A stretch of 64,000 nt of DNA. Origin: Oscillospiraceae bacterium (GTDB taxonomy: Bacteria; Bacillota; Clostridia; Oscillospirales; Oscillospiraceae). Position numbers and translations under genes: made by a program. This document shows positions 1 to 64,000 of this stretch, piece after piece (the first letter of the stretch is position 1; each line of letters starts with the position of its first letter). The notes below the pieces were generated by a model that did no database searches, was not told where the DNA came from, and saw only the letters and a list, made by a program, of their open reading frames with translations. The stretch is from assembly GCA_017482385.1 (NCBI GenBank), contig JAFUNI010000022.1:62001-126000 (forward strand), in the 5' to 3' direction.

Positions 1-555
1 GTGCGCCGCGGCTACGGCAAGGGCTATCTGCGCAAATCCGTTGTGGCTGACCCTGTCCGCCGTGGCAACACCGGCGACAACACCCCCGCAATGCTCTACA
101 CCGAGATCGTTCCCGGTGAGAATGTGAAGATCACCGTTGGCCCCAAGGGCTTCGGCAGCGAGAATATGAGCGCCATCCGGATGTTCAAGCCCTCTGCCGG
201 TCTGCAGGGCATCAAGGACTTTATCCTGGAGACTGTGGAATTGGCCGGCCCCAACCCCTGTCCTCCCATGGTGGTGGGCGTTGGTATCGGCGGTACCTTC
301 GACAAGGCTGCGCTCCTTGCCAAGAAAGCCATTATGCGTCCCCTGGACACCCACAACCCCGACCCCTTCTATGCAGAACTGGAAGAGGAAATGCTGGAGA
401 GAATCAATGCGCTGGGTATCGGACCTCAGGGCTTCGGCGGCAAGACCACTGCCATCGGTCTGAACATTGAGACTATGCCCACCCACATTGCAGGTATGCC
501 CTGTGCGATCAACATCAACTGCCATGTGACCCGGCATAAGACGGAGGTGCTGTAA
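1..555 (+). CDS. Fumarate hydratase class I, alpha subunit (C-terminal part, cut by window edge)
   Basis: The reading frame is open at base 1, so only the last 184 residues are present. Class I fumarase interconverts fumarate and L-malate with an oxygen-sensitive [4Fe-4S] cluster; in Clostridia it is commonly split into alpha and beta subunits. Visible family features are the glycine-rich VVGVGIGGTFDKAA stretch near residue 90 and the conserved C-terminal block GGKTTAIGLNIE followed by AININCHVTRHK. The beta subunit starts 2 bases after the stop, so the two form an operon with coupled translation. L-tartrate dehydratase is a close relative and cannot be strictly excluded, but fumarase is the usual assignment for this arrangement. 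The N-terminal cluster ligands lie outside the window. Confidence 0.9.
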   Translation: MRRGYGKGYLRKSVVADPVRRGNTGDNTPAMLYTEIVPGENVKITVGPKGFGSENMSAIRMFKPSAGLQGIKDFILETVELAGPNPCPPMVVGVGIGGTFDKAALLAKKAIMRPLDTHNPDPFYAELEEEMLERINALGIGPQGFGGKTTAIGLNIETMPTHIAGMPCAININCHVTRHKTEVL

Positions 556-556
556 A

Positions 557-1108
557 ATGGAAAAGCATATTACCCTTCCTCTCACCGAAGAGATCGCCAA
601 GACTTTGAAGGCTGGCGACACCGTGTATCTCACCGGTACTATTTACACCTCCCGTGACGCAGGTCACAAGCGGATGTGCGAATCCCTGGCAAAGGGCGAG
701 GAACTGCCCTTTGACCCCAAGGATGCCACCATCTACTATGTTGGTCCTACCCCCGCAAAGCCCGGTCAGGTCATCGGTTCTGCCGGTCCTACCACCTCCG
801 GTCGTATGGATGCATACGCGCCCACTATGATGAGCGTTGGCGCCCGGGGCATGATCGGCAAGGGTGCAAGACTGCCCGAGGTCGTGGAGGCCATGAAGAA
901 GTACACCGGTGTGTACTTTGGCGCTATCGGCGGCGCAGGCGCACTGCTTGCCAAGTGCATTAAGAAGTGCGAGCTGATCGCCTATGAAGATTTGGGCGCC
1001 GAGGCTCTGCGCAAGCTGTACGTTGAGGATATGCCCCTGTTCGTCATCATTGACTGCGAAGGCAACAACCTCTACGAAACCGGTCGTGCTGAATACTTAA
1101 AGAAGTAA
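557..1108 (+). CDS. Fumarate hydratase class I, beta subunit
   Basis: This 183-residue protein matches the length and sequence of the fumarase or tartrate dehydratase beta domain, which supplies part of the active site to the alpha subunit. The motif TGTIYTSRDAGHKRM near residues 26-40 and the GPTTSGRMDAY block near residue 78 are characteristic. The start ATG at 557 is preceded by GGAGG at 543-547, inside the end of the alpha gene, giving 9 bases of spacing. It is the last gene of its operon: a strong hairpin with a T tract follows directly. Within the organism it would serve the malate-fumarate step next to a partial oxidative citrate branch found elsewhere in the window. Confidence 0.92.
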   Translation: MEKHITLPLTEEIAKTLKAGDTVYLTGTIYTSRDAGHKRMCESLAKGEELPFDPKDATIYYVGPTPAKPGQVIGSAGPTTSGRMDAYAPTMMSVGARGMIGKGARLPEVVEAMKKYTGVYFGAIGGAGALLAKCIKKCELIAYEDLGAEALRKLYVEDMPLFVIIDCEGNNLYETGRAEYLKK

Positions 1109-1110
1109 CA

Positions 1111-1143
1111 AAAAATCACCCTGCGATGCAGGGTGATTTTTTT
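1111..1143 (+). terminator. Bidirectional Rho-independent terminator
   Basis: ATCACCCTGC (1115-1124) pairs with GCAGGGTGAT (1128-1137) around a GAT loop. A runs on the left and T runs on the right let it serve both the fumarase operon and the leftward gene ending at 1142. Confidence 0.9.
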
Positions 1144-2041
1144 AGTCTTCATATACATTGTAAGAGGTGAGCAGGTATTTGCCTGTTTCGTAGAGGGCTT
1201 TTTCATAGGCCCTTGCCACCGGCAAAGATGCGCCGTTTTGTCCGCGCAGTTTTTCAAACTTACGAAGCTTGTGCTGGATCTTACTGGTGGCTTCAAAGGT
1301 GAACGGGCCTTCAAAGCCCGCATCCACCAAGCCACGCATAGCATCGTCGTTATCCAAAGTGGACAGGAAGGGTGCAGTGTGCAGGTCATTTTTTCGGTCG
1401 TTATCGTTATAGTGAATAGCTTTTATGCGCTTGCCAAGTTTTACGATCTCATCGTGCTGCGGGGCAAACACATTGGCATGGCCGATATCCCAGCAAACAC
1501 CCATGAGCGGATGGTCAAAATAGTCCAGGAAATCCGCCAACCGCTGAGCACTGTTCATATAAAATCTGCCGTTATTGTCTGCAATGCCCACATTTTCCAC
1601 CAGCACCTTGACACCGGTCTTTTCCATAGTAGGAATCAGTTTTTCATAGAATTCCTTATTCAGCCGGAAGGTCTCCTCCTGGGGGGTATTTCGTTTGACA
1701 CCTGCATGGACTACGGTCATGGGGATGCCCAGCTCGCCGCAAATCTCAATAGAGCGGATGGTCTGCGCAGTCTTTTCCACCGGGTCTTCCGTGGGGCTCA
1801 GGGTTTCCAAGGTCTCAAATGCCGGGGAATGGGCCTGTACAAAGGTCACGCCCAGCTTATCCGCCTCGTCCTTCAGCCGGCGGATATCCTCCCGCCAATT
1901 ATCGTGCATATAGGCGGCAGCTTCGTTATTGTACATAGAAAAGTCTATGCACTTAAAGCCGGCATCTGCAACCTCTCTGATCTTATCGATGTCATTTGCA
2001 TAGTACGCAGCAAAATCTCCGGTAGTAGTACAAAGTTTCAT
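1142..2041 (-). CDS. Sugar phosphate isomerase/epimerase family protein (xylose isomerase-like TIM barrel)
   Basis: This is a 299-residue protein of the AP-endonuclease-2 / xylose isomerase-like TIM-barrel family, whose members isomerise or epimerise sugars and related polyols using a divalent metal. Typical segments are GFKCIDFSMY near the first strand, VVHAGVK, VLVENVG and GVCWDIGHANVF, which carry the usual Glu, Asp and His metal ligands. The substrate cannot be read from sequence. The ATG at 2041 is chosen over the upstream GTG at 2050 because AAGGAG lies 8 bases before it, inside the end of the upstream gene. It is the last gene of the leftward group that starts near 4750. Confidence 0.75.
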   Translation of the reverse strand: MKLCTTTGDFAAYYANDIDKIREVADAGFKCIDFSMYNNEAAAYMHDNWREDIRRLKDEADKLGVTFVQAHSPAFETLETLSPTEDPVEKTAQTIRSIEICGELGIPMTVVHAGVKRNTPQEETFRLNKEFYEKLIPTMEKTGVKVLVENVGIADNNGRFYMNSAQRLADFLDYFDHPLMGVCWDIGHANVFAPQHDEIVKLGKRIKAIHYNDNDRKNDLHTAPFLSTLDNDDAMRGLVDAGFEGPFTFEATSKIQHKLRKFEKLRGQNGASLPVARAYEKALYETGKYLLTSYNVYED

Positions 2042-2046
2042 AGCCT

Positions 2047-3057
2047 TCACTCCTTATTCAGCATTTTCAAAATGGTATTGGGAATGGTATGACGCAGGTT
2101 ATTCCGTCGGGTGTTCATCAAGGTCACAATACCCAGGCCGGAGGCCGGGTGAATATAGAGGCTGGTGGCATAAGGAGGCGCGCTGCCGGGGTGGAAATAT
2201 ACCTGCCCGTTTTCTCCATTATGGGAGAACAAGGTAATGCCGTAGCCGTCATAAGCCTTGGGCTTACCACGGACCGTTTTCATTTCGTCAACGGAGGCTT
2301 TCTGCAAAACCTTTTCGCCGTCATTCAGTAAGCACCGGGCCAGGCGGCACAGGTCTTCTGCATTGGAATACAGGCCGCCGGCAGCCTGCCGGGCTGCATT
2401 TTCCTGGAGCTTGTGGAATACCCGGAATTCACCGTTTTCTTCTGTGTGGGGCAGGCAGATGGGATAGGTAGCCGCCAAGTGCAAATCAAATGTAGTCCTT
2501 TCCATTCCCAGCGGCTGCAGCACCCGCTCATGGGCAAGTTGGGTAAAAAACTTACCGGTAACTTTTTCCGCCACCAAAGAAGCCAAGCGAATGCCCCAAT
2601 TGGAATAGAGGTAGCCTTCCCCCAAGGGAAACTGCATTTCCAAGGTGGGCAAACCCGCCTGCAGGGACGGCTCTAAGGCGCTTTCCTCACGGGGACCCTC
2701 CGGGGTGTACTCCGCAGGAAGTCCGGCAGTATGGGACAGGAGATGCCTCAAAGTCACATTCTCCTCCGTATTTTTATCGGTGAGGGTGAGCCAGGGCAGG
2801 ATTTCCTTTACCCGTGTGTCCAAGGAGAGTTTTCCCTCCTCTGCCAGGGACAATATGGTCATTCCTGTGACCACCTTGGTGATGGACGCAATGCGGAACA
2901 TAGATTTGGAGGTGACCCCAACTTCCGGCCGCTCGATGCTCTCTACGCCAAAGCCTTCCGCAAAAATAATCTTTTCTCTGTCGGTGATGGCAACCGCCAT
3001 ACCGGCGATTTTTTCATTTTTTAAGGTTTCTTCCAGAAACTTTCTGATCGCTTCCAT
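2047..3057 (-). CDS. Serine hydrolase, beta-lactamase / penicillin-binding-protein-like (class C fold)
   Basis: A 336-residue member of the beta-lactamase-related serine hydrolase family (AmpC, EstB and D-aminopeptidase relatives). The nucleophile motif SITK is at residues 58-61, the Tyr-X-Asn equivalent is in the GYLYSNWG segment, and an HPGSAPP motif near the C-terminus resembles the HxG box. There is no signal peptide, so a cytoplasmic esterase or peptidase is more likely than antibiotic resistance. A hairpin terminator separates it from the upstream phosphodiesterase gene. Its stop overlaps the ribosome binding region of the isomerase gene downstream, so those two are probably translated together. 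The natural substrate is unknown. Confidence 0.8.
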   Translation of the reverse strand: MEAIRKFLEETLKNEKIAGMAVAITDREKIIFAEGFGVESIERPEVGVTSKSMFRIASITKVVTGMTILSLAEEGKLSLDTRVKEILPWLTLTDKNTEENVTLRHLLSHTAGLPAEYTPEGPREESALEPSLQAGLPTLEMQFPLGEGYLYSNWGIRLASLVAEKVTGKFFTQLAHERVLQPLGMERTTFDLHLAATYPICLPHTEENGEFRVFHKLQENAARQAAGGLYSNAEDLCRLARCLLNDGEKVLQKASVDEMKTVRGKPKAYDGYGITLFSHNGENGQVYFHPGSAPPYATSLYIHPASGLGIVTLMNTRRNNLRHTIPNTILKMLNKE

Positions 3058-3105
3058 AATCCACCTCCGTTTTCGTACATTGTACCACGCTCATTTGAAG
3101 AAAGC

Positions 3106-3132
3106 AATCCCCCGGCTGCACCGGGGGATTTT
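3106..3132 (-). terminator. Rho-independent terminator between two leftward genes
   Basis: AATCCCCCGG (3106-3115) and CCGGGGGATT (3121-3130) form a 10 bp stem with a CTGCA loop. It lies just past the stop of the phosphodiesterase gene and may reduce read-through into the serine hydrolase gene. Confidence 0.8.
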
Positions 3133-3133
3133 C

Positions 3134-3940
3134 TTATTTCTGTGCGGGATAGATTTTGTAGTAATGGACGATGTTCCGGTCACGGGGGGAGTCCTCGCAA
3201 TGGGTGCCCTTTCCGTCTTCGGTTTCATGGCAGCCGTGGTCCATACCGGTACCGATGAGCACATTATGGTGCTTCCAATGGGTTTGGATCATCTCGTCAT
3301 ACATACAGAAGGTGCGGAAATTGAAGCCCATCTGGGCGATGGTTTCCGGATGCTCCGGGCCCTTTTTATGCATAATGTCATCGAAATTTGCATTGTAGCA
3401 GAGAATAAAATCATACTCGTCCTTAAGAATCAGCTCTGCTGCCTTGGCATTCACCTTAGACCACACATCGTAGATATAGTAGTCGATATCTCTGCCGGCA
3501 AAGATGATAGACATACTGTAATTATTCAGGCTCAACAGCGCCACCTTTTTACCCGCTCTTGCCAAGGCGTCAAAAAGAGTATCGATGGTGATCAGCTTCT
3601 TTTCGTACACCTCAATGCCATGGACCTTGGGGGCTGCGCCGGTATACATCGTGCCAAAGCAGCAGGGGGTCTTTGGTGGATTCACTGTGCGCATGGGCAG
3701 TTCCAGCTCCATCCGCTCTCGGGATTCGGCAGACAGGTCCGGATACTTTTCCACCAGCCACTGGCCGATGGCATCGGTGTTGTAGATAAACACCCGGTCA
3801 GCCTTCTGTCCGGCAAGGCAGCGGTCAATATAGGCAGTCAGATCTTCATTGGCGGCCTCTGCGTACTTGGGAGGCTCTACGCCCATAGCATAAGCCAAGG
3901 CCGCACACAGGGATTCCAGCGGAGTTTTGTTCATTTCCAT
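3134..3940 (-). CDS. Alkaline phosphatase superfamily hydrolase (phosphodiesterase-like)
   Basis: This 268-residue protein resembles the type I phosphodiesterase / nucleotide pyrophosphatase branch of the alkaline phosphatase fold, though it is shorter than most. The sequence shows a threonine in the PCCFGTMYTG region near residue 95, which fits the nucleophile position. It also shows a possible metal-binding YNANFDDIMHKKGPEHPE segment and a C-terminal GTGMDHGCHE segment that looks like the DHG metal ligand motif. No signal peptide is seen. It sits 12 bases downstream of a PHP-domain hydrolase, so both are probably co-transcribed. Together they suggest breakdown of a phosphorylated small molecule, but the substrate is unknown. 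Confidence 0.65.
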   Translation of the reverse strand: MEMNKTPLESLCAALAYAMGVEPPKYAEAANEDLTAYIDRCLAGQKADRVFIYNTDAIGQWLVEKYPDLSAESRERMELELPMRTVNPPKTPCCFGTMYTGAAPKVHGIEVYEKKLITIDTLFDALARAGKKVALLSLNNYSMSIIFAGRDIDYYIYDVWSKVNAKAAELILKDEYDFILCYNANFDDIMHKKGPEHPETIAQMGFNFRTFCMYDEMIQTHWKHHNVLIGTGMDHGCHETEDGKGTHCEDSPRDRNIVHYYKIYPAQK

Positions 3941-3952
3941 AGTTTTTCTCCT

Positions 3953-4747
3953 TTACAGTTCAACCGCCTGGGGCTGTCTGTTTTTGTAGTAATGATAGTG
4001 GGTAAAGCCGCATTCTTTCAAGAAAGACCGGAACTGCTCAAAGCCTCTTCCGATATTCTCGTAGGAGTGGGCATCGCTGCCCAGGGTCACCAATCTGCCT
4101 CCCATACTGTAATAGAGGGCAAAAATTTCTTCATTAAACCGCAGACCTGCGGAGTTCCACTCCAAAGCAATGCCCCGGTCAATGACTTTTTTCAGAATTT
4201 CCTTGATCTTAGGCTCAAAGCGCATCACATCTATGTATCTGCCGTGCCTGGTGGTCATATACCGCACCGGGCAGGCAATGTGGGCCAGGATATCAAAATC
4301 AAAGGCATCCACCGTTTCGGAAAGCAGGTCAAAATACAGCCGCATATAATCGATCAATTCCTCGTCGGTGCCGTCATTGGAAAAGTCAATGCGGTTATAG
4401 GGCTTTTCCCACCGAGCGGCAGGCACTAAGTGGATAGAGCAAAGAACCTGGTCGTAATCCGTCAGCCCCAAAATCTTCTTAGCGCTTGACGGCTCGTAAA
4501 GGTACTCGCCCAGCTCCACACCGCAGTGGACTTCCAGCTTGTCCGCCCATTTTTCCTGGGCCTGGCGAATTTGGGCGATAGCACCCTTGATGCGGTTATA
4601 GGTATCCCTGGATTCATAGAAATTCATATCCGCATGGTCGGTAATGGCGATACCACTAACGCCCTTTTCGATAGCAGACTCACACATTTGATAAATGGTG
4701 CTTTTGCCATCGGAGTTTACCGTATGCATATGGCAATCGTAAATCAT
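3953..4747 (-). CDS. PHP-domain phosphoesterase (histidinol-phosphatase-like)
   Basis: A 264-residue PHP-family protein. The N-terminus IYDCHMHTVNSDG carries the HxH metal motif (His6 and His8), followed by ITDHAD and, near the C-terminus, TLGSDAH, all standard PHP metal-binding boxes. PHP enzymes hydrolyse phosphate esters such as histidinol phosphate, but there is no histidine biosynthesis gene nearby, so another substrate is likely. The start at 4747 is chosen because AGGAG is 8 bases upstream; the in-frame ATG at 4753 would be too close to that site. It is the first gene of the leftward group and is divergent from an AraC-family regulator, the obvious candidate controller. Confidence 0.8.
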   Translation of the reverse strand: MIYDCHMHTVNSDGKSTIYQMCESAIEKGVSGIAITDHADMNFYESRDTYNRIKGAIAQIRQAQEKWADKLEVHCGVELGEYLYEPSSAKKILGLTDYDQVLCSIHLVPAARWEKPYNRIDFSNDGTDEELIDYMRLYFDLLSETVDAFDFDILAHIACPVRYMTTRHGRYIDVMRFEPKIKEILKKVIDRGIALEWNSAGLRFNEEIFALYYSMGGRLVTLGSDAHSYENIGRGFEQFRSFLKECGFTHYHYYKNRQPQAVEL

Positions 4748-4798
4748 GGTCATCTCTCCTTTTCTTCTTATTTTACACCCACACAAAGAATTATGTAA

Positions 4799-4827
4799 TT
4801 GACTTTTCTGCTCAGTTTATGTACAAT
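4799..4827 (+). promoter_or_regulatory. Sigma-A-type promoter of the AraC-family regulator
   Basis: TTGACT (4799-4804) and TACAAT (4822-4827) are separated by exactly 17 bases and lie 37 bases before the start codon at 4865. Confidence 0.75.
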
Positions 4828-4864
4828 TCTGCTATAAGTAGCGGTTATTATTGGAGGGAGCGCA

Positions 4865-5713
4865 ATGGAAAAACTTTACCGGAAAGAACAATACAACGAC
4901 CTGCCCGGTTTCCGTTTGCGGCACACCGCAGGCCCCAATGCTGTCGGTTCCACCACCGACCATCTCCATTTAAACACCAATCGGATGCTGCTTTACTTTA
5001 TCCAGGGCAGCGGCAATTTGGTGGTGGAAGACAATGCCCATCGCATACAGGCCGGAGATGTTATCATCACCGATTCTGCGGAGCTCTTTCATTGCAGTAT
5101 CGATCCCGGGGTCTACCACGAGCGGCTTTCCCTACATATCGATCCCCAGTTTTGGAAGAAATTCCCTTGCGATATGTCACCGCTCTTTCGCATTTTTACC
5201 GACCGCAATAAAGGCGAAGGCAATCTGATTCCTGCTGAAACGGTGGAAAACAGCGGTCTGAGGGCAGCCATTATGGAGCTTTTCGATCTGGTGCAACAGG
5301 ACTCTCCCAACCGGGATATGCTGGTCTTGAGTAAGCTTATCCAGCTACTCTGCCTGTTGGACGGACTCAGCGGTGCTGTGGATACCTCGCCCCAAAAAGA
5401 ACCTATGCTCCACCAAGTCCTGCAATATCTCAATGCGCATTGCACGGAAGATATTTCCGTGACCCAAGTGGCTGCTCATTTCCACATCACCCCCTCGTAT
5501 TTGGCCCATTGGTTCAAAAACCACACCGGCCTTTCCCCCTGGAACTATGTGATCCTGCGGCGGCTGCAGCGGGCCAACGATTGGATGGGCCAGGGGTATT
5601 CTGCTGAGGAGGCTTGCTACCGGGTGGGCTTTGACAATTATGCCAATTTCTTCCGCCTGTACAAAAAGCACACAGGCATCTCCCCCTCCCAATTTAAGAA
5701 ACAGATACGATAA
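4865..5713 (+). CDS. AraC family transcriptional regulator with cupin sensor domain
   Basis: This 282-residue protein has the standard two-part layout: an N-terminal cupin-like ligand domain (about residues 30-110, with the QGSGNLVVEDNAHRIQAGDV pattern) and a C-terminal pair of helix-turn-helix motifs (about 185-280, with DISVTQVAAHFHITPSYLAHWFK in two halves and the signature AEEACYRVGFDNYANFFRLYKK). Such proteins usually bind a small molecule and activate a nearby catabolic operon. It is divergent from the PHP, phosphodiesterase, serine hydrolase and isomerase genes, which are its likely targets. GGAGG sits 7 bases upstream of the ATG. The inducer is unknown. Confidence 0.9.
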   Translation: MEKLYRKEQYNDLPGFRLRHTAGPNAVGSTTDHLHLNTNRMLLYFIQGSGNLVVEDNAHRIQAGDVIITDSAELFHCSIDPGVYHERLSLHIDPQFWKKFPCDMSPLFRIFTDRNKGEGNLIPAETVENSGLRAAIMELFDLVQQDSPNRDMLVLSKLIQLLCLLDGLSGAVDTSPQKEPMLHQVLQYLNAHCTEDISVTQVAAHFHITPSYLAHWFKNHTGLSPWNYVILRRLQRANDWMGQGYSAEEACYRVGFDNYANFFRLYKKHTGISPSQFKKQIR

Positions 5714-5771
5714 TCCTTTCTTTTTCTGCACAAAGATGCTATACTGAACAAAATGCTACAGGAGAACTGTT

Positions 5772-7661
5772 ATGGATTTTTTACCTATTTCCAAAGAGGA
5801 TATGGCCGCGCGGGGCTGGGAGCAGTGCGACTTTGTATATGTGATCGGTGATGCCTATGTGGATCACCCCTCCTTTGGCCACGCCATTATCAGCCGTGTG
5901 CTGGAAAATGCCGGCTACTCCGTGGGCATTATATCCCAACCGGATTGGAAAAATCCCAAGTCCATTGCCATTTTGGGCAAGCCCCGGCTGGGCTTTTTGG
6001 TGTCCGGCGGCAATATGGACTCCATGGTGAACCACTATTCCGTCACCAAACATCGGCGCAAGACCGATGCCTTTACCCCCGGCGGTGTAATGGGCAAGCG
6101 GCCGGATTATGCCACCGTGGTCTATTGCAACCTCATTCGTCAAACCTATAAAGATGTTCCCATTCTCATCGGCGGCATCGAGGCAAGCCTGCGGCGGCTG
6201 GCTCATTATGATTACTGGTCCGAAAGTCTGAAGCGTTCCATTTTATTGGACAGCCAGGCAGACCTGCTGATGTATGGTATGGGTGAGAAAAGCATCGTAG
6301 AAATCGCCGATGCCCTCAACAGCGGTATGCAGGTGCAGGATATCACCTATATTGACGGCACTGTGTTCAAGACCGACAAGTTAGATGACAGCCTGCCCAC
6401 CATTATGCTGCCTACCTATGCCCAGCTGACCGCATCCAAGCGGACCTACGCGGAGAGCTTCCGCATTCAGTACGGTAACTGCGACCCCTTCACCGCAAAG
6501 CGGCTGGCAGAACCCTACGGCAAGACCTTTGTGGTGCAGAATCCGCCTCAAAAGCCCTTGACCCAGGAGGAGATGGATGCTGTTTATGCCCTCCCTTACT
6601 GCCGCAACTACCACCCCAGTTATGAAAAATTGGGCGGTGTGCCTGCCATCGAAGAAGTAAAATTCAGCCTGGTGAGCAACCGGGGCTGTTTCGGCGCTTG
6701 CTCTTTCTGCGCCCTTACTTTCCACCAGGGACGCATCATTCAGACCCGTAGCCACGAATCCATCTTGGCTGAAGCAGAGCTGATGGCAAAGGAAAAGGAC
6801 TTCAAGGGCTATATCCACGATGTGGGCGGCCCTACCGCTAATTTCCGCCATCCCGCCTGCGAAAAGCAGCTCTCCAAGGGCGCTTGCCCTCAGCGGCAAT
6901 GCCTGTACCCCACCCCCTGCAAAAATATGCGGGCCGACCACTCCGATTATGTAGCGCTGCTGCGCAAGCTGCGGAAGATTCCCGGGGTAAAAAAAGTCTT
7001 TGTCCGCAGCGGTATTCGCTTTGATTACCTGCTGGCTGACAAGAAGGATACCTTCTTCAAGGAACTGGTACAATTCCACATTTCCGGCCAGCTGAAGGTT
7101 GCTCCGGAGCATGTTTCCGATGCGGTCCTGAGTCGTATGGGCAAGCCCAAGAATGCAGTTTACAACCGGTTTGTGGAAAAGTATTACGCCCTTAACAAGC
7201 AGTACGGTATGAATCAGTTTTTGGTGCCGTATCTTATGTCCAGCCACCCCGGCTCTACTATGAAAGAGGCGGTGGAACTGGCAGAGTACATCCGGGATAT
7301 GGGCTACAACCCTGAGCAGGTGCAGGATTTCTATCCCACCCCCTCCACACTGTCCTCGGTAATGTACTACACCGGCCTGGACCCCCGGACTATGGAGAAG
7401 GTCTATGTGCCCACAGATCCCCACGAAAAGGCTATGCAGCGGGCGCTGATCCAGTATCGCAACCCCGGCAACTATTATCTTGTCCGTGAGGCGCTGCTTA
7501 AGGCCCACAGAGAGGATTTGATCGGCTCCGGGCCCAAGTGCCTGATCCGGGCTGTTCCCCCCAGGAGCGGTCCCCGGAAGGTGCCTCCCAAGCTGCCTCC
7601 CAAGGTAGCCGCCAAGCGGCCACCCAAGAAAGGACCTCCCCCGAAAAAAGGCAGACGATAA
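5772..7661 (+). CDS. ygiQ: YgiQ family radical SAM protein
   Basis: At 629 residues this is a typical YgiQ (UPF0313) protein. The N-terminal region [11 protein letters not shown] and [13 protein letters not shown] is highly characteristic of the family. The radical SAM cluster motif CFGACSFC (Cys306, Cys310, Cys313) binds a [4Fe-4S] cluster, and further cysteines near residues 365-385 ([15 protein letters not shown]) are also typical. The last 35 residues are rich in proline, lysine and arginine. The biochemical role of YgiQ is not established. It appears to be a single-gene unit, with its own hairpin terminator immediately downstream and AGGAG 8 bases before the start. Confidence 0.93.
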
Positions 7662-7667
7662 TACCCC

Positions 7668-7695
7668 AAAGCCCTCCCCTTTGGGAGGGCTTTTC
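7668..7695 (+). terminator. Rho-independent terminator of ygiQ
   Basis: AAGCCCTCCC (7669-7678) pairs with GGGAGGGCTT (7683-7692) around CTTT, followed by a short T run. Confidence 0.88.
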
Positions 7696-7738
7696 GTCTT
7701 GACTTTTGGGCTGTAAAATGGTATCATTGGCAAGACAG

Positions 7739-7827
7739 GGAGAGTTGTCCGAGTGGTTTAAGGAGCTAGTCTTGAAAACTAGTGATGGGGCGACCCACCG
7801 TGAGTTCGAATCTCACACTCTCCGCCA
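7739..7827 (+). tRNA. tRNA-Ser (anticodon TGA)
   Basis: The acceptor stem GGAGAGT (7739-7745) pairs with ACTCTCC (7817-7823), followed by discriminator G and an encoded CCA. The anticodon loop CTTGAAA (7771-7777) gives anticodon TGA. The long variable arm (GGGGCGACCCACC region) is typical of serine tRNAs. The T loop reads GAGTTCGAATCTC. Confidence 0.97.
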
Positions 7828-7828
7828 A

Positions 7829-7860
7829 AAAAACGCCACCCCCAAGGGGTGGTGTTTTTT
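7829..7860 (+). terminator. Rho-independent terminator of tRNA-Ser
   Basis: ACGCCACCCC (7833-7842) pairs with GGGGTGGTGT (7846-7855), including one G-T pair, and is followed by a T run. Confidence 0.88.
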
Positions 7861-7869
7861 ATGGGGAAG

Positions 7870-7898
7870 TTGCTAATATTAGCGTTTTATGCTATACT
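7870..7898 (+). promoter_or_regulatory. Promoter of the HAD phosphatase gene
   Basis: TTGCTA (7870-7875), 17 bases, then TATACT (7893-7898), located 22 bases before the start codon at 7921. Confidence 0.65.
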
Positions 7899-7920
7899 AA
7901 CAAAAAACAGGAGGTGGGAT

Positions 7921-8559
7921 ATGCAAAAGGCAATTTTCTTTGATTTAGACGGCACCCTTACAGATTCCGGTGAGGGCATCATCAACTGCGCCACTTTGGC
8001 ATTGGAGCATTTCGGCTTGAGAGTTCCCTCCCGGGAGGAAATGGGTGTATTCGTTGGCCCACCTTTGGATAAGACCTTTATGGAATTTGGTGTGCCGGCG
8101 GATAAGGCCCAAGAGGCCATTGATGTATTCCGCAGCCGCTATTTGGTGGTGGGCAAATATGAAAATCACCCCTACCCCGGCATTCACGATCTGCTGAGAC
8201 GGCTAAAAGCCCAGGGCCACCGGCTGTTTGTTGCCACCTCCAAGCCGGAAGAAACCGCAATCGACATTCTCCACAAATTTGAGTTGGCGGGGTTCTTTGA
8301 AGAGATCTGCGGCGCCAGCTTTGACCACTCCCGGGTGCACAAGGCGGATGTGCTGGCACACCTGCTCACCAAAATCGGCGGCGCAGAAAATGCTTTGATG
8401 GTGGGCGACACGGAGTTCGATGTGCTTGGCGCAAAAGCCCACGGTATTGCTACCATTGGCGTATCCTGGGGCTACGGCAAAGTGGAAGCAATGGAAACAG
8501 CCGGCGCTGTTGCCATTGCCCATACTATGGACGAACTTTTCGATTACATCAACAAATAA
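7921..8559 (+). CDS. HAD superfamily hydrolase (phosphoglycolate phosphatase-like)
   Basis: A 212-residue HAD phosphatase. Motif I is FFDLDGTLTDSG, with the nucleophile Asp8 and acid-base Asp10. Motif II is VATSKPEE. The C-terminal motif MVGDTEFDVLGAKAHGI carries the metal-binding Asp pair, and the cap domain lies between. It resembles Gph/PpaX-type phosphatases that act on small sugar phosphates or pyrophosphate; the substrate is not determinable. The start at 7921 has AGGAGG 5 bases upstream, whereas longer in-frame starts would run into the preceding terminator. It is a single-gene unit between tRNA-Ser and a bidirectional terminator. Confidence 0.88.
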   Translation: MQKAIFFDLDGTLTDSGEGIINCATLALEHFGLRVPSREEMGVFVGPPLDKTFMEFGVPADKAQEAIDVFRSRYLVVGKYENHPYPGIHDLLRRLKAQGHRLFVATSKPEETAIDILHKFELAGFFEEICGASFDHSRVHKADVLAHLLTKIGGAENALMVGDTEFDVLGAKAHGIATIGVSWGYGKVEAMETAGAVAIAHTMDELFDYINK

Positions 8560-8594
8560 AAAGAACGGGTCATCAGACCCGTTCTTTTGTTTTT
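8559..8594 (+). terminator. Bidirectional Rho-independent terminator
   Basis: AAGAACGGGTC (8561-8571) pairs with GACCCGTTCTT (8576-8586) around ATCA. It lies between the convergent HAD and YgjV-like genes, with A and T runs on both sides. Confidence 0.9.
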
Positions 8595-9118
8595 CTATCA
8601 AAGCGCATCATGGCAACAAAAATCGAAACCAGATTAAACGCCTCGCAAAGGATAGCGCCAACGACAAGAGCCACCCCATTGTAAATCAGCCAACAAACAG
8701 ACGATGCCAAAGAAATACGGCGGATCTGCTTGGCGTCTGCTGAACGGAGAGCCAAATGGCTGCAGAACATACCCAAAACTGGCAAACACTGCAGTACCGC
8801 ATTGCCAAGGCTGAAGATTTCACCAAACACTGCAAAGGTCAGTATGTAGGCAGCGATATATCCGACGCCAAAAATCATCAGCCACAAATTACTGTCTGTA
8901 TGCAGTTTCTCCTTATTAAAAAGCAGGATTGCCCGCACAAATGCCAAAACATTCAGCATTGCGCCGACGTATTTCTCAAGGAAGAAAAAACTCACAGAAA
9001 TCAAAAACGCGCCAACAGATTGCATCAGCAATATACCCTTAGGGGTCTTCATTTGAAATGACAGAACCAGAAAGGCCATCGCAACAATACTGACGGTCTG
9101 TGCAAATACAGGATTCAC
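8573..9118 (-). CDS. YgjV-like inner membrane protein
   Basis: This 181-residue protein contains about six hydrophobic segments and resembles the YgjV family of small bacterial inner membrane proteins, whose function is unknown. Recognisable features are the N-terminal QTVSIVAMAFLVLSFQMK segment and the paired helices around ILLFNKEK. The GTG at 9118 is chosen as start because AAGGAGG lies 8 bases upstream. It directly follows a second membrane protein gene with a 13-base gap and both are probably one transcript. The 3' end runs into the shared terminator with the HAD gene. Confidence 0.65.
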   Translation of the reverse strand: MNPVFAQTVSIVAMAFLVLSFQMKTPKGILLMQSVGAFLISVSFFFLEKYVGAMLNVLAFVRAILLFNKEKLHTDSNLWLMIFGVGYIAAYILTFAVFGEIFSLGNAVLQCLPVLGMFCSHLALRSADAKQIRRISLASSVCWLIYNGVALVVGAILCEAFNLVSIFVAMMRFDRKTKERV

Positions 9119-9131
9119 AATTTGCACCTCC

Positions 9132-9530
9132 TTAACCGGGGAAAAGATAGGTAAACCAAAGTGCCACCGGCAGCACCAGCGAAAACACACTGATCAGCCA
9201 GGGGTACAGCATTTTCTTGGACATCAGCATCATACAAAGGCACACAGCGGTGATAGCCACTGGCAAAGAAACGGCAATGCCCTTACTGATCACAAACTGA
9301 TACTGAAGCAAGCGAAAACTTACCTGGGCAGGCAGCTGGGCAAGATTCCGCACAGCCAAAGCCAATGCTATCACAGCTACGGGAATGCTCAACACAAGGC
9401 TGCGCAGCTTATAGGCCCACTTAAACGTAAGGCGAAGGACAGTACCCACATCTTTCAGTTTCTGTCCTGATTTCGTTTCCAAAAACTGCCGGTATTCTGC
9501 TTTTATATTTTGAAAAAAATCCTTTTTCAT
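9132..9530 (-). CDS. Small membrane protein of unknown function
   Basis: A 132-residue protein that I do not recognise. It has a charged N-terminal stretch (MKKDFFQNIKAEYRQFLETK) and then three hydrophobic segments near residues 43-62, 78-100 and 106-130, which suggest an integral membrane protein. The ATG is preceded by GGAGGTGGCTT, a good ribosome binding site. It is co-directional with the YgjV-like gene 13 bases downstream, so a joint role at the membrane is plausible but not shown. Confidence 0.6.
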   Translation of the reverse strand: MKKDFFQNIKAEYRQFLETKSGQKLKDVGTVLRLTFKWAYKLRSLVLSIPVAVIALALAVRNLAQLPAQVSFRLLQYQFVISKGIAVSLPVAITAVCLCMMLMSKKMLYPWLISVFSLVLPVALWFTYLFPG

Positions 9531-9720
9531 AAGCCACCTCCGGGCAACAGATCTTTATGTGCTTATTCTACCACGAAGCAGCAATCCTTGCAAGGGTATT
9601 TTTTGTCGGCAATTTCTGCGCATATCGTCCGTTTTATCGTACTGTATTTTTCATATACTGACAGCAAACCCAAGGATCGGCGCAGAGAAAATATTTTTCG
9701 AGGTTTTTCGACATTTTCCA
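9531..9720. other. Intergenic region between divergent genes
   Basis: The gap from 9531 to 9837 separates the leftward membrane protein genes from the rightward XRE gene. This part is AT-rich with no open frame of note; its right-hand part holds the XRE promoter described separately. No RNA gene is recognised here. Confidence 0.5.
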
Positions 9721-9749
9721 TTGACAAGTACTCGATAGAGTACTAATAT
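9721..9749 (+). promoter_or_regulatory. Promoter with embedded inverted-repeat operator for the XRE / ImmA operon
   Basis: A consensus TTGACA (9721-9726) and TAATAT (9744-9749) are 17 bases apart. The spacer is almost entirely filled by a perfect 7 bp inverted repeat, AGTACTC (9727-9733) and GAGTACT (9738-9744), separated by GATA. A dimeric repressor bound here would block RNA polymerase, so autoregulation by the XRE protein is the natural reading. Confidence 0.75.
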
Positions 9750-9837
9750 ATAAGTGTATCCTATTATTTGTACCCGGATATGTACTTATTCTGAAATCGC
9801 AAGGTGGGTTGCCTCACCCCCCTTGCCGGAGGTAAAT

Positions 9838-10173
9838 ATGGAGAATTTATTTGCGCGCATCGAGTCCCTTTGTGAGAAGAAAGGCATCCGCCCCGGTCGC
9901 CTTTGTGACGAGCTGGGTCTCAGCCGCGGTTTGATGACCGATCTGAAAAAAGGTCGGAAGAAGACCGTTAATGCCGAAACTGCGCAGAAAATTGCGGGCT
10001 TTTTCGGTGTGTCCGTAGGCTACCTGCTGGGCCAGGAGGAATCTGATGTTCTGGACCAGGTGGATGTGGCCTTTTACGGCGATTTTAAGGAACTGAACGA
10101 AGAAGAAAAAGAAACTGTCCGGGATATGGTCCGGCTCATGCGGGAAAGGCGGGCAGCGAAACAGAGGATTTAG
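9838..10173 (+). CDS. XRE family helix-turn-helix transcriptional regulator
   Basis: A 111-residue protein with an N-terminal Cro/CI-type HTH (about residues 5-60: KKGIRPGRLCDELGLSRG, then KTVNAETAQKIAGFFGVSVGYLLG) and a charged C-terminal tail. The ATG at 9838 has GGAGG 6 bases upstream; a longer frame starting at 9754 would begin almost at the -10 box and is rejected. It is followed 2 bases later by an ImmA/IrrE-type metalloprotease gene, a common pair in which the protease cleaves or inactivates the repressor in response to a signal. The perfect inverted repeat in its promoter supports autorepression. Confidence 0.88.
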   Translation: MENLFARIESLCEKKGIRPGRLCDELGLSRGLMTDLKKGRKKTVNAETAQKIAGFFGVSVGYLLGQEESDVLDQVDVAFYGDFKELNEEEKETVRDMVRLMRERRAAKQRI

Positions 10174-10175
10174 CT

Positions 10176-10601
10176 GTGTTTGAGATTTCGAATTTTTATG
10201 ATTATTGCAAGAAAAACCAGGTGGATGTGATTCCCTATGCCGGCTGCCCCCAACCGGGAGCTACCGTCCGGGATCAAGGCTATTATGCGGTATTTTTGGA
10301 TTTTTCCAAGATCCGCTCCACCAGGGCCTTGCGCGGGGTGTGCTGCCATGAATTGGGCCACGCCGCCACCGGGGCGCTCCACAAGGTAGACAGCCCCTTT
10401 GAATTGGTGGAGCGCAGTGAATACCGGGCTGCCCGGTGGGTCGCAGAAAATTATCTGACTGCGGAAATGTTTCAGGAAGCTTTTGCCGCAGGCTATACGG
10501 AGCTGTGGCAATTATCCGAGTATTTTGATTTACCGGAGGATTGCATTGTCTCTGCCCTCACCTACTGGAAAGAACGAAAAGGAATCGATTTTGAAAAATG
10601 A
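10176..10601 (+). CDS. ImmA/IrrE family metallo-endopeptidase
   Basis: This 141-residue protein carries the zinc metalloprotease motif HELGH at residues 58-62 (RGVCCHELGHAATGALH), with a downstream glutamate-containing helix (VERSEYRAARWVAENY) that fits the third ligand region. ImmA/IrrE proteases act on partner XRE repressors, for example in ICEBs1 of Bacillus. Translation starts at GTG 10176, with the XRE stop at 10171-10173 and GAGG about 10 bases upstream, so it is the second gene of a tight operon. No integrase or phage gene lies nearby. The pair could therefore be a chromosomal stress module or a leftover of a mobile element. Confidence 0.88.
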   Translation: MFEISNFYDYCKKNQVDVIPYAGCPQPGATVRDQGYYAVFLDFSKIRSTRALRGVCCHELGHAATGALHKVDSPFELVERSEYRAARWVAENYLTAEMFQEAFAAGYTELWQLSEYFDLPEDCIVSALTYWKERKGIDFEK

Positions 10602-10627
10602 CCCTCAAATATGAGGGTCATTTTTTT
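10599..10627 (+). terminator. Rho-independent terminator of the XRE / ImmA operon
   Basis: TGACCCTCA (10599-10607) pairs with TGAGGGTCA (10612-10620) around AATA, followed by a run of seven T. The protease stop codon TGA is the first triplet of the stem. Confidence 0.92.
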
Positions 10628-11237
10628 ACATATTTGCTTTTACGGTAGAAATGAGAATATCGCCGGCGACCACACGGTCTTCCGGGGCAAAGCCCTCGGC
10701 AAAATTATCAGAATACAAAACCTGCGCATTGGGTGGGAATTCCTCGTCACCGGCCCAGGCCAAAATCTGCATTTGGTAGCCGGGCACCAGTTCAAATTGG
10801 TAGCCCGCGTCGCCATGGTTTACCGGTTCTGCGCCCATTTTTTCAGCGGCGGCCCGGAAAGCATCCAGCCGGGTGCCAAAGGTAAAGGCCGCCCGGGTCA
10901 ACACCCGTCCGGTATAGGGCTTGATATACAGTTCGCCCCAGGGCATTTCCCGGAAGGTTTTCCACGCCCCATTCCAAGGGGTATCCTTGCCTTCCAGCAA
11001 GTAGCGGAGCAGGAATGTTTGGGTAGGCAGAGGGGGCAACGGGCCACCATCTGTCGCAGTGATAGCATACTCCGGGTGGGTAATTGCAAATTCCCGGCCC
11101 AGCAGCTTCACAGCAAATGCCCTGCCATCCCATTTTACGGCGGACAGCCTTTCCGTCACATCCGCGGGAGACAGTTCCCGGTACTTCTCCTCATAATGGG
11201 CAAAGGGGACTTCTTCTTTATGGTTTTCGACTTGCAT
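10626..11237 (-). CDS. DUF3786-like protein linked to corrinoid activation
   Basis: A 203-residue soluble protein. I assign it tentatively to the DUF3786 family, which I recall as occurring beside acetyl-CoA synthase and corrinoid-protein genes; its function is unknown. Typical pieces are the N-terminal HYEEKYRELSPADVTERL segment, LLGREFAITHPEY and the PLPTQTFLLRYLLEGK block. The start at 11237 has AGGAG 8 bases upstream, inside the end of the RACo gene, and only 1 base separates the RACo stop from this ATG. That coupling implies equal dosage with the corrinoid reactivator. A role in cobalamin handling is inference from context only. Confidence 0.6.
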   Translation of the reverse strand: MQVENHKEEVPFAHYEEKYRELSPADVTERLSAVKWDGRAFAVKLLGREFAITHPEYAITATDGGPLPPLPTQTFLLRYLLEGKDTPWNGAWKTFREMPWGELYIKPYTGRVLTRAAFTFGTRLDAFRAAAEKMGAEPVNHGDAGYQFELVPGYQMQILAWAGDEEFPPNAQVLYSDNFAEGFAPEDRVVAGDILISTVKANM

Positions 11238-11238
11238 A

Positions 11239-13167
11239 TTACATCTCCTGAACAGAATTGGGGAACAGGCTTGCGTCCGTATGGGGCAGGAAGCAGGCCG
11301 CCACAAAGGCATCCATATAACCCGGGTGGGTGGACAATTCCAGGTAGGTCATATTGGTCATCAGCTCATTACACTTGGCATTGGCCTGGTCGCTCATCAC
11401 CATAGCGTACGCACCGGTGAGAGAAGAATTGCCGATATAGCGGTACTTCTCCAGCTCCACATCCGGCAGCATGCCGATGTTGACAGAGTTTTTCATATTG
11501 ATGCCGGAACCGATACCTCCGGCCACATACACCCGGTCAATACACTCGGGAGTCATATCCACCGCGCTGAGCATGGTGTCGATGGCGGAGAAAATTGCGC
11601 CCTTGGCCCGGATGAAGTTGTCAATATCCACCTCGTTGATGGACACTTCCCGGCCGGTTTCTGATTCCTCAGCTGTTGCCAAAATGTAGCGGCCCATACC
11701 GTGGGCATCCCGGCCAACCCGCTTGCCGTCCCGGGCAAACAGGCCTCTTGCGTTGATAATGCCGCAGCGGAACAGCTCAGAAATAATATCGATGATACCG
11801 CTGCCGCAGATACCTACAGGCTTTTGTCCGGCTTCACCCACAATGGTGAGGGTGGGTTCCATAGTGTCCTTATCGATGGTGCAGGCCTCGATAGCGCCGT
11901 CGGTAGCCCGCATACCGCAGGAAATATCTCCGCCCTCAAAGGCAGGACCGGCGGAACAGGCACAGGTCATCATAAAGTCCCGGTTGCCAAATACGATCTC
12001 GCCATTGGTACCCAAGTCGATGAACAGACTCATTTCATCGGAATCCCACAGGCCGGTTGCCAAAGTACCGGCGGTAATATCGCCACCTACATAGGAGCCG
12101 ATATTGGGTGCAAGCCGCACCTGCGCCAAGGGGTTGGCAGGCAGCTTCAGATCCCCGGCGGTGAGGCCCTCCCAGGCAAAGAAGCTGGGGATATACGGCT
12201 CCATACGCACAGGGTCAGCATCCACACCCAACAAAAGGTGGTTCATCGTGGTATTGGAGGCAATGCACAGGCACAGGATGCTCCGGGCAGAGATTTTTGC
12301 CGTTCTGCAAAGGTTGGCAATAATGGGGGTCAGGGTCTCCTTGATGATGGCATCCTGGAGTTTTTTCCGGCCGCCCTCTTTGCTCTGCTCGATAATACGG
12401 TTGATCACATCCGCGCCGTAGCGGATCTGTCCGTTACCGGAAGATCCCTTTGCCAACAGCTTGCCGGATGTGAGATCGGTGAGCACCATGGTCACTGTGG
12501 TGGTACCGATATCGATGGCGCAGCCCACGATGGCAGTATCCTCGGGATCGCAGATCTCCATGCAGAAGAAGGTATCACTCTGCAGTTCGCCCTTGACACA
12601 AACACGGAAGTTATATTCCCGCAAGGTAGATGCCAGCTTGCTCATCACCGCAAAGGGAATCTTCACCTGCTCCACACCCAAGGCATCCTGGATCGCCCAG
12701 GTGAGCCGCTCGTTATCGGGCATGGTATCGTCCAGGGTGGGCTCTGCCATCTGCAGGACCACAGCCCGGTAGTTATTCTGGAAGGCAATGCCGCTTTCCT
12801 TCAGCTGAGCCTGGCAATCCTCAAAAATGGCGATCTCCTTGGGGCTCGACAGATCAGCGGTCTTCATACGGCTTTGGTAAGCAGAGGCAATGTCCGGCAC
12901 GAACACAGTGCAGTCACCCACTACCTTGCAGTTGCAGGAAAGCCGCCAGCCGGCTTCAAATTCCTCGTCAGTAATATGGCGGGATTTGATGGTCTCCACC
13001 TCACCTGTGATCAGCTTCACACGGCATTTGCCACAGGAGCCGTTACCGCTGCAAGGAGCATCGATGGCCACATTGGCCCGTCTTGCCAGCTCCAGCAGAT
13101 TATCGCCGGGGTTGCAGGCAATTTCCACCGCTTCTGCGCCTTCAATTTGGAATATTACTTTCGGCAT
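11239..13167 (-). CDS. RACo-type reductive activator of corrinoid protein (2Fe-2S ferredoxin plus ASKHA ATPase)
   Basis: A 642-residue protein with an N-terminal plant-type [2Fe-2S] ferredoxin domain (ligands Cys39, Cys45, Cys48 and Cys78 in APCSGNGSCGKC and RLSCNC), a middle domain, and a C-terminal actin/Hsp70-like ATP-binding region (AIDIGTTTVTMVLTDLTSG, then LFIDLGTNGEIVFG). RACo uses ATP to drive reduction of inactive Co(II) corrinoid protein back to Co(I), here the AcsC/AcsD protein encoded upstream. The ATG at 13167 is preferred over 13191, because the promoter -10 box at 13203-13208 would leave the earlier ATG almost no leader, and because GAGG lies upstream of 13167. Confidence 0.88.
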   Translation of the reverse strand: MPKVIFQIEGAEAVEIACNPGDNLLELARRANVAIDAPCSGNGSCGKCRVKLITGEVETIKSRHITDEEFEAGWRLSCNCKVVGDCTVFVPDIASAYQSRMKTADLSSPKEIAIFEDCQAQLKESGIAFQNNYRAVVLQMAEPTLDDTMPDNERLTWAIQDALGVEQVKIPFAVMSKLASTLREYNFRVCVKGELQSDTFFCMEICDPEDTAIVGCAIDIGTTTVTMVLTDLTSGKLLAKGSSGNGQIRYGADVINRIIEQSKEGGRKKLQDAIIKETLTPIIANLCRTAKISARSILCLCIASNTTMNHLLLGVDADPVRMEPYIPSFFAWEGLTAGDLKLPANPLAQVRLAPNIGSYVGGDITAGTLATGLWDSDEMSLFIDLGTNGEIVFGNRDFMMTCACSAGPAFEGGDISCGMRATDGAIEACTIDKDTMEPTLTIVGEAGQKPVGICGSGIIDIISELFRCGIINARGLFARDGKRVGRDAHGMGRYILATAEESETGREVSINEVDIDNFIRAKGAIFSAIDTMLSAVDMTPECIDRVYVAGGIGSGINMKNSVNIGMLPDVELEKYRYIGNSSLTGAYAMVMSDQANAKCNELMTNMTYLELSTHPGYMDAFVAACFLPHTDASLFPNSVQEM

Positions 13168-13202
13168 TGCAAAAACCTCGCTTTTTCCCATTTTCTTTCG
13201 TG

Positions 13203-13231
13203 ATTATAGCATAAGAACCGAAAAATGTCCA
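13203..13231 (-). promoter_or_regulatory. Promoter of the RACo gene
   Basis: On the minus strand TGGACA (13231-13226) and a perfect TATAAT (13208-13203) are 17 bases apart, just after the acsB terminator. RACo and the DUF3786-like gene can therefore be transcribed independently of acsB. Confidence 0.8.
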
Positions 13232-13235
13232 TAGA

Positions 13236-13262
13236 AAAAGCCGCGGCATTGCCGCGGCTTTT
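13236..13262 (-). terminator. Rho-independent terminator after acsB
   Basis: AAAAGCCGCGGC (13236-13247) pairs with GCCGCGGCTTTT (13251-13262) around an ATT loop. Read on the minus strand it ends with a T run, directly after the acsB stop. Confidence 0.9.
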
Positions 13263-13272
13263 GTAGTAGCTT

Positions 13273-15399
13273 TTACATCAGAGGCTCCAGGTTCAGAACC
13301 GGGTGGCCCTTCTCGGTGAGCCAGGACATCAGCTCTTCTGCATCGCAGGTAACGGTTTCGTCTGCGATCATATCGGTGAAGTTCTCAATACCGTACAGCT
13401 CCTTGGCGGTCTTGTTAAGACGCTCAGCCACATCGTCCTTCAGCTCCTTGGGCATCCACACGATACGGGCAATGCCGCCCTCAGCGGACAGGAACTTCTT
13501 GGAGGCGATGAAGTGACGACCATGGCCCATAAAGCCGGGAGTCTGGACACCGCCACCGGTGCAGGATGCCAGCTCGCCGAAGGTCATACCGGCAGGGGTC
13601 ATACCCTTGAATTCCCGGTTGACCACGATCACACCGGAGGACACAGCCTCGATACCGCAGATACACTCGAAGCAGCCGCAAGAGGTCATGGGATCTTCCA
13701 GAATGGAGTACAGGGTCACATTCTCAACAGCGCCGTGGGTGGCTTCGTTGATCATCCGGTTGACTTCCTCATAACGGCCGGTGCGCTCGTCGATAAGGCC
13801 CTTCTTCAGAATGGGCTGGCAAGGACCGTTGGGATCCAACTCATTGGTAGCCTTGGCATCCAGCCAGGACACAGCGCCGCACAGGCCCAAGCGCTCGGGG
13901 GTAACCACGCAGCAGTGGGCGGGAGCGAAGGACTGGCACAGGATGCAGGTATAGTAGCGGTCTACAGCCTCGTCGGTCATAGATGCCAGGCGGTCATCAC
14001 GCTGGGCATAGCGAGGCATTGCGATCTCGTCACGGAACTTACCGGCTTCAACAGCATCGGTGATCAGAGTGATCTGGCACTTGTCAACCACAGCGTCGAA
14101 CTCGTCCATGATCATTACATACAGAACCTCTGCAAAGTCCTTCAGCCGCAGGCCTGCCTCAAAAGCGGCATTGCTGACACGGACACGGACCTGGTTACGC
14201 TGACCGGTGTGCATCACACCTTCCATATAGTTAAACCACGCGTGGAACTTCCGCTCGATAACCGCCTCGAAGTCCACCTGCATCTTCTTGCCGGCAACTT
14301 CTACATATGTAGCCAAAGCCAGGTCCTTTTCTGCATCCAGGTCCGGGCCGATAATGGTGATCTTATGATCCTCTACCTCACCCAGCTCCCGCATCAAAAC
14401 CAACTCAGCGGTGGGGTTCTTGGAAGACCACATTTCGTTGTGCATATCAGCCTTACGGATGATCTCACCCTCAAAGGCTGCGGCAAAGGCCACAGGAATG
14501 GGCAGCTCGGTCACCTTGATCTTGATGTTGCGCAACTCCAGGGACTTCTTCACAGTTTCATTGTGGTCGCAAACGGACTCCAATGCGCCGGGCACCTGGT
14601 TTTCGCCCAGGTCAATGTCAACCACCACGGGGAAGCCCAATGCGATAGCACCTGCGCCGGCGGATACCACAACGGCATCGATGGCACCAAAGGTGTTTAC
14701 GAACGCGGGAACGCGGTTCTTGGTGTAGTCAAGCAAACCTGCCAAATCGCCGGGCTGTACATTACCGAAGATCAGCGCTGCACGGACTGCAACGGTAACA
14801 ACGTGGATGACGGAAGTCACATCGTGGCCCAAAGGGATCACGCGGAACTCCAGGCCCATCTTCACGCCGGCCTCTGCGCACTGCTCGATCACATCGCCGA
14901 CCATAAAGGTCATAATGCCCTTGGACTGGTAGTCCTTGACCACCTTGGCAACATCCTCAGCATTTTCAGCCTTACCCAGCACAACAGCCACACCGGGAAT
15001 GTCGCCGGTAACCAGGGGCACGCCCAGAGAGCGAATGATAGGGTCGGGCACAAAGCCAATACCGGAATCGTTTTCGTAGGGGTTGCCGCCTTCGGCATAC
15101 TTAAGGCCTTCAATAATTTCAGCGCCCACAGCGGTGGCAAGACCGGCATTCAGTGCCTGGCCCAGGTCCTCCTGGTTGGTGATCAGACTTTTCAGCACAC
15201 CTACACAGGCAGGCAAATCGCCCAAAGTCTTCACCTTTACGCCGGTAGCCGCATAAATGGTGGGGAAATAATAAGCGGTATCAGGGAAGGCAATGGGATG
15301 ATCTGCGCCATACTTGGCAATGGCATCATTCACAGCGCCCTCGGTGAGGCCTGCCACAGCATTGCTGCCGCCGTAAATCAAATCGGTTAATACGCTCAT
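13273..15399 (-). CDS. acsB: Acetyl-CoA synthase (CODH/ACS beta subunit)
   Basis: This 708-residue protein makes acetyl-CoA from CO, CoA and the methyl group carried by the corrinoid protein at a nickel-iron A-cluster. All expected ligands are present. Cys485, Cys488, Cys497 and Cys507 match the 4Fe-4S ligands, and the Cys574-Gly575-Cys576 motif matches the distal nickel site, at a constant offset of 21 from the Moorella numbering I recall (506, 509, 518, 528, 595-597). The length is close to the clostridial form (about 729). It follows an SGNH hydrolase gene by 49 bases and ends at a strong terminator. No acsA (CO dehydrogenase) gene is adjacent, which is unusual. Confidence 0.96.
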   Translation of the reverse strand: MSVLTDLIYGGSNAVAGLTEGAVNDAIAKYGADHPIAFPDTAYYFPTIYAATGVKVKTLGDLPACVGVLKSLITNQEDLGQALNAGLATAVGAEIIEGLKYAEGGNPYENDSGIGFVPDPIIRSLGVPLVTGDIPGVAVVLGKAENAEDVAKVVKDYQSKGIMTFMVGDVIEQCAEAGVKMGLEFRVIPLGHDVTSVIHVVTVAVRAALIFGNVQPGDLAGLLDYTKNRVPAFVNTFGAIDAVVVSAGAGAIALGFPVVVDIDLGENQVPGALESVCDHNETVKKSLELRNIKIKVTELPIPVAFAAAFEGEIIRKADMHNEMWSSKNPTAELVLMRELGEVEDHKITIIGPDLDAEKDLALATYVEVAGKKMQVDFEAVIERKFHAWFNYMEGVMHTGQRNQVRVRVSNAAFEAGLRLKDFAEVLYVMIMDEFDAVVDKCQITLITDAVEAGKFRDEIAMPRYAQRDDRLASMTDEAVDRYYTCILCQSFAPAHCCVVTPERLGLCGAVSWLDAKATNELDPNGPCQPILKKGLIDERTGRYEEVNRMINEATHGAVENVTLYSILEDPMTSCGCFECICGIEAVSSGVIVVNREFKGMTPAGMTFGELASCTGGGVQTPGFMGHGRHFIASKKFLSAEGGIARIVWMPKELKDDVAERLNKTAKELYGIENFTDMIADETVTCDAEELMSWLTEKGHPVLNLEPLM

Positions 15400-15448
15400 A
15401 CAAATTCCTCCTAATATTTATAGACCCTTGTAGGTCAGATATACAAGC

Positions 15449-16087
15449 TTATGTCAGCGCTGCCTGGATCTGGTCCGCGATCTGCTGCATTCCCAATGCG
15501 CTGGGGTGGCCGTTTTTCTTATCGATATTCTCCAAGCATATTGCCGCCGCGCCGTAATGTGTCGCTGCCGCCAGCATTCCCTCATGCAGCTCCGGTTTGA
15601 AACCGGTGTTGATGGGGACAACAATGGTCGCCTGGGGATTGTGCTTACCCAAGTAATCCAGCACATAACAAAGTGCCGGCAATGTCCGTTTCAAATCTTC
15701 TTCCGTCCAGTCGCCGTACTGGACCTGTCCAATGGTTTTGTCCAGCCAATTATCGTTGGTGCCGCCAAACATAAATATGTAATCCGGCTTGATATCTCCG
15801 GAGAAAGTGCGTTCTGCCCGGGCAGGATAAGCATTGGCAACCACTTGGCCGGGGCGGACATTGGTACAAATGGTAGCGCCGGAGAAGCTGTCGTTGGCAA
15901 GCAAATGCATATTGTTGCGGGTCATAAGTCTATGCCACCAGGTCTGCTCCACGGCAAGCACATCGTCCACAGCCTCCGGCCGGGGATAATAGCAGGCATT
16001 TCCCTCAGGAATGTGACCTGCAAATGTAGAATAGCTATCGCCAAGGATGCCGAAACCGGCTCCTGTTAATTTTGTCTTATTTTCCAT
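15449..16087 (-). CDS. SGNH/GDSL-type hydrolase inside the acs locus
   Basis: A 212-residue SGNH-fold hydrolase. Block I is GFGILGDSYSTFAG with the catalytic serine, block III is FMFGGTNDNW, and block V is near the C-terminus (KNGHPSALGMQQIADQI) with the catalytic histidine. These enzymes are esterases or acetyl-hydrolases for carbohydrates and lipids. There is no signal peptide, so the target should be cytoplasmic. The ATG at 16087 follows AGAGGTG by a good distance. It sits between acsC-acsE and acsB, behind its own promoter, and is probably co-transcribed with acsB. I know of no role for such an enzyme in acetogenesis. Confidence 0.82.
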   Translation of the reverse strand: MENKTKLTGAGFGILGDSYSTFAGHIPEGNACYYPRPEAVDDVLAVEQTWWHRLMTRNNMHLLANDSFSGATICTNVRPGQVVANAYPARAERTFSGDIKPDYIFMFGGTNDNWLDKTIGQVQYGDWTEEDLKRTLPALCYVLDYLGKHNPQATIVVPINTGFKPELHEGMLAAATHYGAAAICLENIDKKNGHPSALGMQQIADQIQAALT

Positions 16088-16110
16088 ATTGTGCACCTCT
16101 TTGTCTTGTG

Positions 16111-16139
16111 ATTATAGCACAAAAAAGCAGCGTTGTCTA
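16111..16139 (-). promoter_or_regulatory. Internal promoter upstream of the SGNH hydrolase and acsB
   Basis: On the minus strand TAGACA (16139-16134) and TATAAT (16116-16111) are separated by 17 bases and lie 24 bases before the start codon at 16087. Confidence 0.75.
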
Positions 16140-16149
16140 TATGCTAATA

Positions 16150-16186
16150 AAGAAAAAGGCAGAGAGGAAAATCCTCTCTGCCTTTG
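16150..16186 (-). terminator. Rho-independent terminator downstream of the acsC-acsE fusion
   Basis: AAAGGCAGAGAGGA (16155-16168) pairs perfectly with TCCTCTCTGCCTTT (16172-16185) around AAA; a T run follows on the minus strand. Confidence 0.9.
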
Positions 16187-16205
16187 TATGCGAGGTCGTT
16201 TTCAA

Positions 16206-16230
16206 AGTGGGACGGGGAACCCGTCCCCTA
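16206..16230. repeat. Short GC-rich hairpin, REP-like
   Basis: GGGACGGG (16209-16216), GAA loop, CCCGTCCC (16220-16227). It lies between the acsC-acsE stop and the proper terminator. Its GGGACGGG/CCCGTCCC form resembles dispersed hairpins in some Clostridia, but only one copy is in this window, so repeat status is not proven. Confidence 0.4.
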
Positions 16231-16242
16231 CATTCCCAAATC

Positions 16243-18516
16243 TTACAGGTCCAGGTAAGAATCGGAGTACAGAACGTGGTTCTTGAAGATGTCGCAGGAC
16301 TTGATGGTCTCCATCAGTCTGCGGTCGTTGGGGTTGACGATCGCGGAGGTCAGACCCTGCATCATGCACATTGCAACCAGAGTGGAGTCCATGATGGGAC
16401 GGACTTCCTTGGGTGCGCCGTTGGAGTTGTTGGACAGACCGCCGGTGGACTTCAGGCCCTTGTCGGAGAACATCTTGATAGCCTCCAGAACCTCCATCTG
16501 CTTGTCCTGCATACCCTTAACAACCAGGAACAGGGGGTCGAACCACAGGTCGTCGGAGGACATACCCAGGCTCAAGCCACGCTCCAGCATGTTGTCACAG
16601 TGCATCATACGCTCTTCGTTGTCCTTGGCGATACCGTCAGCGGAACACAGAGCGATACAGATAGCATCGTTGGCAGCAGCCAGGTCGATGTAGCCGATAC
16701 GGGAACCGGCGTCAGCGGAGTTAACGATGGGCTTGCCGTTGGTACGGTTGTAAACCTTGATACCGGCTTCGATAGCACGCATATTGGCAGTATCCAGAGC
16801 CAGAGGCACGTTGTCGAAGTTCTCCTGCAGCAGCTTAACAGCCCACATCATACGCTCGGGACCGTCCTTCTCAGCAGGTCCGATGTTGACGTCCAGGTAG
16901 GTAGCGCCGGCCTTGATCTGTGCAGCGGCACGCTCCAGGATGGGAGCGGGATCGCGCTCGTCCATAGCCTTGCGGATAGCGGGAGCGATACAGTGGATTC
17001 TCTCACCAATGGTGACGAAGGTCTTGGACTCGGGGTTGTAGCCGCCGTACTTGACGCCCATGTCAACCACTTCGATAGCGGGAACCTTGGTAGCCAGCAG
17101 CTCGTCGAAGGACAGTTCCTTAACCTCTTCCTTCACAGCGCCGGCCTTGGCAGCACGCTCAGCCTCAGCAGCCTTAGCGCCAGCCTCGTATTCCTTGTCC
17201 TTGATGTACTTGGGCAGCTGTACAGCCTCCAGAGGACCGACAACTACGTTCCACTCAGGCAGCTTGTCCTGAATTTCGCCCTTCATAACGGCAACCTTGC
17301 CGGGGATGATCAGGGTACGGTTCTTGATCTTGTTGGCAACGTCCAGCTCCTCGAAGGTCTTCTTAATGGTGGAGGAGGACAGCTTACCGGCAGCCCAGGC
17401 AGTCAGAACAGACATACCGGAAGCGTCGGTGATAATCAGGTTCACAGGCTGGCCGGAACGCTCCAGTTCGCCGGAAACCAGGAAGTAGGTCAGAGCGAAG
17501 TCAACGGTCAGGCAGCAGGGGCTGTTCTCATCAGCGCCGTTGATGGGGTAGATCTTAGCTTCCACCTTCATGGGCTTCTGAGGATCGGTGTAGATGTTCT
17601 GACGCAGACCGTACAGAGGCAGAGCCTGTGCGTAGGTCATATTCTCCATCACGATGATGGAAGCGTACTTCTCGGTGAACATAGAAGCGTAAGCGGTCTG
17701 CAGACGGTCATCGCCCTTAGCGACCTTAGCCAGGTTCACGATGGAGGGATAACCGAAGGTGCGGTCCTCCTGCTTCAGAGCAGTACGGCGGACATTGACA
17801 GCGTTAGCCAGGGTTTCCTTAGCGGTCTTGCCGGTAACATCCAGCACCAGGTTCTTGTTGCCCTTGGCTTCCAGATTCTTAACGGTGTCATACAGGTCAG
17901 AAATGTTCTCGGCCCAAACGCCCAGCACAACGCCGGCCTCGGTAGCCAGAGCATTCATAGCTTCCCAGTTTTCGGGAGTAGCGCCGTCCAGGATCACGTT
18001 CTTGCCGGCAACGGCCAGAGCAGCCTTAGCGCACTCAACATCCCAGCACTCCAGGACCAGGGGACGGCCGGTAGCAGCAGCCTTCTCGGTCAGCTTAGCG
18101 TAAACAGCGGGATCATTCTGGCAGTTGGAAACCTGAACGAACTCAACATACATACGCTCGCCGATACGCTCGTAGTCCACCTTCTGCAGATCAGCCAGCT
18201 TGGCATCCACAGTAGCCTCGTCCATGCAGGTGCACACGGAAACAGCGTACAGGTTCTTGTTGACCAAAGTCTTCTCGTGACGGAACAGAACGGTTTCGCC
18301 GCCCAGCTTGTGCTCGCCAACGGAGACGGTCTTCATCAAAGGAGCGGTAGCGGAGTTCAGAGTAGCCAGTGCTTCCTCAGAGAAGTGGGGGCACTTGCTC
18401 AGCTCAACAGCGCCCTGAGCGACCTTCATACAGAAAGCCATACAAGTGGGGCAGCCGCACTCCTTACAGTTAGTCTTAGGAGACAGTTTAAAAATATCGA
18501 GACCTTTCAAAGCCAT
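16243..18516 (-). CDS. Fused corrinoid iron-sulfur protein large subunit (AcsC) and methyltetrahydrofolate methyltransferase (AcsE)
   Basis: One uninterrupted 757-residue frame joins two Wood-Ljungdahl proteins that are normally separate. Residues 1-440 are AcsC: the [4Fe-4S] ligands Cys17, Cys20, Cys25 and Cys42 have the standard CX2CX4CX16C spacing, followed by the TIM-barrel and the cobalamin-binding C-terminal region. Residues 441-497 form an Ala/Lys/Glu-rich linker. Residues 498-757 are AcsE, starting TFVTIGERIHCI, with the expected folate and catalytic positions in LALDTANMRAIEAG, IVNSADAG, LWFDPLFL and GLSNNSNG. The protein would accept the methyl group from methyl-tetrahydrofolate and carry it on cobalt within one chain. 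AGGAGG precedes the ATG, and acsD ends 20 bases upstream. Confidence 0.93.
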   Translation of the reverse strand: MALKGLDIFKLSPKTNCKECGCPTCMAFCMKVAQGAVELSKCPHFSEEALATLNSATAPLMKTVSVGEHKLGGETVLFRHEKTLVNKNLYAVSVCTCMDEATVDAKLADLQKVDYERIGERMYVEFVQVSNCQNDPAVYAKLTEKAAATGRPLVLECWDVECAKAALAVAGKNVILDGATPENWEAMNALATEAGVVLGVWAENISDLYDTVKNLEAKGNKNLVLDVTGKTAKETLANAVNVRRTALKQEDRTFGYPSIVNLAKVAKGDDRLQTAYASMFTEKYASIIVMENMTYAQALPLYGLRQNIYTDPQKPMKVEAKIYPINGADENSPCCLTVDFALTYFLVSGELERSGQPVNLIITDASGMSVLTAWAAGKLSSSTIKKTFEELDVANKIKNRTLIIPGKVAVMKGEIQDKLPEWNVVVGPLEAVQLPKYIKDKEYEAGAKAAEAERAAKAGAVKEEVKELSFDELLATKVPAIEVVDMGVKYGGYNPESKTFVTIGERIHCIAPAIRKAMDERDPAPILERAAAQIKAGATYLDVNIGPAEKDGPERMMWAVKLLQENFDNVPLALDTANMRAIEAGIKVYNRTNGKPIVNSADAGSRIGYIDLAAANDAICIALCSADGIAKDNEERMMHCDNMLERGLSLGMSSDDLWFDPLFLVVKGMQDKQMEVLEAIKMFSDKGLKSTGGLSNNSNGAPKEVRPIMDSTLVAMCMMQGLTSAIVNPNDRRLMETIKSCDIFKNHVLYSDSYLDL

Positions 18517-18536
18517 TTTATGTATCCTCCTTCCGA

Positions 18537-19478
18537 TTAGACAAGTTCAGTGATGAACTTCTTGATGGTGGCCACAGAAGCAGGGTGACGCAGAACAACT
18601 GCATCAGCACCGCCGGTCAGGTCAGCTGCTGCGGTGGAGACTTCCATGGAAATTGCGCGCTCCTCGCGGCAACCCCAAGCGGGCTCGTCCTCTTCGGAAG
18701 CGGTAGACTCCTTCACGCCCCAGGTGTCGTTGCAAACGGCAGCCAGGATGGGCATCTGCAGGTCAGCATCGCCCTGAGCCAGTGCAGCCAGGCGAATACG
18801 GTCGAAGGTGGAAGCGGCATACTCGTAGCCGTAACCCACAGCTGCGGTACCGATATCCATAACAACGCTTTCGGGATTGACATTCAGGCCCTTCAGCATG
18901 ATGTTCAGCTGCTTAGCCAGGTTGATGTCATCAGCGGTCTCAGCGCCCAGCTTCTGGCCGTTAGCCAGTGCAACGGAAGCGCCGACGGTCTTGTAGTTCT
19001 CGTTCTTAGCGGACATGAACAGAACATTCTTGCCAGCCAGAGCCTCTGCCATAGCGGTGAACAGCTCAGCGTCCTTCTCCAGGTTCTTGCAGCCCATAAC
19101 AACGATGGGCTTGGTGACGACCTCGGCAACAGCCTTGGCATCCGCAACGCAGTCAGCAACGGAGCGATCCTCGCCGTTGGGGTCAGCACCAGGGAAGTTC
19201 AGGCAGATGAAGTCAGCGCCCTCGATGGACTCTGCCTTCTTGGCGTAGTCAACCATGGTGGTGCAGCCTGCGTAGAAAGCAGACAGCTCAGGCCAATTCC
19301 ACTGAGCGGCCAGATCGGACACCTCAACGCCGATCTTGGGTGCGTTTTCGATGGGAGCATCGAAGGTGTAGAAGGGCAGCACATTCTGGCCGCCGATGAC
19401 GATAGCCTTGTCACCGGTGCCCAGGGTCACGGCATTGATCTTGCCGCTGAAGGCGCCCGTCTTAGGTGTAAAAGACAT
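18537..19478 (-). CDS. acsD: Corrinoid iron-sulfur protein small subunit
   Basis: A 313-residue protein matching the AcsD TIM-barrel subunit that pairs with AcsC to bind the methyl-carrying cobalamin. Recognisable segments are AIVIGGQNVLPFYTFDAP near residue 25, ICLNFPGADPNGEDRS, VVMDIGTAAVGYGYEYAASTFDRIRLAALAQGD and VCNDTWGVKES. AAGGGGG precedes the ATG by a usual distance. It lies between cooC (51 bases upstream) and the acsC-acsE fusion (20 bases downstream), so the three are one transcript. The subunit pairing with a fused AcsC-AcsE is consistent with a complex in which the methyltransferase is permanently tethered. Confidence 0.95.
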   Translation of the reverse strand: MSFTPKTGAFSGKINAVTLGTGDKAIVIGGQNVLPFYTFDAPIENAPKIGVEVSDLAAQWNWPELSAFYAGCTTMVDYAKKAESIEGADFICLNFPGADPNGEDRSVADCVADAKAVAEVVTKPIVVMGCKNLEKDAELFTAMAEALAGKNVLFMSAKNENYKTVGASVALANGQKLGAETADDINLAKQLNIMLKGLNVNPESVVMDIGTAAVGYGYEYAASTFDRIRLAALAQGDADLQMPILAAVCNDTWGVKESTASEEDEPAWGCREERAISMEVSTAAADLTGGADAVVLRHPASVATIKKFITELV

Positions 19479-19529
19479 ATTGGTTTCCCCCTTAAAATAA
19501 TTTATATAATAAAAAATTTATTAACAATA

Positions 19530-20300
19530 TCAAAGTCCGATGGACTTCATAATGTTCTTAACTGCTGCCTTGACAGGGTTGCTGTCCGGCAGTTTGGCAG
19601 ACGGCTCACCGTCGCAGTCGCAGCGGTAAACGCTCTCGTCCTGGGGCAGCACGCCCAGAAGCTCCAAGCCGTGCTTGGCGATCTCCTCCTGCACGCCCGC
19701 ATCCAACTGACCGTCCGGAGCCCGGTTCACGATCAGACCCATACGGGTAGGCTGCAGCGCCATCTCACGGACAAGCTCCGCCACTCTTGCTGCCGCCTGG
19801 ATGCCCCGGCGGGAACAGTCAGAGATCAGAAGCATGGTGTCCACCTTGGGCAAAGTGCCTCTTGCCACATGCTCAAGGCCTGCCTCGTTGTCCATAACGA
19901 TATAGCTGTAATTCTTGGCATACTTGTCCACCTGGGTTTTCAGCACGCCATTGACAAAGCAATAGCAGCCCTTGCCCTGGGTGCGGCCCATGACCAGCAT
20001 ATCGAAATCATCTTCCTCAATGATGGCAGAGCTGAACTTAAAATCGGCATAGTCCGCCTTGGTCATACCGGCGGGAAGCGTGCCTTTCAGCTCGGCCTGG
20101 GCCATCTCCTCACGGATCTGACCAAGGCTTGTTTCCACTTCTACGCCCAGCACTTCGTTGAGGTTTGCATTGGCATCGGCGTCAACCACCAAAACGGGGC
20201 CGTCCTGCTTGCCGCAAAGATAGTCGATGATCATGCCGCAGGTGGTGGTTTTACCCACGCCGCCCTTGCCGGCTACTGCGATGGTATGGGGTGTTGCCAT
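19530..20300 (-). CDS. CooC/AcsF-type nickel insertion ATPase for CODH/ACS
   Basis: A 256-residue MinD-like P-loop ATPase. The deviant Walker A motif GKGGVGKTTT is at residues 11-20, LVVDADANANLNEVLG follows as the switch region, and YSYIVMDNEAGLEHVARG is the Walker B segment, a pattern diagnostic of CooC, CooC2 and AcsF proteins. These mature CO dehydrogenase or acetyl-CoA synthase by supplying nickel. It is the first gene of the acs operon. Whether it serves AcsB, a CO dehydrogenase encoded elsewhere, or both cannot be decided here, because no acsA gene is visible in the window. Confidence 0.9.
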   Translation of the reverse strand: MATPHTIAVAGKGGVGKTTTCGMIIDYLCGKQDGPVLVVDADANANLNEVLGVEVETSLGQIREEMAQAELKGTLPAGMTKADYADFKFSSAIIEEDDFDMLVMGRTQGKGCYCFVNGVLKTQVDKYAKNYSYIVMDNEAGLEHVARGTLPKVDTMLLISDCSRRGIQAAARVAELVREMALQPTRMGLIVNRAPDGQLDAGVQEEIAKHGLELLGVLPQDESVYRCDCDGEPSAKLPDSNPVKAAVKNIMKSIGL

Positions 20301-20322
20301 AGTTATTGCTCCTTAATTTGGG

Positions 20323-20376
20323 GTAAGCCCGGAAGGGCTATGTAACGCAAACCCGCATTTGGGCATAGCTTGCCCA
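20323..20376 (-). promoter_or_regulatory. Structured 5' leader of the acs operon
   Basis: Two inverted repeats lie between the promoter and cooC: TGGGCA (20360-20365) with TGCCCA (20371-20376), and an AGCCC/GGGCT pair around TTCC near 20328-20340. No known riboswitch motif is recognised. They could be an operator or RNA structure. Confidence 0.4.
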
Positions 20377-20391
20377 TAGCTTTGCGCATAT

Positions 20392-20420
20392 ACTTTAGCA
20401 TATTCTGCGGAAAAATTCAA
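20392..20420 (-). promoter_or_regulatory. Promoter of the cooC-acsD-acsCE operon
   Basis: On the minus strand TTGAAT (20420-20415) and TAAAGT (20397-20392) are separated by 17 bases. The start codon of cooC is about 90 bases downstream, leaving room for a structured leader. Confidence 0.6.
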
Positions 20421-20471
20421 CTATAATTTCTTGGTAATGCAAGTTTTTTTGCTTAAAATGCAAGAAAAAAT

Positions 20472-20696
20472 TCAGATCGGTGTAAAAACAAACTTCTGTA
20501 TCAGCCCGTCGCAGTCGGCATACACAGTAACAGCACCGTTTATGCCGTTCTCAGCGGACACAGATACCGCCCTGCCCTTAAGAAAATCCCGCACATACTG
20601 GGCCGGGTCATCGGTTTCTACTTCCTCAAAGAAAATATCCCGCATTTGGTTGTTGGGGCACTGATTTTGGATCTCCCGCACCATTTCATATTCCAT
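20472..20696 (-). CDS. Small protein of unknown function
   Basis: A 74-residue acidic protein that I do not recognise. The start at 20696 is supported by AGGAG about 7 bases upstream and overlaps the end of the kinase-like gene by 11 bases, so translation is probably coupled. It contains DIFFEEVETDDPAQYVRDFLKG and a C-terminal beta-rich stretch (AVTVYADCDGLIQKFVF). No signal peptide or membrane segment is visible. Confidence 0.6.
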   Translation of the reverse strand: MEYEMVREIQNQCPNNQMRDIFFEEVETDDPAQYVRDFLKGRAVSVSAENGINGAVTVYADCDGLIQKFVFTPI

Positions 20697-21210
20697 AGGT
20701 AACTCCTTTCGATGCCATATAGGCATCTAACTGCTTTTGGTTTTTGATAATAACTACCTTGTCAGGATATTGGGTCATTGCCCCACGGAAGAGGTCTTTC
20801 GTTTTCTTGCCGCGGCCCTTCCACAGAATCCAGGTAGCAAACTCCCAATCGAATTTCTCCGGGCAGCCCTCTGCCATATCCGGGCGGCAAAGGCCCGCAA
20901 ATTTCCGGTATCGGCTATAAGCCCTGTACAGACTTGAAAAGCGGTTAAACAGCAGGAAGACAATCTCGTCCGCCTCTGCCATACGGCGGTCAAAGGAAAG
21001 CCTGCTGTAATTGCCATCAATGATCCAGGCATCGTGGGTATCCAGAAATTCTTTGGTCATACGGGCCTTTTCGTCCTGGCCACGGATCACCCAGCCGGGT
21101 AAAAACTGCACAGTATCAAAATGCAGCACATCAATTTGATACTTTTCCGCCAGCAACCGTGCCAAGGTGGATTTCCCGGAACCGCTGTAACCCAAAACAG
21201 CAATTTTCAC
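20686..21210 (-). CDS. P-loop kinase-like protein (DNA topology modulation / FlaR-like family)
   Basis: A 174-residue protein with a Walker A motif GYSGSGKST at residues 7-15 and an adenylate-kinase-like arrangement: DVLHFDTVQFLPGW, WIIDGNYSRLSFDRRMAEAD and VFLLFNR. This pattern is typical of the family annotated as DNA topology modulation protein (FlaR), which is probably a small-molecule or nucleotide kinase. The actual substrate is unknown and the family name is not well supported by biochemistry. It is followed by an overlapping small gene and is divergent from tRNA-Gly. Confidence 0.8.
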   Translation of the reverse strand: MKIAVLGYSGSGKSTLARLLAEKYQIDVLHFDTVQFLPGWVIRGQDEKARMTKEFLDTHDAWIIDGNYSRLSFDRRMAEADEIVFLLFNRFSSLYRAYSRYRKFAGLCRPDMAEGCPEKFDWEFATWILWKGRGKKTKDLFRGAMTQYPDKVVIIKNQKQLDAYMASKGVTYGI

Positions 21211-21287
21211 ACTTTTGCCTCCCTTGTTTCTTTTTTATTATCATAGCACAACCGGGGGCAAATTGCCATAGGTTCGACAAATAAGGG

Positions 21288-21316
21288 TTGAATTTCCAAA
21301 TTCTCTTTGTTATAAT
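21288..21316 (+). promoter_or_regulatory. Promoter of tRNA-Gly
   Basis: TTGAAT (21288-21293) and a perfect TATAAT (21311-21316) with a 17-base spacer, ending 9 bases before the tRNA. Confidence 0.8.
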
Positions 21317-21325
21317 GAGGAAAAC

Positions 21326-21399
21326 GCAGGGTTAGTTTATCGGTAGAATTTCTGCTTCCCAAGCAGACTGGGCGGGTTCGACTCCCGTACCCTGCTCCA
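21326..21399 (+). tRNA. tRNA-Gly (anticodon CCC)
   Basis: The acceptor stem GCAGGGT (21326-21332) pairs with ACCCTGC (21389-21395), followed by discriminator T and an encoded CCA. The anticodon loop TTCCCAA within CTGCTTCCCAAGCAG gives CCC. The T arm reads CGGGTTCGACTCCCG. Its 3' end is duplicated about 0.8 kb downstream. Confidence 0.96.
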
Positions 21400-21400
21400 T
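21381..21400 (+). repeat. Left copy of a 20 bp direct repeat at the tRNA-Gly 3' end (att-like)
   Basis: The last 19 bases of tRNA-Gly plus one base are repeated at 22189-22208 with a single mismatch; the first 15 bases, ACTCCCGTACCCTGC, are identical. This is the pattern left by site-specific insertion into a tRNA 3' end. Confidence 0.75.
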
Positions 21401-21442
21401 GTAAAAACCGCTTTTGTCCAGTGGACAAAAGCGGTTTTTACA
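21400..21442 (+). terminator. 43-base perfect palindrome just after tRNA-Gly
   Basis: A 21-base arm (21400-21420) is exactly complementary to 21422-21442 around a single central base. The core is CCGCTTTTGTCC / GGACAAAAGCGG flanked by AAAAA and TTTTT, so it can act as a terminator in both directions. Confidence 0.8.
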
Positions 21443-21610
21443 ATGATATCCGTTCCCTGCGCTCACGGATGATATAGCTGTAGCTATGATATCTGCTCCG
21501 CAGATGATATACGCTTCGCGTATAAAGGGAACGGATATTATATCATATTTGCATCGCAAATATATCACGCGGCGTAAGCCGTATATCATATCGCGTCAGC
21601 GATATATCAT
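21443..21610. repeat. Array of mini-hairpins separated by ATGATAT / ATATCAT linkers
   Basis: Four copies of ATGATAT (21443, 21469, 21486, 21504) separate short hairpins CCGT..ACGG, AGCT-GT-AGCT, CTGC-TCC-GCAG and ACGC-TTC-GCGT. The right half uses the reverse complement ATATCAT (21540, 21583, 21604, plus variant ATATCAC at 21562) between ATTTGC-ATC-GCAAAT, CGGC-GTAA-GCCG and ATCGC-GTCA-GCGAT. In addition ATATCCGTTCCCT (21446-21458) is fully complementary to AGGGAACGGATAT (21526-21538), enclosing three of the small hairpins. I cannot name a known repeat family for it. Confidence 0.85.
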
Positions 21611-21748
21611 TTATACGAAAAGCAAGCGTCGAACCCATTTAAACGCAACCGATTCCCGTACCCCTCACCTTGATTTTTTCTAAAAATCCAAATATAATTG
21701 AATTAGGCAAACTTGAATATAATGGAACAAATTACAGGAGGTATGCGT

Positions 21749-22159
21749 ATGTTCAAAAGAAATCCGATATTGTCATATTTAAAGAAGCAGAATATCGTTG
21801 AAAAGGTCAAAAAACATTATACCCTGTATCGTTTTACCTACCAAAACCAGCCTTTTAAGGTTTACCTAACCCCTAAAGCAAATAAAGCCACGGTAATTCA
21901 TTGTAAAGACAGCGGAGATATTATATGGGAGCAGCTTTATCCGTTTAGTGGTACGTATGGTGGTGTCGGTTCGAACCGTGAAAAACATTTTTTACTGAAG
22001 CCAACCTTCGAAAAAGGAATTATGACTATTGTTGTTATCAAGGGCAAGCCCGCTACTATAACAGGATTTGGCAACGGACTTTTTTCGTCTGTATATAGCA
22101 AAGATAGCGATAAAATTTTTGTGATGAGCGAAAAAGAGTTTGCAACATTCTTGATTTAA
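21749..22159 (+). CDS. Orphan protein of unknown function within the tRNA-Gly insert
   Basis: A 136-residue basic protein that I do not recognise. AGGAGG at 21736-21741 is 7 bases before the ATG at 21749, a clear ribosome binding site, so the frame is probably real. It has a lysine-rich N-terminus (MFKRNPILSYLKKQNIVEKVKK), then beta-rich sequence with YRFTYQNQPFKVYLTP and a glycine-rich middle. There is no signal peptide or transmembrane segment. Its codons are visibly more AT-rich than neighbouring genes, and it lies between two copies of the tRNA-Gly 3' end, both of which suggest horizontal transfer. No integrase is present in the segment. Confidence 0.65.
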   Translation: MFKRNPILSYLKKQNIVEKVKKHYTLYRFTYQNQPFKVYLTPKANKATVIHCKDSGDIIWEQLYPFSGTYGGVGSNREKHFLLKPTFEKGIMTIVVIKGKPATITGFGNGLFSSVYSKDSDKIFVMSEKEFATFLI

Positions 22160-22188
22160 TAATGGTGATTAAACGGAAAACAAATTCC

Positions 22189-22208
22189 ACTCCCGTACCC
22201 TGCTTCAT
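22189..22208 (+). repeat. Right copy of the tRNA-Gly 3'-end direct repeat (att-like)
   Basis: Matches 21381-21400 at 19 of 20 bases, the only difference being TCCAT against TTCAT at the end. A terminator follows directly, as would be expected for the original tRNA downstream sequence. Confidence 0.75.
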
Positions 22209-22210
22209 AC

Positions 22211-22247
22211 AAAAGAGCCATCCTTTTGGGTGGCTTTTTCTTTTTTC
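22211..22247 (+). terminator. Rho-independent terminator, probably the ancestral tRNA-Gly terminator
   Basis: AGCCATCC (22216-22223) pairs with GGGTGGCT (22228-22235), with one G-T pair and a TTTT loop, followed by a long T-rich tract. It sits 3 bases after the duplicated tRNA end. Confidence 0.85.
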
Positions 22248-22308
22248 TTCCCTTTTGGGGCAAAATGTGATAGAGTAACTTTAGAAACATCTTAAAGAGG
22301 TTATGGTT

Positions 22309-23118
22309 ATGAATCGTATTTTTGTATTTTTGCTGGCCGCCTTCCTGCTATGTGGCTGCGCTGCGCCTGCAAGCCCCCAACCGGACAGCACCCAGGCCAC
22401 CGTTGCGCCCACCGTTCCTACCAGCATTCAAACCGGATTGGTCAACAAGGACGGAAAGACCTATTATATCAATGCCGATGGCTCTTATGCCAAAGGCAAG
22501 GTGGTCATTGACGGTATCGATCACTTTTTTACCAAGACCGGTGAAGAAGTCCTCGTTGTGAATCCCTGGCATTTTGTCCCCTATGATTACAACCCTGATC
22601 TGGTCACATTCTACGATTTTGCCCAGTATGCGGACGGCAATGTCCTGGATAAAACCTGCATAGATCCCCTGCTGAAAATGCTGGAAGACTGTCAAAACGC
22701 CGGCTATAATGTCCGGATCGTTTCCTCCTACCGGCGGCAAGTGACCCAGGAAACCCTGTACAACAACAAGGTCGATTACTTTTTGAACCAGGGCTATGAC
22801 ATTAAAAAAGCCCGGGAAGAGGCTGGAAAGATCATCGCTGTTCCCGGCACCAGTGAGCATCAGCTGGGCCTGGCAGTGGATTTGATTGACAGCAGCTACC
22901 CTTACTTAGACGAAGGCCAGGAAAAAACGCCTGCACAAAAATGGCTGATGGAGCACTGCTGGGATTACGGTTTTATCCTCCGCTACCCAAACGGCAAAAC
23001 CGAGAGCACCGGCATTATATACGAACCCTGGCACTACCGCTATGTGGGCAAGGAGCTGGCTAAAGAGCTGCAAAATTCCGGTCTGTGCTTAGAAGAGTAT
23101 CTTGAAACATTAAAGTAA
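22309..23118 (+). CDS. D-alanyl-D-alanine carboxypeptidase family lipoprotein (VanY/M15)
   Basis: A 269-residue secreted lipoprotein. The signal peptide ends in LLCGC with the lipid-anchored Cys17. A short cell-wall-binding-like repeat (GLVNKDGKTYYINADGSYAKG) covers about residues 45-75. The C-terminal M15 peptidase domain shows SSYRRQ, TSEHQLGLAVDL (zinc ligands His and Asp) and EPWHYRYVG (catalytic Glu and zinc His). The enzyme trims the terminal D-alanine of peptidoglycan peptides. The ATG at 22309 is chosen over 22303 because AAAGAGG then lies 8 bases upstream. It is followed by a sortase B gene in the same direction. Confidence 0.9.
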   Translation: MNRIFVFLLAAFLLCGCAAPASPQPDSTQATVAPTVPTSIQTGLVNKDGKTYYINADGSYAKGKVVIDGIDHFFTKTGEEVLVVNPWHFVPYDYNPDLVTFYDFAQYADGNVLDKTCIDPLLKMLEDCQNAGYNVRIVSSYRRQVTQETLYNNKVDYFLNQGYDIKKAREEAGKIIAVPGTSEHQLGLAVDLIDSSYPYLDEGQEKTPAQKWLMEHCWDYGFILRYPNGKTESTGIIYEPWHYRYVGKELAKELQNSGLCLEEYLETLK

Positions 23119-23192
23119 ATTCCGTTATCTTTACTTTCCCGCAAAATAATGTTATAATAACGCAAATTCCCCTTCGTAAAGGATGTGACCCT

Positions 23193-24137
23193 ATGAAATT
23201 TGATTTCAAAAAATGGATTCCTAAAAAGACTGACTTCAAGGAATTTTTTTCAAAAATCATTGATTTTTTCAAGAACCTGCCTGAGAAGATCAAGTCCATA
23301 AACCGCAAAAAGCTGAAGCGGTATCTGCCGCCTTGTCTGATGCTCTTTTTCGCTGCGATTTTTTTGGTTTGCGCAGGTGTCCTGGCCAAACGGGCCTGGG
23401 AAGACTACCATCAGGCTGAGCAGAACGACTATCTCGCAAATCTTGTTCAACAGGAGCAGGCCCAGGTACAGCGGCCACCTATTTCGAACGGAGAATCCAC
23501 CTATGTGGAGCCCCTCTCCGCATTCGTAGAGATCGCACACCCCGTAACCGGCGAGCCGGTCAAGGTCCTTCGGGAATATGCGGCTGTTTATCAGCTGAAC
23601 CCGGATATGGTCGGCTGGATCCACATTCCCAATACTGCGCTCAATTATCCCGTGGTGCAAAAGCCGGGCGAGCCGGACTACTATCTGCACCGTGACTTCT
23701 ACGACAATAACAGCCGCCACGGCACAGTCTATGCCCACAACCAGGCAGATCTGCAAAAGCCCTCTGACAATGTGACCATTTTTGGTCACAATATGACCAA
23801 CGGCTCTATGTTCGCCACCCTCCACGAATATACAAAAAAAGAGTTCTACGACGCTAATCCCTACATTTACTTTGATACGCTGTATGAGCATCGCACCTAT
23901 CAGATCATCTCTGTTTTCGAAATTGACATCACCAAATCCGACTTCGATTATCACAATTATGTAGATACAAACGCCTTCTCTTTCCAGAACTTCCTGGATA
24001 ACAGCAAAAAGCTGTCTTTTTATGATACCGGCGTATCTGCCAAATACGGCGACAAGCTTCTCACCCTTTCCACCTGCGACAAGGACACCTCCAACGACGA
24101 CAAACGTTACGTGGTGGTTGCCAAGCTGGTTTCCTGA
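23193..24137 (+). CDS. srtB: Class B sortase
   Basis: A 314-residue membrane-anchored transpeptidase that attaches surface proteins to the cell wall. A basic N-terminal region is followed by a transmembrane segment at about residues 45-65. The catalytic residues are His199 (FGHNM), Cys295 (TLSTCDKD) and Arg305 (DDKRYVV). The segment GWIHIPNTALNYPVVQ is typical of the class B fold, and the long insert before the cysteine fits class B better than class A. No substrate with a sorting signal is adjacent. It follows the VanY-like gene by 74 bases and ends at a strong bidirectional terminator. Confidence 0.92.
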   Translation: MKFDFKKWIPKKTDFKEFFSKIIDFFKNLPEKIKSINRKKLKRYLPPCLMLFFAAIFLVCAGVLAKRAWEDYHQAEQNDYLANLVQQEQAQVQRPPISNGESTYVEPLSAFVEIAHPVTGEPVKVLREYAAVYQLNPDMVGWIHIPNTALNYPVVQKPGEPDYYLHRDFYDNNSRHGTVYAHNQADLQKPSDNVTIFGHNMTNGSMFATLHEYTKKEFYDANPYIYFDTLYEHRTYQIISVFEIDITKSDFDYHNYVDTNAFSFQNFLDNSKKLSFYDTGVSAKYGDKLLTLSTCDKDTSNDDKRYVVVAKLVS

Positions 24138-24146
24138 TCAAAAGCC

Positions 24147-24184
24147 AAAATCCCCGGATGTGAAACACATCCGGGGATTTACTT
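24147..24184 (+). terminator. Bidirectional Rho-independent terminator
   Basis: AAATCCCCGGATGTG (24148-24162) is fully complementary to CACATCCGGGGATTT (24166-24180) around AAA. It serves the convergent sortase and transketolase genes. Confidence 0.92.
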
Positions 24185-24190
24185 TCGATA

Positions 24191-25129
24191 TTACTTGCAG
24201 AATTCCTTAGCGACCTTCACAACATTCTCGCTGCACAGGCCGAACTGCTTCAGCAGAGCTGCAGCGGGGCCGGAGTGACCGAACTCGTCGTTGACGCCGA
24301 TGCGCTTAACAGGAGTGGGGCACTTTTCAGCCAGGACTGCGCAAACAGCCTCGCCCAGACCGCCGATAACGGAATGCTCTTCGCAGGTGATGACCTTGCC
24401 GCACTTCTTGGCAGCTGCCAAAACCAGCTCCTCGTCCAGAGGCTTGATGGTAGCCATATTGATGACCATAGCGTTGATGCCGTCCTCTTTCAGCTCTTCA
24501 GCAGCCACCAGAGCCTCGTTGACCATCAGACCGTTGGCAATGATCGCCACATCGGTGCCTTCCTTCAGAACTTCGCCCTTGCCGATCTCGAACTTCATGC
24601 CCTCTTCGTGGATAACGGGCACAGCGGCGCGGCCAAAGCGCATATAAACAGGGCCCTGATGCAGGTAAGCAGCGCGGACCATAGCCTGTGCTTCCACATC
24701 GTCAGCGGGGCTCATAACCACCATACCGGGGATGGAACGCATCAGAGCGAAGTCCTCACAGCACTGATGGGAAGCGCCGTCCTCACCAACGGAGATACCG
24801 CCGTGGGTTGCGCCGATCTTCACATTCAAGTGGGGGTAGCCGATGGAGTTGCGGACCTGCTCGAAAGCACGGCCTGCAGCGAACATTGCGAAGCTGGATG
24901 CGAAAGGCACCAGGCCAGCGGTGGACATACCGGCGGCCATACAGATCATGTTAGCCTCAGCGATACCGCAGTCGAAATGACGCTCGGGGAATGCCTTCTT
25001 AAAGGTACCGGTCTTGGTAGCGCCTGCCAGGTCGGCATCCAGAACCACCAGGTTGTCAAATTCAGCGCCCAAAGCCTTCAGGGCGTTACCATAACTTTCG
25101 CGGGTTGCGACCTTCTTAATCTCTGCCAT
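24191..25129 (-). CDS. Transketolase, C-terminal subunit
   Basis: A 312-residue protein covering the pyrimidine-binding and C-terminal domains of transketolase, which many Clostridia encode as a separate chain. Typical features are FDCGIAEANMICMAAGMSTAGLVPFASSF in the pyrimidine domain with the conserved glutamate, GGISVGEDGASHQCCEDFALMRSIPG, and C-terminal TCEEHSVIGGLGEAV. Transketolase moves two-carbon ketol units in the pentose phosphate pathway using thiamine diphosphate. It follows the N-terminal subunit gene by 2 bases, as needed for equal production of both chains. Confidence 0.95.
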   Translation of the reverse strand: MAEIKKVATRESYGNALKALGAEFDNLVVLDADLAGATKTGTFKKAFPERHFDCGIAEANMICMAAGMSTAGLVPFASSFAMFAAGRAFEQVRNSIGYPHLNVKIGATHGGISVGEDGASHQCCEDFALMRSIPGMVVMSPADDVEAQAMVRAAYLHQGPVYMRFGRAAVPVIHEEGMKFEIGKGEVLKEGTDVAIIANGLMVNEALVAAEELKEDGINAMVINMATIKPLDEELVLAAAKKCGKVITCEEHSVIGGLGEAVCAVLAEKCPTPVKRIGVNDEFGHSGPAAALLKQFGLCSENVVKVAKEFCK

Positions 25130-25131
25130 AA

Positions 25132-25974
25132 TTATGCCTCCAGTTCTGCCAGCTTGGCCTTCAGTTCAGTCATAGCCTGTGCGTACTCAGCATCGTTGGG
25201 AGCCTTGCCGTGCCAGCCGGCATCGTTCTCCATAAAGGAAACGTCCTTGCCCTTGATGGTCTTCATCACGATAGCGAAGGGCTTGCCCTTGGTCTGCCTT
25301 GCCTTATTGAAAGCAGCTTCCAGAGCATCGAAGTCATGGCCGTCCACTTCCACAGTCTCAAAACCGAAAGCTACCAGCTTATCCACGATGGGATAGGGGC
25401 TCATAACGTCAGCGATGTTGCCGTCGATCTGCAGGCCGTTGTTATCCACGATGATGCAGAAGTTGTCCAGTTTGTAGTGGGCAGCAGCCATGCAAGCTTC
25501 CCAAACCTGGCCCTCCTGGATCTCGCCGTCGCCCAACAGAGCGTAGACACGGTTGGTCTTGCCGGTGTGCTTGGCAGCCAGTGCCATACCGGTAGCCACG
25601 GAAATGCCCTGGCCCAGAGAACCGGTGGACATATCCACGCCGGGAACCATATTCATATTGGGGTGGCCCTGCAGGTAGGAGTCAATGTGACGGAAGGTGG
25701 GCAGGTCTTCCACAGGGAAGAAACCACGGTTAGCCAGCACAGAGTACAGGCCGGGGGTGGTGTGACCCTTAGAAAGAACAAAGCGGTCCCGGTCTTCCCA
25801 CTTGGGGTTCTTGGGATCAATGTTCATTTCCTTAAAGTACAGATAGGTATAAACCTCCGCAGCGGACAGAGAGCCGCCGGGGTGGCCTGCCTTTGCGCCG
25901 TAGGTGGACTCGATTACACCCATACGGACTTTACAGGCAGTGATTTGCAGTTGCTTCTTTTCACTGGAAGTCAT
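25132..25974 (-). CDS. Transketolase, N-terminal subunit
   Basis: A 280-residue chain carrying the diphosphate-binding domain of a split transketolase. The thiamine diphosphate motif starts at GDGEIQEGQVWEACM and ends at DNN about 30 residues later. Substrate-binding histidines are visible in AKAGHPGGSLSAAE, LSKGHTTPGLY and QGHPNM. The ATG at 25974 is chosen because AAGGAGG lies 8 bases upstream; the longer frame has no ribosome site. The partner subunit starts 2 bases after the stop. Confidence 0.95.
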   Translation of the reverse strand: MTSSEKKQLQITACKVRMGVIESTYGAKAGHPGGSLSAAEVYTYLYFKEMNIDPKNPKWEDRDRFVLSKGHTTPGLYSVLANRGFFPVEDLPTFRHIDSYLQGHPNMNMVPGVDMSTGSLGQGISVATGMALAAKHTGKTNRVYALLGDGEIQEGQVWEACMAAAHYKLDNFCIIVDNNGLQIDGNIADVMSPYPIVDKLVAFGFETVEVDGHDFDALEAAFNKARQTKGKPFAIVMKTIKGKDVSFMENDAGWHGKAPNDAEYAQAMTELKAKLAELEA

Positions 25975-26072
25975 AGTGTTCCTCCTTATTTTATATTGCG
26001 ACATGGCCGCAATCATTTACAATATCATAGCATGAAAGGGTACATCTTGCAAGCATTTGACGGAAATTTTCT

Positions 26073-26486
26073 TTATTTCTGCGTTTTTTCGTCCTTACCC
26101 TTGAATACCACAAATTTGAAATAGGCAAATTCCAGCACAAAATTGGCAAACATTGTGAGGATCTGCACCAAATTGCCGTTCCAGCCGGCATCCACAGCGA
26201 TTTGACCCAGCCAAGTAGAAACGGGGGTAAATACCAAGTAAAATGCCGCCACCTTCAACATTGCCACCGGCACATTCACCACTGCCTGGAACGTATACTT
26301 CCGATTCAGTGTAAAGTTCCACAGAATAGAAAGAACCAAGGATACTATGTAGCTCAGATCGTACAGTGCGGTTTTTTCCTGGAAGATCACATTGTACAGC
26401 AGGATAAAGCTAACTGTCTGGATCACACCGGCAGATACGGAGAAAATGGCATATTTAAGCATCTGCCACAGGTTCTTCTTGTTCAT
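26073..26486 (-). CDS. GtrA family membrane protein
   Basis: A 137-residue protein with four hydrophobic segments and the GtrA/DPMS signature WNFTLNRKYTF near residue 60. GtrA proteins are thought to move lipid-linked sugars across the membrane or assist their transfer in cell-envelope glycosylation. The ATG at 26486 follows GGAG by 9 bases and lies inside the end of the upstream gene, with 32 bases of overlap. The sugar and acceptor are unknown. Confidence 0.85.
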   Translation of the reverse strand: MNKKNLWQMLKYAIFSVSAGVIQTVSFILLYNVIFQEKTALYDLSYIVSLVLSILWNFTLNRKYTFQAVVNVPVAMLKVAAFYLVFTPVSTWLGQIAVDAGWNGNLVQILTMFANFVLEFAYFKFVVFKGKDEKTQK

Positions 26487-27189
26487 TCTCAAACTCTCCT
26501 TCTGTTTCTATAATAACCTCTTCAGGTTCTGCTGTTTTTACAGGCATTTCTGCAACCGGAGCAGGCTGTTGCGGACGCGGCATACCCTTGTCCTTCTTCC
26601 GGCAGGCAAATACAAAGAAAGGCATGATCCCGGAGAATATGATTGACAAGACCAAAAACAGCGCACCGTTGTTGGGATCACAGGAGCAGTACAGATCGTA
26701 ATAGCATATATACTCAAAAACCGCCAGTGTAATCACGATCCCGAAGAACACCAGCAAGCCTAACAGCATGATCAGCACAGAACCCGCTGCTGCCATACCA
26801 CTTGCCTCTGCCAGCACAATGCCCAGAATCATACTGAAAAGCCAAACAAAATAAATAACAACGGTAGCAACACTCAAGCCCAGCAGGATTTTGCGGCGAC
26901 CTGTAACCTTACCCTTTGCCATATGCTGATACTGGTCAGAAATGCTGCCCAAAAGCCAAAGATTACCCACCGGGATCCACGCCAGCCAGGGCTTACTGAT
27001 CCTCCGGCGCTGGGCAATGGTATAAAGACCCAGGCTGTAGAGCACATAGGTAGTAATGGCGTATGCCAGCGCAAACAGCATAATCACCATATATACGAGA
27101 ACAAAAGCTCCCAGAATACCGACAGCTCCTGCTTCCGCGCCACCGATAATACCGATGGAATCGTCAGCATAGAAATACTCGTTTCCCAT
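26455..27189 (-). CDS. Multi-pass membrane protein of unknown function
   Basis: A 244-residue protein with about five transmembrane segments and an acidic proline-rich tail (residues 205-244, ending in EGEFENEQEEPVADA). The segment YTIAQRRRISKPWLAWIPVGNLWLLGSISDQY resembles a family of clostridial membrane proteins annotated only as hypothetical. The start at 27189 has GAGGTG upstream; the longer open frame would run into the downstream terminator of the isocitrate dehydrogenase gene. The GtrA gene overlaps its 3' end, so they form a two-gene operon. Confidence 0.65.
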   Translation of the reverse strand: MGNEYFYADDSIGIIGGAEAGAVGILGAFVLVYMVIMLFALAYAITTYVLYSLGLYTIAQRRRISKPWLAWIPVGNLWLLGSISDQYQHMAKGKVTGRRKILLGLSVATVVIYFVWLFSMILGIVLAEASGMAAAGSVLIMLLGLLVFFGIVITLAVFEYICYYDLYCSCDPNNGALFLVLSIIFSGIMPFFVFACRKKDKGMPRPQQPAPVAEMPVKTAEPEEVIIETEGEFENEQEEPVADA

Positions 27190-27250
27190 AATAACACCTC
27201 TTCCTTTCAAGATGGTGTCATCATACCATATTTTTCGCAAAAACGCAATA

Positions 27251-27277
27251 AAAAGCTTCCCCCGTGGGGGAAGCCTT
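27251..27277 (-). terminator. Rho-independent terminator after isocitrate dehydrogenase
   Basis: AAGCTTCCCCC pairs with GGGGGAAGCCTT around GT, with a T run on the minus strand; it ends the citrate operon. Confidence 0.88.
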
Positions 27278-27281
27278 ATAT

Positions 27282-28385
27282 TTACAGCATTGCAAGGAGC
27301 TTTTCGGTATATTCTTTTGCCGTAGGGCCGTCGGCCTTGCCGGTAGGGGCAGCAGAACATATCTGCAAAGCATTTTCCAGCTTTTGCGCCGCCTGGCTTC
27401 TGCCGATATGTCTTAAAAGCATCGCAGTTGCCTTCAGAATGCTGGAGGGGTTGGCATATTCTCCCAGGCCCGCCTCCATCAAAGCCGGTGCAGAGCCGTG
27501 AACCGCCTCAAACATCGCGTATTGATTACCGATATTCGCACTGCCGGCAGTGCCTACGCCGCCCTGTATCTGGGCCGCCTCGTCTGTAACAATATCGCCG
27601 TAAAGGTTGGGAAGCAGCACCACTTGGAAGTCGCTCCGAATATCAGGGTTTATCAGATTTGCGGTCATAATATCCACATAGCACTCGTCCGTGGCGATCT
27701 CCGGATAATCCGCGGCAACCTCCCGGCAGATGGCCGAGAATTTGCCGTCGGTTTTCTTCATAATATTGGCCTTGGTTACCACGGTCACCCGGGTCTTGCC
27801 GTTTTGCCGTGCATAATCGAAAGCCGCACGGGCGATCCGGCGTGTTCCGGCATCGGTGGTCACCTTAAAATCCACTGCCATACCCGGCAGTTCGATACCC
27901 CGGCTGCCCAGCACATACTCGCCTTCGGTATTTTCCCGGTAGAATATCCAGTCGATATTTTCCTCCGGAACGACTACCGGCCGCACATTGGCATACAGAT
28001 CCAGTTCCCGGCGGAGCGTCACATTGGCGCTTTCCATGCTGCCGCCGTTAGGGGTGGTAGTAGGGCCTTTCAGCAAAACATCGCAGGTTTTGATCTCCGC
28101 CAGTACCTCCGACGGAACCGACTGATTCCGGGCCAAGCGATTTTCAATGGTCAAGCCGTCAATGGGCTTAAGCACCACCCGGCCATCTGCAAGCTCGTCC
28201 TTTAAAAAGTGGTTCAGCACACGCTCCGCCTGGGGGACAATCTCAGCGCCTATACCGTCGCCGGGGACGATGCCCACAGTGACAGATTCCATTGCCGAAA
28301 AGTCCTTTTTGGGCTTATCCAGAGTTTGCAGCCGCCGGAGCTGCTCTTGTATCAGCATCTCAAATTGCTTTAAGGTCTGTTCCAT
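27282..28385 (-). CDS. Isocitrate dehydrogenase (isocitrate/isopropylmalate dehydrogenase family)
   Basis: A 367-residue decarboxylating dehydrogenase. The N-terminal GIVPGDGIGAEIVPQAERVL is the family signature, followed by KGPTTTPNGGSMESANVTLRRELDLYANVRPV and YRENTEGEYVLGSRG for substrate binding. The metal site is in QVVLLPNLYGDIVTDEAAQIQGGVG, and FEAVHGSAP lies at the nucleotide site. Its position right after aconitase in an operon with a citrate synthase homologue points to isocitrate rather than isopropylmalate as the substrate. NAD is the more likely cofactor given the resemblance to NAD-type enzymes, but this is inference. An extra N-terminal stretch of about 30 residues precedes the usual domain. 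Confidence 0.85.
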   Translation of the reverse strand: MEQTLKQFEMLIQEQLRRLQTLDKPKKDFSAMESVTVGIVPGDGIGAEIVPQAERVLNHFLKDELADGRVVLKPIDGLTIENRLARNQSVPSEVLAEIKTCDVLLKGPTTTPNGGSMESANVTLRRELDLYANVRPVVVPEENIDWIFYRENTEGEYVLGSRGIELPGMAVDFKVTTDAGTRRIARAAFDYARQNGKTRVTVVTKANIMKKTDGKFSAICREVAADYPEIATDECYVDIMTANLINPDIRSDFQVVLLPNLYGDIVTDEAAQIQGGVGTAGSANIGNQYAMFEAVHGSAPALMEAGLGEYANPSSILKATAMLLRHIGRSQAAQKLENALQICSAAPTGKADGPTAKEYTEKLLAML

Positions 28386-28386
28386 T

Positions 28387-30315
28387 TCAGCCTTCCTCCT
28401 TTGTATAATTCAGAAGACCGCCGCAAAGCAGGATCTTTTGCTGCCGGGGTGTCAACTGGCAATGCAAAGGGATCTTCCTGCCGGTGGCTTCGTCGGTCAT
28501 TTCCACAACTCCTGCCGCGATCCCAGCCTTGAGGTCTCGGAAGCTGAGTTGGCTGTTCTGACTTAAGCAGTCATAATCAGCAGGGTCGGCAAAGGTCAGC
28601 GGCAAAATGCCCGCATTGATCAGATTGGCAACATGGATACGGGCGAAGCTCTTGGCGATCACACACCGGATTCCCAAGTACATGGGCACCAAGGCCGCAT
28701 GCTCCCGGGAAGACCCCTGTCCGTAATTGCTGCCACCCACGATCACCCCGTCGCCGGCTGCTTTGGCCCGCTCCGTAAAATCCGGATCGCAGACCTGGAA
28801 GCAGAACTGGGACAAGAAGGGGATATTGGACCGGTAGGGCAGGATCTTGGCGCCGGCAGGCATAATATGGTCAGTGGTAATATTATCCCCTACCTTCAGC
28901 ACAAGCCGGGCATCCAAGCTATCTGCAAAAGGTTTGCCCTTGGGAAATTCCTTGATATTCGGACCACGAAGCACCTGGGCGGTTTTCGCTTCTTCCGGGG
29001 ATAGGGGGGGCAAGATCGCAGAATCATCCACTGTAAACTGTTCCGGCATCGGCAAAGCCGCCACCGGCTCCAAGGTGGTGGGATCCGTGATCACGCCGCT
29101 TAGGGCAGAAGCCACTGCGGTTTCCGGAGAAACCAAGTACACCTGGGCGTCCTTTGTGCCGCTGCGGCCCAAGAAGTTCCGGTTAAAAGTCCGCAGGCTC
29201 ACGCCCCCGGAATTGGGCGCAAAGCCCATTCCGATGCACGGACCACAGGCGCATTCCAGCACTCTGGCACCGGAAGCAAGGATATCACTGAGAGCGCCGC
29301 AATCCGCCAGCATCCGCAGCACCTGCTTGGAGCCGGGGGAAACAGAAATGCTCACCCCGGGATGGACGGTTTTGCCCTTCAGCATTGCCGCCACCTGCAG
29401 CATATCCTGCAGGGAAGAATTGGTGCAAGAGCCGATACAGACCTGGTCGACCTTCGTTCCGGCCACTGCATCCACGCTCACTACATTATCCGGGCTGTGG
29501 GGGCAGGCGATCATGGGCTTCAAGGCAGACAAATCTATGGAAATCACCCGGTCGTAGACTGCATCCGGGTCGCTTTGCAAAGGAATGTAATCTTCCTCCC
29601 TGCCCTGGGCCTTCAAAAATGCCCGGGTCACTTCATCGGAAGGAAATATAGAGGTTGTTGCACCCAGCTCTGTGCCCATATTGGTGATGGTTGCCCGCTG
29701 GGGTACGGACAGGGTTTTCACGCCCTCGCCGCCCCATTCCACAATGGCTCCCACACCGCCCTTAACAGAGAGGATCCGCAGAAGCTCCAGGCTCACATCC
29801 TTTGCGGTCACATTGGGAGAAAGTGCGCCGGTCAGCTCCACCTTGAACATTTTGGGCATATCAATATAATACGCACCGCCGCCCATGGCTACCGCCACAT
29901 CCAGGCCGCCTGCACCAAAGGCCAGCATACCCAAACCGCCGGCCGTGGGCGTGTGGCTGTCGGAGCCGATCAAGGTCTTGCCGGGCTTACCGAACCGCTC
30001 CAAATGCACCTGATGGCAGATGCCGTTGCCGGGCCGTGAAAAATACACGCCGTATTTGGCGGCAACTGTCTGTAAGTACCGGTGGTCATCAGCATTTTCA
30101 AAACCGGATTGGAGGGTATTATGGTCCACATAGGCAACGCTCAGCTCGGTTTTTACCCGCTCGATGCCCATTGCTTCCAATTCCAGGTAGGCCATCGTAC
30201 CGGTGGCGTCCTGGGTAAGCGTCTGATCGATCCGCAAAGCCACCGGAGTGCCGGGGGTCATATCCCCGTCCAGCTTATGGCTTGCGATGATTTTCTGCGC
30301 AAGGGTCATTCCCAT
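28387..30315 (-). CDS. Aconitate hydratase
   Basis: A 642-residue aconitase, the shorter form seen in many anaerobes and related to mitochondrial aconitase and isopropylmalate isomerase. The [4Fe-4S] ligands are visible as the cysteine in QVCIGSCTNSS and the pair in ECACGPCIGMG. Substrate contacts include GSDSHTPTAGGLGMLAFGAGG and GGSNYGQGSSREHAALVP. It interconverts citrate and isocitrate. The start overlaps the end of the GntR gene by 10 bases, and isocitrate dehydrogenase follows after 1 base, so the three are translated from one message. Confidence 0.93.
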   Translation of the reverse strand: MGMTLAQKIIASHKLDGDMTPGTPVALRIDQTLTQDATGTMAYLELEAMGIERVKTELSVAYVDHNTLQSGFENADDHRYLQTVAAKYGVYFSRPGNGICHQVHLERFGKPGKTLIGSDSHTPTAGGLGMLAFGAGGLDVAVAMGGGAYYIDMPKMFKVELTGALSPNVTAKDVSLELLRILSVKGGVGAIVEWGGEGVKTLSVPQRATITNMGTELGATTSIFPSDEVTRAFLKAQGREEDYIPLQSDPDAVYDRVISIDLSALKPMIACPHSPDNVVSVDAVAGTKVDQVCIGSCTNSSLQDMLQVAAMLKGKTVHPGVSISVSPGSKQVLRMLADCGALSDILASGARVLECACGPCIGMGFAPNSGGVSLRTFNRNFLGRSGTKDAQVYLVSPETAVASALSGVITDPTTLEPVAALPMPEQFTVDDSAILPPLSPEEAKTAQVLRGPNIKEFPKGKPFADSLDARLVLKVGDNITTDHIMPAGAKILPYRSNIPFLSQFCFQVCDPDFTERAKAAGDGVIVGGSNYGQGSSREHAALVPMYLGIRCVIAKSFARIHVANLINAGILPLTFADPADYDCLSQNSQLSFRDLKAGIAAGVVEMTDEATGRKIPLHCQLTPRQQKILLCGGLLNYTKEEG

Positions 30316-30959
30316 TTTTCATACCTCCCCAACATATAGTCCTTTACCTTTACCATATGGGCATCCATAGCTGCTCTGGCCTTTTCCGGGTCACCGCTTT
30401 GGAGCGCCTCTACAATGACGTGATGCTCCTGCAGAGACAGCGCGGCCCGCTCCTTATCCTGCATAACGGTCTTGCGGTAGCGGCGGGTCTTCCGGTGCAA
30501 AGGCTGCAAGGTATCCCGAATCACTGTGCGCTTGCTCAGCTCGCAGATCGCATCGTGGAACATATCGTCGGCCCGGCGCAAATGCTCGGTATCCCATTTT
30601 GTAAAGTAAAAGTCCTGCAGATCCACAATGTGGGACAATTCATCCTTGCCCTCATCGGTCATATTCACACAGGCATAATAGGCCGCCAGGCCCTCAATTT
30701 TCTCCCGGATATTCATAATATCCAAAAGATCATCGGCAGTGATGCCCAAAACCAGAGAGCCCTTTCCCGTCTCTTCGATCAGCCGTTCCTGCTCCAAGCG
30801 GCGCAGCGCCTCCCGGATGGGTGTACGGCTGACTCCCAACTGCTCCACCAGCTTCAGCTCCGTCAAAATCTCGCCTCGCTGATAAACGCCGTGAATGATA
30901 TCATTTTCCAATTTTTCAAATACCTGATCTGCCAAAGAGGTAGTGTGAAAGGTCTTCAT
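30306..30959 (-). CDS. GntR family regulator (FCD ligand domain) inside the citrate operon
   Basis: A 217-residue regulator with an N-terminal winged helix (LADQVFEKLENDIIHGVYQRG, then LVEQLGVSRTPIREALRRLEQERLI) and an all-helical FCD domain with a conserved Asp/His metal-ligand pattern (FHDAI, QEHHVIVEALQSGD, MDAHM). FCD proteins usually sense organic acids. The gene lies between the citrate synthase homologue and aconitase. A perfect TTGTATACAA palindrome, the type of site this family binds, overlaps the -10 box of the operon promoter. It is therefore the likely controller of its own operon, probably in response to a citrate-related acid. AAGGAG precedes the ATG at 30959. Confidence 0.88.
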   Translation of the reverse strand: MKTFHTTSLADQVFEKLENDIIHGVYQRGEILTELKLVEQLGVSRTPIREALRRLEQERLIEETGKGSLVLGITADDLLDIMNIREKIEGLAAYYACVNMTDEGKDELSHIVDLQDFYFTKWDTEHLRRADDMFHDAICELSKRTVIRDTLQPLHRKTRRYRKTVMQDKERAALSLQEHHVIVEALQSGDPEKARAAMDAHMVKVKDYMLGRYEKWE

Positions 30960-30972
30960 AGCTTTATACTCC

Positions 30973-31254
30973 TTAGGGTAGAGCAATAAATCCGAAATCG
31001 TTTTACAAAGGATGGTTTATTGCTCTATCTTCGTTAAAATACTCGCAAATACACAAAGTATATGCTGTGTTTTGTGCCTTGATAGAACAAAAACCCTCTC
31101 TTTGTAAAATCTTCGACCTGAAAGCGAGAAGATTTTGGATGATTTTCGTTCTATTGGGGCGAAGGAATGCTTTGTGCATTTCGAGGCACAATAGGGCGAA
31201 AAGCGCCGGAATCATCCGCCTTCAGGCGGGTTCGGATTTGTCGCTCTACCCTAA
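30973..31254. mobile_element. MITE-like element with 24 bp terminal inverted repeats
   Basis: The segment is bounded by inverted repeats at 30973-30996 and 31231-31254 that match at 22 of 24 bases, each beginning TTAGGGTAGAGC from the outside. Inside are nested complementary pairs: TAGAGCAATAAA (30979-30990) with TTTATTGCTCTA (31016-31027), TGTGCCTTGA with TCGAGGCACA, ATAGAAC with GTTCTAT, and AAAATCTTC with GAAGATTTT. No convincing protein is encoded. The right end supplies the TAG stop of the citrate synthase homologue. This is the structure of a non-autonomous miniature inverted-repeat element, or of a large folded RNA. Confidence 0.7.
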
Positions 31255-32618
31255 AATCTGTCGGGGGCCAGCTCGGCAATTTTACTTTCCAGTTCCTTAT
31301 TGGATAACACTGTTTGCCGTCCGTCCTCGTATTCTTTGTCTATCCACGTCTTTAAGGCTACCACCAGCGGATCCCGTTTGTCAAGCTTTTGGGACTCCGG
31401 AAGACGGTAGTTCTGATTGATCCAGTAGGCAATGCCTGCAAGGCCGGAGGCCTTCCCAAGCTGCACGGTCGCAGGCCGGTTCAGCAGCTTTTCCGTATCA
31501 AAAATGGTGTAGATCTCTTTATCCTTCATCAGGCCGTCTGCATGGATACCTGCCCGGGTCACATTGAAATTCCGTCCCACAAAGGGAGTCATATCCGGCA
31601 CGGAATAGCCCACTTCCTTTTGGAAGAACTCGCTGATTTCCGTAATCACCGTAGGATCCATACCGTCCAACGAGCCCCGCAAAGAGGCATACTCAAATAC
31701 CATTGCCTCCAAGGGGATATTGCCGGTACGCTCGCCAATACCCAAAAGGGAGCAATTGACTGCGGATGCGCCATAGAGCCAGGCTGTAGATGCATTGGCA
31801 ACCGACTTGTAAAAATCATTGTGGCCGTGCCACTCCAAAAGCTCACTGGGCACATCAGAATAGTGCTGCAGACCGTAAATGATACCCGCCACGCTGCGGG
31901 GCAGCGCAGCCTCTGTGTAGGGCACGCCATAACCCATTGTATCGCAAGCGCGGATCTTCACCGGGATACCTGCCTGCCGGGACAGCTTCTGCAACTCATT
32001 GACAAAGGGTACAACAAAGCCGTAAAAATCCGCCCGGGTAATGTCCTCCAAATGGCAGCGGGGCACGATTCCGGCCTCGAAAGCCTCGCAAACTGTGGCA
32101 AGATAGTGATCCACCACCTGCTTACGGGTCATTTTCATTTTCTTGAAAATATGATAATCACTGCAGGAAACCAAAATACCCGTTTCCCGGATGCCCATAT
32201 CCCGTGCCAGGCGGAAGTCTTCCTTGCTGGCCCGGATCCAGGTAGTGATCTCCGGGAATTTCAAATCCAGCTCCATACATCTTTCTACGGCCTGCCGGTC
32301 TTTTTTACTGTAGATAAAAAATTCCGTTTGGCGAATAATGCCGTACGGGCCGCCCAGCTTGTTCAGCAATTTATAGATCTTTACGATTTGGTCAACGGTA
32401 TAAGGCTCTACCGACTGCTGACCGTCCCGCAGGGAAGTATCGGTGATCCAAATCTCCTCAGGCATATTCAGCGGCACTCTGCGGTGGTTGAAGGAAACCT
32501 TGGGAACTGCCCCCTCGGTGTAAATATCCCGCTGAAGATTGGGCTCAGCAATGTCCTGCAGAGAGTATTTATAAGACTTCTGCTCTAATAAGTTTGTTCT
32601 GTTGGATATTTCCAGCAT
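31251..32618 (-). CDS. Probable Re-citrate synthase (homocitrate synthase / isopropylmalate synthase family)
   Basis: A 455-residue protein of the DRE-TIM metallolyase family: ITDTSLRDGQQS near residue 57 holds the metal and proton-abstraction residues, and LEWHGHNDFYKSVANA carries the HxH metal motif. Length and sequence style match the Re-face citrate synthase described from Clostridium kluyveri (about 450 residues), which condenses acetyl-CoA and oxaloacetate in anaerobes lacking the common citrate synthase. Its operon with aconitase and isocitrate dehydrogenase strongly favours citrate over homocitrate as product. The ATG is preceded by GAGGG. Homocitrate or isopropylmalate synthase activity remains the alternative. 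Confidence 0.8.
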   Translation of the reverse strand: MLEISNRTNLLEQKSYKYSLQDIAEPNLQRDIYTEGAVPKVSFNHRRVPLNMPEEIWITDTSLRDGQQSVEPYTVDQIVKIYKLLNKLGGPYGIIRQTEFFIYSKKDRQAVERCMELDLKFPEITTWIRASKEDFRLARDMGIRETGILVSCSDYHIFKKMKMTRKQVVDHYLATVCEAFEAGIVPRCHLEDITRADFYGFVVPFVNELQKLSRQAGIPVKIRACDTMGYGVPYTEAALPRSVAGIIYGLQHYSDVPSELLEWHGHNDFYKSVANASTAWLYGASAVNCSLLGIGERTGNIPLEAMVFEYASLRGSLDGMDPTVITEISEFFQKEVGYSVPDMTPFVGRNFNVTRAGIHADGLMKDKEIYTIFDTEKLLNRPATVQLGKASGLAGIAYWINQNYRLPESQKLDKRDPLVVALKTWIDKEYEDGRQTVLSNKELESKIAELAPDRF

Positions 32619-32648
32619 TCCGATCCCTCATTTCTTGTGATTGTATTT

Positions 32649-32685
32649 TTGTATACAATTATACATAGAATTATAATTTTGTCAA
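32649..32685 (-). promoter_or_regulatory. Promoter and GntR-type operator of the citrate operon
   Basis: On the minus strand TTGACA (32685-32680) and TATAAT (32663-32658) are separated by 16 bases. A perfect 10 bp palindrome TTGTATACAA (32649-32658) abuts the -10 box and covers the start of transcription, the place where a repressor would act. Confidence 0.78.
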
Positions 32686-32714
32686 TAGCGAATTAGCATT
32701 CCCAATTATTTTAC

Positions 32715-32771
32715 TTGTGTACCCGCCTTTTCTATGCTATACTACCAGTAATCCGGTACATATTATGTACC
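32715..32771 (+). promoter_or_regulatory. Promoter and palindromic operator of the amino acid permease
   Basis: TTGTGT (32715-32720), 17 bases, then TATACT (32738-32743). Downstream, GGTACATA (32755-32762) and TATGTACC (32764-32771) form a perfect 17-base palindrome around one T, in the early transcribed region. Confidence 0.7.
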
Positions 32772-32793
32772 CTTAAAGAAAGAAGGTTGATTT

Positions 32794-34191
32794 ATGAGCA
32801 CAAAACTGGAAAGAAAATACGGCTTATTCACCGCTATCTGCATGGTGGTCGGTACCGTCATCGGCTCGGGTGTTTTCTTCAAAGCACAAACAGTGCTGGA
32901 GAAGACCGGCGGTAATATGACTCTTGGCATCCTTTCCTGGATCATCACCGGCGCATTGATGATCATCTGTTCTGCCATGTTCGCTGTAATGGCTACCAAG
33001 TACGAAAAGGTCAGCGGCGTAGTTGACTATGCGGAAGCTACCTGCGGCAGCTCCTACGGCTACTACTTAGCCTGGTTTTTGGTAAACATTTACTACCCCG
33101 CTATGACAGGCGTTCTGGCCTGGGTATCCGCCCGTTACTTCGGCGAGATCTTTGGTTGGGGTGCAGCTGCGCCCGAGGTCATGACCCTTGCCGCTCTGTT
33201 CCTGGTAGGTAACTACGCTCTCAATGCTTTCTCTCCCAAGTTGGCAGGTCGCTTCCAAGTCAGCGCAACCATCATCAAGCTGATCCCCATCTGTCTGATG
33301 GCTGTTGTAGGCGTGATCGTTGGCTCTGCAAAAGGCACTTTACCCGATAATTTTGCTGCCGTTGTGGATCCCTCCAAGGGTGGCATGGGTGGTCTGTTTG
33401 GCGGCGTTGTGGCAACTGTCTTCGCTTATGAGGGCTGGATCGTGGCTACTTCTATCAATGCTGAGCTGAAGAACCCCAAGAAAAACCTGCCCATTGCGCT
33501 GGTGATCGGCTCTCTCATCGTTGTGGCCGCTTACGTACTGTACTTCGTCGGTGTTGCCGGCGGCGCAAGCACTGCTGTTCTGATTGAAAAAGGTGCTCCC
33601 ACCGCATTCAGCAACATCTTCGGCAGTGTAGGTGGCTTGATCCTGCAGATCTGCATCGTTATCTCCTGCCTGGGCACGCTGAACGGTCTGATGATGGGCG
33701 CTTCCCGGGGTATGTATGCTATCGCTGCCCGGGGTCAGGGTCCCAATCCCAAGCTGTTCAGCCAGGTTGACGAAATTACTAATATGACCACCAATTCTTC
33801 TATTTGGGGTCTGCTGGTGTGCTGCCTGTGGATGGTCTTCTTCTACGGCGCAAACCTCACCGCCGGCTGGTTCGGTCTGTTTAACTTTGACTCCTCGGAG
33901 CTTCCCATCGTTACCATCTACGGTATGTACATCCCCATGTTCATTATGTGGATGAAGAAGGAAAAGGATCTGGGTGCGTTCAAGCGCTTTGTGCTGCCCA
34001 TTATTTCCATCATCGCCTGCCTCTTTATGATCTTTGCCGCTGTTTACGCCCACGGCATCACCCCCTATCTGGCAGCCAAGGAAGCCGGTAAGTTCTCCCT
34101 GCCTGTTTTGTTCTATCTGATCGTTTTTGCCGTGATCATGTTTGCCGGCAAGCTGGTAAAAGGCAAAAAGGCCTCTGTTTCCGAAAAATAA
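32794..34191 (+). CDS. APC family amino acid permease
   Basis: A 465-residue protein with about twelve hydrophobic segments. The first helix has the unwound glycine motif GTVIGSGVFFKAQTVL that binds the amino acid backbone in APC transporters; the GALMIICSAMFAVMATKYEKVSG and FAYEGWIVATSINAELKNPKKNLP segments are typical of the LAT-like branch. It would import or exchange an amino acid across the cytoplasmic membrane; the substrate is not predictable. It is a single-gene unit with its own promoter and a palindrome that may be an operator. An SDR dehydrogenase follows 85 bases later behind a separate promoter. Confidence 0.9.
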   Translation: MSTKLERKYGLFTAICMVVGTVIGSGVFFKAQTVLEKTGGNMTLGILSWIITGALMIICSAMFAVMATKYEKVSGVVDYAEATCGSSYGYYLAWFLVNIYYPAMTGVLAWVSARYFGEIFGWGAAAPEVMTLAALFLVGNYALNAFSPKLAGRFQVSATIIKLIPICLMAVVGVIVGSAKGTLPDNFAAVVDPSKGGMGGLFGGVVATVFAYEGWIVATSINAELKNPKKNLPIALVIGSLIVVAAYVLYFVGVAGGASTAVLIEKGAPTAFSNIFGSVGGLILQICIVISCLGTLNGLMMGASRGMYAIAARGQGPNPKLFSQVDEITNMTTNSSIWGLLVCCLWMVFFYGANLTAGWFGLFNFDSSELPIVTIYGMYIPMFIMWMKKEKDLGAFKRFVLPIISIIACLFMIFAAVYAHGITPYLAAKEAGKFSLPVLFYLIVFAVIMFAGKLVKGKKASVSEK

Positions 34192-34207
34192 TTTTTTGTT
34201 CTGCCTG

Positions 34208-34236
34208 TTGCCATATTAAAACAGCTGTGCTACAAT
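34208..34236 (+). promoter_or_regulatory. Promoter of the SDR dehydrogenase gene
   Basis: TTGCCA (34208-34213), 17 bases, TACAAT (34231-34236), 40 bases before the start codon. Confidence 0.65.
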
Positions 34237-34276
34237 AGACGTATCCTAAACAACAGCTAATTGGAGGTAAATAATT

Positions 34277-35122
34277 ATGCTGAATCTTCCCCTGAACATT
34301 GATTACACCGGCAAGGTAGCCGTGGTTACCGGCGCCGGCGGTTTGATCTGCGGCGCTATGGCCCGTGCATTTGCACAGTGCGGCGCTAAGGTTGCTGCTT
34401 TGGACCTGAACGAAGAGGCCGTCAAGAAGCTGGCTGAGGAACTGAAGGCCGAAGGCTTCATCTGCGAAGGCTACAAGGCAAATGTCTTAGAGCCCGAATC
34501 TCTGGAGGAAGTCCACCAGGCAGTGCTCAAGGACCTGGGTCCCTGCGACATTTTGGTCAACGGTGCCGGCGGCAACAACCCCCGCGCTACCACCGACAAC
34601 GAGTATCAGCACGAGGCCAAGGAGGGCGGCAAGTCCTTCTTTGATCTGGAGGCCAGCGGCGTGGACTTCGTGTTCAAGCTGAACTTCCAGGGCACTCTGC
34701 TTCCCACCCAGGCTTTCGCCAAGGATATGGTGGCCAAGAAGGCCGGCGTCATTCTGAACATCTCCTCTATGAACGCCTACACTCCCTTGACCAAGATCCC
34801 CGCTTACTCCGCCGCTAAGGCCGGTATCTCCAACTTCACTCAGTGGCTGGCTACCCACTTTGCCGGCACCGGCATTCGCTGCAATGCCATCGCTCCCGGC
34901 TTCCTGGTATCCGCTCAGAACAAGGCTCTGCTGTTCAACGATGACGGCACTCCCACTGCCCGTTCTGCTAAGATCCTGAACGGCACGCCCACTGGCCGCT
35001 TCGTGGACGCTGACGAGCTGATCGGCGCAACTCTGTTCCTGTGCGACGACAGAAGCGCTTCCGCCATCACCGGCGTGGTGCTGCCCGTCGACGCAGGCTT
35101 TGCTGCTTACTCCGGCGTGTAA
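34277..35122 (+). CDS. SDR family oxidoreductase (D-mannonate oxidoreductase-like)
   Basis: A 281-residue short-chain dehydrogenase. The cofactor motif is VTGAGGLICGAMARAF, a variant of TGxxxGxG, and the NAG-like motif is ILVNGAGGNNP. Catalytic residues are Ser in ILNISSMNAYTP and the YSAAK Tyr-Lys pair. The acidic residue in ALDLNEE at the end of strand 2 suggests NAD. The GGNNPRATTD insertion and the overall pattern resemble the D-mannonate (fructuronate) oxidoreductase branch used in hexuronate breakdown. No other uronate genes are in the window, so the substrate is tentative. GGAGG precedes the ATG. Confidence 0.75.
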   Translation: MLNLPLNIDYTGKVAVVTGAGGLICGAMARAFAQCGAKVAALDLNEEAVKKLAEELKAEGFICEGYKANVLEPESLEEVHQAVLKDLGPCDILVNGAGGNNPRATTDNEYQHEAKEGGKSFFDLEASGVDFVFKLNFQGTLLPTQAFAKDMVAKKAGVILNISSMNAYTPLTKIPAYSAAKAGISNFTQWLATHFAGTGIRCNAIAPGFLVSAQNKALLFNDDGTPTARSAKILNGTPTGRFVDADELIGATLFLCDDRSASAITGVVLPVDAGFAAYSGV

Positions 35123-35132
35123 TTTACAAAAC

Positions 35133-35167
35133 AAAATCCCCGATGCTGACGCATCGGGGTTTTTTAT
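35133..35167 (+). terminator. Bidirectional Rho-independent terminator
   Basis: CCCCGATGC (35138-35146) pairs with GCATCGGGG (35151-35159) around TGAC, with A and T runs on either side, between the SDR gene and the convergent ABC permease. Confidence 0.9.
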
Positions 35168-35172
35168 TTGTT

Positions 35173-36123
35173 TTATCGGTCTTCCCGGAAGTAGGAAAGG
35201 CCAAGGCTCTGGGGAGGTTGATTCTCCCGTCTGTTCCGCATACTGGTAACGATCAGCACCAAAATGGTTACAACATAGGGAAGCATCTTAAACAGCTCCT
35301 TGCCTGCAAAGCTGACACCGGGAATGTAGCTGCTGGCCACATACAGCGCGCCAAAGACCAAGGAACCCAGGATCGCCCAGTTGGGCTTCCAAACCGTGAA
35401 AATAACCAGTGCAAGGGACAGCCAACCGATGGCATCCACGCAGTACTCCCACATACCGTTCAGATAGTCCATAATAAAGGACAAGCCGCCCAAACCGGCT
35501 ACACCGCAGCCGATGCAGGTTGCAATATAACGATAGCGAGACACATTGATGCCGGCGGCATCGGCAGTTGCGGGATTTTCACCCACCGCCCGCAGATGCA
35601 GGCCCACACGGGTTCTGTTGAGGACAAAGGTGGTGATCAGCGCAATGGCCAGTGCCAGGTAAATGAAGATGCCGTAGCCCAAAACCAGCTTGCCGAAAGA
35701 GCCCAACTCATCTGCAAAGGGAATCAGCGGAGCAGTGAAGTGCTTGCTGGCCTTGGAGAAGATCACATCTGCCTCTTCAATAACATATTCGGACAGGCCC
35801 ACGCCTAAGGTGGTGATAGCCAAGCCGGTCACATTCTGATTTGCCCGGAGGGTAACGGTGAAGAAACTGAACAGCAGGCCCATCACAGCGCCGCCCAACA
35901 GAGCAGCCAGTATGGGAATCACAACTGCCAGTAACGGAGAATACTCCATGCCAGCTTCTGTCAGATAGGCGTATTCGGCATAGCAGCCGCAGGCTGCGCC
36001 CATACACATAACACCGGGAAGGCCCAGGTTCAGATGGCCCGCCTTTTCGGTGATGGTCTCACCGGTGGAGCCCAGCAGGAAGGTCATACCCAATCGAATC
36101 GCACTTACGAGAAACGCAATCAT
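35173..36123 (-). CDS. Nucleoside ABC transporter permease (second subunit)
   Basis: A 316-residue permease with about nine hydrophobic segments of the branched-chain/BMP type. The motif GSTGETITEKAGHLNLGLPGVMCMGA is typical of the YufQ/NupQ branch that works with basic membrane lipoproteins. It overlaps the other permease gene by 4 bases. Together with the ATPase and the lipoprotein upstream it would import purine nucleosides. The 3' end meets the bidirectional terminator near 35150. Confidence 0.88.
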   Translation of the reverse strand: MIAFLVSAIRLGMTFLLGSTGETITEKAGHLNLGLPGVMCMGAACGCYAEYAYLTEAGMEYSPLLAVVIPILAALLGGAVMGLLFSFFTVTLRANQNVTGLAITTLGVGLSEYVIEEADVIFSKASKHFTAPLIPFADELGSFGKLVLGYGIFIYLALAIALITTFVLNRTRVGLHLRAVGENPATADAAGINVSRYRYIATCIGCGVAGLGGLSFIMDYLNGMWEYCVDAIGWLSLALVIFTVWKPNWAILGSLVFGALYVASSYIPGVSFAGKELFKMLPYVVTILVLIVTSMRNRRENQPPQSLGLSYFREDR

Positions 36124-37220
36124 TTTGTGGCCTCCTTTCTATTCCGGTTCAACACAATACGGTACTGGAGGAAGAACTCACAGCCGATAATAAACAGCAG
36201 GATGATACCGGTGCTGATATCCGCAATGGAGCTGGAAATGCCGAAATCAGAAGTCAGCTGCTTGGAACCCAGCTCCAGGAAGATAATGAGGAACGTGGTC
36301 AGCACCATAAACAGCGGGTTAAACTTGGCAAGCCAAGACACCATAATAGCGGTAAATCCGCGGCCACCCACGGTGGTGGTGCTGATGGTGTGGTTGGTGC
36401 CACCTACCAGCAGAAGACCTGCAACGCCGCAAAGGGCGCCGGAGATCAGCAGGGTACGGATGATAACCTTTTTCACATTGATACCGATATAGCGGGCGGT
36501 GTTTTCACTCTCGCCCACAACGGAGATCTCATAGCCATGCTTGCTGTACTTCAAATAGATATACACCAGCAAAGTCAGCAGCGCCACGATCAGAACATTC
36601 AGCAAATACTTATATTCACCGATCACAGGCAAGCCGTACTGGGGCATAATATCCATAACACCGGAGCCGCTCTCCACATACTGCTTCAGAAACCAGGCTA
36701 CCAGCTGGGTCGCCACATAGTTCATCATCAAGGTAAACAGGGTCTCATTGGTATTCCAAAAAGCCTTGAAGATGGCAGGCAGCACTGCCCAGATCATACC
36801 GGCCACCACGCTGGCAACGATCATAACCACCAGCAGCAGAGGCAGGGGCAGCGACTCGCCCAAGAAGAACATAACTGCTGCGCAGGCAAGACCGCCCACA
36901 AGAGCCTGTCCTTCCGCGCCGATGTTCCAGAACTTCATTTTGAAAGCCGGGGTAACTGCTAAGGATACACACAGCAGCATCGCCATACCCTGGGCTGCAT
37001 TCCATCTGCGGCGCTCGGTGCCAAACACACCGGAGATCATAGATTTATAAACCTTAATAGGATCGGTATCGGCAAGGGCCGTGATCAGCAAACCGGATAC
37101 CAGCAGCGCCAGTGCAATTGCAATGGCACGAATCAAAATCTTATACTGCCAGGTCAGCGTGCCCTGATCCCGCTTGACAATATGCAGCAAGGGGGTATGC
37201 TTTTTATCAGTTTTCGCCAT
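36120..37220 (-). CDS. Nucleoside ABC transporter permease (first subunit)
   Basis: A 366-residue permease of the YufP/NupP branch. The hallmark AAQGMAMLLCVSLAVTPAFKMKFWNIGAEGQALVGG segment and ALCGVAGLLLVGGTNHTI are present. A basic N-terminal tail precedes about ten membrane helices. It overlaps the ATPase gene by 14 bases and the second permease by 4 bases, showing a tightly translated operon. Substrate assignment to nucleosides rests on family and on the adjacent xanthine phosphoribosyltransferase. Confidence 0.88.
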   Translation of the reverse strand: MAKTDKKHTPLLHIVKRDQGTLTWQYKILIRAIAIALALLVSGLLITALADTDPIKVYKSMISGVFGTERRRWNAAQGMAMLLCVSLAVTPAFKMKFWNIGAEGQALVGGLACAAVMFFLGESLPLPLLLVVMIVASVVAGMIWAVLPAIFKAFWNTNETLFTLMMNYVATQLVAWFLKQYVESGSGVMDIMPQYGLPVIGEYKYLLNVLIVALLTLLVYIYLKYSKHGYEISVVGESENTARYIGINVKKVIIRTLLISGALCGVAGLLLVGGTNHTISTTTVGGRGFTAIMVSWLAKFNPLFMVLTTFLIIFLELGSKQLTSDFGISSSIADISTGIILLFIIGCEFFLQYRIVLNRNRKEATK

Positions 37221-38751
37221 TTTGCATTTCCTCCTTGGATTTGGTCATCAGCAGACCGATTTCATCCTTGCGGGCAGTGCGTCCGTCCACGATGCCGGTA
37301 ACACGGCCGGAATTGATGACCATAATACGGTCGCACAGCTCCATCAGCACGTCTAAGTCCTCGCCAACGAAGATCACCGCTACGCCCTGTTCTTTCTGCC
37401 TGTTCAGCAGATTGTAAATAGTATAGGAAGCATTCACATCCAAGCCACGGACAGGATAAGCAGCCATCAGCACAGTGGGGGCAGCCGCGATCTCACGGCC
37501 TACCAGCACCTTCTGTACATTACCGCCGGAAAGCTGCCGCACAGGGGTAGACACATTGGGCGTTGCCACCTGCAGCTCTTCCACAATATTCACTGCCAGA
37601 TCCCGGGGCTCCCGCCGGTGCAGGAAAAAGCCACGGCCCTTTTGGTAGCTGCGGAGCATCATATTGTCCACAATGTCCATATTGCCCACAAGGCCCATAC
37701 CCAGCCGGTCTTCCGGCACAAAGGACAGCCGTACACCCAAATCCCGGATCTGAATGGGGTTTTTATCCCGCAGGTCTTCGGTTTCTCCGGTCTTGGGGTC
37801 CTGGTAGAAGATATCGCCTTCCGTCAGATGGTGCAGGCCAGCAATGGCCTCCAGCAGTTCCCGCTGGCCGGAGCCGGCGATACCGGCAATACCCAGAATC
37901 TCACCGGAGTAAGCTGTGAAGGAAATGCCGTCCAAAACAGTGCGGCCTTCTTCATTGACACTGTGCAGGTTCTCCACCTTCAGCCGCTCCTGGGGATCCT
38001 TGGGCTCGGAGCGCTCGATGTTCAGCTCCACCTTCACACCCATCATCATTTCAGTGAGGCTGCTCTCGTTGGCATCAGCTGTGTTGACTGTACCCACAGA
38101 TTCACCCTTGCGAAGCACAGCCACCCGGTCAGACAGGCTCAGCACCTCGTGGAGCTTATGGGTAATGATGATAACAGATTTATTATCCTCCCGCATACGG
38201 CGCAGGACCGCAAAAAGCTTGTCTGTCTCCTGGGGAGTCAGCACGGCGGTGGGCTCGTCCAAAATCAGAATATCCGCGCCCCGGTAGAGGACCTTAATGA
38301 TCTCAACGGTTTGCTTTTCCGAAACGGACATATCCGCCACCCGCTTGTCCGGGTCGATTACAAAGCCGTAACGCTGGGTGATCTCGATGACCTTCTTGCG
38401 GACATCTGCCAGACGGTAACGGCCCTCGTCCTCCACACCCAATGCCACGTTTTCACAGGCGGTAAACACATCCACCAGCTTAAAATGCTGATGGATCATA
38501 CCGATCTTGTAAGCGAAAGCATCCTTGGGAGAGGCAATGGTCACTTCCTGGCCATCCACAAAGATTTGACCTGCATCGGGATAATAGATGCCGGCCACCA
38601 TATTCATCAGGGTGGTCTTGCCGGAGCCGTTTTCGCCTAAAATGGCTAAGATCTCGCCCCTATATACCTGCAAGTCGCAGTTCTTATTTGCCACCACACG
38701 GCCAAAGGTCTTGGTAACGCCGCGACATTCCAGAGCCACAGGTTTTGCCAT
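37207..38751 (-). CDS. Nucleoside ABC transporter ATP-binding protein (duplicated ATPase domains)
   Basis: A 514-residue protein with two ABC ATPase modules, as in sugar and nucleoside importers. The first has Walker A GENGSGKTTL, signature MSVSEKQTVEI and Walker B ILILDEPTAVL. The second has degenerate features: GIAGSGQRELLEA in place of Walker A and LSGGNVQKVLVGREIA as signature, with MAAYPVRGLD in place of the usual Walker B Glu. Asymmetry of this kind is normal for the family. The ATG at 38751 has GGAGG 7 bases upstream. It follows the lipoprotein gene after a gap with two large hairpins. Confidence 0.9.
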   Translation of the reverse strand: MAKPVALECRGVTKTFGRVVANKNCDLQVYRGEILAILGENGSGKTTLMNMVAGIYYPDAGQIFVDGQEVTIASPKDAFAYKIGMIHQHFKLVDVFTACENVALGVEDEGRYRLADVRKKVIEITQRYGFVIDPDKRVADMSVSEKQTVEIIKVLYRGADILILDEPTAVLTPQETDKLFAVLRRMREDNKSVIIITHKLHEVLSLSDRVAVLRKGESVGTVNTADANESSLTEMMMGVKVELNIERSEPKDPQERLKVENLHSVNEEGRTVLDGISFTAYSGEILGIAGIAGSGQRELLEAIAGLHHLTEGDIFYQDPKTGETEDLRDKNPIQIRDLGVRLSFVPEDRLGMGLVGNMDIVDNMMLRSYQKGRGFFLHRREPRDLAVNIVEELQVATPNVSTPVRQLSGGNVQKVLVGREIAAAPTVLMAAYPVRGLDVNASYTIYNLLNRQKEQGVAVIFVGEDLDVLMELCDRIMVINSGRVTGIVDGRTARKDEIGLLMTKSKEEMQNGEN

Positions 38752-38781
38752 AATCATTCCTCCACAAATTCTGTAATTTGC

Positions 38782-38817
38782 ATCCGATAAAGGCAAATAC
38801 ATTTGCCTCTATCGGAT
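38782..38817. repeat. 17 bp inverted repeat between lipoprotein and ATPase genes
   Basis: Two 17-base arms (38782-38798 and 38801-38817) beginning ATCCGATA are complementary with one mismatch around AC. It may stabilise the upstream mRNA end or act with the neighbouring terminator. Confidence 0.7.
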
Positions 38818-38830
38818 ATAAATTGCCAAA

Positions 38831-38862
38831 CCCGGGACAGAGCCATCCGGCTCTGTCCCGGG
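38831..38862 (-). terminator. Strong hairpin after the nucleoside-binding lipoprotein gene
   Basis: CCCGGGACAGAGCC (38831-38844) is fully complementary to GGCTCTGTCCCGGG (38849-38862) around ATCC. The following T content is modest, so partial read-through to the ABC genes is likely, giving more binding protein than transporter. Confidence 0.78.
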
Positions 38863-38875
38863 AAAGTAACAGGGA

Positions 38876-40135
38876 TTAGAACTTTTCGTTCAGACGGGTA
38901 ATGCCGTCGATCTTCAGCTCGAAGTAAGGAGCGGACTGAGTCTTGGACTCTTCGAAGATACCGTCAACAACATTGTCGCCGGTAACAGCCTTGCCTTCTA
39001 CAGTGAAGTTCTTGGTGTCGAACACCTTGACCTTGCCGGTCTTCAGATCTTCAACAGCAGCCTTCAGAGCATCCAGAGTGCCCTCAGCAGCAGCGTTCTC
39101 ATTGATGCCGGTCAGCACAACAGAACCCTCAGCAATGCCGCCGCACCAGTCGGTGTCGATCTTGGCATCGGTGTTGGCGCACTTGATGATGTAGGCAAAG
39201 TAGGGAGCCCAGTTGATACGGGAAGAAACGATGAAGGTCTCGGGGCATGCATCGTAGGTTGCGCCGTTGTAGGAAACATTGGGAACCTTAGCAGCCTCAC
39301 AAGCGCCGGGAGCGCCCATGGAGTCAGCGTGCTGGCTGATCAGAACACAGTTCTTTGCGATCAGAGCCTCAGCAGCGTTCTTCTCTTCGGTAGCATCGTA
39401 CCAGGAGCCGGTGAACTGAACATCCATAGTCACAGTGGGACATACGGACTTAGCGCCCAGGTAGAAGGAGGAGTAGCCGGAAATAACTTCTGCGTAGGTG
39501 AAAGCGCCCACGTAGCCCATCTTGGCCTGCTCAGCAGTGATCTTGCCGGCCTTGATCATCTCGTTCAGCTTCATGCCTGCAGCAATACCTGCCAGGTAAC
39601 GGCCTTCGTAGATGGATGCGAAAGCATTGTGGTAGTTAGCAACATTCTCCAGGTGAGCCTTGTAGCCGGTGGCGTGGCAGAACTCAACATCCTTGAATTC
39701 CTTAGCAGCCTTCAGCATGAAGTCCTCGTGGCCAAAGGAGTTAGCAAACACGATCTTGCAGCCCTGGTCAACCAGGTCAGCAGCAGCGTTGTAGCACTCA
39801 TCGCCTTCGGGAACGTTGGTCTTGATGATGTACTGATTGTCCTTCAGACCCAGAGCAGCGATAGCTTCCTTAGCAGCATCGATGAAGTTCTTGTCGTAGG
39901 TGGACTTCTCGTCATGCAGGCAGATGAAGCCGATCTTGAAATCGTCCTTGACTTCAAAATCCTTGGTGATCTCCTTGGCAGCCAGGGGAGACTCGGTCAT
40001 GCCCTTCTTGTCAGCCTCGGGAGCCTTGGTTGCTGCAGAAGCATCGGTGCCCTTAGGATCTTCGGTCTTGTTGCCGCAGGCAACCAGGCTCAGAACCATC
40101 ACGACAGCCAGCAGCAATGCAAACAGTCTTTTCAT
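38876..40135 (-). CDS. BMP family nucleoside-binding lipoprotein
   Basis: A 419-residue lipoprotein with signal peptide MKRLFALLLAVVMVLSLVAC; the lipidated cysteine is Cys20. A Ala/Lys/Thr-rich spacer leads to the basic membrane protein domain (KIGFICLHDEKSTYDKNFIDAA, then VFANSFGHEDFMLKAAKEF and HATGYKAHLENVANYHNAFASIYEGRYLAGIAAG, split here for length). BMP proteins such as PnrA and NupN capture purine nucleosides for an ABC importer. The ATG at 40135 has GGAGG 8 bases upstream; the long open extension to 40249 covers the promoter and is rejected. It is first in its operon and divergent from xpt. Confidence 0.92.
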   Translation of the reverse strand: MKRLFALLLAVVMVLSLVACGNKTEDPKGTDASAATKAPEADKKGMTESPLAAKEITKDFEVKDDFKIGFICLHDEKSTYDKNFIDAAKEAIAALGLKDNQYIIKTNVPEGDECYNAAADLVDQGCKIVFANSFGHEDFMLKAAKEFKDVEFCHATGYKAHLENVANYHNAFASIYEGRYLAGIAAGMKLNEMIKAGKITAEQAKMGYVGAFTYAEVISGYSSFYLGAKSVCPTVTMDVQFTGSWYDATEEKNAAEALIAKNCVLISQHADSMGAPGACEAAKVPNVSYNGATYDACPETFIVSSRINWAPYFAYIIKCANTDAKIDTDWCGGIAEGSVVLTGINENAAAEGTLDALKAAVEDLKTGKVKVFDTKNFTVEGKAVTGDNVVDGIFEESKTQSAPYFELKIDGITRLNEKF

Positions 40136-40216
40136 TTTGTGTTCCTCCAATTTTGTTTTCATATTTTTATCAGATCTCTTTTGAAACCCAATAATATACA
40201 GAAAAATCACTTTATT

Positions 40217-40246
40217 ATAATAGCACAGTAATTCATAATTTGTCAA
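40217..40246 (-). promoter_or_regulatory. Promoter of the nucleoside importer operon
   Basis: On the minus strand TTGACA (40246-40241) and TATTAT (40222-40217) are separated by 18 bases. No purine riboswitch is recognisable in the roughly 80-base leader. Confidence 0.7.
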
Positions 40247-40270
40247 CAATTTTCCCCTTTATATTTCATA

Positions 40271-40299
40271 TTGCAAAGCTGGAATTCTCTTGCTATAAT
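40271..40299 (+). promoter_or_regulatory. Promoter of xpt
   Basis: TTGCAA (40271-40276), 17 bases, then perfect TATAAT (40294-40299). The leader is only about 32 bases long. Confidence 0.78.
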
Positions 40300-40337
40300 A
40301 TATAAAACGCCTATTTAGAAAAAGAGAGGGTAACACT

Positions 40338-40919
40338 ATGAACTGCTTGGAAAAGAGGATCGCCAAAGACGGCGTAGTAAAAGAGGGAAATGTACTGAAG
40401 GTGGACAGCTTCCTCAATCACCAAATGGACATCGCGCTGATGAACGAGATCGGCAAAGAGTTCTACGAACGCTTTAAGGGTAAGCCCATCAACAAAATTC
40501 TCACCATCGAGGCTTCCGGCATTGCCATTGCCTATGCGGTAGCACAGCAGTTCAATGTGCCTGTGCTGTTCGCCAAGAAGAGCAAGAGCATCAATATTGC
40601 CGGCGATACCTACACCGCTGAAGTGGAATCCTTCACCCACAAAAACAGAAACACCGTGGTAGTCTCCAAGCAATTTCTCTCTGCAGACGATCATGTACTG
40701 ATCGTTGACGACTTCCTGGCCAACGGCTGCGCCTTGCAGGGTCTTATTTCCATTGTGGACCAGGCCGGCGGCACTGTGGAAGGCATCGGCATCGCCGTGG
40801 AAAAAGGCTTCCAGGTGGGCGGACAGATCATCCGGAATTTGGGCTATCATTTGGAATCCCTGGCCATCGTGGAGTCTATGAACCACGAAACCGGAGAAGT
40901 GGTATTCAGAGAGCAGTAA
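40338..40919 (+). CDS. xpt: Xanthine phosphoribosyltransferase
   Basis: A 193-residue enzyme that converts xanthine and phosphoribosyl pyrophosphate to XMP in purine salvage. It matches the Bacillus Xpt length and sequence: [21 protein letters not shown] near residue 20, [16 protein letters not shown], and the PRPP-binding motif [23 protein letters not shown] precedes the ATG. It is divergent from the BMP-type nucleoside importer, so import and salvage of purines are encoded side by side. Unlike Bacillus xpt there is no guanine riboswitch upstream. Confidence 0.95.
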
Positions 40920-40924
40920 GAAGC

Positions 40925-40960
40925 ACCCCGCTGACCCAATGGGTCAGCGGGGGTTCCTAT
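40925..40960 (+). terminator. Rho-independent terminator between xpt and ribulokinase
   Basis: CCCCGCTGACCC (40926-40937) pairs with GGGTCAGCGGGG (40941-40952) around AAT, followed by a T-rich stretch. Confidence 0.85.
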
Positions 40961-42595
40961 TTATTTGCCCAGCAGGTGCTTCATCACATCGTTGCCGCCA
41001 CGGCCAAAATAGTCGTAAAGCTTCACATATTCGCAATAGAGCTTTTCATAGGCTTTTTGATTTGACCGGTTGGGAGTATAGGTCTTCACCACCGGGCTTC
41101 CCATTGCAGCGGCAGCTGCGGGGATATCCGGGTAGACGCCCGCTGCAGCAGCGGCATAAATGGCGCTGCCCAAGGCACCGGCCTGGGTGCTTTGGCAAAG
41201 ACAGATCTCACAATCCAGCACGTCCGCATAGATCTGCATCAGCAGGGCATTTTTATGGGCAATGCCGCCGGCTGCCTTCAATCTCTTGACCGTCACCCGG
41301 CTTTGGGCCAGGGTGTCCATGATCATTTTTGCGCCAAAGGCAGTGGACTCAAGCCACGCTCTGTAAATTTCCTCGGGCTTTGTCTGCAAGGTCATACCCA
41401 AAATGAGGCCCGACAGGGCAGAATCGTCCAGCACACTGCGGTTACCGTTAAGCCAGTCCAGCGCCAAAAGGCCACTCTCCCCTACTGCCAATTTCTCAGC
41501 CTTTTCCGTGAGCAATGCGTGAATGCTGATCCCCCGGCTTTCCGCTTCTTGCTGATAGGCGGCAGGCACTTGATTCTTCACGAACCAATCGAAAATATCA
41601 CCCACAGCAGCCTGTCCGGCTTCATAAGCATACAGGCCGGGAATCACACCGTCCTTTACGCAGCCGCTGATGCCCTCTACCGGATCACCGGTTTCGGCAT
41701 TTACAAGCAGGCAGGCAGAAGTGCCCATGATCAGCATCATCTCTCCCGGATCGGTGATCTGCAAAGCAGGCGTTGCTGCGTGCGCATCGATCTGAGGAAT
41801 TGCCACAGGCGTTTCCACCGGCAGACCTGTCAGTTCTGCACCCTTGGGGCAAAGCTTGCCTGCCGGGGCAGAAAAACCGCCGATTCTCCGGGACAGCTTT
41901 GTGCCCACAATGCCGTCAAGTCCCTTATCCAAAGCGGTCATAAAATCATTGGAAGGATAATCACCTTCAAAATACAGCGCCTTATAGCCGGCAAAGGAAT
42001 TGCTGTGGATCTCCTCGCCCACCAAGGCAGAAACCACCCAATCCGCCGCCTCCATAAACCGAGCGGTGTTGGCATAGACCTTGGGGGCTTGCCGCAAAAT
42101 CTCCAACACCTTGGGCAGCATCCACTCAGAGGACAGCTTTCCGCCATAATTTTTAAGCCATTTTTCTTCCCGGGCTTCTGCCAAAGCATTGATCTCATCC
42201 GCCTCCGGCTGGGCAGCGTGGTGCTTCCACAGCTTCACATAGGCATGGGGCTCGTCTGCATATTCCGGGCGCAGGCACAGGGGTGTGCCCTGGGCATCCA
42301 CCGGTAAAATGGTGCAGGCGGTAAAGTCAATACCGATGCCCGCCACTTCCTCGGGGGCAATGCCTGCCTTTTTCACAGCCTCAGGCACAGCGGTCTTCAG
42401 CACCTGCAAATAATCCGCCGGGTGCTGCAAGGCATAATGGGCGGGCAGTTTCTTCCCACCGGGTAGTTGAGTATCCATTACGCCGTGGGGATATTCGCAG
42501 ACAGCCTCCGTCAATTCCCGGCCGTTTTCGCAATCTACCACCACGCATCTGCCGGAAAGTGTTCCGAAATCGATGCCTACCGTATATTTTTTCAT
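40961..42595 (-). CDS. araB: Ribulokinase (FGGY carbohydrate kinase)
   Basis: A 544-residue FGGY kinase. The N-terminal ATP-binding motif GIDFGTLSGRCVVVDCENG and the insert GIDFTACTILPVDAQGTPL are typical of ribulokinases, which phosphorylate L-ribulose in arabinose use. Other marks are MIMGTSACLLVNAE and the C-terminal AAGGIAHKNALLMQIYADVL. The ATG at 42595 has GGAGG 7 bases upstream. It stands alone: no araA, araD or arabinose transporter is adjacent, so regulation and pathway partners must be elsewhere, or the true substrate may be another ketose. Confidence 0.88.
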   Translation of the reverse strand: MKKYTVGIDFGTLSGRCVVVDCENGRELTEAVCEYPHGVMDTQLPGGKKLPAHYALQHPADYLQVLKTAVPEAVKKAGIAPEEVAGIGIDFTACTILPVDAQGTPLCLRPEYADEPHAYVKLWKHHAAQPEADEINALAEAREEKWLKNYGGKLSSEWMLPKVLEILRQAPKVYANTARFMEAADWVVSALVGEEIHSNSFAGYKALYFEGDYPSNDFMTALDKGLDGIVGTKLSRRIGGFSAPAGKLCPKGAELTGLPVETPVAIPQIDAHAATPALQITDPGEMMLIMGTSACLLVNAETGDPVEGISGCVKDGVIPGLYAYEAGQAAVGDIFDWFVKNQVPAAYQQEAESRGISIHALLTEKAEKLAVGESGLLALDWLNGNRSVLDDSALSGLILGMTLQTKPEEIYRAWLESTAFGAKMIMDTLAQSRVTVKRLKAAGGIAHKNALLMQIYADVLDCEICLCQSTQAGALGSAIYAAAAAGVYPDIPAAAAAMGSPVVKTYTPNRSNQKAYEKLYCEYVKLYDYFGRGGNDVMKHLLGK

Positions 42596-42764
42596 AACCG
42601 CACCTCCGCGCTTTGATAAGACCATTATCCTATATTCCCACCGGATTTGCAAGAATTTTCTACCGCAGACCAATTTAGCGCAGAATTGTACATAAAATTC
42701 GCAGAATTAGCAATTACATAATACTTCTTGCCGGTGTATTATAATAGAAAAGGAGGTATGCATT

Positions 42765-44387
42765 ATGAAATTATTCCAAAGAACCTTAAGCGTTTTGCTG
42801 CTTATCTGCCTGGTGTTTTCTTTGGCTGCCTGCGGCAAGCCCCAAGCACCTGCAGAAACAACTGCGCCGACAGAACCTGCCGCGCCTCCCGTAGAAAAGG
42901 TCCTTGTGGATACTGCCGGTATGACCGAGCTGCAAAAGGCCATCGTGGTTACAGCTGAAAGCTACTGTCTCCGGGGGAAATACGCCCAGTACGATCAATA
43001 CAGTCTGACCAAGATGCCCTCTAAAAATGTAAACCGTCGGCTTTTGGGCATTATGGCACCGGAGGATTATACCTCCCAGTACTACGGCTACACCGATTGC
43101 TCCAGCTTTGTTTACGATGTTTATAAGTTTGCCTTGGGAATGTCCATCTCCAGTCCCGCTAACACAAAAACCTATTGCGCCGGTTCTCCCCACGCAATTC
43201 TGACGGAAACGCCCATATCCAACGGTTTTGCCAATATGACTGCTGAGGAATTATCTGCCAAGGAAAAAGCCTTCCGGGAGACCCTGCAGCCCGGTGATAT
43301 TATCGCTTACCGGGCCGCCAACGGGAATTCCGGTCACGCAATGCTCTATGTGGGTAACAACATGATGCTCCACTCCTCCGGCAGCACCTATGACTTTACC
43401 ACCGGAACAGACAAAGTCGAAAAGAACGGTACCTATTTATACGAATCCATCAACATTTTATTTTCCGGCGGCAGGCGTCATCTGTTCGACAAGTCCATCT
43501 ATGTGATCCTGCGGCCGCTGAACAAATTTGAGGGGACAATACCCGATCACACCCTGCAAAGAATGGGCGGTATGCGGGGCATTGTTGTTGAGAAGCTTTG
43601 CTCCCACACCTACGGTCAAACAGTCAGCCCCGGTGGCACACTGACCTACACTTTCCGGATCAAAAACAACACTTCCCGTCCGGTTACCCTTGCAGTTGCG
43701 GACACGCTCCCTGCCGATGTCACCTATGTTTCCGGCGCGGAAGCTGTGGCAGATAACACATTGTCCTGGTATTTGACCGTTGCAAACGGCGCCACTGAGA
43801 GCATTTCTTATACCGTTCAGGTAAAAGAAACCACACCCACCGGTACATTTATCCAAAGTGAAAGCACAGTAGGCGGCGTCCCGGTAAAGTGTCCCCGCAT
43901 CCAAGTCGCCAAAACCCTCACCGACCGGGAGCAACAAGCCGTACTGGATGCCCAAAAGGAGCTTGACGGCGGTGAATTAAAAGGCATCGCGCTGGCAAAT
44001 GCCATTTATGAAAAGGTCTGCGGAAAGACTGCATTCACCCAGCAGACTATCGATGCCATGTGGGATAATTTGGTATTGCCTTACAATACCGACGCGTTCC
44101 TGCTAGATTCCAAAAAGCCCCTCACTTCCCTGGTAGCCCCCCGCCTGTACGGCGGCAAGCTTATGGCTGAGTTAGACACCAACGCTGCCGCCACCCAGTA
44201 CCGGACACGGCTGGTCACTAAGAATGTTTTAATGATCGGTGACATTGTCTTAGCTGACAACGCTCTGTATATGTTCACCGGCGTGGGTCTGTATGACCTG
44301 ATCTACGGCGGATCCGGTTTGCAGAGTCCGGAAAGTCTGCTGACTTATGATCGGTTTGTTGTGCTGCGTCCGTCTATGGCATTCTGA
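42765..44387 (+). CDS. NlpC/P60-like lipoprotein with DUF11-type repeat domain
   Basis: A 540-residue lipoprotein. The signal peptide ends at SLAAC (Cys23) and is followed by a Pro/Thr/Ala-rich spacer. The papain-fold region (about residues 55-260) has Cys112 in YTDCSSFVYDVYKFALG and His191 in GNSGHAMLYVGNN, the pattern of NlpC/P60 peptidoglycan endopeptidases. Residues about 280-370 form a DUF11-like beta domain (VSPGGTLTYTFRIKNN, then LPADVTYVSG). The C-terminal part is an unassigned alpha-beta region. It likely acts in cell-wall turnover at the membrane surface. A second papain-fold protein without signal peptide lies 2 kb downstream. Confidence 0.8.
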   Translation: MKLFQRTLSVLLLICLVFSLAACGKPQAPAETTAPTEPAAPPVEKVLVDTAGMTELQKAIVVTAESYCLRGKYAQYDQYSLTKMPSKNVNRRLLGIMAPEDYTSQYYGYTDCSSFVYDVYKFALGMSISSPANTKTYCAGSPHAILTETPISNGFANMTAEELSAKEKAFRETLQPGDIIAYRAANGNSGHAMLYVGNNMMLHSSGSTYDFTTGTDKVEKNGTYLYESINILFSGGRRHLFDKSIYVILRPLNKFEGTIPDHTLQRMGGMRGIVVEKLCSHTYGQTVSPGGTLTYTFRIKNNTSRPVTLAVADTLPADVTYVSGAEAVADNTLSWYLTVANGATESISYTVQVKETTPTGTFIQSESTVGGVPVKCPRIQVAKTLTDREQQAVLDAQKELDGGELKGIALANAIYEKVCGKTAFTQQTIDAMWDNLVLPYNTDAFLLDSKKPLTSLVAPRLYGGKLMAELDTNAAATQYRTRLVTKNVLMIGDIVLADNALYMFTGVGLYDLIYGGSGLQSPESLLTYDRFVVLRPSMAF

Positions 44388-44391
44388 ATAT

Positions 44392-44423
44392 AAAAAACGC
44401 ACCGCTAAGCGGTGCGTTTTTTT
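44392..44423 (+). terminator. Bidirectional Rho-independent terminator
   Basis: ACGCACCGC (44397-44405) pairs with GCGGTGCGT (44409-44417) around TAA, with A6 and T7 runs, between the lipoprotein gene and the convergent symporter. Confidence 0.92.
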
Positions 44424-44425
44424 GA

Positions 44426-45979
44426 TTACGCTTCGGTTTCCAAACCCTCTTCCATCTCAGCCTGGATGGCTGCATCGTAGGAAAGAATGGGATCCACTTT
44501 CTTGTTCTTGATCTTACGGGCTACATAGTTCTTGGTGATCTTCATGACCAAGGGAGACAGTGCTATGACCGCGATCAGGTTGGGGAACATCATCAGACCG
44601 TTGAAGGTATCGGAAATATCCCAAGCCAGAGAAGAGGTCATCACTGCACCGAACATAATGGTGCAGATGTGGATGATCTTAAACACAGGCACAGACTTGG
44701 AACCGAACAGATATTCCCACGCCTTACTGCCGTAGTGAGACCAGCCCAGCACCGTAGTGAACGCAAACAGGAACATGGCAATTGCCACAAACTTGCCGCC
44801 GATATTACCCCAGGAGAAGACCTGGTTGAAGGCACCGCCCACCAGAGTCGCATCGGTATAGCCCGCAGCAACCTCTCCGGTCTGGGCGTTGAACACGCCG
44901 CCGTTAAGGCCGCCGGAGGTCAGCACCACCAGTGCGGTCATGGTGCAAACCACCATGGTATCCGCAAACACCTCGAAGATGCCCCACATACCCTGCTTTA
45001 CCGGCTCACGGACGCTGGAGTTGGAGTGGACCATAACGGAAGAACCAAGGCCGGCCTCGTTGGAGAACACACCACGCTTGAAGCCGTTGGTCATTGCGAT
45101 GATCACACCGCCCAGCACACCGCCGCCTACCTCACGCACGAAGCCCTCCGGGCTGAATGCATTGACAAAAATGGCGCGGAATGCAGGAATAATGGCATCG
45201 TAGTGTACGCCAATAATTACCAGGCTTCCCACGATGAACAGAACCACCATAAAGGGAACGATCTTCTCTGCAACGTTTGCAATACGCTTAAGGCCGCCCA
45301 GGGTGATCATTGCGGTCAGCGCCATAATCACTGCGCCGAGAATGACATTATACAGGGAAATGCCGCCCAGCACCGTCACGGAGGACAGCGCAGAAATATC
45401 GAAGGCAGCGGCTACATTGGCCACGATCTTATTGACCTGACCCATACTGCCGATACCAAAGGCCGCCAGCACAGTGAAGCAGCAAAACAGCACCGCCAAA
45501 ATCTTGGCGGGGATCTTCATGCCCTTCTTGGTGCCCAAACCATCAGACAGATAGTACATCGCACCGCCGGACCACTCGCCGTCCTTGTTGCGGCGGCGGA
45601 AAAAGATACCCAGCACATTTTCGGAATAGTTCGTCATCATACCGAAGAATGCGGCAATCCACATCCAGAACACAGCGCCTGCGCCACCCACGCAAAGCGC
45701 AGCAGCAACACCGGCAATATTACCGGTACCTACAGTAGCGGCCAGCGCAGTACACAGAGCCTGGAACGGGGAGATGGTACCTTTTTCCTTTCGGTGACCG
45801 ATGACGTTTTTCTTAAACAGACTGCCGATGGTATTCTTCCACCAGTGGCCGATATGGGACACCTGGAAGCATTTTGTAAGGCAGGTCATCAGAATACCGG
45901 TGCCGATCAGCAGCACCAGGCCAAATATGCCCCAAACAAAGCTATTGATCGAGCCGTTGACTTTTTCAATGATTTCCAA
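44426..45979 (-). CDS. Sodium:alanine/glycine symporter (AGCS family)
   Basis: A 517-residue AGCS transporter with about eleven membrane helices. Signature segments are ALAATVGTGNIAGVAAALCVGGAGA (split here), FWMWIAAFFGMMTNYSENVLG and AMTNGFKRGVFSNEAGLGSS. Family members take up glycine or alanine with sodium. Start choice: a TTG at 45979 lies 7 bases after AAGGAGG, while the upstream ATG frame reads through a terminator hairpin, so TTG is the real start. A glycine riboswitch and a terminator lie directly upstream, so the transporter is controlled by glycine and glycine is a likely substrate. Confidence 0.93.
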   Translation of the reverse strand: MEIIEKVNGSINSFVWGIFGLVLLIGTGILMTCLTKCFQVSHIGHWWKNTIGSLFKKNVIGHRKEKGTISPFQALCTALAATVGTGNIAGVAAALCVGGAGAVFWMWIAAFFGMMTNYSENVLGIFFRRRNKDGEWSGGAMYYLSDGLGTKKGMKIPAKILAVLFCCFTVLAAFGIGSMGQVNKIVANVAAAFDISALSSVTVLGGISLYNVILGAVIMALTAMITLGGLKRIANVAEKIVPFMVVLFIVGSLVIIGVHYDAIIPAFRAIFVNAFSPEGFVREVGGGVLGGVIIAMTNGFKRGVFSNEAGLGSSVMVHSNSSVREPVKQGMWGIFEVFADTMVVCTMTALVVLTSGGLNGGVFNAQTGEVAAGYTDATLVGGAFNQVFSWGNIGGKFVAIAMFLFAFTTVLGWSHYGSKAWEYLFGSKSVPVFKIIHICTIMFGAVMTSSLAWDISDTFNGLMMFPNLIAVIALSPLVMKITKNYVARKIKNKKVDPILSYDAAIQAEMEEGLETEA

Positions 45980-45995
45980 AATATATTCCTCCTTC

Positions 45996-46037
45996 AAATA
46001 AAAAACAAACGGATCGTGCAAGCACAACACGATCCGT
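45996..46037 (-). terminator. Riboswitch-controlled terminator before the AGCS symporter
   Basis: On the minus strand ACGGATCGTG (46037-46028) pairs with CACGATCCGT (46018-46009) and is followed by TTGTTTTTT. It sits between the glycine aptamer and the start codon, the usual place of an expression platform. Confidence 0.88.
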
Positions 46038-46054
46038 CAAAAACACAAAACAAA

Positions 46055-46162
46055 AATCTTTGTCCTTTTGCCTGAGAGTTTGGCGTTGTCACGCTTGCAC
46101 CTTCGGCCCCCAATTGAATGGGCGTCTCCAAAGCTCTGTCCACATTCGGTCCGAGATGTTCC
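46055..46162 (-). ncRNA. Glycine riboswitch
   Basis: Read on the minus strand the region contains the conserved glycine aptamer blocks GGAGACGCCC, GCCGAAGGTGCAAGC and AACTCTCAGGCAAAAGGAC, with CTTTG and CAAAG closing P1. One full aptamer is evident; an upstream piece (CGGACCGAATGTGGACAGAG) resembles part of a second aptamer, so this may be a single-aptamer form with a reduced partner. It is followed by a terminator and an AGCS symporter gene, a known association for this riboswitch. Confidence 0.9.
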
Positions 46163-46329
46163 AAATGCTTCAACCAGATATTCATTTGTAATATAAAACG
46201 TATTCTACAACACCTTTTGACAAAATGCAAGAGGGAATATGGATATTTTCCATTAAAAATATGGTTTTTTTCCATATACTTGCCGCTCTGCCTGTGATAA
46301 AATAAAAAGCGCGAAAAGGAGGGAGCATC
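46163..46329. other. AT-rich divergent intergenic region
   Basis: Lies between the riboswitch leader and the rightward papain-fold gene. It contains an ATATGG / CCATAT hairpin (46259-46264 and 46272-46277) around a T7 loop, and nearby TTTTCCATT. A TTGACA is present at about 46218 but no matching -10 box is clear. The role of the hairpin is unknown. Confidence 0.45.
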
Positions 46330-47661
46330 ATGGTCAATGCCCATTACACCCCGGTATCGCCCACAGAAGAAACAGATATCACTTTCCCCTGGCAGCACAG
46401 CCCCGGCGGAATGGAGGACCAGAATCCCACCGTCACCGCCGATATGGTGCAGCTGCTTGACCTGCAGGCGCAGCCACAAACCTTTTACGATTACTGGATC
46501 CAGCCGGTCACTCTGACCGCAGGAACTCACCCCACGCAAGGCTGGGATTCCACCGGTTATTATGTCGGCGGACGGTGCTTCGGCGGCATTTTGTATTCCT
46601 CCGCCTTCCGTGAAGGCATCGATGCCATTTGGAATCTCAATTACTCCACCTATTACAGCGCCGTTGCCAACCCGGCATCCCGTCTGTACACCGCCGATCA
46701 CAGAGGCCGTGCAACCAATGAATCCGCCTGGTCCGGCAGCGTGTGCAGCAGTACTGCCCTGCGGGCCTGCGGATATATTTACCCCTACTCCTCTATAGCG
46801 GTAGCAGCAGCTTTCCAAGAAAAAACCGACCACAGCATTGACAATCTCCAGGTCGGTGACATTCTTTGGCGAAAGGGTCACGTTGCCGGTGTAGTTGGCA
46901 TTACCGCCAACGCTGACGGCCATATTTCCAGTGTGCGGATCATAGAGCAGGCTTGTTTTGTTATGATCTTTGAGGTCACCGCAGAGAATTGGTCCCAATA
47001 TTTTTCCGGTATGTGGACAGGGATTTACCGCGGTGAAACCTATATGCGAAAAACCCCGGAAGTGCCTGTTGCGTATCCGGAAAATCTGTCCATTATTTTC
47101 GAGCGGGGCAACAACACTTATGTGACTGACTATGATGAAATGTTGTTCTACATTCCCACGGCTGATACCGTATATCTGACCAAGGACGACAAAACCACCC
47201 AGCATGCTAAGGATGCTTTCCCCGAAAAGCTCGTCAACGAAACCACCGTCTATGACCTGTCTTCCCTGTTTACCGGCATCGGCGACTACTATTTCCACAC
47301 CAACGAGAACCCCACGGATATTTGCATCAAAGTGATCGACACAGGCAGCATCACCATCGACCCGGAACGCAAAACCGCAACGCTCCGTGGCTATAAAAAT
47401 TGCAAGCCCCACGGGTTCTGTATGGTCCGGATCACGGAAAAGAAATCCGATAGTGAATACGATTTTTTCAGTGCTCCCGCTGGATTCATAGCCAACACCT
47501 CCACCCTCACCTTCCGTCAATTAGAGGAGGATACCTTCAGCCTGGAAAATATCCCCGAAAATATTCCGGGCTGGAAATTGGAAGTCTACTATGACACCGG
47601 CTACGGTTGGGCAAAAGCCTTGAGTGAGAATATGATGTATGAAAAAACTCCCGTCCTGTGA
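46330..47661 (+). CDS. Putative papain-fold (NlpC/CHAP-like) protein without signal peptide
   Basis: A 443-residue protein I do not recognise by family name. A likely cysteine-protease-like core is suggested by Cys139 in WSGSVCSSTALRACGY and His184 in VGDILWRKGHVAGVVGI, which mirrors the Cys and His spacing of NlpC/P60 and CHAP amidases. The C-terminal half (about 245-443) appears beta-rich, with repeated aromatic and acidic stretches. No signal peptide or membrane helix is visible, which is odd for a wall hydrolase. AGGAGGG lies 7 bases before the ATG. Its stop codon lies in the loop of its terminator hairpin. Confidence 0.6.
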   Translation: MVNAHYTPVSPTEETDITFPWQHSPGGMEDQNPTVTADMVQLLDLQAQPQTFYDYWIQPVTLTAGTHPTQGWDSTGYYVGGRCFGGILYSSAFREGIDAIWNLNYSTYYSAVANPASRLYTADHRGRATNESAWSGSVCSSTALRACGYIYPYSSIAVAAAFQEKTDHSIDNLQVGDILWRKGHVAGVVGITANADGHISSVRIIEQACFVMIFEVTAENWSQYFSGMWTGIYRGETYMRKTPEVPVAYPENLSIIFERGNNTYVTDYDEMLFYIPTADTVYLTKDDKTTQHAKDAFPEKLVNETTVYDLSSLFTGIGDYYFHTNENPTDICIKVIDTGSITIDPERKTATLRGYKNCKPHGFCMVRITEKKSDSEYDFFSAPAGFIANTSTLTFRQLEEDTFSLENIPENIPGWKLEVYYDTGYGWAKALSENMMYEKTPVL

Positions 47662-47675
47662 CGGGAGTTTTCTTT
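47645..47675 (+). terminator. Bidirectional Rho-independent terminator
   Basis: AAACTCCCGTC (47645-47655) pairs with GACGGGAGTTT (47660-47670) around CTGT, followed by T-rich sequence; it also serves the convergent M20 peptidase gene. Confidence 0.9.
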
Positions 47676-48846
47676 ATTTGTTCAAGTAATTCAGCGCAGA
47701 GGAAATCATAACTTCCATACCGAACTTCATCGCATCCTCATCCGGGGCAAACCGGTTATTATGCAAAGGATAGAAGGGTGCATCCGCTTTTTGGCAGCCC
47801 AGCCAATAAAAGGCGCCGGGAATTTCCTTAACAAAATAAGAGAAGTCTTCCCCTGTCATAGCGGATTTTTCCGGTACAATCACATTGTCCAGCAAGGTTT
47901 TGGCAGTATCCCGCACCAATTCAAATTCTTTGGGGGTATTTATCGTGGGAATAAAGCCCTTGACATATCGGAATGCATAACTGCCGCCCATACTCTCGGA
48001 AATGCCCTTGATGATCGATTCCATCCGGGTGGGCAGCTGCTCCTGCACCCGGGGATTTAAGGTCCGGCAAGTGCCTTCCATTAAGCATTCTTCGGCAATA
48101 ATATTGTACCGGGAGCCGGCAGTGACCTTGCCGATGGTCAGCACCACGCTGTCCAAAGGACTAATATTGCGGGAAACAATGGTTTGCAGCGCCGTAATGA
48201 CCTGGGCGCCGATGGTCACGGCATCCACACCATTTTCCGGGGCAGAACCGTGGCTGCTCTTACCTTTGACGGTAATGAAAAAGCGGTCGGAGGAGGCGGA
48301 CATAGCCCCCTCATTCAAGGCGATTGAACCGGTGGGATAGTAGGGACTAACATGCTGGGCAAAGATTGCATTCACAGGGGGATTTTCCAGCACGCCGGCA
48401 GCGATCATCTTTTTTGCGCCGCTGTCGGTGGCATTTTCCTCAGAAGGCTGGAAGATCAGCTTGACGGTGCCGGTAAATTCCTCTTTCATACCCACCAAAA
48501 CTTCCGCTGCGCCCAAAAGCATCGCGGTATGAACATCGTGGCCACAGGCATGGCTGACACCGGGATTGACCGACGCAAAAGGCAATCCCGTTTCCTCCTG
48601 AATGGGTAGGGCATCAAAATCCGCCCGCAGGCCCACGCATTTATCTCCCTTACAGCCCTCGATCACGGCAACCACGCCATAGCCGCCCACATTTTCGGTG
48701 GGTTCAAGGCCCAGCTTCCGCAAGGCTGTGGCAATATAGGCGGCGGTTTCTTTTTCCTTTCCGGACAGTTCCGGATGGGCATGGAGCCATCGGCGATGCT
48801 CTGCGACAGTCGCCTGAACGGCACCAATTTTATCAGCTAAGCACAT
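47674..48846 (-). CDS. M20 family amidohydrolase (N-acyl amino acid / peptidase type)
   Basis: A 390-residue M20D metallohydrolase. Family boxes are HRRWLHAHPELSGKE, GLRADFDALPIQEETGLPFAS, HACGHDVHTAMLLGAAE (metal ligands), FQPSEENATDSGAKKMI and the C-terminal AMTGEDFSYF. Members remove acyl groups from amino acids or hydrolyse amide conjugates such as hippurate or N-acetyl-diaminopimelate. The ATG at 48846 is chosen because GAGG lies 8 bases upstream. The M14 carboxypeptidase gene ends 20 bases before it, and the two likely form a peptide-degrading operon. Confidence 0.9.
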   Translation of the reverse strand: MCLADKIGAVQATVAEHRRWLHAHPELSGKEKETAAYIATALRKLGLEPTENVGGYGVVAVIEGCKGDKCVGLRADFDALPIQEETGLPFASVNPGVSHACGHDVHTAMLLGAAEVLVGMKEEFTGTVKLIFQPSEENATDSGAKKMIAAGVLENPPVNAIFAQHVSPYYPTGSIALNEGAMSASSDRFFITVKGKSSHGSAPENGVDAVTIGAQVITALQTIVSRNISPLDSVVLTIGKVTAGSRYNIIAEECLMEGTCRTLNPRVQEQLPTRMESIIKGISESMGGSYAFRYVKGFIPTINTPKEFELVRDTAKTLLDNVIVPEKSAMTGEDFSYFVKEIPGAFYWLGCQKADAPFYPLHNNRFAPDEDAMKFGMEVMISSALNYLNK

Positions 48847-48866
48847 TCTTTTCACCTCTTGTTTTT

Positions 48867-50699
48867 TCACAGCTTACCGTTTTCCAAGGTATGGCAGTAA
48901 CGGTAAAGGGGGAGCATTCCGGCTTCATCGGCTTCAATAAGACCCATACGCAAAAGGCACATTTTGCGTTCCGGATTGCCGGGATTGAAGTCCGGCTCCA
49001 TAATCACATTCAGCACGGCAGAATCCACTGTATTGGGGAATACCAACGCGCCGTTTTCAAAGGTGATGGGTTGCTCCTCGGTGATGGTAAAGCCGTCATC
49101 TGTTTTGACATATTGCTTCAGGTTCACGATACTGCCGGCAGGCAGGACATAATACTCCGCGCCGTGAATACCTGTCACCCGGAGAATTTCTGTCTCTTGG
49201 GCAAGTCCCACGGGAATGACATAGGCCGTGGCACGGGGACGGGTTGCAAGGGCCTCGGTATGTTCCTTATGCTCGATGGCGTGGTTCTCCTCCACTACTT
49301 CACCGCTGGGCACATGGACCAGAGGGCTATACCAGGTACCCGTAACGGTCGAGCCATGCTCCAGGACAAACAGTTTCTCCTCCAGATAGATGGGGTTGGA
49401 CTTTTTCATAAAGTCCCGGCTGGCGTGAACCATTGCCATCATTTCTGCACTATGTTCTACGGTGTATTCAATCAGTGCAGATGCAATTGCATACTGCGAC
49501 AGCACCCGGCGCTCAATACAGCTCATACCCCAGTTGATTCCCTGGGTCTCAATCAGGAAAGACAGGCTGTTTCTTGTGCCGAAATAGCTGCTGCCGGCAG
49601 CGCCGCCGGCGGCAGAGGCAAGATTGCTGAAGAAATTGCTGCGCAAACCCAGGCTGCGAGCCTTTCCCTGGGCGGACAGAGCCATTTTCATGGTCATTTC
49701 CGTCATTTCAGCCGGGTGATTCAAGGCGCCGGCTCCGGTCTGTACGCCCACATCGGTACAAACCTCCTCACCTGCACAGTTGAATCTGTGGTACTTCTCG
49801 TGACCGTCTATGCACACCTCCGGGCGGAACAGATTGTACACAGAGATCACCCTCTGTATCTCCACATTATGGGTGTAAAGATAGTCCCGGTTCATATCCT
49901 CTCCGGTGGTGGGGGACTTGCGGATCACTTCGTAAGCGCCGTCTAAGTTGATGCGGGGAATGATGTAAATATCCACGGTGTCCAGCACTTTGCCGAAATC
50001 CCCGCACAGAGAGGCCATCATCGCCAGCGCACCCTCAGTGGAGGCAGGCTCGGTGGAATGGCACTGGGCGTTGTACTGAATAGTAGGCTTTCCGTTCTCA
50101 CGGATCACCTCTGCGGCCTGCTCCAAGGTCTTTCCTTCCACATTTTCCCGGGTGAACAGCACCAAGGGCATATCGTAGCCGTACTTGGGAGATTTTCCCA
50201 GGCAGAAAATGTGCATATAAGGATTGTTTTCAGCTAATTTCTTAACAAAGTCCAGCATTTCCTCGTTGGTAGTCTGCTTATGACGGCCGGATCTGCCGGG
50301 CATAAACTGCGGTGTGCAGAAGAGTTTTGCATACTCAGTACCCCAGGCATCCTTGTGGGAAACAAGCTGCTTTTCTAAAAATTCCCGGGTATACTGCATC
50401 ACAAAGCCTGCTTCAAAGCCGTCTCCGGCTAACTTGTCCAATTCTATATGCAGCTGGGTGTTGCCCGTATAGTTGATGGTCTGGCAAAGGGAATTATACC
50501 CCTCCTGTGCTGCGCCGTAAAAGTACAGACCTTGCTCCAAGCCCTCGTAGGAATAGGTTGTGATGCCGTCTTTTGTAGTAACCGCAGTTGGGGTAATCGC
50601 ATTTTCAGGTTTCACGCAACTGGCATAATCCCGCTTTTCCGGCACACCGGCATACAAGCCGCATGCAGCCTCTGCCGGTGCGGTAATCGTAATGGCCAT
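48867..50699 (-). CDS. M14 family zinc carboxypeptidase
   Basis: A 610-residue protein with a central M14 carboxypeptidase domain: zinc ligands in QYNAQCHSTEPASTEGA (His and Glu, about residue 210), IIPRINLDGAYEVIRKSPTTG, MNRDYLYTHNVEIQ and CIDGHEKYHRFN. The catalytic Glu is probably in FLIETQGI. A unique N-terminal region of about 120 residues and a C-terminal beta-rich extension surround it. No signal peptide is found, so it may act on peptides inside the cell. The ATG at 50699 is 9 bases after AAGGAG, and the ATG at 50705 is too close to it. Confidence 0.82.
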   Translation of the reverse strand: MAITITAPAEAACGLYAGVPEKRDYASCVKPENAITPTAVTTKDGITTYSYEGLEQGLYFYGAAQEGYNSLCQTINYTGNTQLHIELDKLAGDGFEAGFVMQYTREFLEKQLVSHKDAWGTEYAKLFCTPQFMPGRSGRHKQTTNEEMLDFVKKLAENNPYMHIFCLGKSPKYGYDMPLVLFTRENVEGKTLEQAAEVIRENGKPTIQYNAQCHSTEPASTEGALAMMASLCGDFGKVLDTVDIYIIPRINLDGAYEVIRKSPTTGEDMNRDYLYTHNVEIQRVISVYNLFRPEVCIDGHEKYHRFNCAGEEVCTDVGVQTGAGALNHPAEMTEMTMKMALSAQGKARSLGLRSNFFSNLASAAGGAAGSSYFGTRNSLSFLIETQGINWGMSCIERRVLSQYAIASALIEYTVEHSAEMMAMVHASRDFMKKSNPIYLEEKLFVLEHGSTVTGTWYSPLVHVPSGEVVEENHAIEHKEHTEALATRPRATAYVIPVGLAQETEILRVTGIHGAEYYVLPAGSIVNLKQYVKTDDGFTITEEQPITFENGALVFPNTVDSAVLNVIMEPDFNPGNPERKMCLLRMGLIEADEAGMLPLYRYCHTLENGKL

Positions 50700-50811
50700 A
50701 ATCATCTACTCCTTTTGTGCAATTTGGGAGTATTATAGCACATTCCCGGGCAATCGTCTACCATCTGTTGTATTTGTCCACAACAAGTTCCACGGCCCGT
50801 TCTCAAAACCA

Positions 50812-50844
50812 AACAAAAAACCACACCCGAAGGTGTGGTTTTTG
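50812..50844. terminator. Bidirectional terminator, probably the ancestral tRNA-Trp terminator
   Basis: CCACACC (50821-50827) pairs with GGTGTGG (50832-50838) around CGAA, with A and T runs on both sides. It sits directly next to the left copy of the tRNA-Trp 3' end. Confidence 0.85.
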
Positions 50845-50865
50845 TTGGCAGGGGCACAAGGACTT
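50845..50865 (-). repeat. Left copy of a 21 bp direct repeat of the tRNA-Trp 3' end
   Basis: This stretch is identical over 21 bases to 51013-51033, which is the 3' end of tRNA-Trp including its CCA (forward strand begins TTGGCAGGGGCAC). The two copies are 168 bases apart. Confidence 0.85.
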
Positions 50866-51012
50866 ATTGCATTTTTGCCTGCGGCAAAAACTATTGTAGC
50901 CACCAGTGTTTGCACTGGTGGCAGCAACAGTCCACCGGACTGTTGCATTTGTGATTTTCAAGTCCTTAATCCGAGAAAAAAAGACCCGATAGCTTATGCT
51001 ATCGGGTCTTTT
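50866..51012. mobile_element. Hairpin-rich mini-insert at the tRNA-Trp 3' end
   Basis: The segment between the two tRNA-Trp end copies holds three consecutive perfect hairpins: TTTTTGCC / GGCAAAAA (50872-50890), GCCACCAGTG / CACTGGTGGC (50899-50922) and GCAACAGTCC / GGACTGTTGC (50924-50946). It also has a terminator. AAGGACTT (50858-50865) and AAGTCCTT (50960-50967) enclose the three hairpins as an outer inverted repeat. There is no open reading frame. It resembles a minimal non-coding element inserted at a tRNA end. Confidence 0.75.
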
Positions 51013-51013
51013 T

Positions 51014-51014
<1 letters not shown>
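50975..51014 (-). terminator. Rho-independent terminator adjacent to tRNA-Trp
   Basis: AGACCCGATAGC (50982-50993) pairs with GCTATCGGGTCT (50998-51009) around TTAT, with long A and T runs, so it works for leftward tRNA transcription. Confidence 0.92.
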
Positions 51015-51089
<75 letters not shown>

Positions 51090-51121
51090 ATTTATTCAAA
51101 AAGGCAATGCCTTTTGTTCTC

Positions 51122-51198
51122 TGGTGGGCCCTCAGGGATTCGAACCCGGGACTATCCGGTTATGAGCCGGAGGCTCTAACCAACTGAGCTAAGGGCCC
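51122..51198 (-). tRNA. tRNA-Met (anticodon CAT)
   Basis: On the minus strand the acceptor stem GGGCCCT pairs with AGGGCCC, followed by A and an encoded CCA. The anticodon loop CTCATAA gives CAT. The D arm is AGCTCAGTTGGTTAGAGC. An elongator methionine tRNA is most likely, but a lysidine-modified tRNA-Ile2 also carries CAT and cannot be ruled out by eye. It is upstream of tRNA-Trp in the same transcript. Confidence 0.88.
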
Positions 51199-51321
51199 AT
51201 AAGTTCAGTGCCTGAGCACCATCGCCGGGTTATTATATCACCCGCAAGGTGCATTGTCAAGGATTTATTTTCTATTCCGGTGCTTTTCGGAGTTTTCCCA
51301 GGCAGGACACATATGGACAAT

Positions 51322-52290
51322 TTATTTTTCCAGCATTTCTTTCAAGCGCACAATCTGCGCTACCGTTTTTTCAGCGAGGGAGCTGTCTTCATAGATGCCA
51401 ACATTCCACGTAATACCACCCTTTTTATCCAAACAGGTTTTGGCATAATCAAACAGTGTTTCATCAGAAAATCTCGGCGGCTCTATTTCTCCGGGTTCTC
51501 CGCAATGCATCCAAAAGCAATCCAACCATATTAAGGTATGCCATTGTTTCTCACGAGAGGCATAATCCCACGGATACAGGTGATCCGTTCTGCCGCCCAG
51601 ATGTTTCTCAATCAATTTTTGATCCGGACCGGCGGATTCACCGGGCAAATACTCTTCTTGCTCAAACACATATTCCACACGGTTGGAGCCCTTATTCATT
51701 GCAGTAATTCTGTCCGGATTTCCGGCGCGGGCTGCTGCAAACCAGCTTTCTTCGTCAAAGCGGCGGTTATCCCAGTCATTTGTTCTGAGATACGTTTTTT
51801 CCGCGGCGTTAAAACATCCGTCAAACCACCAGCCATCCAGAAGTGTGCCGAATTTCTCAGCATAGTATCGAATGACCTGTGTCCAACGCTCCATAAACAC
51901 CTTCTTATCGGCCGAAAGATCCCAGCCAAAAGCATCTCGAATAGCAGGGGTATTACCATCCACTTCCGTTGGAAAGTATCCTATAAAACGCAGGCCTTGC
52001 TGCTTTGCCTCTACTGCCAGCTCTAAAACCAGATCCCGTTTACTGCAACTGCCGGGGTGGTATTTTTCAATTACCGCATTATACGACCAATAATGTCCGG
52101 TATTTTGCCCAAATGGGAATATGATCCACTTTCCGCCCATCTGTTTCACGGAACAAACAAATTTTTTTACATCAAATTGGTCCGCCATTTGGTCAACGGT
52201 CATTTTTTTCGAGCCGCTGCGAGGGGCTATATGTGACAAAAAATGCACCATTATGCCATAATTGCCAGCCATCCAAGTCGCTTTTCCCAT
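51322..52290 (-). CDS. Glycoside hydrolase family 29-like (alpha-L-fucosidase-like) protein
   Basis: A 322-residue protein with the catalytic-domain pattern of GH29 fucosidases: an N-terminal GNYGIMVHFLSHIAP region, WIIFPFGQNTGHYWSYNAV, RYYAEKFGTLLDGWWFDGCF (split here) in which the WFDG aspartate fits the nucleophile position, and a tail typical of the fold. It is shorter than usual fucosidases and lacks the C-terminal beta domain. There is no signal peptide, so it would act inside the cell on imported oligosaccharides. AGGAGG lies 6 bases before the ATG at 52290. The real sugar specificity is uncertain. Confidence 0.65.
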   Translation of the reverse strand: MGKATWMAGNYGIMVHFLSHIAPRSGSKKMTVDQMADQFDVKKFVCSVKQMGGKWIIFPFGQNTGHYWSYNAVIEKYHPGSCSKRDLVLELAVEAKQQGLRFIGYFPTEVDGNTPAIRDAFGWDLSADKKVFMERWTQVIRYYAEKFGTLLDGWWFDGCFNAAEKTYLRTNDWDNRRFDEESWFAAARAGNPDRITAMNKGSNRVEYVFEQEEYLPGESAGPDQKLIEKHLGGRTDHLYPWDYASREKQWHTLIWLDCFWMHCGEPGEIEPPRFSDETLFDYAKTCLDKKGGITWNVGIYEDSSLAEKTVAQIVRLKEMLEK

Positions 52291-52415
52291 AACAGACCTC
52301 CTGTTGCTTATGTTTTCGCTATTCACAAGATTGCACGCATTTTTATGCATCATGTCTATGTCGAAATTATAACAGACCCCACAAGAAAGTCAACATTGTA
52401 TTGCCAAATTGTTTT

Positions 52416-53090
52416 TTATTCCAGTGCTTTTCGGAGTTTTTCCAAAGCGCGTTTTTCAATGCGGGACACATAGCTGCGGCTGATACCCGTGGCCTTTGCC
52501 ACCTCACGCTGCCGCTGGGGACTGTAGCCCCGCAAACCGTAGCGCATACAGATCACCTGCCGTTCCTGTTCCGTCAGGCAGGTATCTACCAGCTTCCCCA
52601 CGAGCCGCACCTGCTCCCGGTTGCAGAAATTTTCCGCCATATCCTCATCCTGGCTCACCACATCCATTAAGGAAAGAGCCGCCCCATCGGTACCGGTTTC
52701 AATATAGTCGGACAGGGATACATCGTTGCTTGACTTTCGCTGGGCTCGGAAATGCATCAAAATTTCATTTTCAATACACCGGGAGGCATAGGTTGCCAGT
52801 TTGATTTTCTTCTCCGTCCGGTAAGTATTGACAGCTTTGATAAGTCCGATAGTACCGATGGAGATCAAATCCTCCTGGTCCGACACCTGGGCATAGTACT
52901 TCTTCATAATATGGGCAACCAGGCGAAGGTTGCGCTCTATGAGAACATTCCGGGCCTCCAGGTCACCCTGGGCGGACAATTCTAAGTAATGGGCCTCCTC
53001 CTGGGCGGTCAAGGGCTTGGGAAAACTTCCCGGAGAAAGCTGCAGAGAGTACAACAGGCTGCTAAGCACCAGCCAGACTGTGGCGTACAT
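52416..53090 (-). CDS. sigK: Sporulation sigma factor sigma-K
   Basis: A 224-residue sigma-70 family factor. The hydrophobic N-terminus (MYATVWLVLSSLLYSLQL) followed by FPKPLTAQEEAHYL matches the pro-sequence and region 1.2 of SigK. ARNVLIERNLRLVAHIMKKY and DLISIGTIGLIKAVNTY are region 2, and EVAKATGISRSYVSRIEKRALEKL is region 4. SigK runs late gene expression in the mother cell during endospore formation after removal of the pro-sequence. The gene is intact, not split by a skin element. GGAGG precedes the ATG. Its presence marks the organism as a likely spore former. Confidence 0.93.
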   Translation of the reverse strand: MYATVWLVLSSLLYSLQLSPGSFPKPLTAQEEAHYLELSAQGDLEARNVLIERNLRLVAHIMKKYYAQVSDQEDLISIGTIGLIKAVNTYRTEKKIKLATYASRCIENEILMHFRAQRKSSNDVSLSDYIETGTDGAALSLMDVVSQDEDMAENFCNREQVRLVGKLVDTCLTEQERQVICMRYGLRGYSPQRQREVAKATGISRSYVSRIEKRALEKLRKALE

Positions 53091-53149
53091 CGCCTCACCT
53101 CCGCTACTACCCTATTCGCCACAGCAAGTCCGTTTTCCCGGCAATCACA

Positions 53150-53179
53150 TAAAATTGCCCGTGGAAAATTCCACGGGCG
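53150..53179 (-). terminator. Terminator of the polysaccharide operon
   Basis: GCCCGTGGAA (53157-53166) pairs with TTCCACGGGC (53169-53178) around AA, with moderately T-rich sequence on the minus-strand 3' side. It separates the cluster from sigK. Confidence 0.75.
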
Positions 53180-53203
53180 TCTTTATTTATAATTCTTTGG
53201 GTA

Positions 53204-53944
53204 TCAGTCTACTGCAATTCCCTTATATTCTTCCTTGATTTTATTGTAGCTCTCCAAATTGCCCACATCAAAACGCTTACCGGGCATTTCCATAGCAAAG
53301 ACAGGGGTCTGGGTGCACAGCCAGGCAATATAGCTGCCGGGGGCATCAGTGCCGCAGCCAGCCTCGATACCCTTGGCTACCAGCTTGGCATCGGTCTTAG
53401 TATAGTAATAGAAGGGCGGGCAGCACCAATGGGATTTGGGCTCTGCCGGTTTTTCCTCCATAGATACGATGCGGTCATTTTCATCGATCTCCACCACACC
53501 GCACTTGGTAAGCTTCTTCTCCTCATGCTCATAGTAGCGCATAATGCAGGAGGTGTTCTTTTCCTTGGCATAGCGCAGGAATTTGGTCAAGCTGAAGTCC
53601 AGCACATTGTCACCGGCGATGACCAGCATATCGTCATCCAGGCCTAATTTGTCGATAGCAAACTGGATATCCTTCACCGCACCTAAGCGGGTCTCATTGG
53701 AATCGGTGCCATCGTCCACTACAGTGACTTTCATAGCCTTAGTGGCTGCCCATTTATCAAAATGATGGGCAAATTTATGGTTGGAGATCACCACAAATTC
53801 ATCGACCAGGCCAGCAGTATGGATGTCATCCACCAACCAATCCAAAATGGTCTTGCCGCCCACATCCAGCAAAGGCTTGGGAAAATTCTCAGTCAGAGGA
53901 TACAATCGGGTAGCATAGCCCGCTGCAAGAATCAGACATTTCAT
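53204..53944 (-). CDS. Sugar nucleotidyltransferase
   Basis: A 246-residue nucleotidyltransferase of the glucose-1-phosphate thymidylyltransferase-like fold. The N-terminus LILAAGYATRLYPLTENFPKPLL is the standard nucleotide-binding signature, and VIAGDNVLDFSL carries the metal-binding aspartate. It would activate a sugar 1-phosphate as NDP-sugar. It lies 14 bases after a GHMP-type sugar kinase, which could supply the sugar 1-phosphate. The pair suggests a salvage route feeding the polysaccharide cluster. The base (UTP, dTTP, CTP or GTP) cannot be told. Confidence 0.85.
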   Translation of the reverse strand: MKCLILAAGYATRLYPLTENFPKPLLDVGGKTILDWLVDDIHTAGLVDEFVVISNHKFAHHFDKWAATKAMKVTVVDDGTDSNETRLGAVKDIQFAIDKLGLDDDMLVIAGDNVLDFSLTKFLRYAKEKNTSCIMRYYEHEEKKLTKCGVVEIDENDRIVSMEEKPAEPKSHWCCPPFYYYTKTDAKLVAKGIEAGCGTDAPGSYIAWLCTQTPVFAMEMPGKRFDVGNLESYNKIKEEYKGIAVD

Positions 53945-53958
53945 CGGTCTTCTCCTTT

Positions 53959-55134
53959 TTAGGAAAATTTCACGCCATCTGCAGTTTCGCAGATATAGGC
54001 AGAGTATTTACCCTCCAGATGGGGAAAAGCTTTCAAGTATTCCTTTTCCACATTTTCTAAGATGGACTGCTCATAAGCAGGGTCAATGAGGGCCATACAG
54101 CAACCCTTAAAGCCTGCACCGGAGAACCGTCCGCCGTAGATACCGGGGGTCTTGGTCATAATTTCATAGAGAGTCTTCAGCTCCGGAGAGCCGGTTTCCC
54201 AATTATAGATAGAGGATCTGCCGCTTTCAAAGGACAGCTTGCCAAATGCCTCAATGTCACCTCTGCGCCAGGCTTCCGCGCCCTTCTGTACCCGGTCAAA
54301 CTCCGAGTACCAGTGCTCTGCCCGCTTGCGCCAATTATCAGGGAGCTTATCCTTATGCTGCTCAAAAACTTCCCGGGGAATATCCCGCAGATTGGTTTCC
54401 TCAAATTTGCCGTAGGGCATACCGCTAAATGCCTTCAAAGCATAGGCAGCGCTGCGGCATTCATCCACACGCATATTGAAGGCAGAGCCAGTCAGGCTTC
54501 TCTCCAAACCGCTGAAGAAAATTGCGATCTTATAGGGTTTCATAGCCGGGTTGGTGGGAATCAGTTCGTAGCTGTCATCCTGCATATCCATATACAGCAG
54601 GTGGTCCTTGCGGCAATACATCTCACAGCTTTGATCCAGCTTACCACAAGCTACGCCCACATAGCGGTTTTCTGCCGCCTGAGCCAACTGGATCATCTCC
54701 CGCTCCTCCAGCTCAATGCCGTTTATATTGGCAAGGGCAGACAGGAAGGTAAGGATCACTGCTGCAGAAGATGACAAACCGCCAATGGGCAACTCTCCGC
54801 CGATCACTGCGCACAGGCCCTTCCGCAGAGGGTACTTGGCATTGAGGGCAATGGTGGCGCCACGGAGATGGTCTGCCCAGTCGTCCTGTTTTTCCTCAGG
54901 AGTAGATGTTACATGCCACTGAGCCCGCTTGGGAAACTGCAAGGATTTAAGCTCAATAATGCCGGTCTGCTTGGGGCCATAAGCAATATGAATGCCCTTG
55001 TCGATGGCCAAACCGGTGATTTTACCCAGCTGATGGTCGCTGTGCGCACCAATGGGACAAACCCGATACGGGGTAAATGCCACTGCCATAGGATCTTTCT
55101 TATAAGTCTGCTGGAAGCTTTCCAACGCTGTCAT
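53959..55134 (-). CDS. Galactokinase-like GHMP sugar kinase
   Basis: A 391-residue GHMP kinase. The ATP-binding motif is GELPIGGLSSSAAVILTFLS and the C-terminal motif is GIYGGRFSGAGFKGCCMAL. The N-terminal sugar-binding box reads RVCPIGAHSDHQLG, where ordinary galactokinases have GEHTDY, so the usual glutamate is an alanine. This suggests a sugar other than galactose, or a divergent galactokinase. It is followed by a nucleotidyltransferase gene, consistent with a kinase plus NDP-sugar synthase pair. The start at 55134 has GGGGG about 8 bases upstream. Confidence 0.8.
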   Translation of the reverse strand: MTALESFQQTYKKDPMAVAFTPYRVCPIGAHSDHQLGKITGLAIDKGIHIAYGPKQTGIIELKSLQFPKRAQWHVTSTPEEKQDDWADHLRGATIALNAKYPLRKGLCAVIGGELPIGGLSSSAAVILTFLSALANINGIELEEREMIQLAQAAENRYVGVACGKLDQSCEMYCRKDHLLYMDMQDDSYELIPTNPAMKPYKIAIFFSGLERSLTGSAFNMRVDECRSAAYALKAFSGMPYGKFEETNLRDIPREVFEQHKDKLPDNWRKRAEHWYSEFDRVQKGAEAWRRGDIEAFGKLSFESGRSSIYNWETGSPELKTLYEIMTKTPGIYGGRFSGAGFKGCCMALIDPAYEQSILENVEKEYLKAFPHLEGKYSAYICETADGVKFS

Positions 55135-55171
55135 ACACTTTCCCCCTTTTCTGTTTGATTGTGCAAAACTA

Positions 55172-56224
55172 TTATTTGTTCCAGGCAGCCAGCTGCTCAC
55201 GGACATAGTCGGTAGTCATGATCTTATCAATGGTGCCCTGCACATCCAGCCGCTTGGTGTTGTGGCTGCTGTATTCCTCGTCCATCTGGGTCTTGGAATT
55301 GATGGCGGCAGTGTACTTGTCGTAGTTCAAATCTCTGTCATCGGGTGTTACACGGAAGTAGTCGCCCATATCCTCGGCGCGGACCAATTCTTCCTTGGTC
55401 ATCAGAACCTCATACAGCTTTTCGCCGTGACGGCTGCCTATGATCTTTGTGCCGGTGTCGCCAAACAGCTGCTGCACAGCCTGTCCCAAAACGCCAATGG
55501 TAGAGGCATCGGACTTCTGCACGAACAGGTCGCCGGGCTTTGCATGCTCGAAAGCAAACATAACCAGGTCCACAGCCTCATCCAGGTTCATCAAGAAACG
55601 GGTCATATTGGGATCGGTAATGGTGATGGGCTTGCCAGACTTGATCTGCTCAATGAACAGAGGAATGATAGAGCCACGGGAACACATAACATTACCGTAA
55701 CGGGTACAGGAAATAACAGTACCGCTCTTTTCCATTGCCCGGCGGGCATTGGCGCGGATGACCTTTTCCATCATAGCCTTGGAAATACCCATAGCGTTAA
55801 TGGGGTAGGCAGCCTTATCGGTAGACAGGCACACCACATTTTTGACCTTAGCGTCGATGGCAGCATTCAGCAGATTATCAGTACCAATAATGTTGGTGCG
55901 AACTGCCTCCATGGGGAAGAATTCGCAGCTGGGCACCTGCTTCAGCGCAGCTGCGTGGAAGATAAAATCCACGCCGGCAACTGCATCCCGGAGAGAATCA
56001 ATATTACGCACATCGCCAATGAAGAAACGCACTTTTTCTGCCAGCTCCGGATGCTTGGCCTGCAGCTCGTGGCGAATATCATCCTGCTTCTTCTCGTCAC
56101 GGGAGAAAATGCGGATCTCGCCAATGTCAGAGGTCAAAAACCGCTTCAGCACAGTAGAGCCAAAGGAACCGGTACCGCCGGTGATCATAAGGGTTTTTCC
56201 GTTAAAATAATTCTGTGTGTTCAT
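55172..56224 (-). CDS. UDP-GlcNAc 4,6-dehydratase / 5-epimerase-like (CapE/FnlA family)
   Basis: A 350-residue extended SDR. It has the cofactor motif MITGGTGSFGSTVLKRF and AALKQVPSCEFFPMEAVRTN near residue 95, the hallmark of the CapE, WbjB and FnlA group. The catalytic segment is STDKAAYPINAMGISKAMMEK, where the Tyr of YxxxK is replaced by Met as is usual in this family. These enzymes start synthesis of FucNAc, Qui or related amino sugars from UDP-GlcNAc for capsule or O-antigen. In the cluster it would provide a rare sugar together with the DegT-type enzymes. Confidence 0.88.
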   Translation of the reverse strand: MNTQNYFNGKTLMITGGTGSFGSTVLKRFLTSDIGEIRIFSRDEKKQDDIRHELQAKHPELAEKVRFFIGDVRNIDSLRDAVAGVDFIFHAAALKQVPSCEFFPMEAVRTNIIGTDNLLNAAIDAKVKNVVCLSTDKAAYPINAMGISKAMMEKVIRANARRAMEKSGTVISCTRYGNVMCSRGSIIPLFIEQIKSGKPITITDPNMTRFLMNLDEAVDLVMFAFEHAKPGDLFVQKSDASTIGVLGQAVQQLFGDTGTKIIGSRHGEKLYEVLMTKEELVRAEDMGDYFRVTPDDRDLNYDKYTAAINSKTQMDEEYSSHNTKRLDVQGTIDKIMTTDYVREQLAAWNK

Positions 56225-56284
56225 AGCCTCATTCTAACCTTTCTGTTCTATAAAATATATCGATTCAGAGTTTTCTGTAAACTA

Positions 56285-56797
56285 TCAAAAATTCTTGGGG
56301 ATCGCCAAGCGCTTTACGCCTTCATAAGCTTTTCCGTAGCTCATCACATAGTGGTCGAATTTTTTTCCCGCCACTGTGACCTTGCCGCAGGGCATATCCA
56401 GCCAGCCGCACCGGCTGTAGAACTCCGTCAGCTCTTTATGGCAAAGGAGCAGACCCGGCTTTCCCTGCTGGGCAATATACCGGTTCGCGCCCTCTACGAT
56501 TTCCTTTCCCAATCCCTGCTTCTGGCAGGAGCGATCCACACATACACCGCCCAGACCGAGGATCTCCTCTGCTTGGGAATCCATTTGGCAGGAAATTACA
56601 TTCAAGCTGGCATAGGCCACTGGGGTGTTCTCCCGGTACAGGATCAAATGGACATCATTCTCTTCATAATTGTCCAGAATCCAGCTTATTTGGGAATCAA
56701 CTCCGTGGGGCCAATGCTGGTCCTTCAAAGAAGCAATTTCCTCTAACTGTTTCCGGGGTATATCCTTGTGCTTTTGAATGTCAAGGCGCAATGCCAT
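56285..56797 (-). CDS. GNAT family N-acetyltransferase
   Basis: A 170-residue GNAT protein. The acetyl-CoA binding motif is LGGVCVDRSCQKQGLGKEIVEGA (split: VCVDRSCQKQGLGK), and the fold continues with GKPGLLLCHKELTEFYSRCGW. It may acetylate an amino sugar made by the DegT-type genes, or an unrelated substrate. GGAGG at the end of the preceding DegT gene overlaps its stop codon, so the two are translationally coupled; the ATG at 56797 is the start. Confidence 0.82.
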   Translation of the reverse strand: MALRLDIQKHKDIPRKQLEEIASLKDQHWPHGVDSQISWILDNYEENDVHLILYRENTPVAYASLNVISCQMDSQAEEILGLGGVCVDRSCQKQGLGKEIVEGANRYIAQQGKPGLLLCHKELTEFYSRCGWLDMPCGKVTVAGKKFDHYVMSYGKAYEGVKRLAIPKNF

Positions 56798-56799
56798 TT

Positions 56800-57867
56800 T
56801 TATTCCTCCATCCACCAGCCGCAGGGCAAGGCCACAAAGCGGCTGTAAAATGCGTCAACGCCGGGCAGCGCCACATCCTGCTTGCCAAAGGCGCTGTAGA
56901 TGCTGTTCATAATGTGCACGCCGGAAGCGTAATAGCCCTGCTCCCGGAAACGCAGGATCGTCTCCCGCTTGTTGTCCGCCAAAAGGCCGTAGATCCAGTA
57001 ATTGGGCACGCCCTCGGCCGGAGAAACCGGCCTGCAGCCGGGCATATCTTTCAGCTGGGCAGTCCATTTTTCTGCCTGCTTTTGCTGCTTTTCAAAAAGC
57101 GTATCGGCAACAGCCATCTGCTGCAAGCCAATGTAGCCGTTTACATTGCTCATGGTTGCGCTGTAGCCAACTAAGCTGATATCGCAATCGGGGCTGATCT
57201 CACCAATATCGTCACGGAAGCGGCTTCGGTCAATGCCGGAATCCCGGACAAGCAGCGCTTTTGCATACTGCTGGGGGTCTTTGAATATGATCACGCCGCC
57301 ATCCACGCAGTTGGGGATCCGCACTGCGCTGAGGGCAAATACCGTTACATCCGTTCCGCAAGCGCCGATTTTTTTGCCCTTATAAAGGCTTCCAAAGCAC
57401 TCGATGCCGTCATCGATCACAGGAATGCCGAATTCCTTGCCGATGGCATTGATCTCATCAATATGGCCGGGGTAGCCACAGAAATGGTTGTGGACAATGG
57501 CCTTTGTCTGGGGTGTGATCCGCTGCCGGACACTCTCCGGATCCAAGGTTCCCCTCTCCGGGTCCACATCCGCCCAACGGACGGACAGGCCCGCCGCCAA
57601 ATAGGGCTGAGAAGACACCAGGCAAGCCATAGGCGATGCGATCACCTCGTCCCCGGGCACAATATCCAGGGTGGTCAAGGCCACCTGAATGGCGCTACTG
57701 AAGGTGTTCACCGCCATCACATAGGGCGCCCTAAAATATTCCCGCAATTTCTCTTCAAATTGCTTTGTATAGTTTCCGTAGGCCAAAGCACCGGAATGCA
57801 AAATCGCATCCATCTCCGGCAGTTCCGGCATATAGGGTTTTAACAATGGGATCAAATTATTTTCCAC
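56800..57867 (-). CDS. DegT/DnrJ/EryC1/StrS family protein lacking the PLP lysine
   Basis: A 355-residue homologue of sugar aminotransferases. At the position where the family has the PLP-binding lysine (Lys182 of the paralogue at 58954-60042 in AIKQMTTVDGG) this protein has Arg183 in AVRIPNCVDGG, encoded by CGG. The PLP phosphate loop SSGTAAL is also changed to NTFSSAI, and the C-terminus stops soon after PCGWW, lacking about 15-20 residues. It is therefore unlikely to be a normal aminotransferase. It may be a structural partner or have a different reaction. It overlaps the acyltransferase gene by 11 bases and is coupled to the GNAT gene. Confidence 0.85.
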   Translation of the reverse strand: MENNLIPLLKPYMPELPEMDAILHSGALAYGNYTKQFEEKLREYFRAPYVMAVNTFSSAIQVALTTLDIVPGDEVIASPMACLVSSQPYLAAGLSVRWADVDPERGTLDPESVRQRITPQTKAIVHNHFCGYPGHIDEINAIGKEFGIPVIDDGIECFGSLYKGKKIGACGTDVTVFALSAVRIPNCVDGGVIIFKDPQQYAKALLVRDSGIDRSRFRDDIGEISPDCDISLVGYSATMSNVNGYIGLQQMAVADTLFEKQQKQAEKWTAQLKDMPGCRPVSPAEGVPNYWIYGLLADNKRETILRFREQGYYASGVHIMNSIYSAFGKQDVALPGVDAFYSRFVALPCGWWMEE

Positions 57868-58951
57868 CCTTCAATTTTTTGAAAAGAGGTGCAATATATC
57901 TCTCAAAAATAAATGTTGCCGCCACAGTAAGCAAAATGCCGACAATCAGAAGCATCGGCCAGGGTTTGATTTCGTTCCAGGGCAATTTGCTCCAAACAAG
58001 CTTCAAAAACCATAAGATCGGCCAATGGAACAGATACATAACATAAGATGTATCGCCAAGATATTTCAGCACCCTTCCCAACCACCTTGAAGAAACTGCT
58101 TTTCCATAAATATCCTTCAGACCAACTCCGGCGATCAACCAGTAAAACACAAGGGCAAAGTACAGGTAAAGATTGCCCGCAACAAGATTTGCCAAATAAC
58201 GGTCACTGTTATTTAAGCTACGGTATGCATTCAGTAGGCTCAGATTGTGGGCCTTCATCAGGCACAGCCAAGACACAACTATACCCAAAACGCCCAGCAC
58301 ACCTGCAATCCAAGAGGTGGTCAAAACCTTCTTTTGACTGTCCTCCTCCAACTGGATCGCCAGCAAAGAACCTACCGCAAAAGCATCCATGTGGGAAAGC
58401 GGACTCAAGCTGAGCACCAAAGTATCGTAGCCAATAAAAATCAGCCACGTTCTAAGCGCCACAGAGCAGGCAAGACAGGCATACATAGCCTTCCGCCAAG
58501 CGGGTTTGGGAAGAACCTTTAACAAAACAAGCCACAGGAAACCCATCCATACTTCGATGGACATAGTCCACAAATGGGCTGTCAAAGGTTGCATAGAAGA
58601 AGTATAGCGGGTGACCATCCACAAAAAATTCTGTCCGAACACCAAATGGGGAATAAAATCATACAGATTCTCACGGAACAGAATTGAACGCAACGCAGCT
58701 AAGACCAACACACAAATATACGGCAGGCTGAGCCTTTGAATCCTGTGCCAAAATTGTGATTTGACAGAGATTTTTTCTGTCCTCCACAATTTTCTCGTCA
58801 AGAAGAAAGAACTCAGCAGGAAGAAACACTCAATTCCTCCCCAAAGAATATTTGAAAACGGAACATTGCAGTGAAACACGAAAATCGTCAAAAATACAAT
58901 GCCACGCAGCATTTGAACGCGGTCCATTCTGGTCTTAACTGTCACCTGCAT
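57857..58951 (-). CDS. Acyltransferase 3 family membrane protein
   Basis: A 364-residue protein with about ten membrane helices of the OafA/acyltransferase 3 family. The N-terminal RVQMLRGIVFLTIFVFHCNVPFSN holds the conserved Arg and His near the active site, and RTEKISVKSQFWHRIQRLSLPYI follows as usual. These enzymes O-acetylate surface polysaccharides. It overlaps the DegT-like gene downstream and is 2 bases from the DegT gene upstream, so it is part of the same message. Confidence 0.88.
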   Translation of the reverse strand: MQVTVKTRMDRVQMLRGIVFLTIFVFHCNVPFSNILWGGIECFFLLSSFFLTRKLWRTEKISVKSQFWHRIQRLSLPYICVLVLAALRSILFRENLYDFIPHLVFGQNFLWMVTRYTSSMQPLTAHLWTMSIEVWMGFLWLVLLKVLPKPAWRKAMYACLACSVALRTWLIFIGYDTLVLSLSPLSHMDAFAVGSLLAIQLEEDSQKKVLTTSWIAGVLGVLGIVVSWLCLMKAHNLSLLNAYRSLNNSDRYLANLVAGNLYLYFALVFYWLIAGVGLKDIYGKAVSSRWLGRVLKYLGDTSYVMYLFHWPILWFLKLVWSKLPWNEIKPWPMLLIVGILLTVAATFIFERYIAPLFKKLKGGK

Positions 58952-58953
58952 TT

Positions 58954-60042
58954 TTACCAGCCCTTCTTAATTGCCTGGGTTACGCGCTCTCTGTCCTCGT
59001 CGGAGACCCACCAACCACAGGGAATGTGGACAAACTCAGAATAGAACTTGTCCATCTGGGGCAGGTCGCAACGGGATTCCGCAAAGACACTGTGGGTGTC
59101 GCTTCTGTGATGGAGCGGAGAGGCCAGAATGCCGTTTTCTTCCATCATTTTCATAAAGCCGTCCCGGTTTTCCACCTTCATGGTGTACAGCCAGTAGGAA
59201 GGCTCCGTATTTTTATAATAAGGTACCATGGTCACGCCGGGGATGCCCTTCAAGGCTTCGTCATAGTACTTGCCGTTGGAAATGTATCTGCCGATCACCT
59301 CGGGAAAGTGTGCCAGCTGCACACTGCCGATGGTGGCCGTTACATTGTTCATACCGTACTTATAGCCGGCGCGGGTAATATCGTTTTCCATTCTGGAAAC
59401 CTTTTTGTCCAGGCCGAACCATCTGAGTCTGCGGGCAGCAGCCACATCAGCTTCATCCCGGAAGGCAATGGCACCGCCATCCACGGTGGTCATCTGCTTG
59501 ATGGCCTGGAAGGAATAGCAGGTAAAGCGGGAGTTAGAGCCCACGATCTTGCCGTTATACTTACTGCCAAAGGCATGGGCAGTATCCTCGATCACAGGAA
59601 TATTAAATTCCTCGGAGATCTTGTTGAACTCGTCCATATCACAGACCATACCGGCATAGTGCACCAGCATAATGGCCTTGGTCTTTTCGGTGATCTTTTC
59701 CCGTACGGATTTAGGATCCAGCAGACCGGTATTCACATCCACATCGGCCCACACGATCTTTGCGCCGGTGAGGGCGATGGTGGTATTGGTGGGTTCAGCG
59801 GTCATAGGGGTACTGATCACCTCATCGCCGGGGCCCACATTCAGAAGCAGCAGCGCAATATGCAGCGCGGCAGTACCGGAGCTGAGCATCAGCACATTGG
59901 GATTGCCAATGTACTTGGCAAATTCATCTTCAAAGGAATAGACGGCTTCGCCCTCAGCAATGTAGCCGCTGTACAGGATCTTCTCAATAGCGGGCATCAT
60001 TTCATCCCGGGGGGCGATATAAGGCTTTACCAAAGGTAACAT
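58954..60042 (-). CDS. DegT/DnrJ/EryC1/StrS family sugar aminotransferase
   Basis: A 362-residue PLP-dependent aminotransferase of the sugar type. The PLP lysine is Lys182 in YSFQAIKQMTTVDGG, the phosphate loop is LSSGTAALHIAL, and IEDTAHAFGSKYNGK carries the aspartate that binds the PLP ring nitrogen. It would convert a keto sugar to an amino sugar, probably the product of the CapE/FnlA-like dehydratase. The ATG at 60042 has GAGGAGG 6 bases upstream. A divergent paralogue without the lysine lies two genes downstream. Confidence 0.92.
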   Translation of the reverse strand: MLPLVKPYIAPRDEMMPAIEKILYSGYIAEGEAVYSFEDEFAKYIGNPNVLMLSSGTAALHIALLLLNVGPGDEVISTPMTAEPTNTTIALTGAKIVWADVDVNTGLLDPKSVREKITEKTKAIMLVHYAGMVCDMDEFNKISEEFNIPVIEDTAHAFGSKYNGKIVGSNSRFTCYSFQAIKQMTTVDGGAIAFRDEADVAAARRLRWFGLDKKVSRMENDITRAGYKYGMNNVTATIGSVQLAHFPEVIGRYISNGKYYDEALKGIPGVTMVPYYKNTEPSYWLYTMKVENRDGFMKMMEENGILASPLHHRSDTHSVFAESRCDLPQMDKFYSEFVHIPCGWWVSDEDRERVTQAIKKGW

Positions 60043-60066
60043 ACATATCCTCCTCAACGCTGATAA

Positions 60067-61542
60067 TCAGCTTTTTTGTTTTCTCTTGATTTTGCCCTTG
60101 GTGACGGTTTCCAGCAGCACATAAAAGCTTTCGTTACCGGTGACGGCAGCCACCGCCACATAGGCTACCACGCCAACAAAGACCTTCACAAACAGGCGCA
60201 CGACCAAATTACCAACTAAGAAGCCCACGCCGTAAATGGCGGCGCTCATAATTGCGCAAAGGGCAATGGGTATGCCCAGGTCTGCCAACTGCTGCCGCAC
60301 AGTATAGCGGAATACCTTTTTCAGGTAAGGAATATTCACGATGCAAGACACCAGCTGGGCTGCAAATGCCGCCCAGGCAACTGCAATGGGATCGTTGACC
60401 AAAAATAGCAGGCTGAACAGAAGTGCCAAAGAAAGCACTTTTTTCAGAATTTCCAACCGCAGATAATCATCGCCCTTGCCAACGGCCTTAAAGGCCTGCA
60501 CAGCGCAGATCTGTACGGGCTGGAATGCCCAAAGGGCGCACATGATCTGCAAATAGGGCACCATACCGATCCAGTTTTCCGTAAACAGGAATACAACCGC
60601 CTCCTGGGAAACCATCATAAGGCCTGCCATCAGGGGCATCAGCACGAAACAGCTCAGGCGAATACCGTAGCGCAATTTCTGACGGATCAGATCCAGGTCG
60701 CTTTTTGCCTCGGAGAAAACCGGGAACAAGACCTTGGACACAGCGGTATTCACACTGCCCAAAAGCATTTGGGGCAGATTGTAGGACTTACTGTAATAAG
60801 CCAGGTCTGCTTTGGAATGCTTTTTGGCGATAATCAGACTGTTTAAGCTGGTATACAGGGAGTTCAGCAGGTCCACCAGCACAAATTTTGTGCAGTATTT
60901 CACCATGAACTTCACATAGGGCCAGTCAAATTCCCATACCAGCTTGAAGCCGATACTCTTCCACAGAATTACGGAAGAAATCGCCGTTTCCATCATAGGC
61001 AGGAACACCAGAGCCCAAACGCCGTTTCCGGTGTATGCCAGTGTAAAAGCGACTGCAGCGCCGCTCACTGCGCCGATCAAGGTGGCTTTGTATGTTTTCT
61101 TGAACAGCATATTCTTGGAAACATACGCCATAAGGATCGAATGCACACCCTGCAGCACAAACAGAAGGGACATCACCCGTGTGATGTTCAGCACAGCAGG
61201 GTCATCATAATAGGCTGCGATCCAGGGCGCGGCAATAAACAGCGCCGCATACAGAATGCCTGTTGCCATCAAAATGGCAAACATTCCCGTAGAATAGCGC
61301 CGGGGGCTTTGTTCTCTGTCAAAAATCAGCGCGCTGGCAAAGCTGGAAGTGACCACTGTGCCTGCCAGGTTCACAAAAACCGTAACAAGGGCTACCGAGG
61401 CATAATCCTCGGGCAACAGCAACCGCGCCAGGATAATGGAAAGGACCGTGTGCAAAAACTGAGAAGTTACCCGTTCCACCACAGACCAGGCCATATTTTT
61501 GGCAACAGAGCCACCTGTATTGCGCGGGGGATTATTTTCCAT
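60067..61542 (-). CDS. Oligosaccharide flippase (Wzx-like, MOP superfamily)
   Basis: A 491-residue protein with about fourteen hydrophobic segments. The N-terminal VAKNMAWSVVERVTSQFLHTVLSIILARLLLPEDYASVALVTVF region (shown here as VERVTSQFLHTVLSIILARL) is typical of the WzxC branch of lipopolysaccharide and exopolysaccharide flippases. It would turn lipid-linked repeat units to the outer face. It overlaps the end of the glycosyltransferase gene by 11 bases. The ATG at 61542 is preferred over the GTG at 61551 because AAGGGTGG lies upstream of it. Confidence 0.9.
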   Translation of the reverse strand: MENNPPRNTGGSVAKNMAWSVVERVTSQFLHTVLSIILARLLLPEDYASVALVTVFVNLAGTVVTSSFASALIFDREQSPRRYSTGMFAILMATGILYAALFIAAPWIAAYYDDPAVLNITRVMSLLFVLQGVHSILMAYVSKNMLFKKTYKATLIGAVSGAAVAFTLAYTGNGVWALVFLPMMETAISSVILWKSIGFKLVWEFDWPYVKFMVKYCTKFVLVDLLNSLYTSLNSLIIAKKHSKADLAYYSKSYNLPQMLLGSVNTAVSKVLFPVFSEAKSDLDLIRQKLRYGIRLSCFVLMPLMAGLMMVSQEAVVFLFTENWIGMVPYLQIMCALWAFQPVQICAVQAFKAVGKGDDYLRLEILKKVLSLALLFSLLFLVNDPIAVAWAAFAAQLVSCIVNIPYLKKVFRYTVRQQLADLGIPIALCAIMSAAIYGVGFLVGNLVVRLFVKVFVGVVAYVAVAAVTGNESFYVLLETVTKGKIKRKQKS

Positions 61543-62767
61543 CTGTACCACCCTTAGTATTTTTCATAGTGTCTAAGAATTTGTCAATGGCGGGCTGCAC
61601 GGTAGCGGTGATGATCTCTTCAGCGGCCTTTATATTCGTAATGCCCGCAGTGGTAAACACCTTCTCATTTACCTGGGCCTGGCGCTTATCGCGAATGGCT
61701 CGGTAAATTTTCGCAACCGGCTTAATGTTCCGGAAGGTTTCCTTGATCTTCTTCTTCATGAAACCGGGGTAGGTCTGCCGCATTTCCTTTTTCAGGAGCT
61801 GCTCGTCGCAGTTGTTGCGGTGGAAATTCTCCATAATTTCCTTCTTATAGGCGCGGTGGTTCAGCAGACACATACAGGTCAGCTTCTCCACATAGAACAG
61901 CTTCTTCATATCCTCTGCGCCCATATCATCCAATGCGTGCATAGCAGAATCCGCCCAAATATTCATACCGCAGTAATAGGCCGGCACCTTCTCAGACCAG
62001 GTATAGGGCTGGCCGATAAAATGGGGTGCCAGCTCTAACTTGCTCACATTGACCTTATTGACAGAATCGCCGGTGGTGCTCTGCTTGCAAGCGCCGAAAA
62101 TCGTCAGCGGGAAGTTCAGACACAGCAGCGAATCCGTGTCCAGGGACAAGGATGTGCTCAGATAGATATCCGGAGACAGACCGCCGCAGTATCTACCGGT
62201 CTTGTCATAGATCTTTTGGAACATATCCTTGCGGACAATTCCGTGATAGGCCTTGACCAGCTTGGCATTGGGGAAATCCAATGCGCCGGACTTCAAGAAT
62301 CTCTCCAGTTCCTGCTGGGGATTTGCATAGTAATAGGAAGCATCTGTATACTCCAAATTGAGGCAGCCCTCCAAGAATGTAGGCATAGTGCCGGGCCAGA
62401 AATAAGAAGCCTGCACGCCGGGCTTTACCGCAGGGATATTGTTTTCTTTCGCCCACTTCACAACATCCACGATGCCCCGCAGAACACCGTCATCGTCACC
62501 GATGCAGCAGACATATTCGCCGTCGCTGGCGGCAATACCGCCGGCATAATTGTCCACGCCGGGGATCCGGGTGGCAATATAGGTATACTTCACCCGGGGG
62601 CCGAAGTTTTCCTTCTCCAGCATAGCAGCCAGGCTGTCGTCGTCACTGTTGTCCTGCACAACAATCTGCACGGATTCGTCAGTAACGGCATAGATCTGCT
62701 GCACGCTTTGCAGGGCATATATCTGCCGGTTTCGGGAGGGAATTACAACTGATAACAGATACTCCAT
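61532..62767 (-). CDS. Glycosyltransferase family 2 protein
   Basis: A 411-residue GT-A fold enzyme. The N-terminal LLSVVIPSRNRQIYALQSVQ and IVVQDNSDDDS form the nucleotide-sugar binding part, and VCCIGDDDGVL holds the DxD-like metal motif. The second half (about 230-410) is helical and may bind the acceptor. It should add one sugar to the lipid-linked repeat unit of the surface polysaccharide. The ATG at 62767 has AAAGGAAAG upstream; the longer frame to 62827 overlaps the neighbour and has no ribosome site. Confidence 0.88.
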   Translation of the reverse strand: MEYLLSVVIPSRNRQIYALQSVQQIYAVTDESVQIVVQDNSDDDSLAAMLEKENFGPRVKYTYIATRIPGVDNYAGGIAASDGEYVCCIGDDDGVLRGIVDVVKWAKENNIPAVKPGVQASYFWPGTMPTFLEGCLNLEYTDASYYYANPQQELERFLKSGALDFPNAKLVKAYHGIVRKDMFQKIYDKTGRYCGGLSPDIYLSTSLSLDTDSLLCLNFPLTIFGACKQSTTGDSVNKVNVSKLELAPHFIGQPYTWSEKVPAYYCGMNIWADSAMHALDDMGAEDMKKLFYVEKLTCMCLLNHRAYKKEIMENFHRNNCDEQLLKKEMRQTYPGFMKKKIKETFRNIKPVAKIYRAIRDKRQAQVNEKVFTTAGITNIKAAEEIITATVQPAIDKFLDTMKNTKGGTDGK

Positions 62768-62787
62768 TTTTCTCTTTCCTTTATAAT

Positions 62788-63711
62788 TTAAAAAATCTTT
62801 TCGGGCAGGACCAATTTTTCGCCCCAATAGGCATCAGTCTCCGGAAAAAGCTTCCAGTCAAAGCCGCTGGCGGAGAACAGAGTCAGCTCGCCAAAATAAA
62901 TCTTTCCGTTGCTCTGATACAGGTCCACGCGCAGATAGGGCATTCCCTTGGACAGTTTCTCCGCAATGCGGAACATTTCGTCCATGCCTTCCGGCTTGGG
63001 AAGGGTGAAGCCTTCAGGAGCCTTTTTGCCCCAATTATTCAGCCGTTGCAGTTCCCATTTCTCATTAAAAAAATAGTACTTTGTTTCACCGCTGAAGCGA
63101 TCATAGCACACCATTACGCAATCCACAACGCCATCAAAACAGTGGAATTTGTAGTCTGTCAGTTCCTCGGTATCCGGGCCGTCGGTGATATACTCTTCGC
63201 AGATGATCTGGGGCTCTACATTCTTATAGGGCCACTCTCTGCCGAACCAGAAGAAATTGTATTTCAGACACTTTTCTATCTTTTTCTTTGCCGCAGCCTT
63301 ATCCAGCTTGCTCTTGTCCTTGCAGATCACCAAGCCGCCGCAGTCGTGGGTGCATTTCAGCACAAACTGATTGGGCAGCTTATCAAAATCGATCTCATCA
63401 AAGGACTTCCACACGCCTAAGGTAGGAATGATGTGCTCCTGGCCGATGATGTTCGCCACATACTCCTTTGCGGAGTGCTTGTCCACCATTTTGGTAAACT
63501 CCGGCTTCCGGTAATAAAGCTTCAGCCACTGCAGCTTTTCATTCAGGGTCTTGGGGTTTTCCAAGTCCAATTCCCTTTTGAAATGGGCCTTAAACTTTCT
63601 CTTGATGTACGCCTCATCGGACATATTATTGTGCCAACCCTTATCCGCATTGTACAAGAAGCGGTAATCGCTGTCTGTCACATAAGAAATGATTTTTTTT
63701 ACGATGCCCAT
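62788..63711 (-). CDS. TupA-like ATP-grasp family protein
   Basis: A 307-residue protein matching the TupA-like ATP-grasp family, first known from teichuronopeptide formation in Bacillus halodurans. Typical parts are RKFKAHFKRELDLENPKTLNEKLQWLKLY (shown here as LENPKTLNEKLQWLKLY), FVLKCTHDCGGLVICKDK for nucleotide binding, and ICEEYITDGPDTEELTDYKFHCFDG. The enzymes are often annotated as glycosyltransferases, but the fold suggests ligation of an amino acid or similar group to the polysaccharide. It sits 13 bases downstream of a truncated gene at the window edge. Confidence 0.85.
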   Translation of the reverse strand: MGIVKKIISYVTDSDYRFLYNADKGWHNNMSDEAYIKRKFKAHFKRELDLENPKTLNEKLQWLKLYYRKPEFTKMVDKHSAKEYVANIIGQEHIIPTLGVWKSFDEIDFDKLPNQFVLKCTHDCGGLVICKDKSKLDKAAAKKKIEKCLKYNFFWFGREWPYKNVEPQIICEEYITDGPDTEELTDYKFHCFDGVVDCVMVCYDRFSGETKYYFFNEKWELQRLNNWGKKAPEGFTLPKPEGMDEMFRIAEKLSKGMPYLRVDLYQSNGKIYFGELTLFSASGFDWKLFPETDAYWGEKLVLPEKIF

Positions 63712-63724
63712 TGTATGGTCCTTT

Positions 63725-64000
63725 CTATTTGATCTTCAGATCTCTGGCATTTACGCCATTATAACCGGCCAAAGCAGCTTTCAGCTGCATGACACGGATC
63801 TGGAAAAACTTCACATTAAAATATACGCGATCTTTGAAGCTTACGCCGTTTTTCTTAAGTCCTTTGGTAAGATTCCAGTTGGTGTCGATCTTGAATATTT
63901 TCAGGAAGAATACCAGCGCCAGGCGGGCTTTGGATCCTCCGTTGTTTCGGCAGGATTTGCCCCTGCCGTAAGCTGTACGCTTCTCCCGGGTTGCGATCTC
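63725..64000 (-). CDS. Polysaccharide cluster protein (C-terminal part, cut by window edge)
   Basis: An open frame on the minus strand enters from the right edge and ends at TAG 63725-63727, giving 91 residues. It is basic (for example REKRTAYGRGKSC near the start of the fragment and NWNLTKGLKKNGVSFKDRVYFN in the middle). It ends with LAGYNGVNARDLKIK. The family is not recognisable from this fragment; a glycosyltransferase is likely from position only. It is 13 bases upstream of the TupA-like gene and belongs to the same operon. Confidence 0.65.
   Translation of the reverse strand, partial: EIATREKRTAYGRGKSCRNNGGSKARLALVFFLKIFKIDTNWNLTKGLKKNGVSFKDRVYFNVKFFQIRVMQLKAALAGYNGVNARDLKIK

Follow-up and report, generated by a model that had tools for sequence, protein, structure and literature searches.

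REP, BIME and REPIN sequences are dispersed extragenic hairpins in inverted arrangement, and the tetraloop rule of RNA hairpins is GNRA. IVP proteins (PF05635) belong to the four-helix-bundle family of S23p, known from 23S rRNA intervening sequences (IVS) and kin of Avd. Gut-1 was listed in 2010 as a candidate noncoding RNA, and is described in the part of PMC2864571 that treats it as known only from environmental human-gut sequences. The part of PMC4990558 that deals with the IVS of Coxiella describes a selfish element with GACAGAT heptamers before the S23p ORF, and cites a Xanthomonas protein of the S23p family as a homopentameric toroid. Passages of PMC3936711 and PMC10910872 mention IVP genes that lie within or close to CRISPR loci. 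Finally, extraordinarily stable DNA mini-hairpins of the d(GCGAAGC) type have a loop of the form GNA or GNNA together with two or more G-C pairs, as set out in the relevant part of PMC4686876.

In the window (the whole 64-kb stretch of Oscillospiraceae DNA analysed here), the first-pass annotation had described an array of mini-hairpins with 4-6 bp stems whose ATGATAT linkers switch to ATATCAT. Our pattern parse reproduced this base for base, with seven hairpins and eight linkers. ATGATAT is found at 21443, 21469, 21486 and 21504, ATATCAT at 21540, 21583 and 21604, with ATATCAC as a variant at 21562; each half thus has four 7-base linkers, and their orientation is inverted between the halves. 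All seven local hairpins have perfect stems, and the one at 21448-21470 has an 11-nt loop. Seven of the 12 ATGATAT/ATATCAT sites of the window fall in this ~170-nt stretch; as a window-wide count, 12 is unremarkable (10 of 100 shuffles). The 13-base arms that had been proposed to fold hairpins into a branched structure are fully complementary over 13 bp, and can be extended to 16 nt at 94% complementarity. The first of these arms can pair either with the distal arm or with a nearby ACGGAT, two pairings that are mutually exclusive; the same two-way plan was seen in L489, L511 and L515. The RNA folding energy of 21430-21620 was -68.8 compared to a shuffled mean of -47.7 (z -4.86; 0 of 200 shuffles). 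The array starts flush against a perfect palindrome with 1 nt between its arms, which itself begins directly after the end of a tRNA-Gly(CCC) gene. This tRNA 3'-end position and the abutting palindrome lay beyond the view of the first-pass annotation, as did the tie to IVP, the kinship of linkers and IVP heptamers and the DNA-type loops described below.

Features at the tRNA-Gly locus of the window (positions within the window)
Feature	Position	Strand	Basis
tRNA-Gly (anticodon CCC), site adjoining the element	21326..21399	+	ARAGORN; Rfam tRNA
Perfect 21+21 bp palindrome, terminator-like left end of the element	21400..21442	.	100% complementary arms
Homology to IVP-bearing L511, 84.8% over 210 nt; its end is the right boundary of the element	21403..21611	+	
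Half 1: four ATGATAT heptamers and hairpins 21448-21470, 21474-21487, 21491-21505	21443..21510	+	pattern parse
Closing stem, 5' arm; inner part also pairs locally with ACGGAT	21446..21458	+	complementarity
Fourth hairpin of half 1, TATACGC-TTC-GCGTATA	21508..21524	+	pattern parse
Closing stem, 3' arm, wraps half 1	21526..21538	+	99% of cells paired, 10 arrays
Half 2: inverted heptamers and hairpins 21545-21563, 21570-21581, 21588-21605	21540..21610	-	pattern parse
Older right flank outside the array: inverted T-arm copy GTCGAACCC (21628-21636), decayed tRNA-Gly 3'-end copy (21650-21672)	21611..21672	+	
148-aa ORF, promoter-like sequence upstream; possible cargo, candidate only	21713..22159	+	ORF list

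That stems vary with pairing kept had been taken as a sign of selection on structure, and the alignments agree. In the array's own family (10 of 12 arrays, without the half array L316 and without L502), both partners had changed in 8 pairs, where shuffles gave 3.5 ± 1.2 (0 of 500). For further pair types the count was ordinary (21 vs 19.1 in shuffles; 79 of 500), and the fourth hairpin aligned poorly, with 70% of cells paired. In a second family, for which 29 of the 32 arrays found were aligned, both partners had changed in 17 of the 52 pairs predicted. The same closing-stem design is present in this family, and neither the distal arm nor the local partner varies among the 29 arrays; the invariance of the first arm is uninformative, because this arm served as the selection criterion for the arrays. 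Among the hairpins compared on the ATWTCA strand (see below), 226 of 270 stems contain no mismatch.

The Rfam model of Gut-1 (RF01706) matched the two halves of the window array at 36.6 and 33.8 bits, under the gathering cut-off of 50. With E <= 0.001, Gut-1 matches were found in 63 of 119 related genomes (this genome included), 55 of them above the cut-off and with up to 33 matches per genome, whereas one of 14 control genomes gave a match, below the cut-off. A second array in the same genome (L002/L005) follows the same plan with the linker GTGATAT/ATATCAC, is located after a tRNA 3' end and reaches 53.9 bits. At least 70 stretches from genome contigs and at least 8 from viral contigs passed the array filter of our pattern scans, which required three same-strand linkers; the viral ones among the matches listed were all one-sided. 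From the array parse, 48 of 107 stretches had one orientation only and were dropped. In total we parsed 101 two-sided arrays from a mix of Rfam-led and pattern-led loci, leaving out viral loci, one-sided stretches and duplicates; 43 of these lie within 130 nt after a correctly oriented tRNA or tmRNA gene. Across arrays, the half with TGAWAT mostly comes first and that with ATWTCA second. Unlike this two-half plan, one Clostridia contig (L099 2489-2951) contains a long one-sided tandem of 20 ATWTCA linkers.

The description as a modular structured element therefore stood, with many copies in related genomes. A search for spaced ATGATAT copies, along the lines of a check that had been suggested, gave five pairs in this genome, of which four are in the window array itself and the fifth is apparently unrelated. 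In relatives, scores of arrays have the same plan. The result within this genome is what a one-off low-complexity stretch under random drift would give, the case named beforehand as refuting. With the arrays of the relatives, the second array of the same genome with its GTGATAT linker and the covariation, such a stretch is excluded for practical purposes.

Near-identical copies of arrays occur at other places. Three copies in G108 share 310-331 bp at 95-99% in unrelated places, and copies in G010 and G095, which are from different families, share 219 bp at 97.7%; many genomes with copies are fragmentary assemblies, so that a binning error is possible for single cases of dispersal. In G064 the array is unchanged and two flanking proteins are 97-98% identical to those of the window, while G066 harbours the same tRNA-Gly and downstream gene with a different terminator-like hairpin and without the array. 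A palindrome with a stem of at least 11 was present at either array end in 69 of 97 arrays and at both ends in 4, compared to 0 in shuffled left flanks. Phage records contained no match to the window array, and plasmid records gave matches to the array query of tRNA length only.

Dispersed copies, hairpins and inverted repeat blocks are also expected of BIME/REPIN-like repeats mobilised by a Y1 (RAYT/IS200-type) transposase, or of a retroelement that relies on a reverse transcriptase acting in trans. Among the 119 genomes neither enzyme tracked the arrays and both were rejected as mover: Y1_Tnp was found in 20 of 63 Gut-1 genomes vs 11 of 56 others (p 0.15), and RVT_1 in 21 of 63 vs 27 of 56 (p 0.13), which is in the opposite direction. 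At the cut-offs used, this genome has no match to Y1 transposase (PF01797) or RVT_1. We consider this explanation very improbable.

We also considered an integrative element that duplicates the tRNA end as att site, and rejected it: in only a handful of the 43 tRNA-adjacent arrays, the window array among them, does the right flank clearly score as containing a copy of the RNA 3' end. Such copies are not general and so do not amount to a target-site rule. Right of the window array we observed an inverted T-arm copy (21628-21636) and two decayed direct tRNA-Gly 3'-end copies (21650-21672 and ~22188-22210), which are traces of separate integration events at tRNA-Gly. The copies at 21650 and 22188 were rejected as att of the array, as they belong to other events: a sequence similar to the 21611..21672 flank, including one like the copy at 21650, is present in G066, which is without the array. 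The arrays L282, L312, L330 and L336 are preceded by partial tRNA 3' ends (by eye). Retrocopies headed by a 5'-truncated tRNA were dismissed as an explanation, because displacement by tRNA-targeting islands explains the partial ends equally (L369 looks like one, by eye only).

Two further observations concern the array flanks. In L011, L012, L014, L297 and L314, which are from different families, the array is followed on its right by much the same tail, AGAGTTCGAATTCATACGCAAAAC..AAAATATC, whose core resembles a T-arm. In L285 and L286 (G002), the array is preceded by a palindrome made of an inverted copy of the tRNA-Gln 3' end, much as fold-back copying would leave it.

Several arrays have a PF05635-family ORF starting directly to their right, which encodes an IVP of ~110-120 aa. 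Of the 119 genomes, 56 have both Gut-1 and PF05635 matches, 7 Gut-1 only, 18 PF05635 only (all IVP types are included in these counts) and 38 neither. The co-occurrence is significant in a Fisher test that ignores kinship and completeness (p 1e-10; within the genus 3e-6; in the rest of the order 1.7e-5). We collected 75 distinct IVPs with enough upstream DNA, from 40 + 30 loci with a PF05635 hit plus array-led loci. Hairpin arrays precede 28 of the 75, a share that is inflated because 10 of the 28 came from array-led loci. All 25 array-type IVPs searched (25 of the 28) matched PF05635, and their relatives with a solved structure are 2rld and 2gsc.

The 28 array-type IVPs form one clade (SH-aLRT 96). 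When linkers were sorted into the classes TGAAA, TGAAG, TGATG, T(G/T)ATA and CTAAA plus 'none' (20 of the 28 labels by rule, 8 by eye), the tree needed 5 changes, which is the minimum and was reached in 0 of 200 shuffles. As far as these sequences go, the linker class is constant among close IVP relatives, while the stems vary under pairing constraint. Array and IVP are adjacent, so shared inheritance alone could tie the linker to the clade. A tRNA or tmRNA gene lies at most 620 nt upstream on the same strand in 20 of 28 array-type IVPs vs 1 of 46 others.

A phylum-wide profile search with an array-type IVP (E <= 1e-20) gave 19 matches in 18 of 398 genomes. At L459, in a one-contig genome from outside the class (G436), a two-half TGAAGT array precedes the IVP and a second partial array lies just upstream (by eye). 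From this locus, as judged by eye, the array and IVP system is not confined to the order. Also by eye, L458/L498 (one place) has an array before an IVP, and L460 has inverted heptamer blocks after a tRNA. On two putative faecal phage scaffolds, an array and an IVP were recognised by eye (L517 and L518), and phages may therefore be one vehicle.

Among IVP-bearing elements, the window array best matches L511, which carries both an array and an IVP gene. Their similarity (see table) stops at the last heptamer and goes no further. L515, L489 and L502 are 70-77% identical to the window array. These four loci (L489, L502, L511 and L515) form one clade with support 100, share the window's linker and its CCGTTCC closing stem, and are each followed by an IVP gene. 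In the window, 21610-23200 gave no IVP match on either strand (hmmsearch without filters, best E 5.4), and the sole PF05635 match of this genome is of the heptamer type. Because the homology to L511 extends up to the end of the array and no trace of an IVP follows, the feature is best read as the non-coding part of the element. It has the palindrome, the two-half heptamer/hairpin array homologous to IVP-bearing copies and the position at a tRNA/tmRNA 3' end, and lacks the IVP gene directly downstream. Its identity as an orphan, IVP-less copy of an IVP element of tRNA 3' ends appears well supported by these comparisons.

An IVP gene was found within 1.5 kb of only 11 of 102 arrays (82 of the 102 have at least 1 kb of right flank), which counts against the link to IVP. 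The 148-aa ORF to the right of the window array had no Pfam, NCBIfam or PHROG match. At L002 (G000 contig C34, reverse strand, element end near locus 1400), a sigma70-like promoter and a 267-aa ORF occupy the position of the IVP gene. The product of this ORF has membrane segments and is TPR-like by eye, a possible alternative cargo. As a general rule, cargo replacing the IVP was rejected as too weak: an ORF with promoter followed 10 of 61 oriented arrays (3 of the 10 being IVPs) vs 37 of 610 places chosen at random, and without the promoter condition arrays showed no excess of ORFs (21 of 61 vs 255 of 610).

Besides the array-type genes, 47 IVP genes are array-less, and 45 of these have a tandem repeat of 7-nt period just upstream (p <= 0.01 each), compared to 7 of 282 control windows from the same loci. 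The remaining two are L361 (p 0.015) and L444 (p 0.19). Among plasmid-borne IVPs of Cyanobacteria, Bacteroidota and Spirochaetota (8 of 25 records were sampled), 6 of 8 have tandem 7-mers, such as AATTCGT, TAGTGAT and AATTTGG, unlike L523 (p 0.13) and L525 (p 0.12). L525 is on an Anabaena cylindrica plasmid, where the gene for this four-helix-bundle IVP lies between cas2 and cas1. Since tandem 7-mers precede other IVP genes, we read the array linker as the heptamer of the IVP element, spaced by hairpins. Heptamer tracts have a median of 4.4 repeats and the commonest total in arrays is 8 linkers (32 of 102); a fit of these numbers to a pentamer is suggestive only.

Heptamers just before IVP genes of the other types are also what one would see if the array were an autoregulatory operator, on which an IVP or other protein controls the adjacent downstream promoter and which has no part in mobility. 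In line with this, a sigma70-like promoter was predicted in the 95 nt before the gene in 15 of 28 array-type IVPs (2.5 expected from shuffles), and with promoter-like sequence after half 2 in these copies a regulatory role is also open. On the other hand, most arrays have no IVP gene to control, and an operator needs neither seven hairpins nor a position at a tRNA end. An operator and nothing else is doubtful in our judgement, even if it is a serious competitor.

We used 40 further IVP loci, in part chosen for array-bearing genomes, as a held-out set, 39 of them with sufficient upstream DNA. With the nearest earlier IVP as guide, an array was predicted for 33 and no array for 6. By a rule tied to the five known linkers, the 33 comprised 16 arrays, 15 unclear cases and 2 tandem heptamers. 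The linker was predicted correctly in 9 of the 16, all at 65% identity or more, and none of the 7 failures exceeded about 62%. L484 (69%) and L492 (66%), which fall outside the strict rule, also carry other linkers than predicted (by eye). A linker-blind rule, which 2 of 342 shuffles pass and which recovers 23 of the 28 earlier array IVPs, sorted the 33 into 24 arrays, 2 tandem heptamers and 7 unclear cases, and recognised an array in none of the 6 loci predicted to have none. New linkers recognised by eye include ATGAATTG and GTTATGA. In L444, L481, L486, L490 and L516, IVPs follow tRNAs with two inverted heptamer blocks that lack hairpins, an apparent intermediate form. In a tree of 114 IVPs, arrays again fell on one side of a branch, with a support of only 78.

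Most short loops of the hairpins follow a strand rule, whose GNA and GNNA forms are those published for extraordinarily stable DNA mini-hairpins (PMC4686876). Read on the ATWTCA strand, 81 of 132 triloops are GNA and none is TNC, and 76 of 111 tetraloops are GNNA and none is TNNC, which together makes 157 of 243 tri- and tetraloops with none reversed. Another 23 triloops read AAA, and in 30 hairpins the loop is longer. Of 273 distinct hairpins, 244 are closed by a C-G pair. The loop sits on two G-C pairs in 136 of the 157 GNA/GNNA hairpins, but also in 89 of 116 others. In a separate set, the IVP-linked arrays of the classes TGAAG, TGATG, CTAAA and T(G/T)ATA, half 1 contains 0 GNA-type and 37 TNC-type loops and half 2 contains 25 and 1, respectively (37 hairpins with other loops were left out). 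In the window, 4 of 6 short loops obey the rule (half 1: TCC, TTC; half 2: GTAA, GTCA), TGTA and ATC fit neither reading and none is reversed.

Rfam files Gut-1 as a stand-alone structured noncoding RNA, which would mean that the array is transcribed and works folded. Gut-1 matches to both halves, the strong RNA fold and the compensatory changes speak for this, and so does the excess of G.T over A.C mismatches on the ATWTCA strand (20 vs 8), although such an excess suits RNA and single-stranded DNA alike. Against it, the third loop base is a pyrimidine in 32 of the 76 GNNA tetraloops, which break the GNRA rule, and the C-G-closed GNA triloops fit DNA mini-hairpins of the kind treated in the relevant part of PMC4686876. 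Moreover, the polarity of linkers and loops flips mid-array, so no single transcript shows all loops. A terminator-like palindrome also precedes the array, with promoter-like sequence following in the 15 of 28 IVP copies mentioned above. The loop statistics appear to favour DNA over expressed RNA, and we regard a stand-alone RNA as unlikely.

An RNA, a protein-binding array and a recombination substrate had been offered for the window array, and among these a protein-binding array that belongs to a mobile element fits best. We thus favour the reading, with a probability of roughly 0.6, that the window contains an IVP-less copy of a dispersed tRNA 3'-end element which would act as a platform for IVP rings in mobility and/or promoter control. 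Its basis is the anatomy, the homology to IVP-bearing copies, the single array-tied IVP clade, the constant linker class among close IVP relatives, the tandem heptamers before most other IVP genes, the loop rule with its strand polarity and the near-identical copies elsewhere. Speaking against it are the missing IVP gene behind the window array, the small share of arrays with an IVP nearby, the linkers mispredicted in the held-out set, the one-orientation stretches and the inability of halves 1 and 2 to present their stable loops together on one strand. A full element would consist of its own palindromic terminator, half 1 wrapped by the closing stem, the inverted half 2, a promoter and a PF05635 IVP gene. 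The homopentameric IVP ring would bind its own heptamers on a single strand, the bottom one in half 1 and the top one in half 2, and rigid DNA mini-hairpins would probably space them. The resulting IVP-DNA complex could serve mobility, control of the IVP promoter, or both, and IVP-less copies such as that of the window may be relics or have been moved in trans.

More tentatively, it is possible, if on balance improbable, that all this reflects a widespread, hitherto unrecognised class of mobile DNA elements at tRNA ends, in which a pentameric IVP ring reads clade-specific single-stranded heptamers, approximately one per subunit, with GNA/GNNA mini-hairpins as spacers and one ring per half on opposite strands. 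Gut-1, the IVP heptamers of several phyla and the 23S IVS would then be one system, with tandem heptamers as its simple and hairpin-spaced arrays as its elaborate form. If true, two orphans, Gut-1 RNA and IVP/S23p, become one testable system and a likely protein partner for Gut-1 is named. The orphan-array reading itself would give Gut-1 RNA a first biological setting. Independent of function, the 7-nt repeat before the gene is a hallmark of IVP elements, and the loop rule suggests that natural selection has used d(GNA)/d(GNNA) mini-hairpins across many genomes.

Compared to known systems, the window array is not a CRISPR array: its repeat is 7 nt long and inverts half-way, and its spacers are self-complementary hairpins. 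It differs from REP, BIME and REPIN sequences in that its stems differ, its linker is constant and there is no association with a Y1 transposase. DNA mini-hairpins are described as aptamer DNA fragments in the relevant part of PMC4686876, whereas here their loop rule appears across natural arrays with fixed strand polarity. As in the Coxiella 23S rRNA IVS, at least as far as the corresponding part of PMC4990558 describes it, complete copies have an S23p/IVP family gene, 7-nt repeats before the ORF and a site at a structured-RNA gene; unlike in the IVS, this site is the 3' end of a tRNA or tmRNA and not a 23S helix, the heptamers are spaced by hairpins in two inverted blocks, and the window copy has no IVP. 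Among the matches listed in our searches of the literature on Gut-1 and IVP, none joins Gut-1 to IVP or to tRNA sites. The array of the window is real and not unique and belongs to a known but uninterpreted family; new is its setting as an orphan copy of an IVP element at a tRNA end. It shares with Gut-1 (RF01706) hairpins separated by a constant linker (UGAAAU in the model, TGATAT in the window), and the Gut-1 model corresponds to approximately one half of what is here a two-half element with a terminator, a tRNA site and, in complete copies, an IVP gene.
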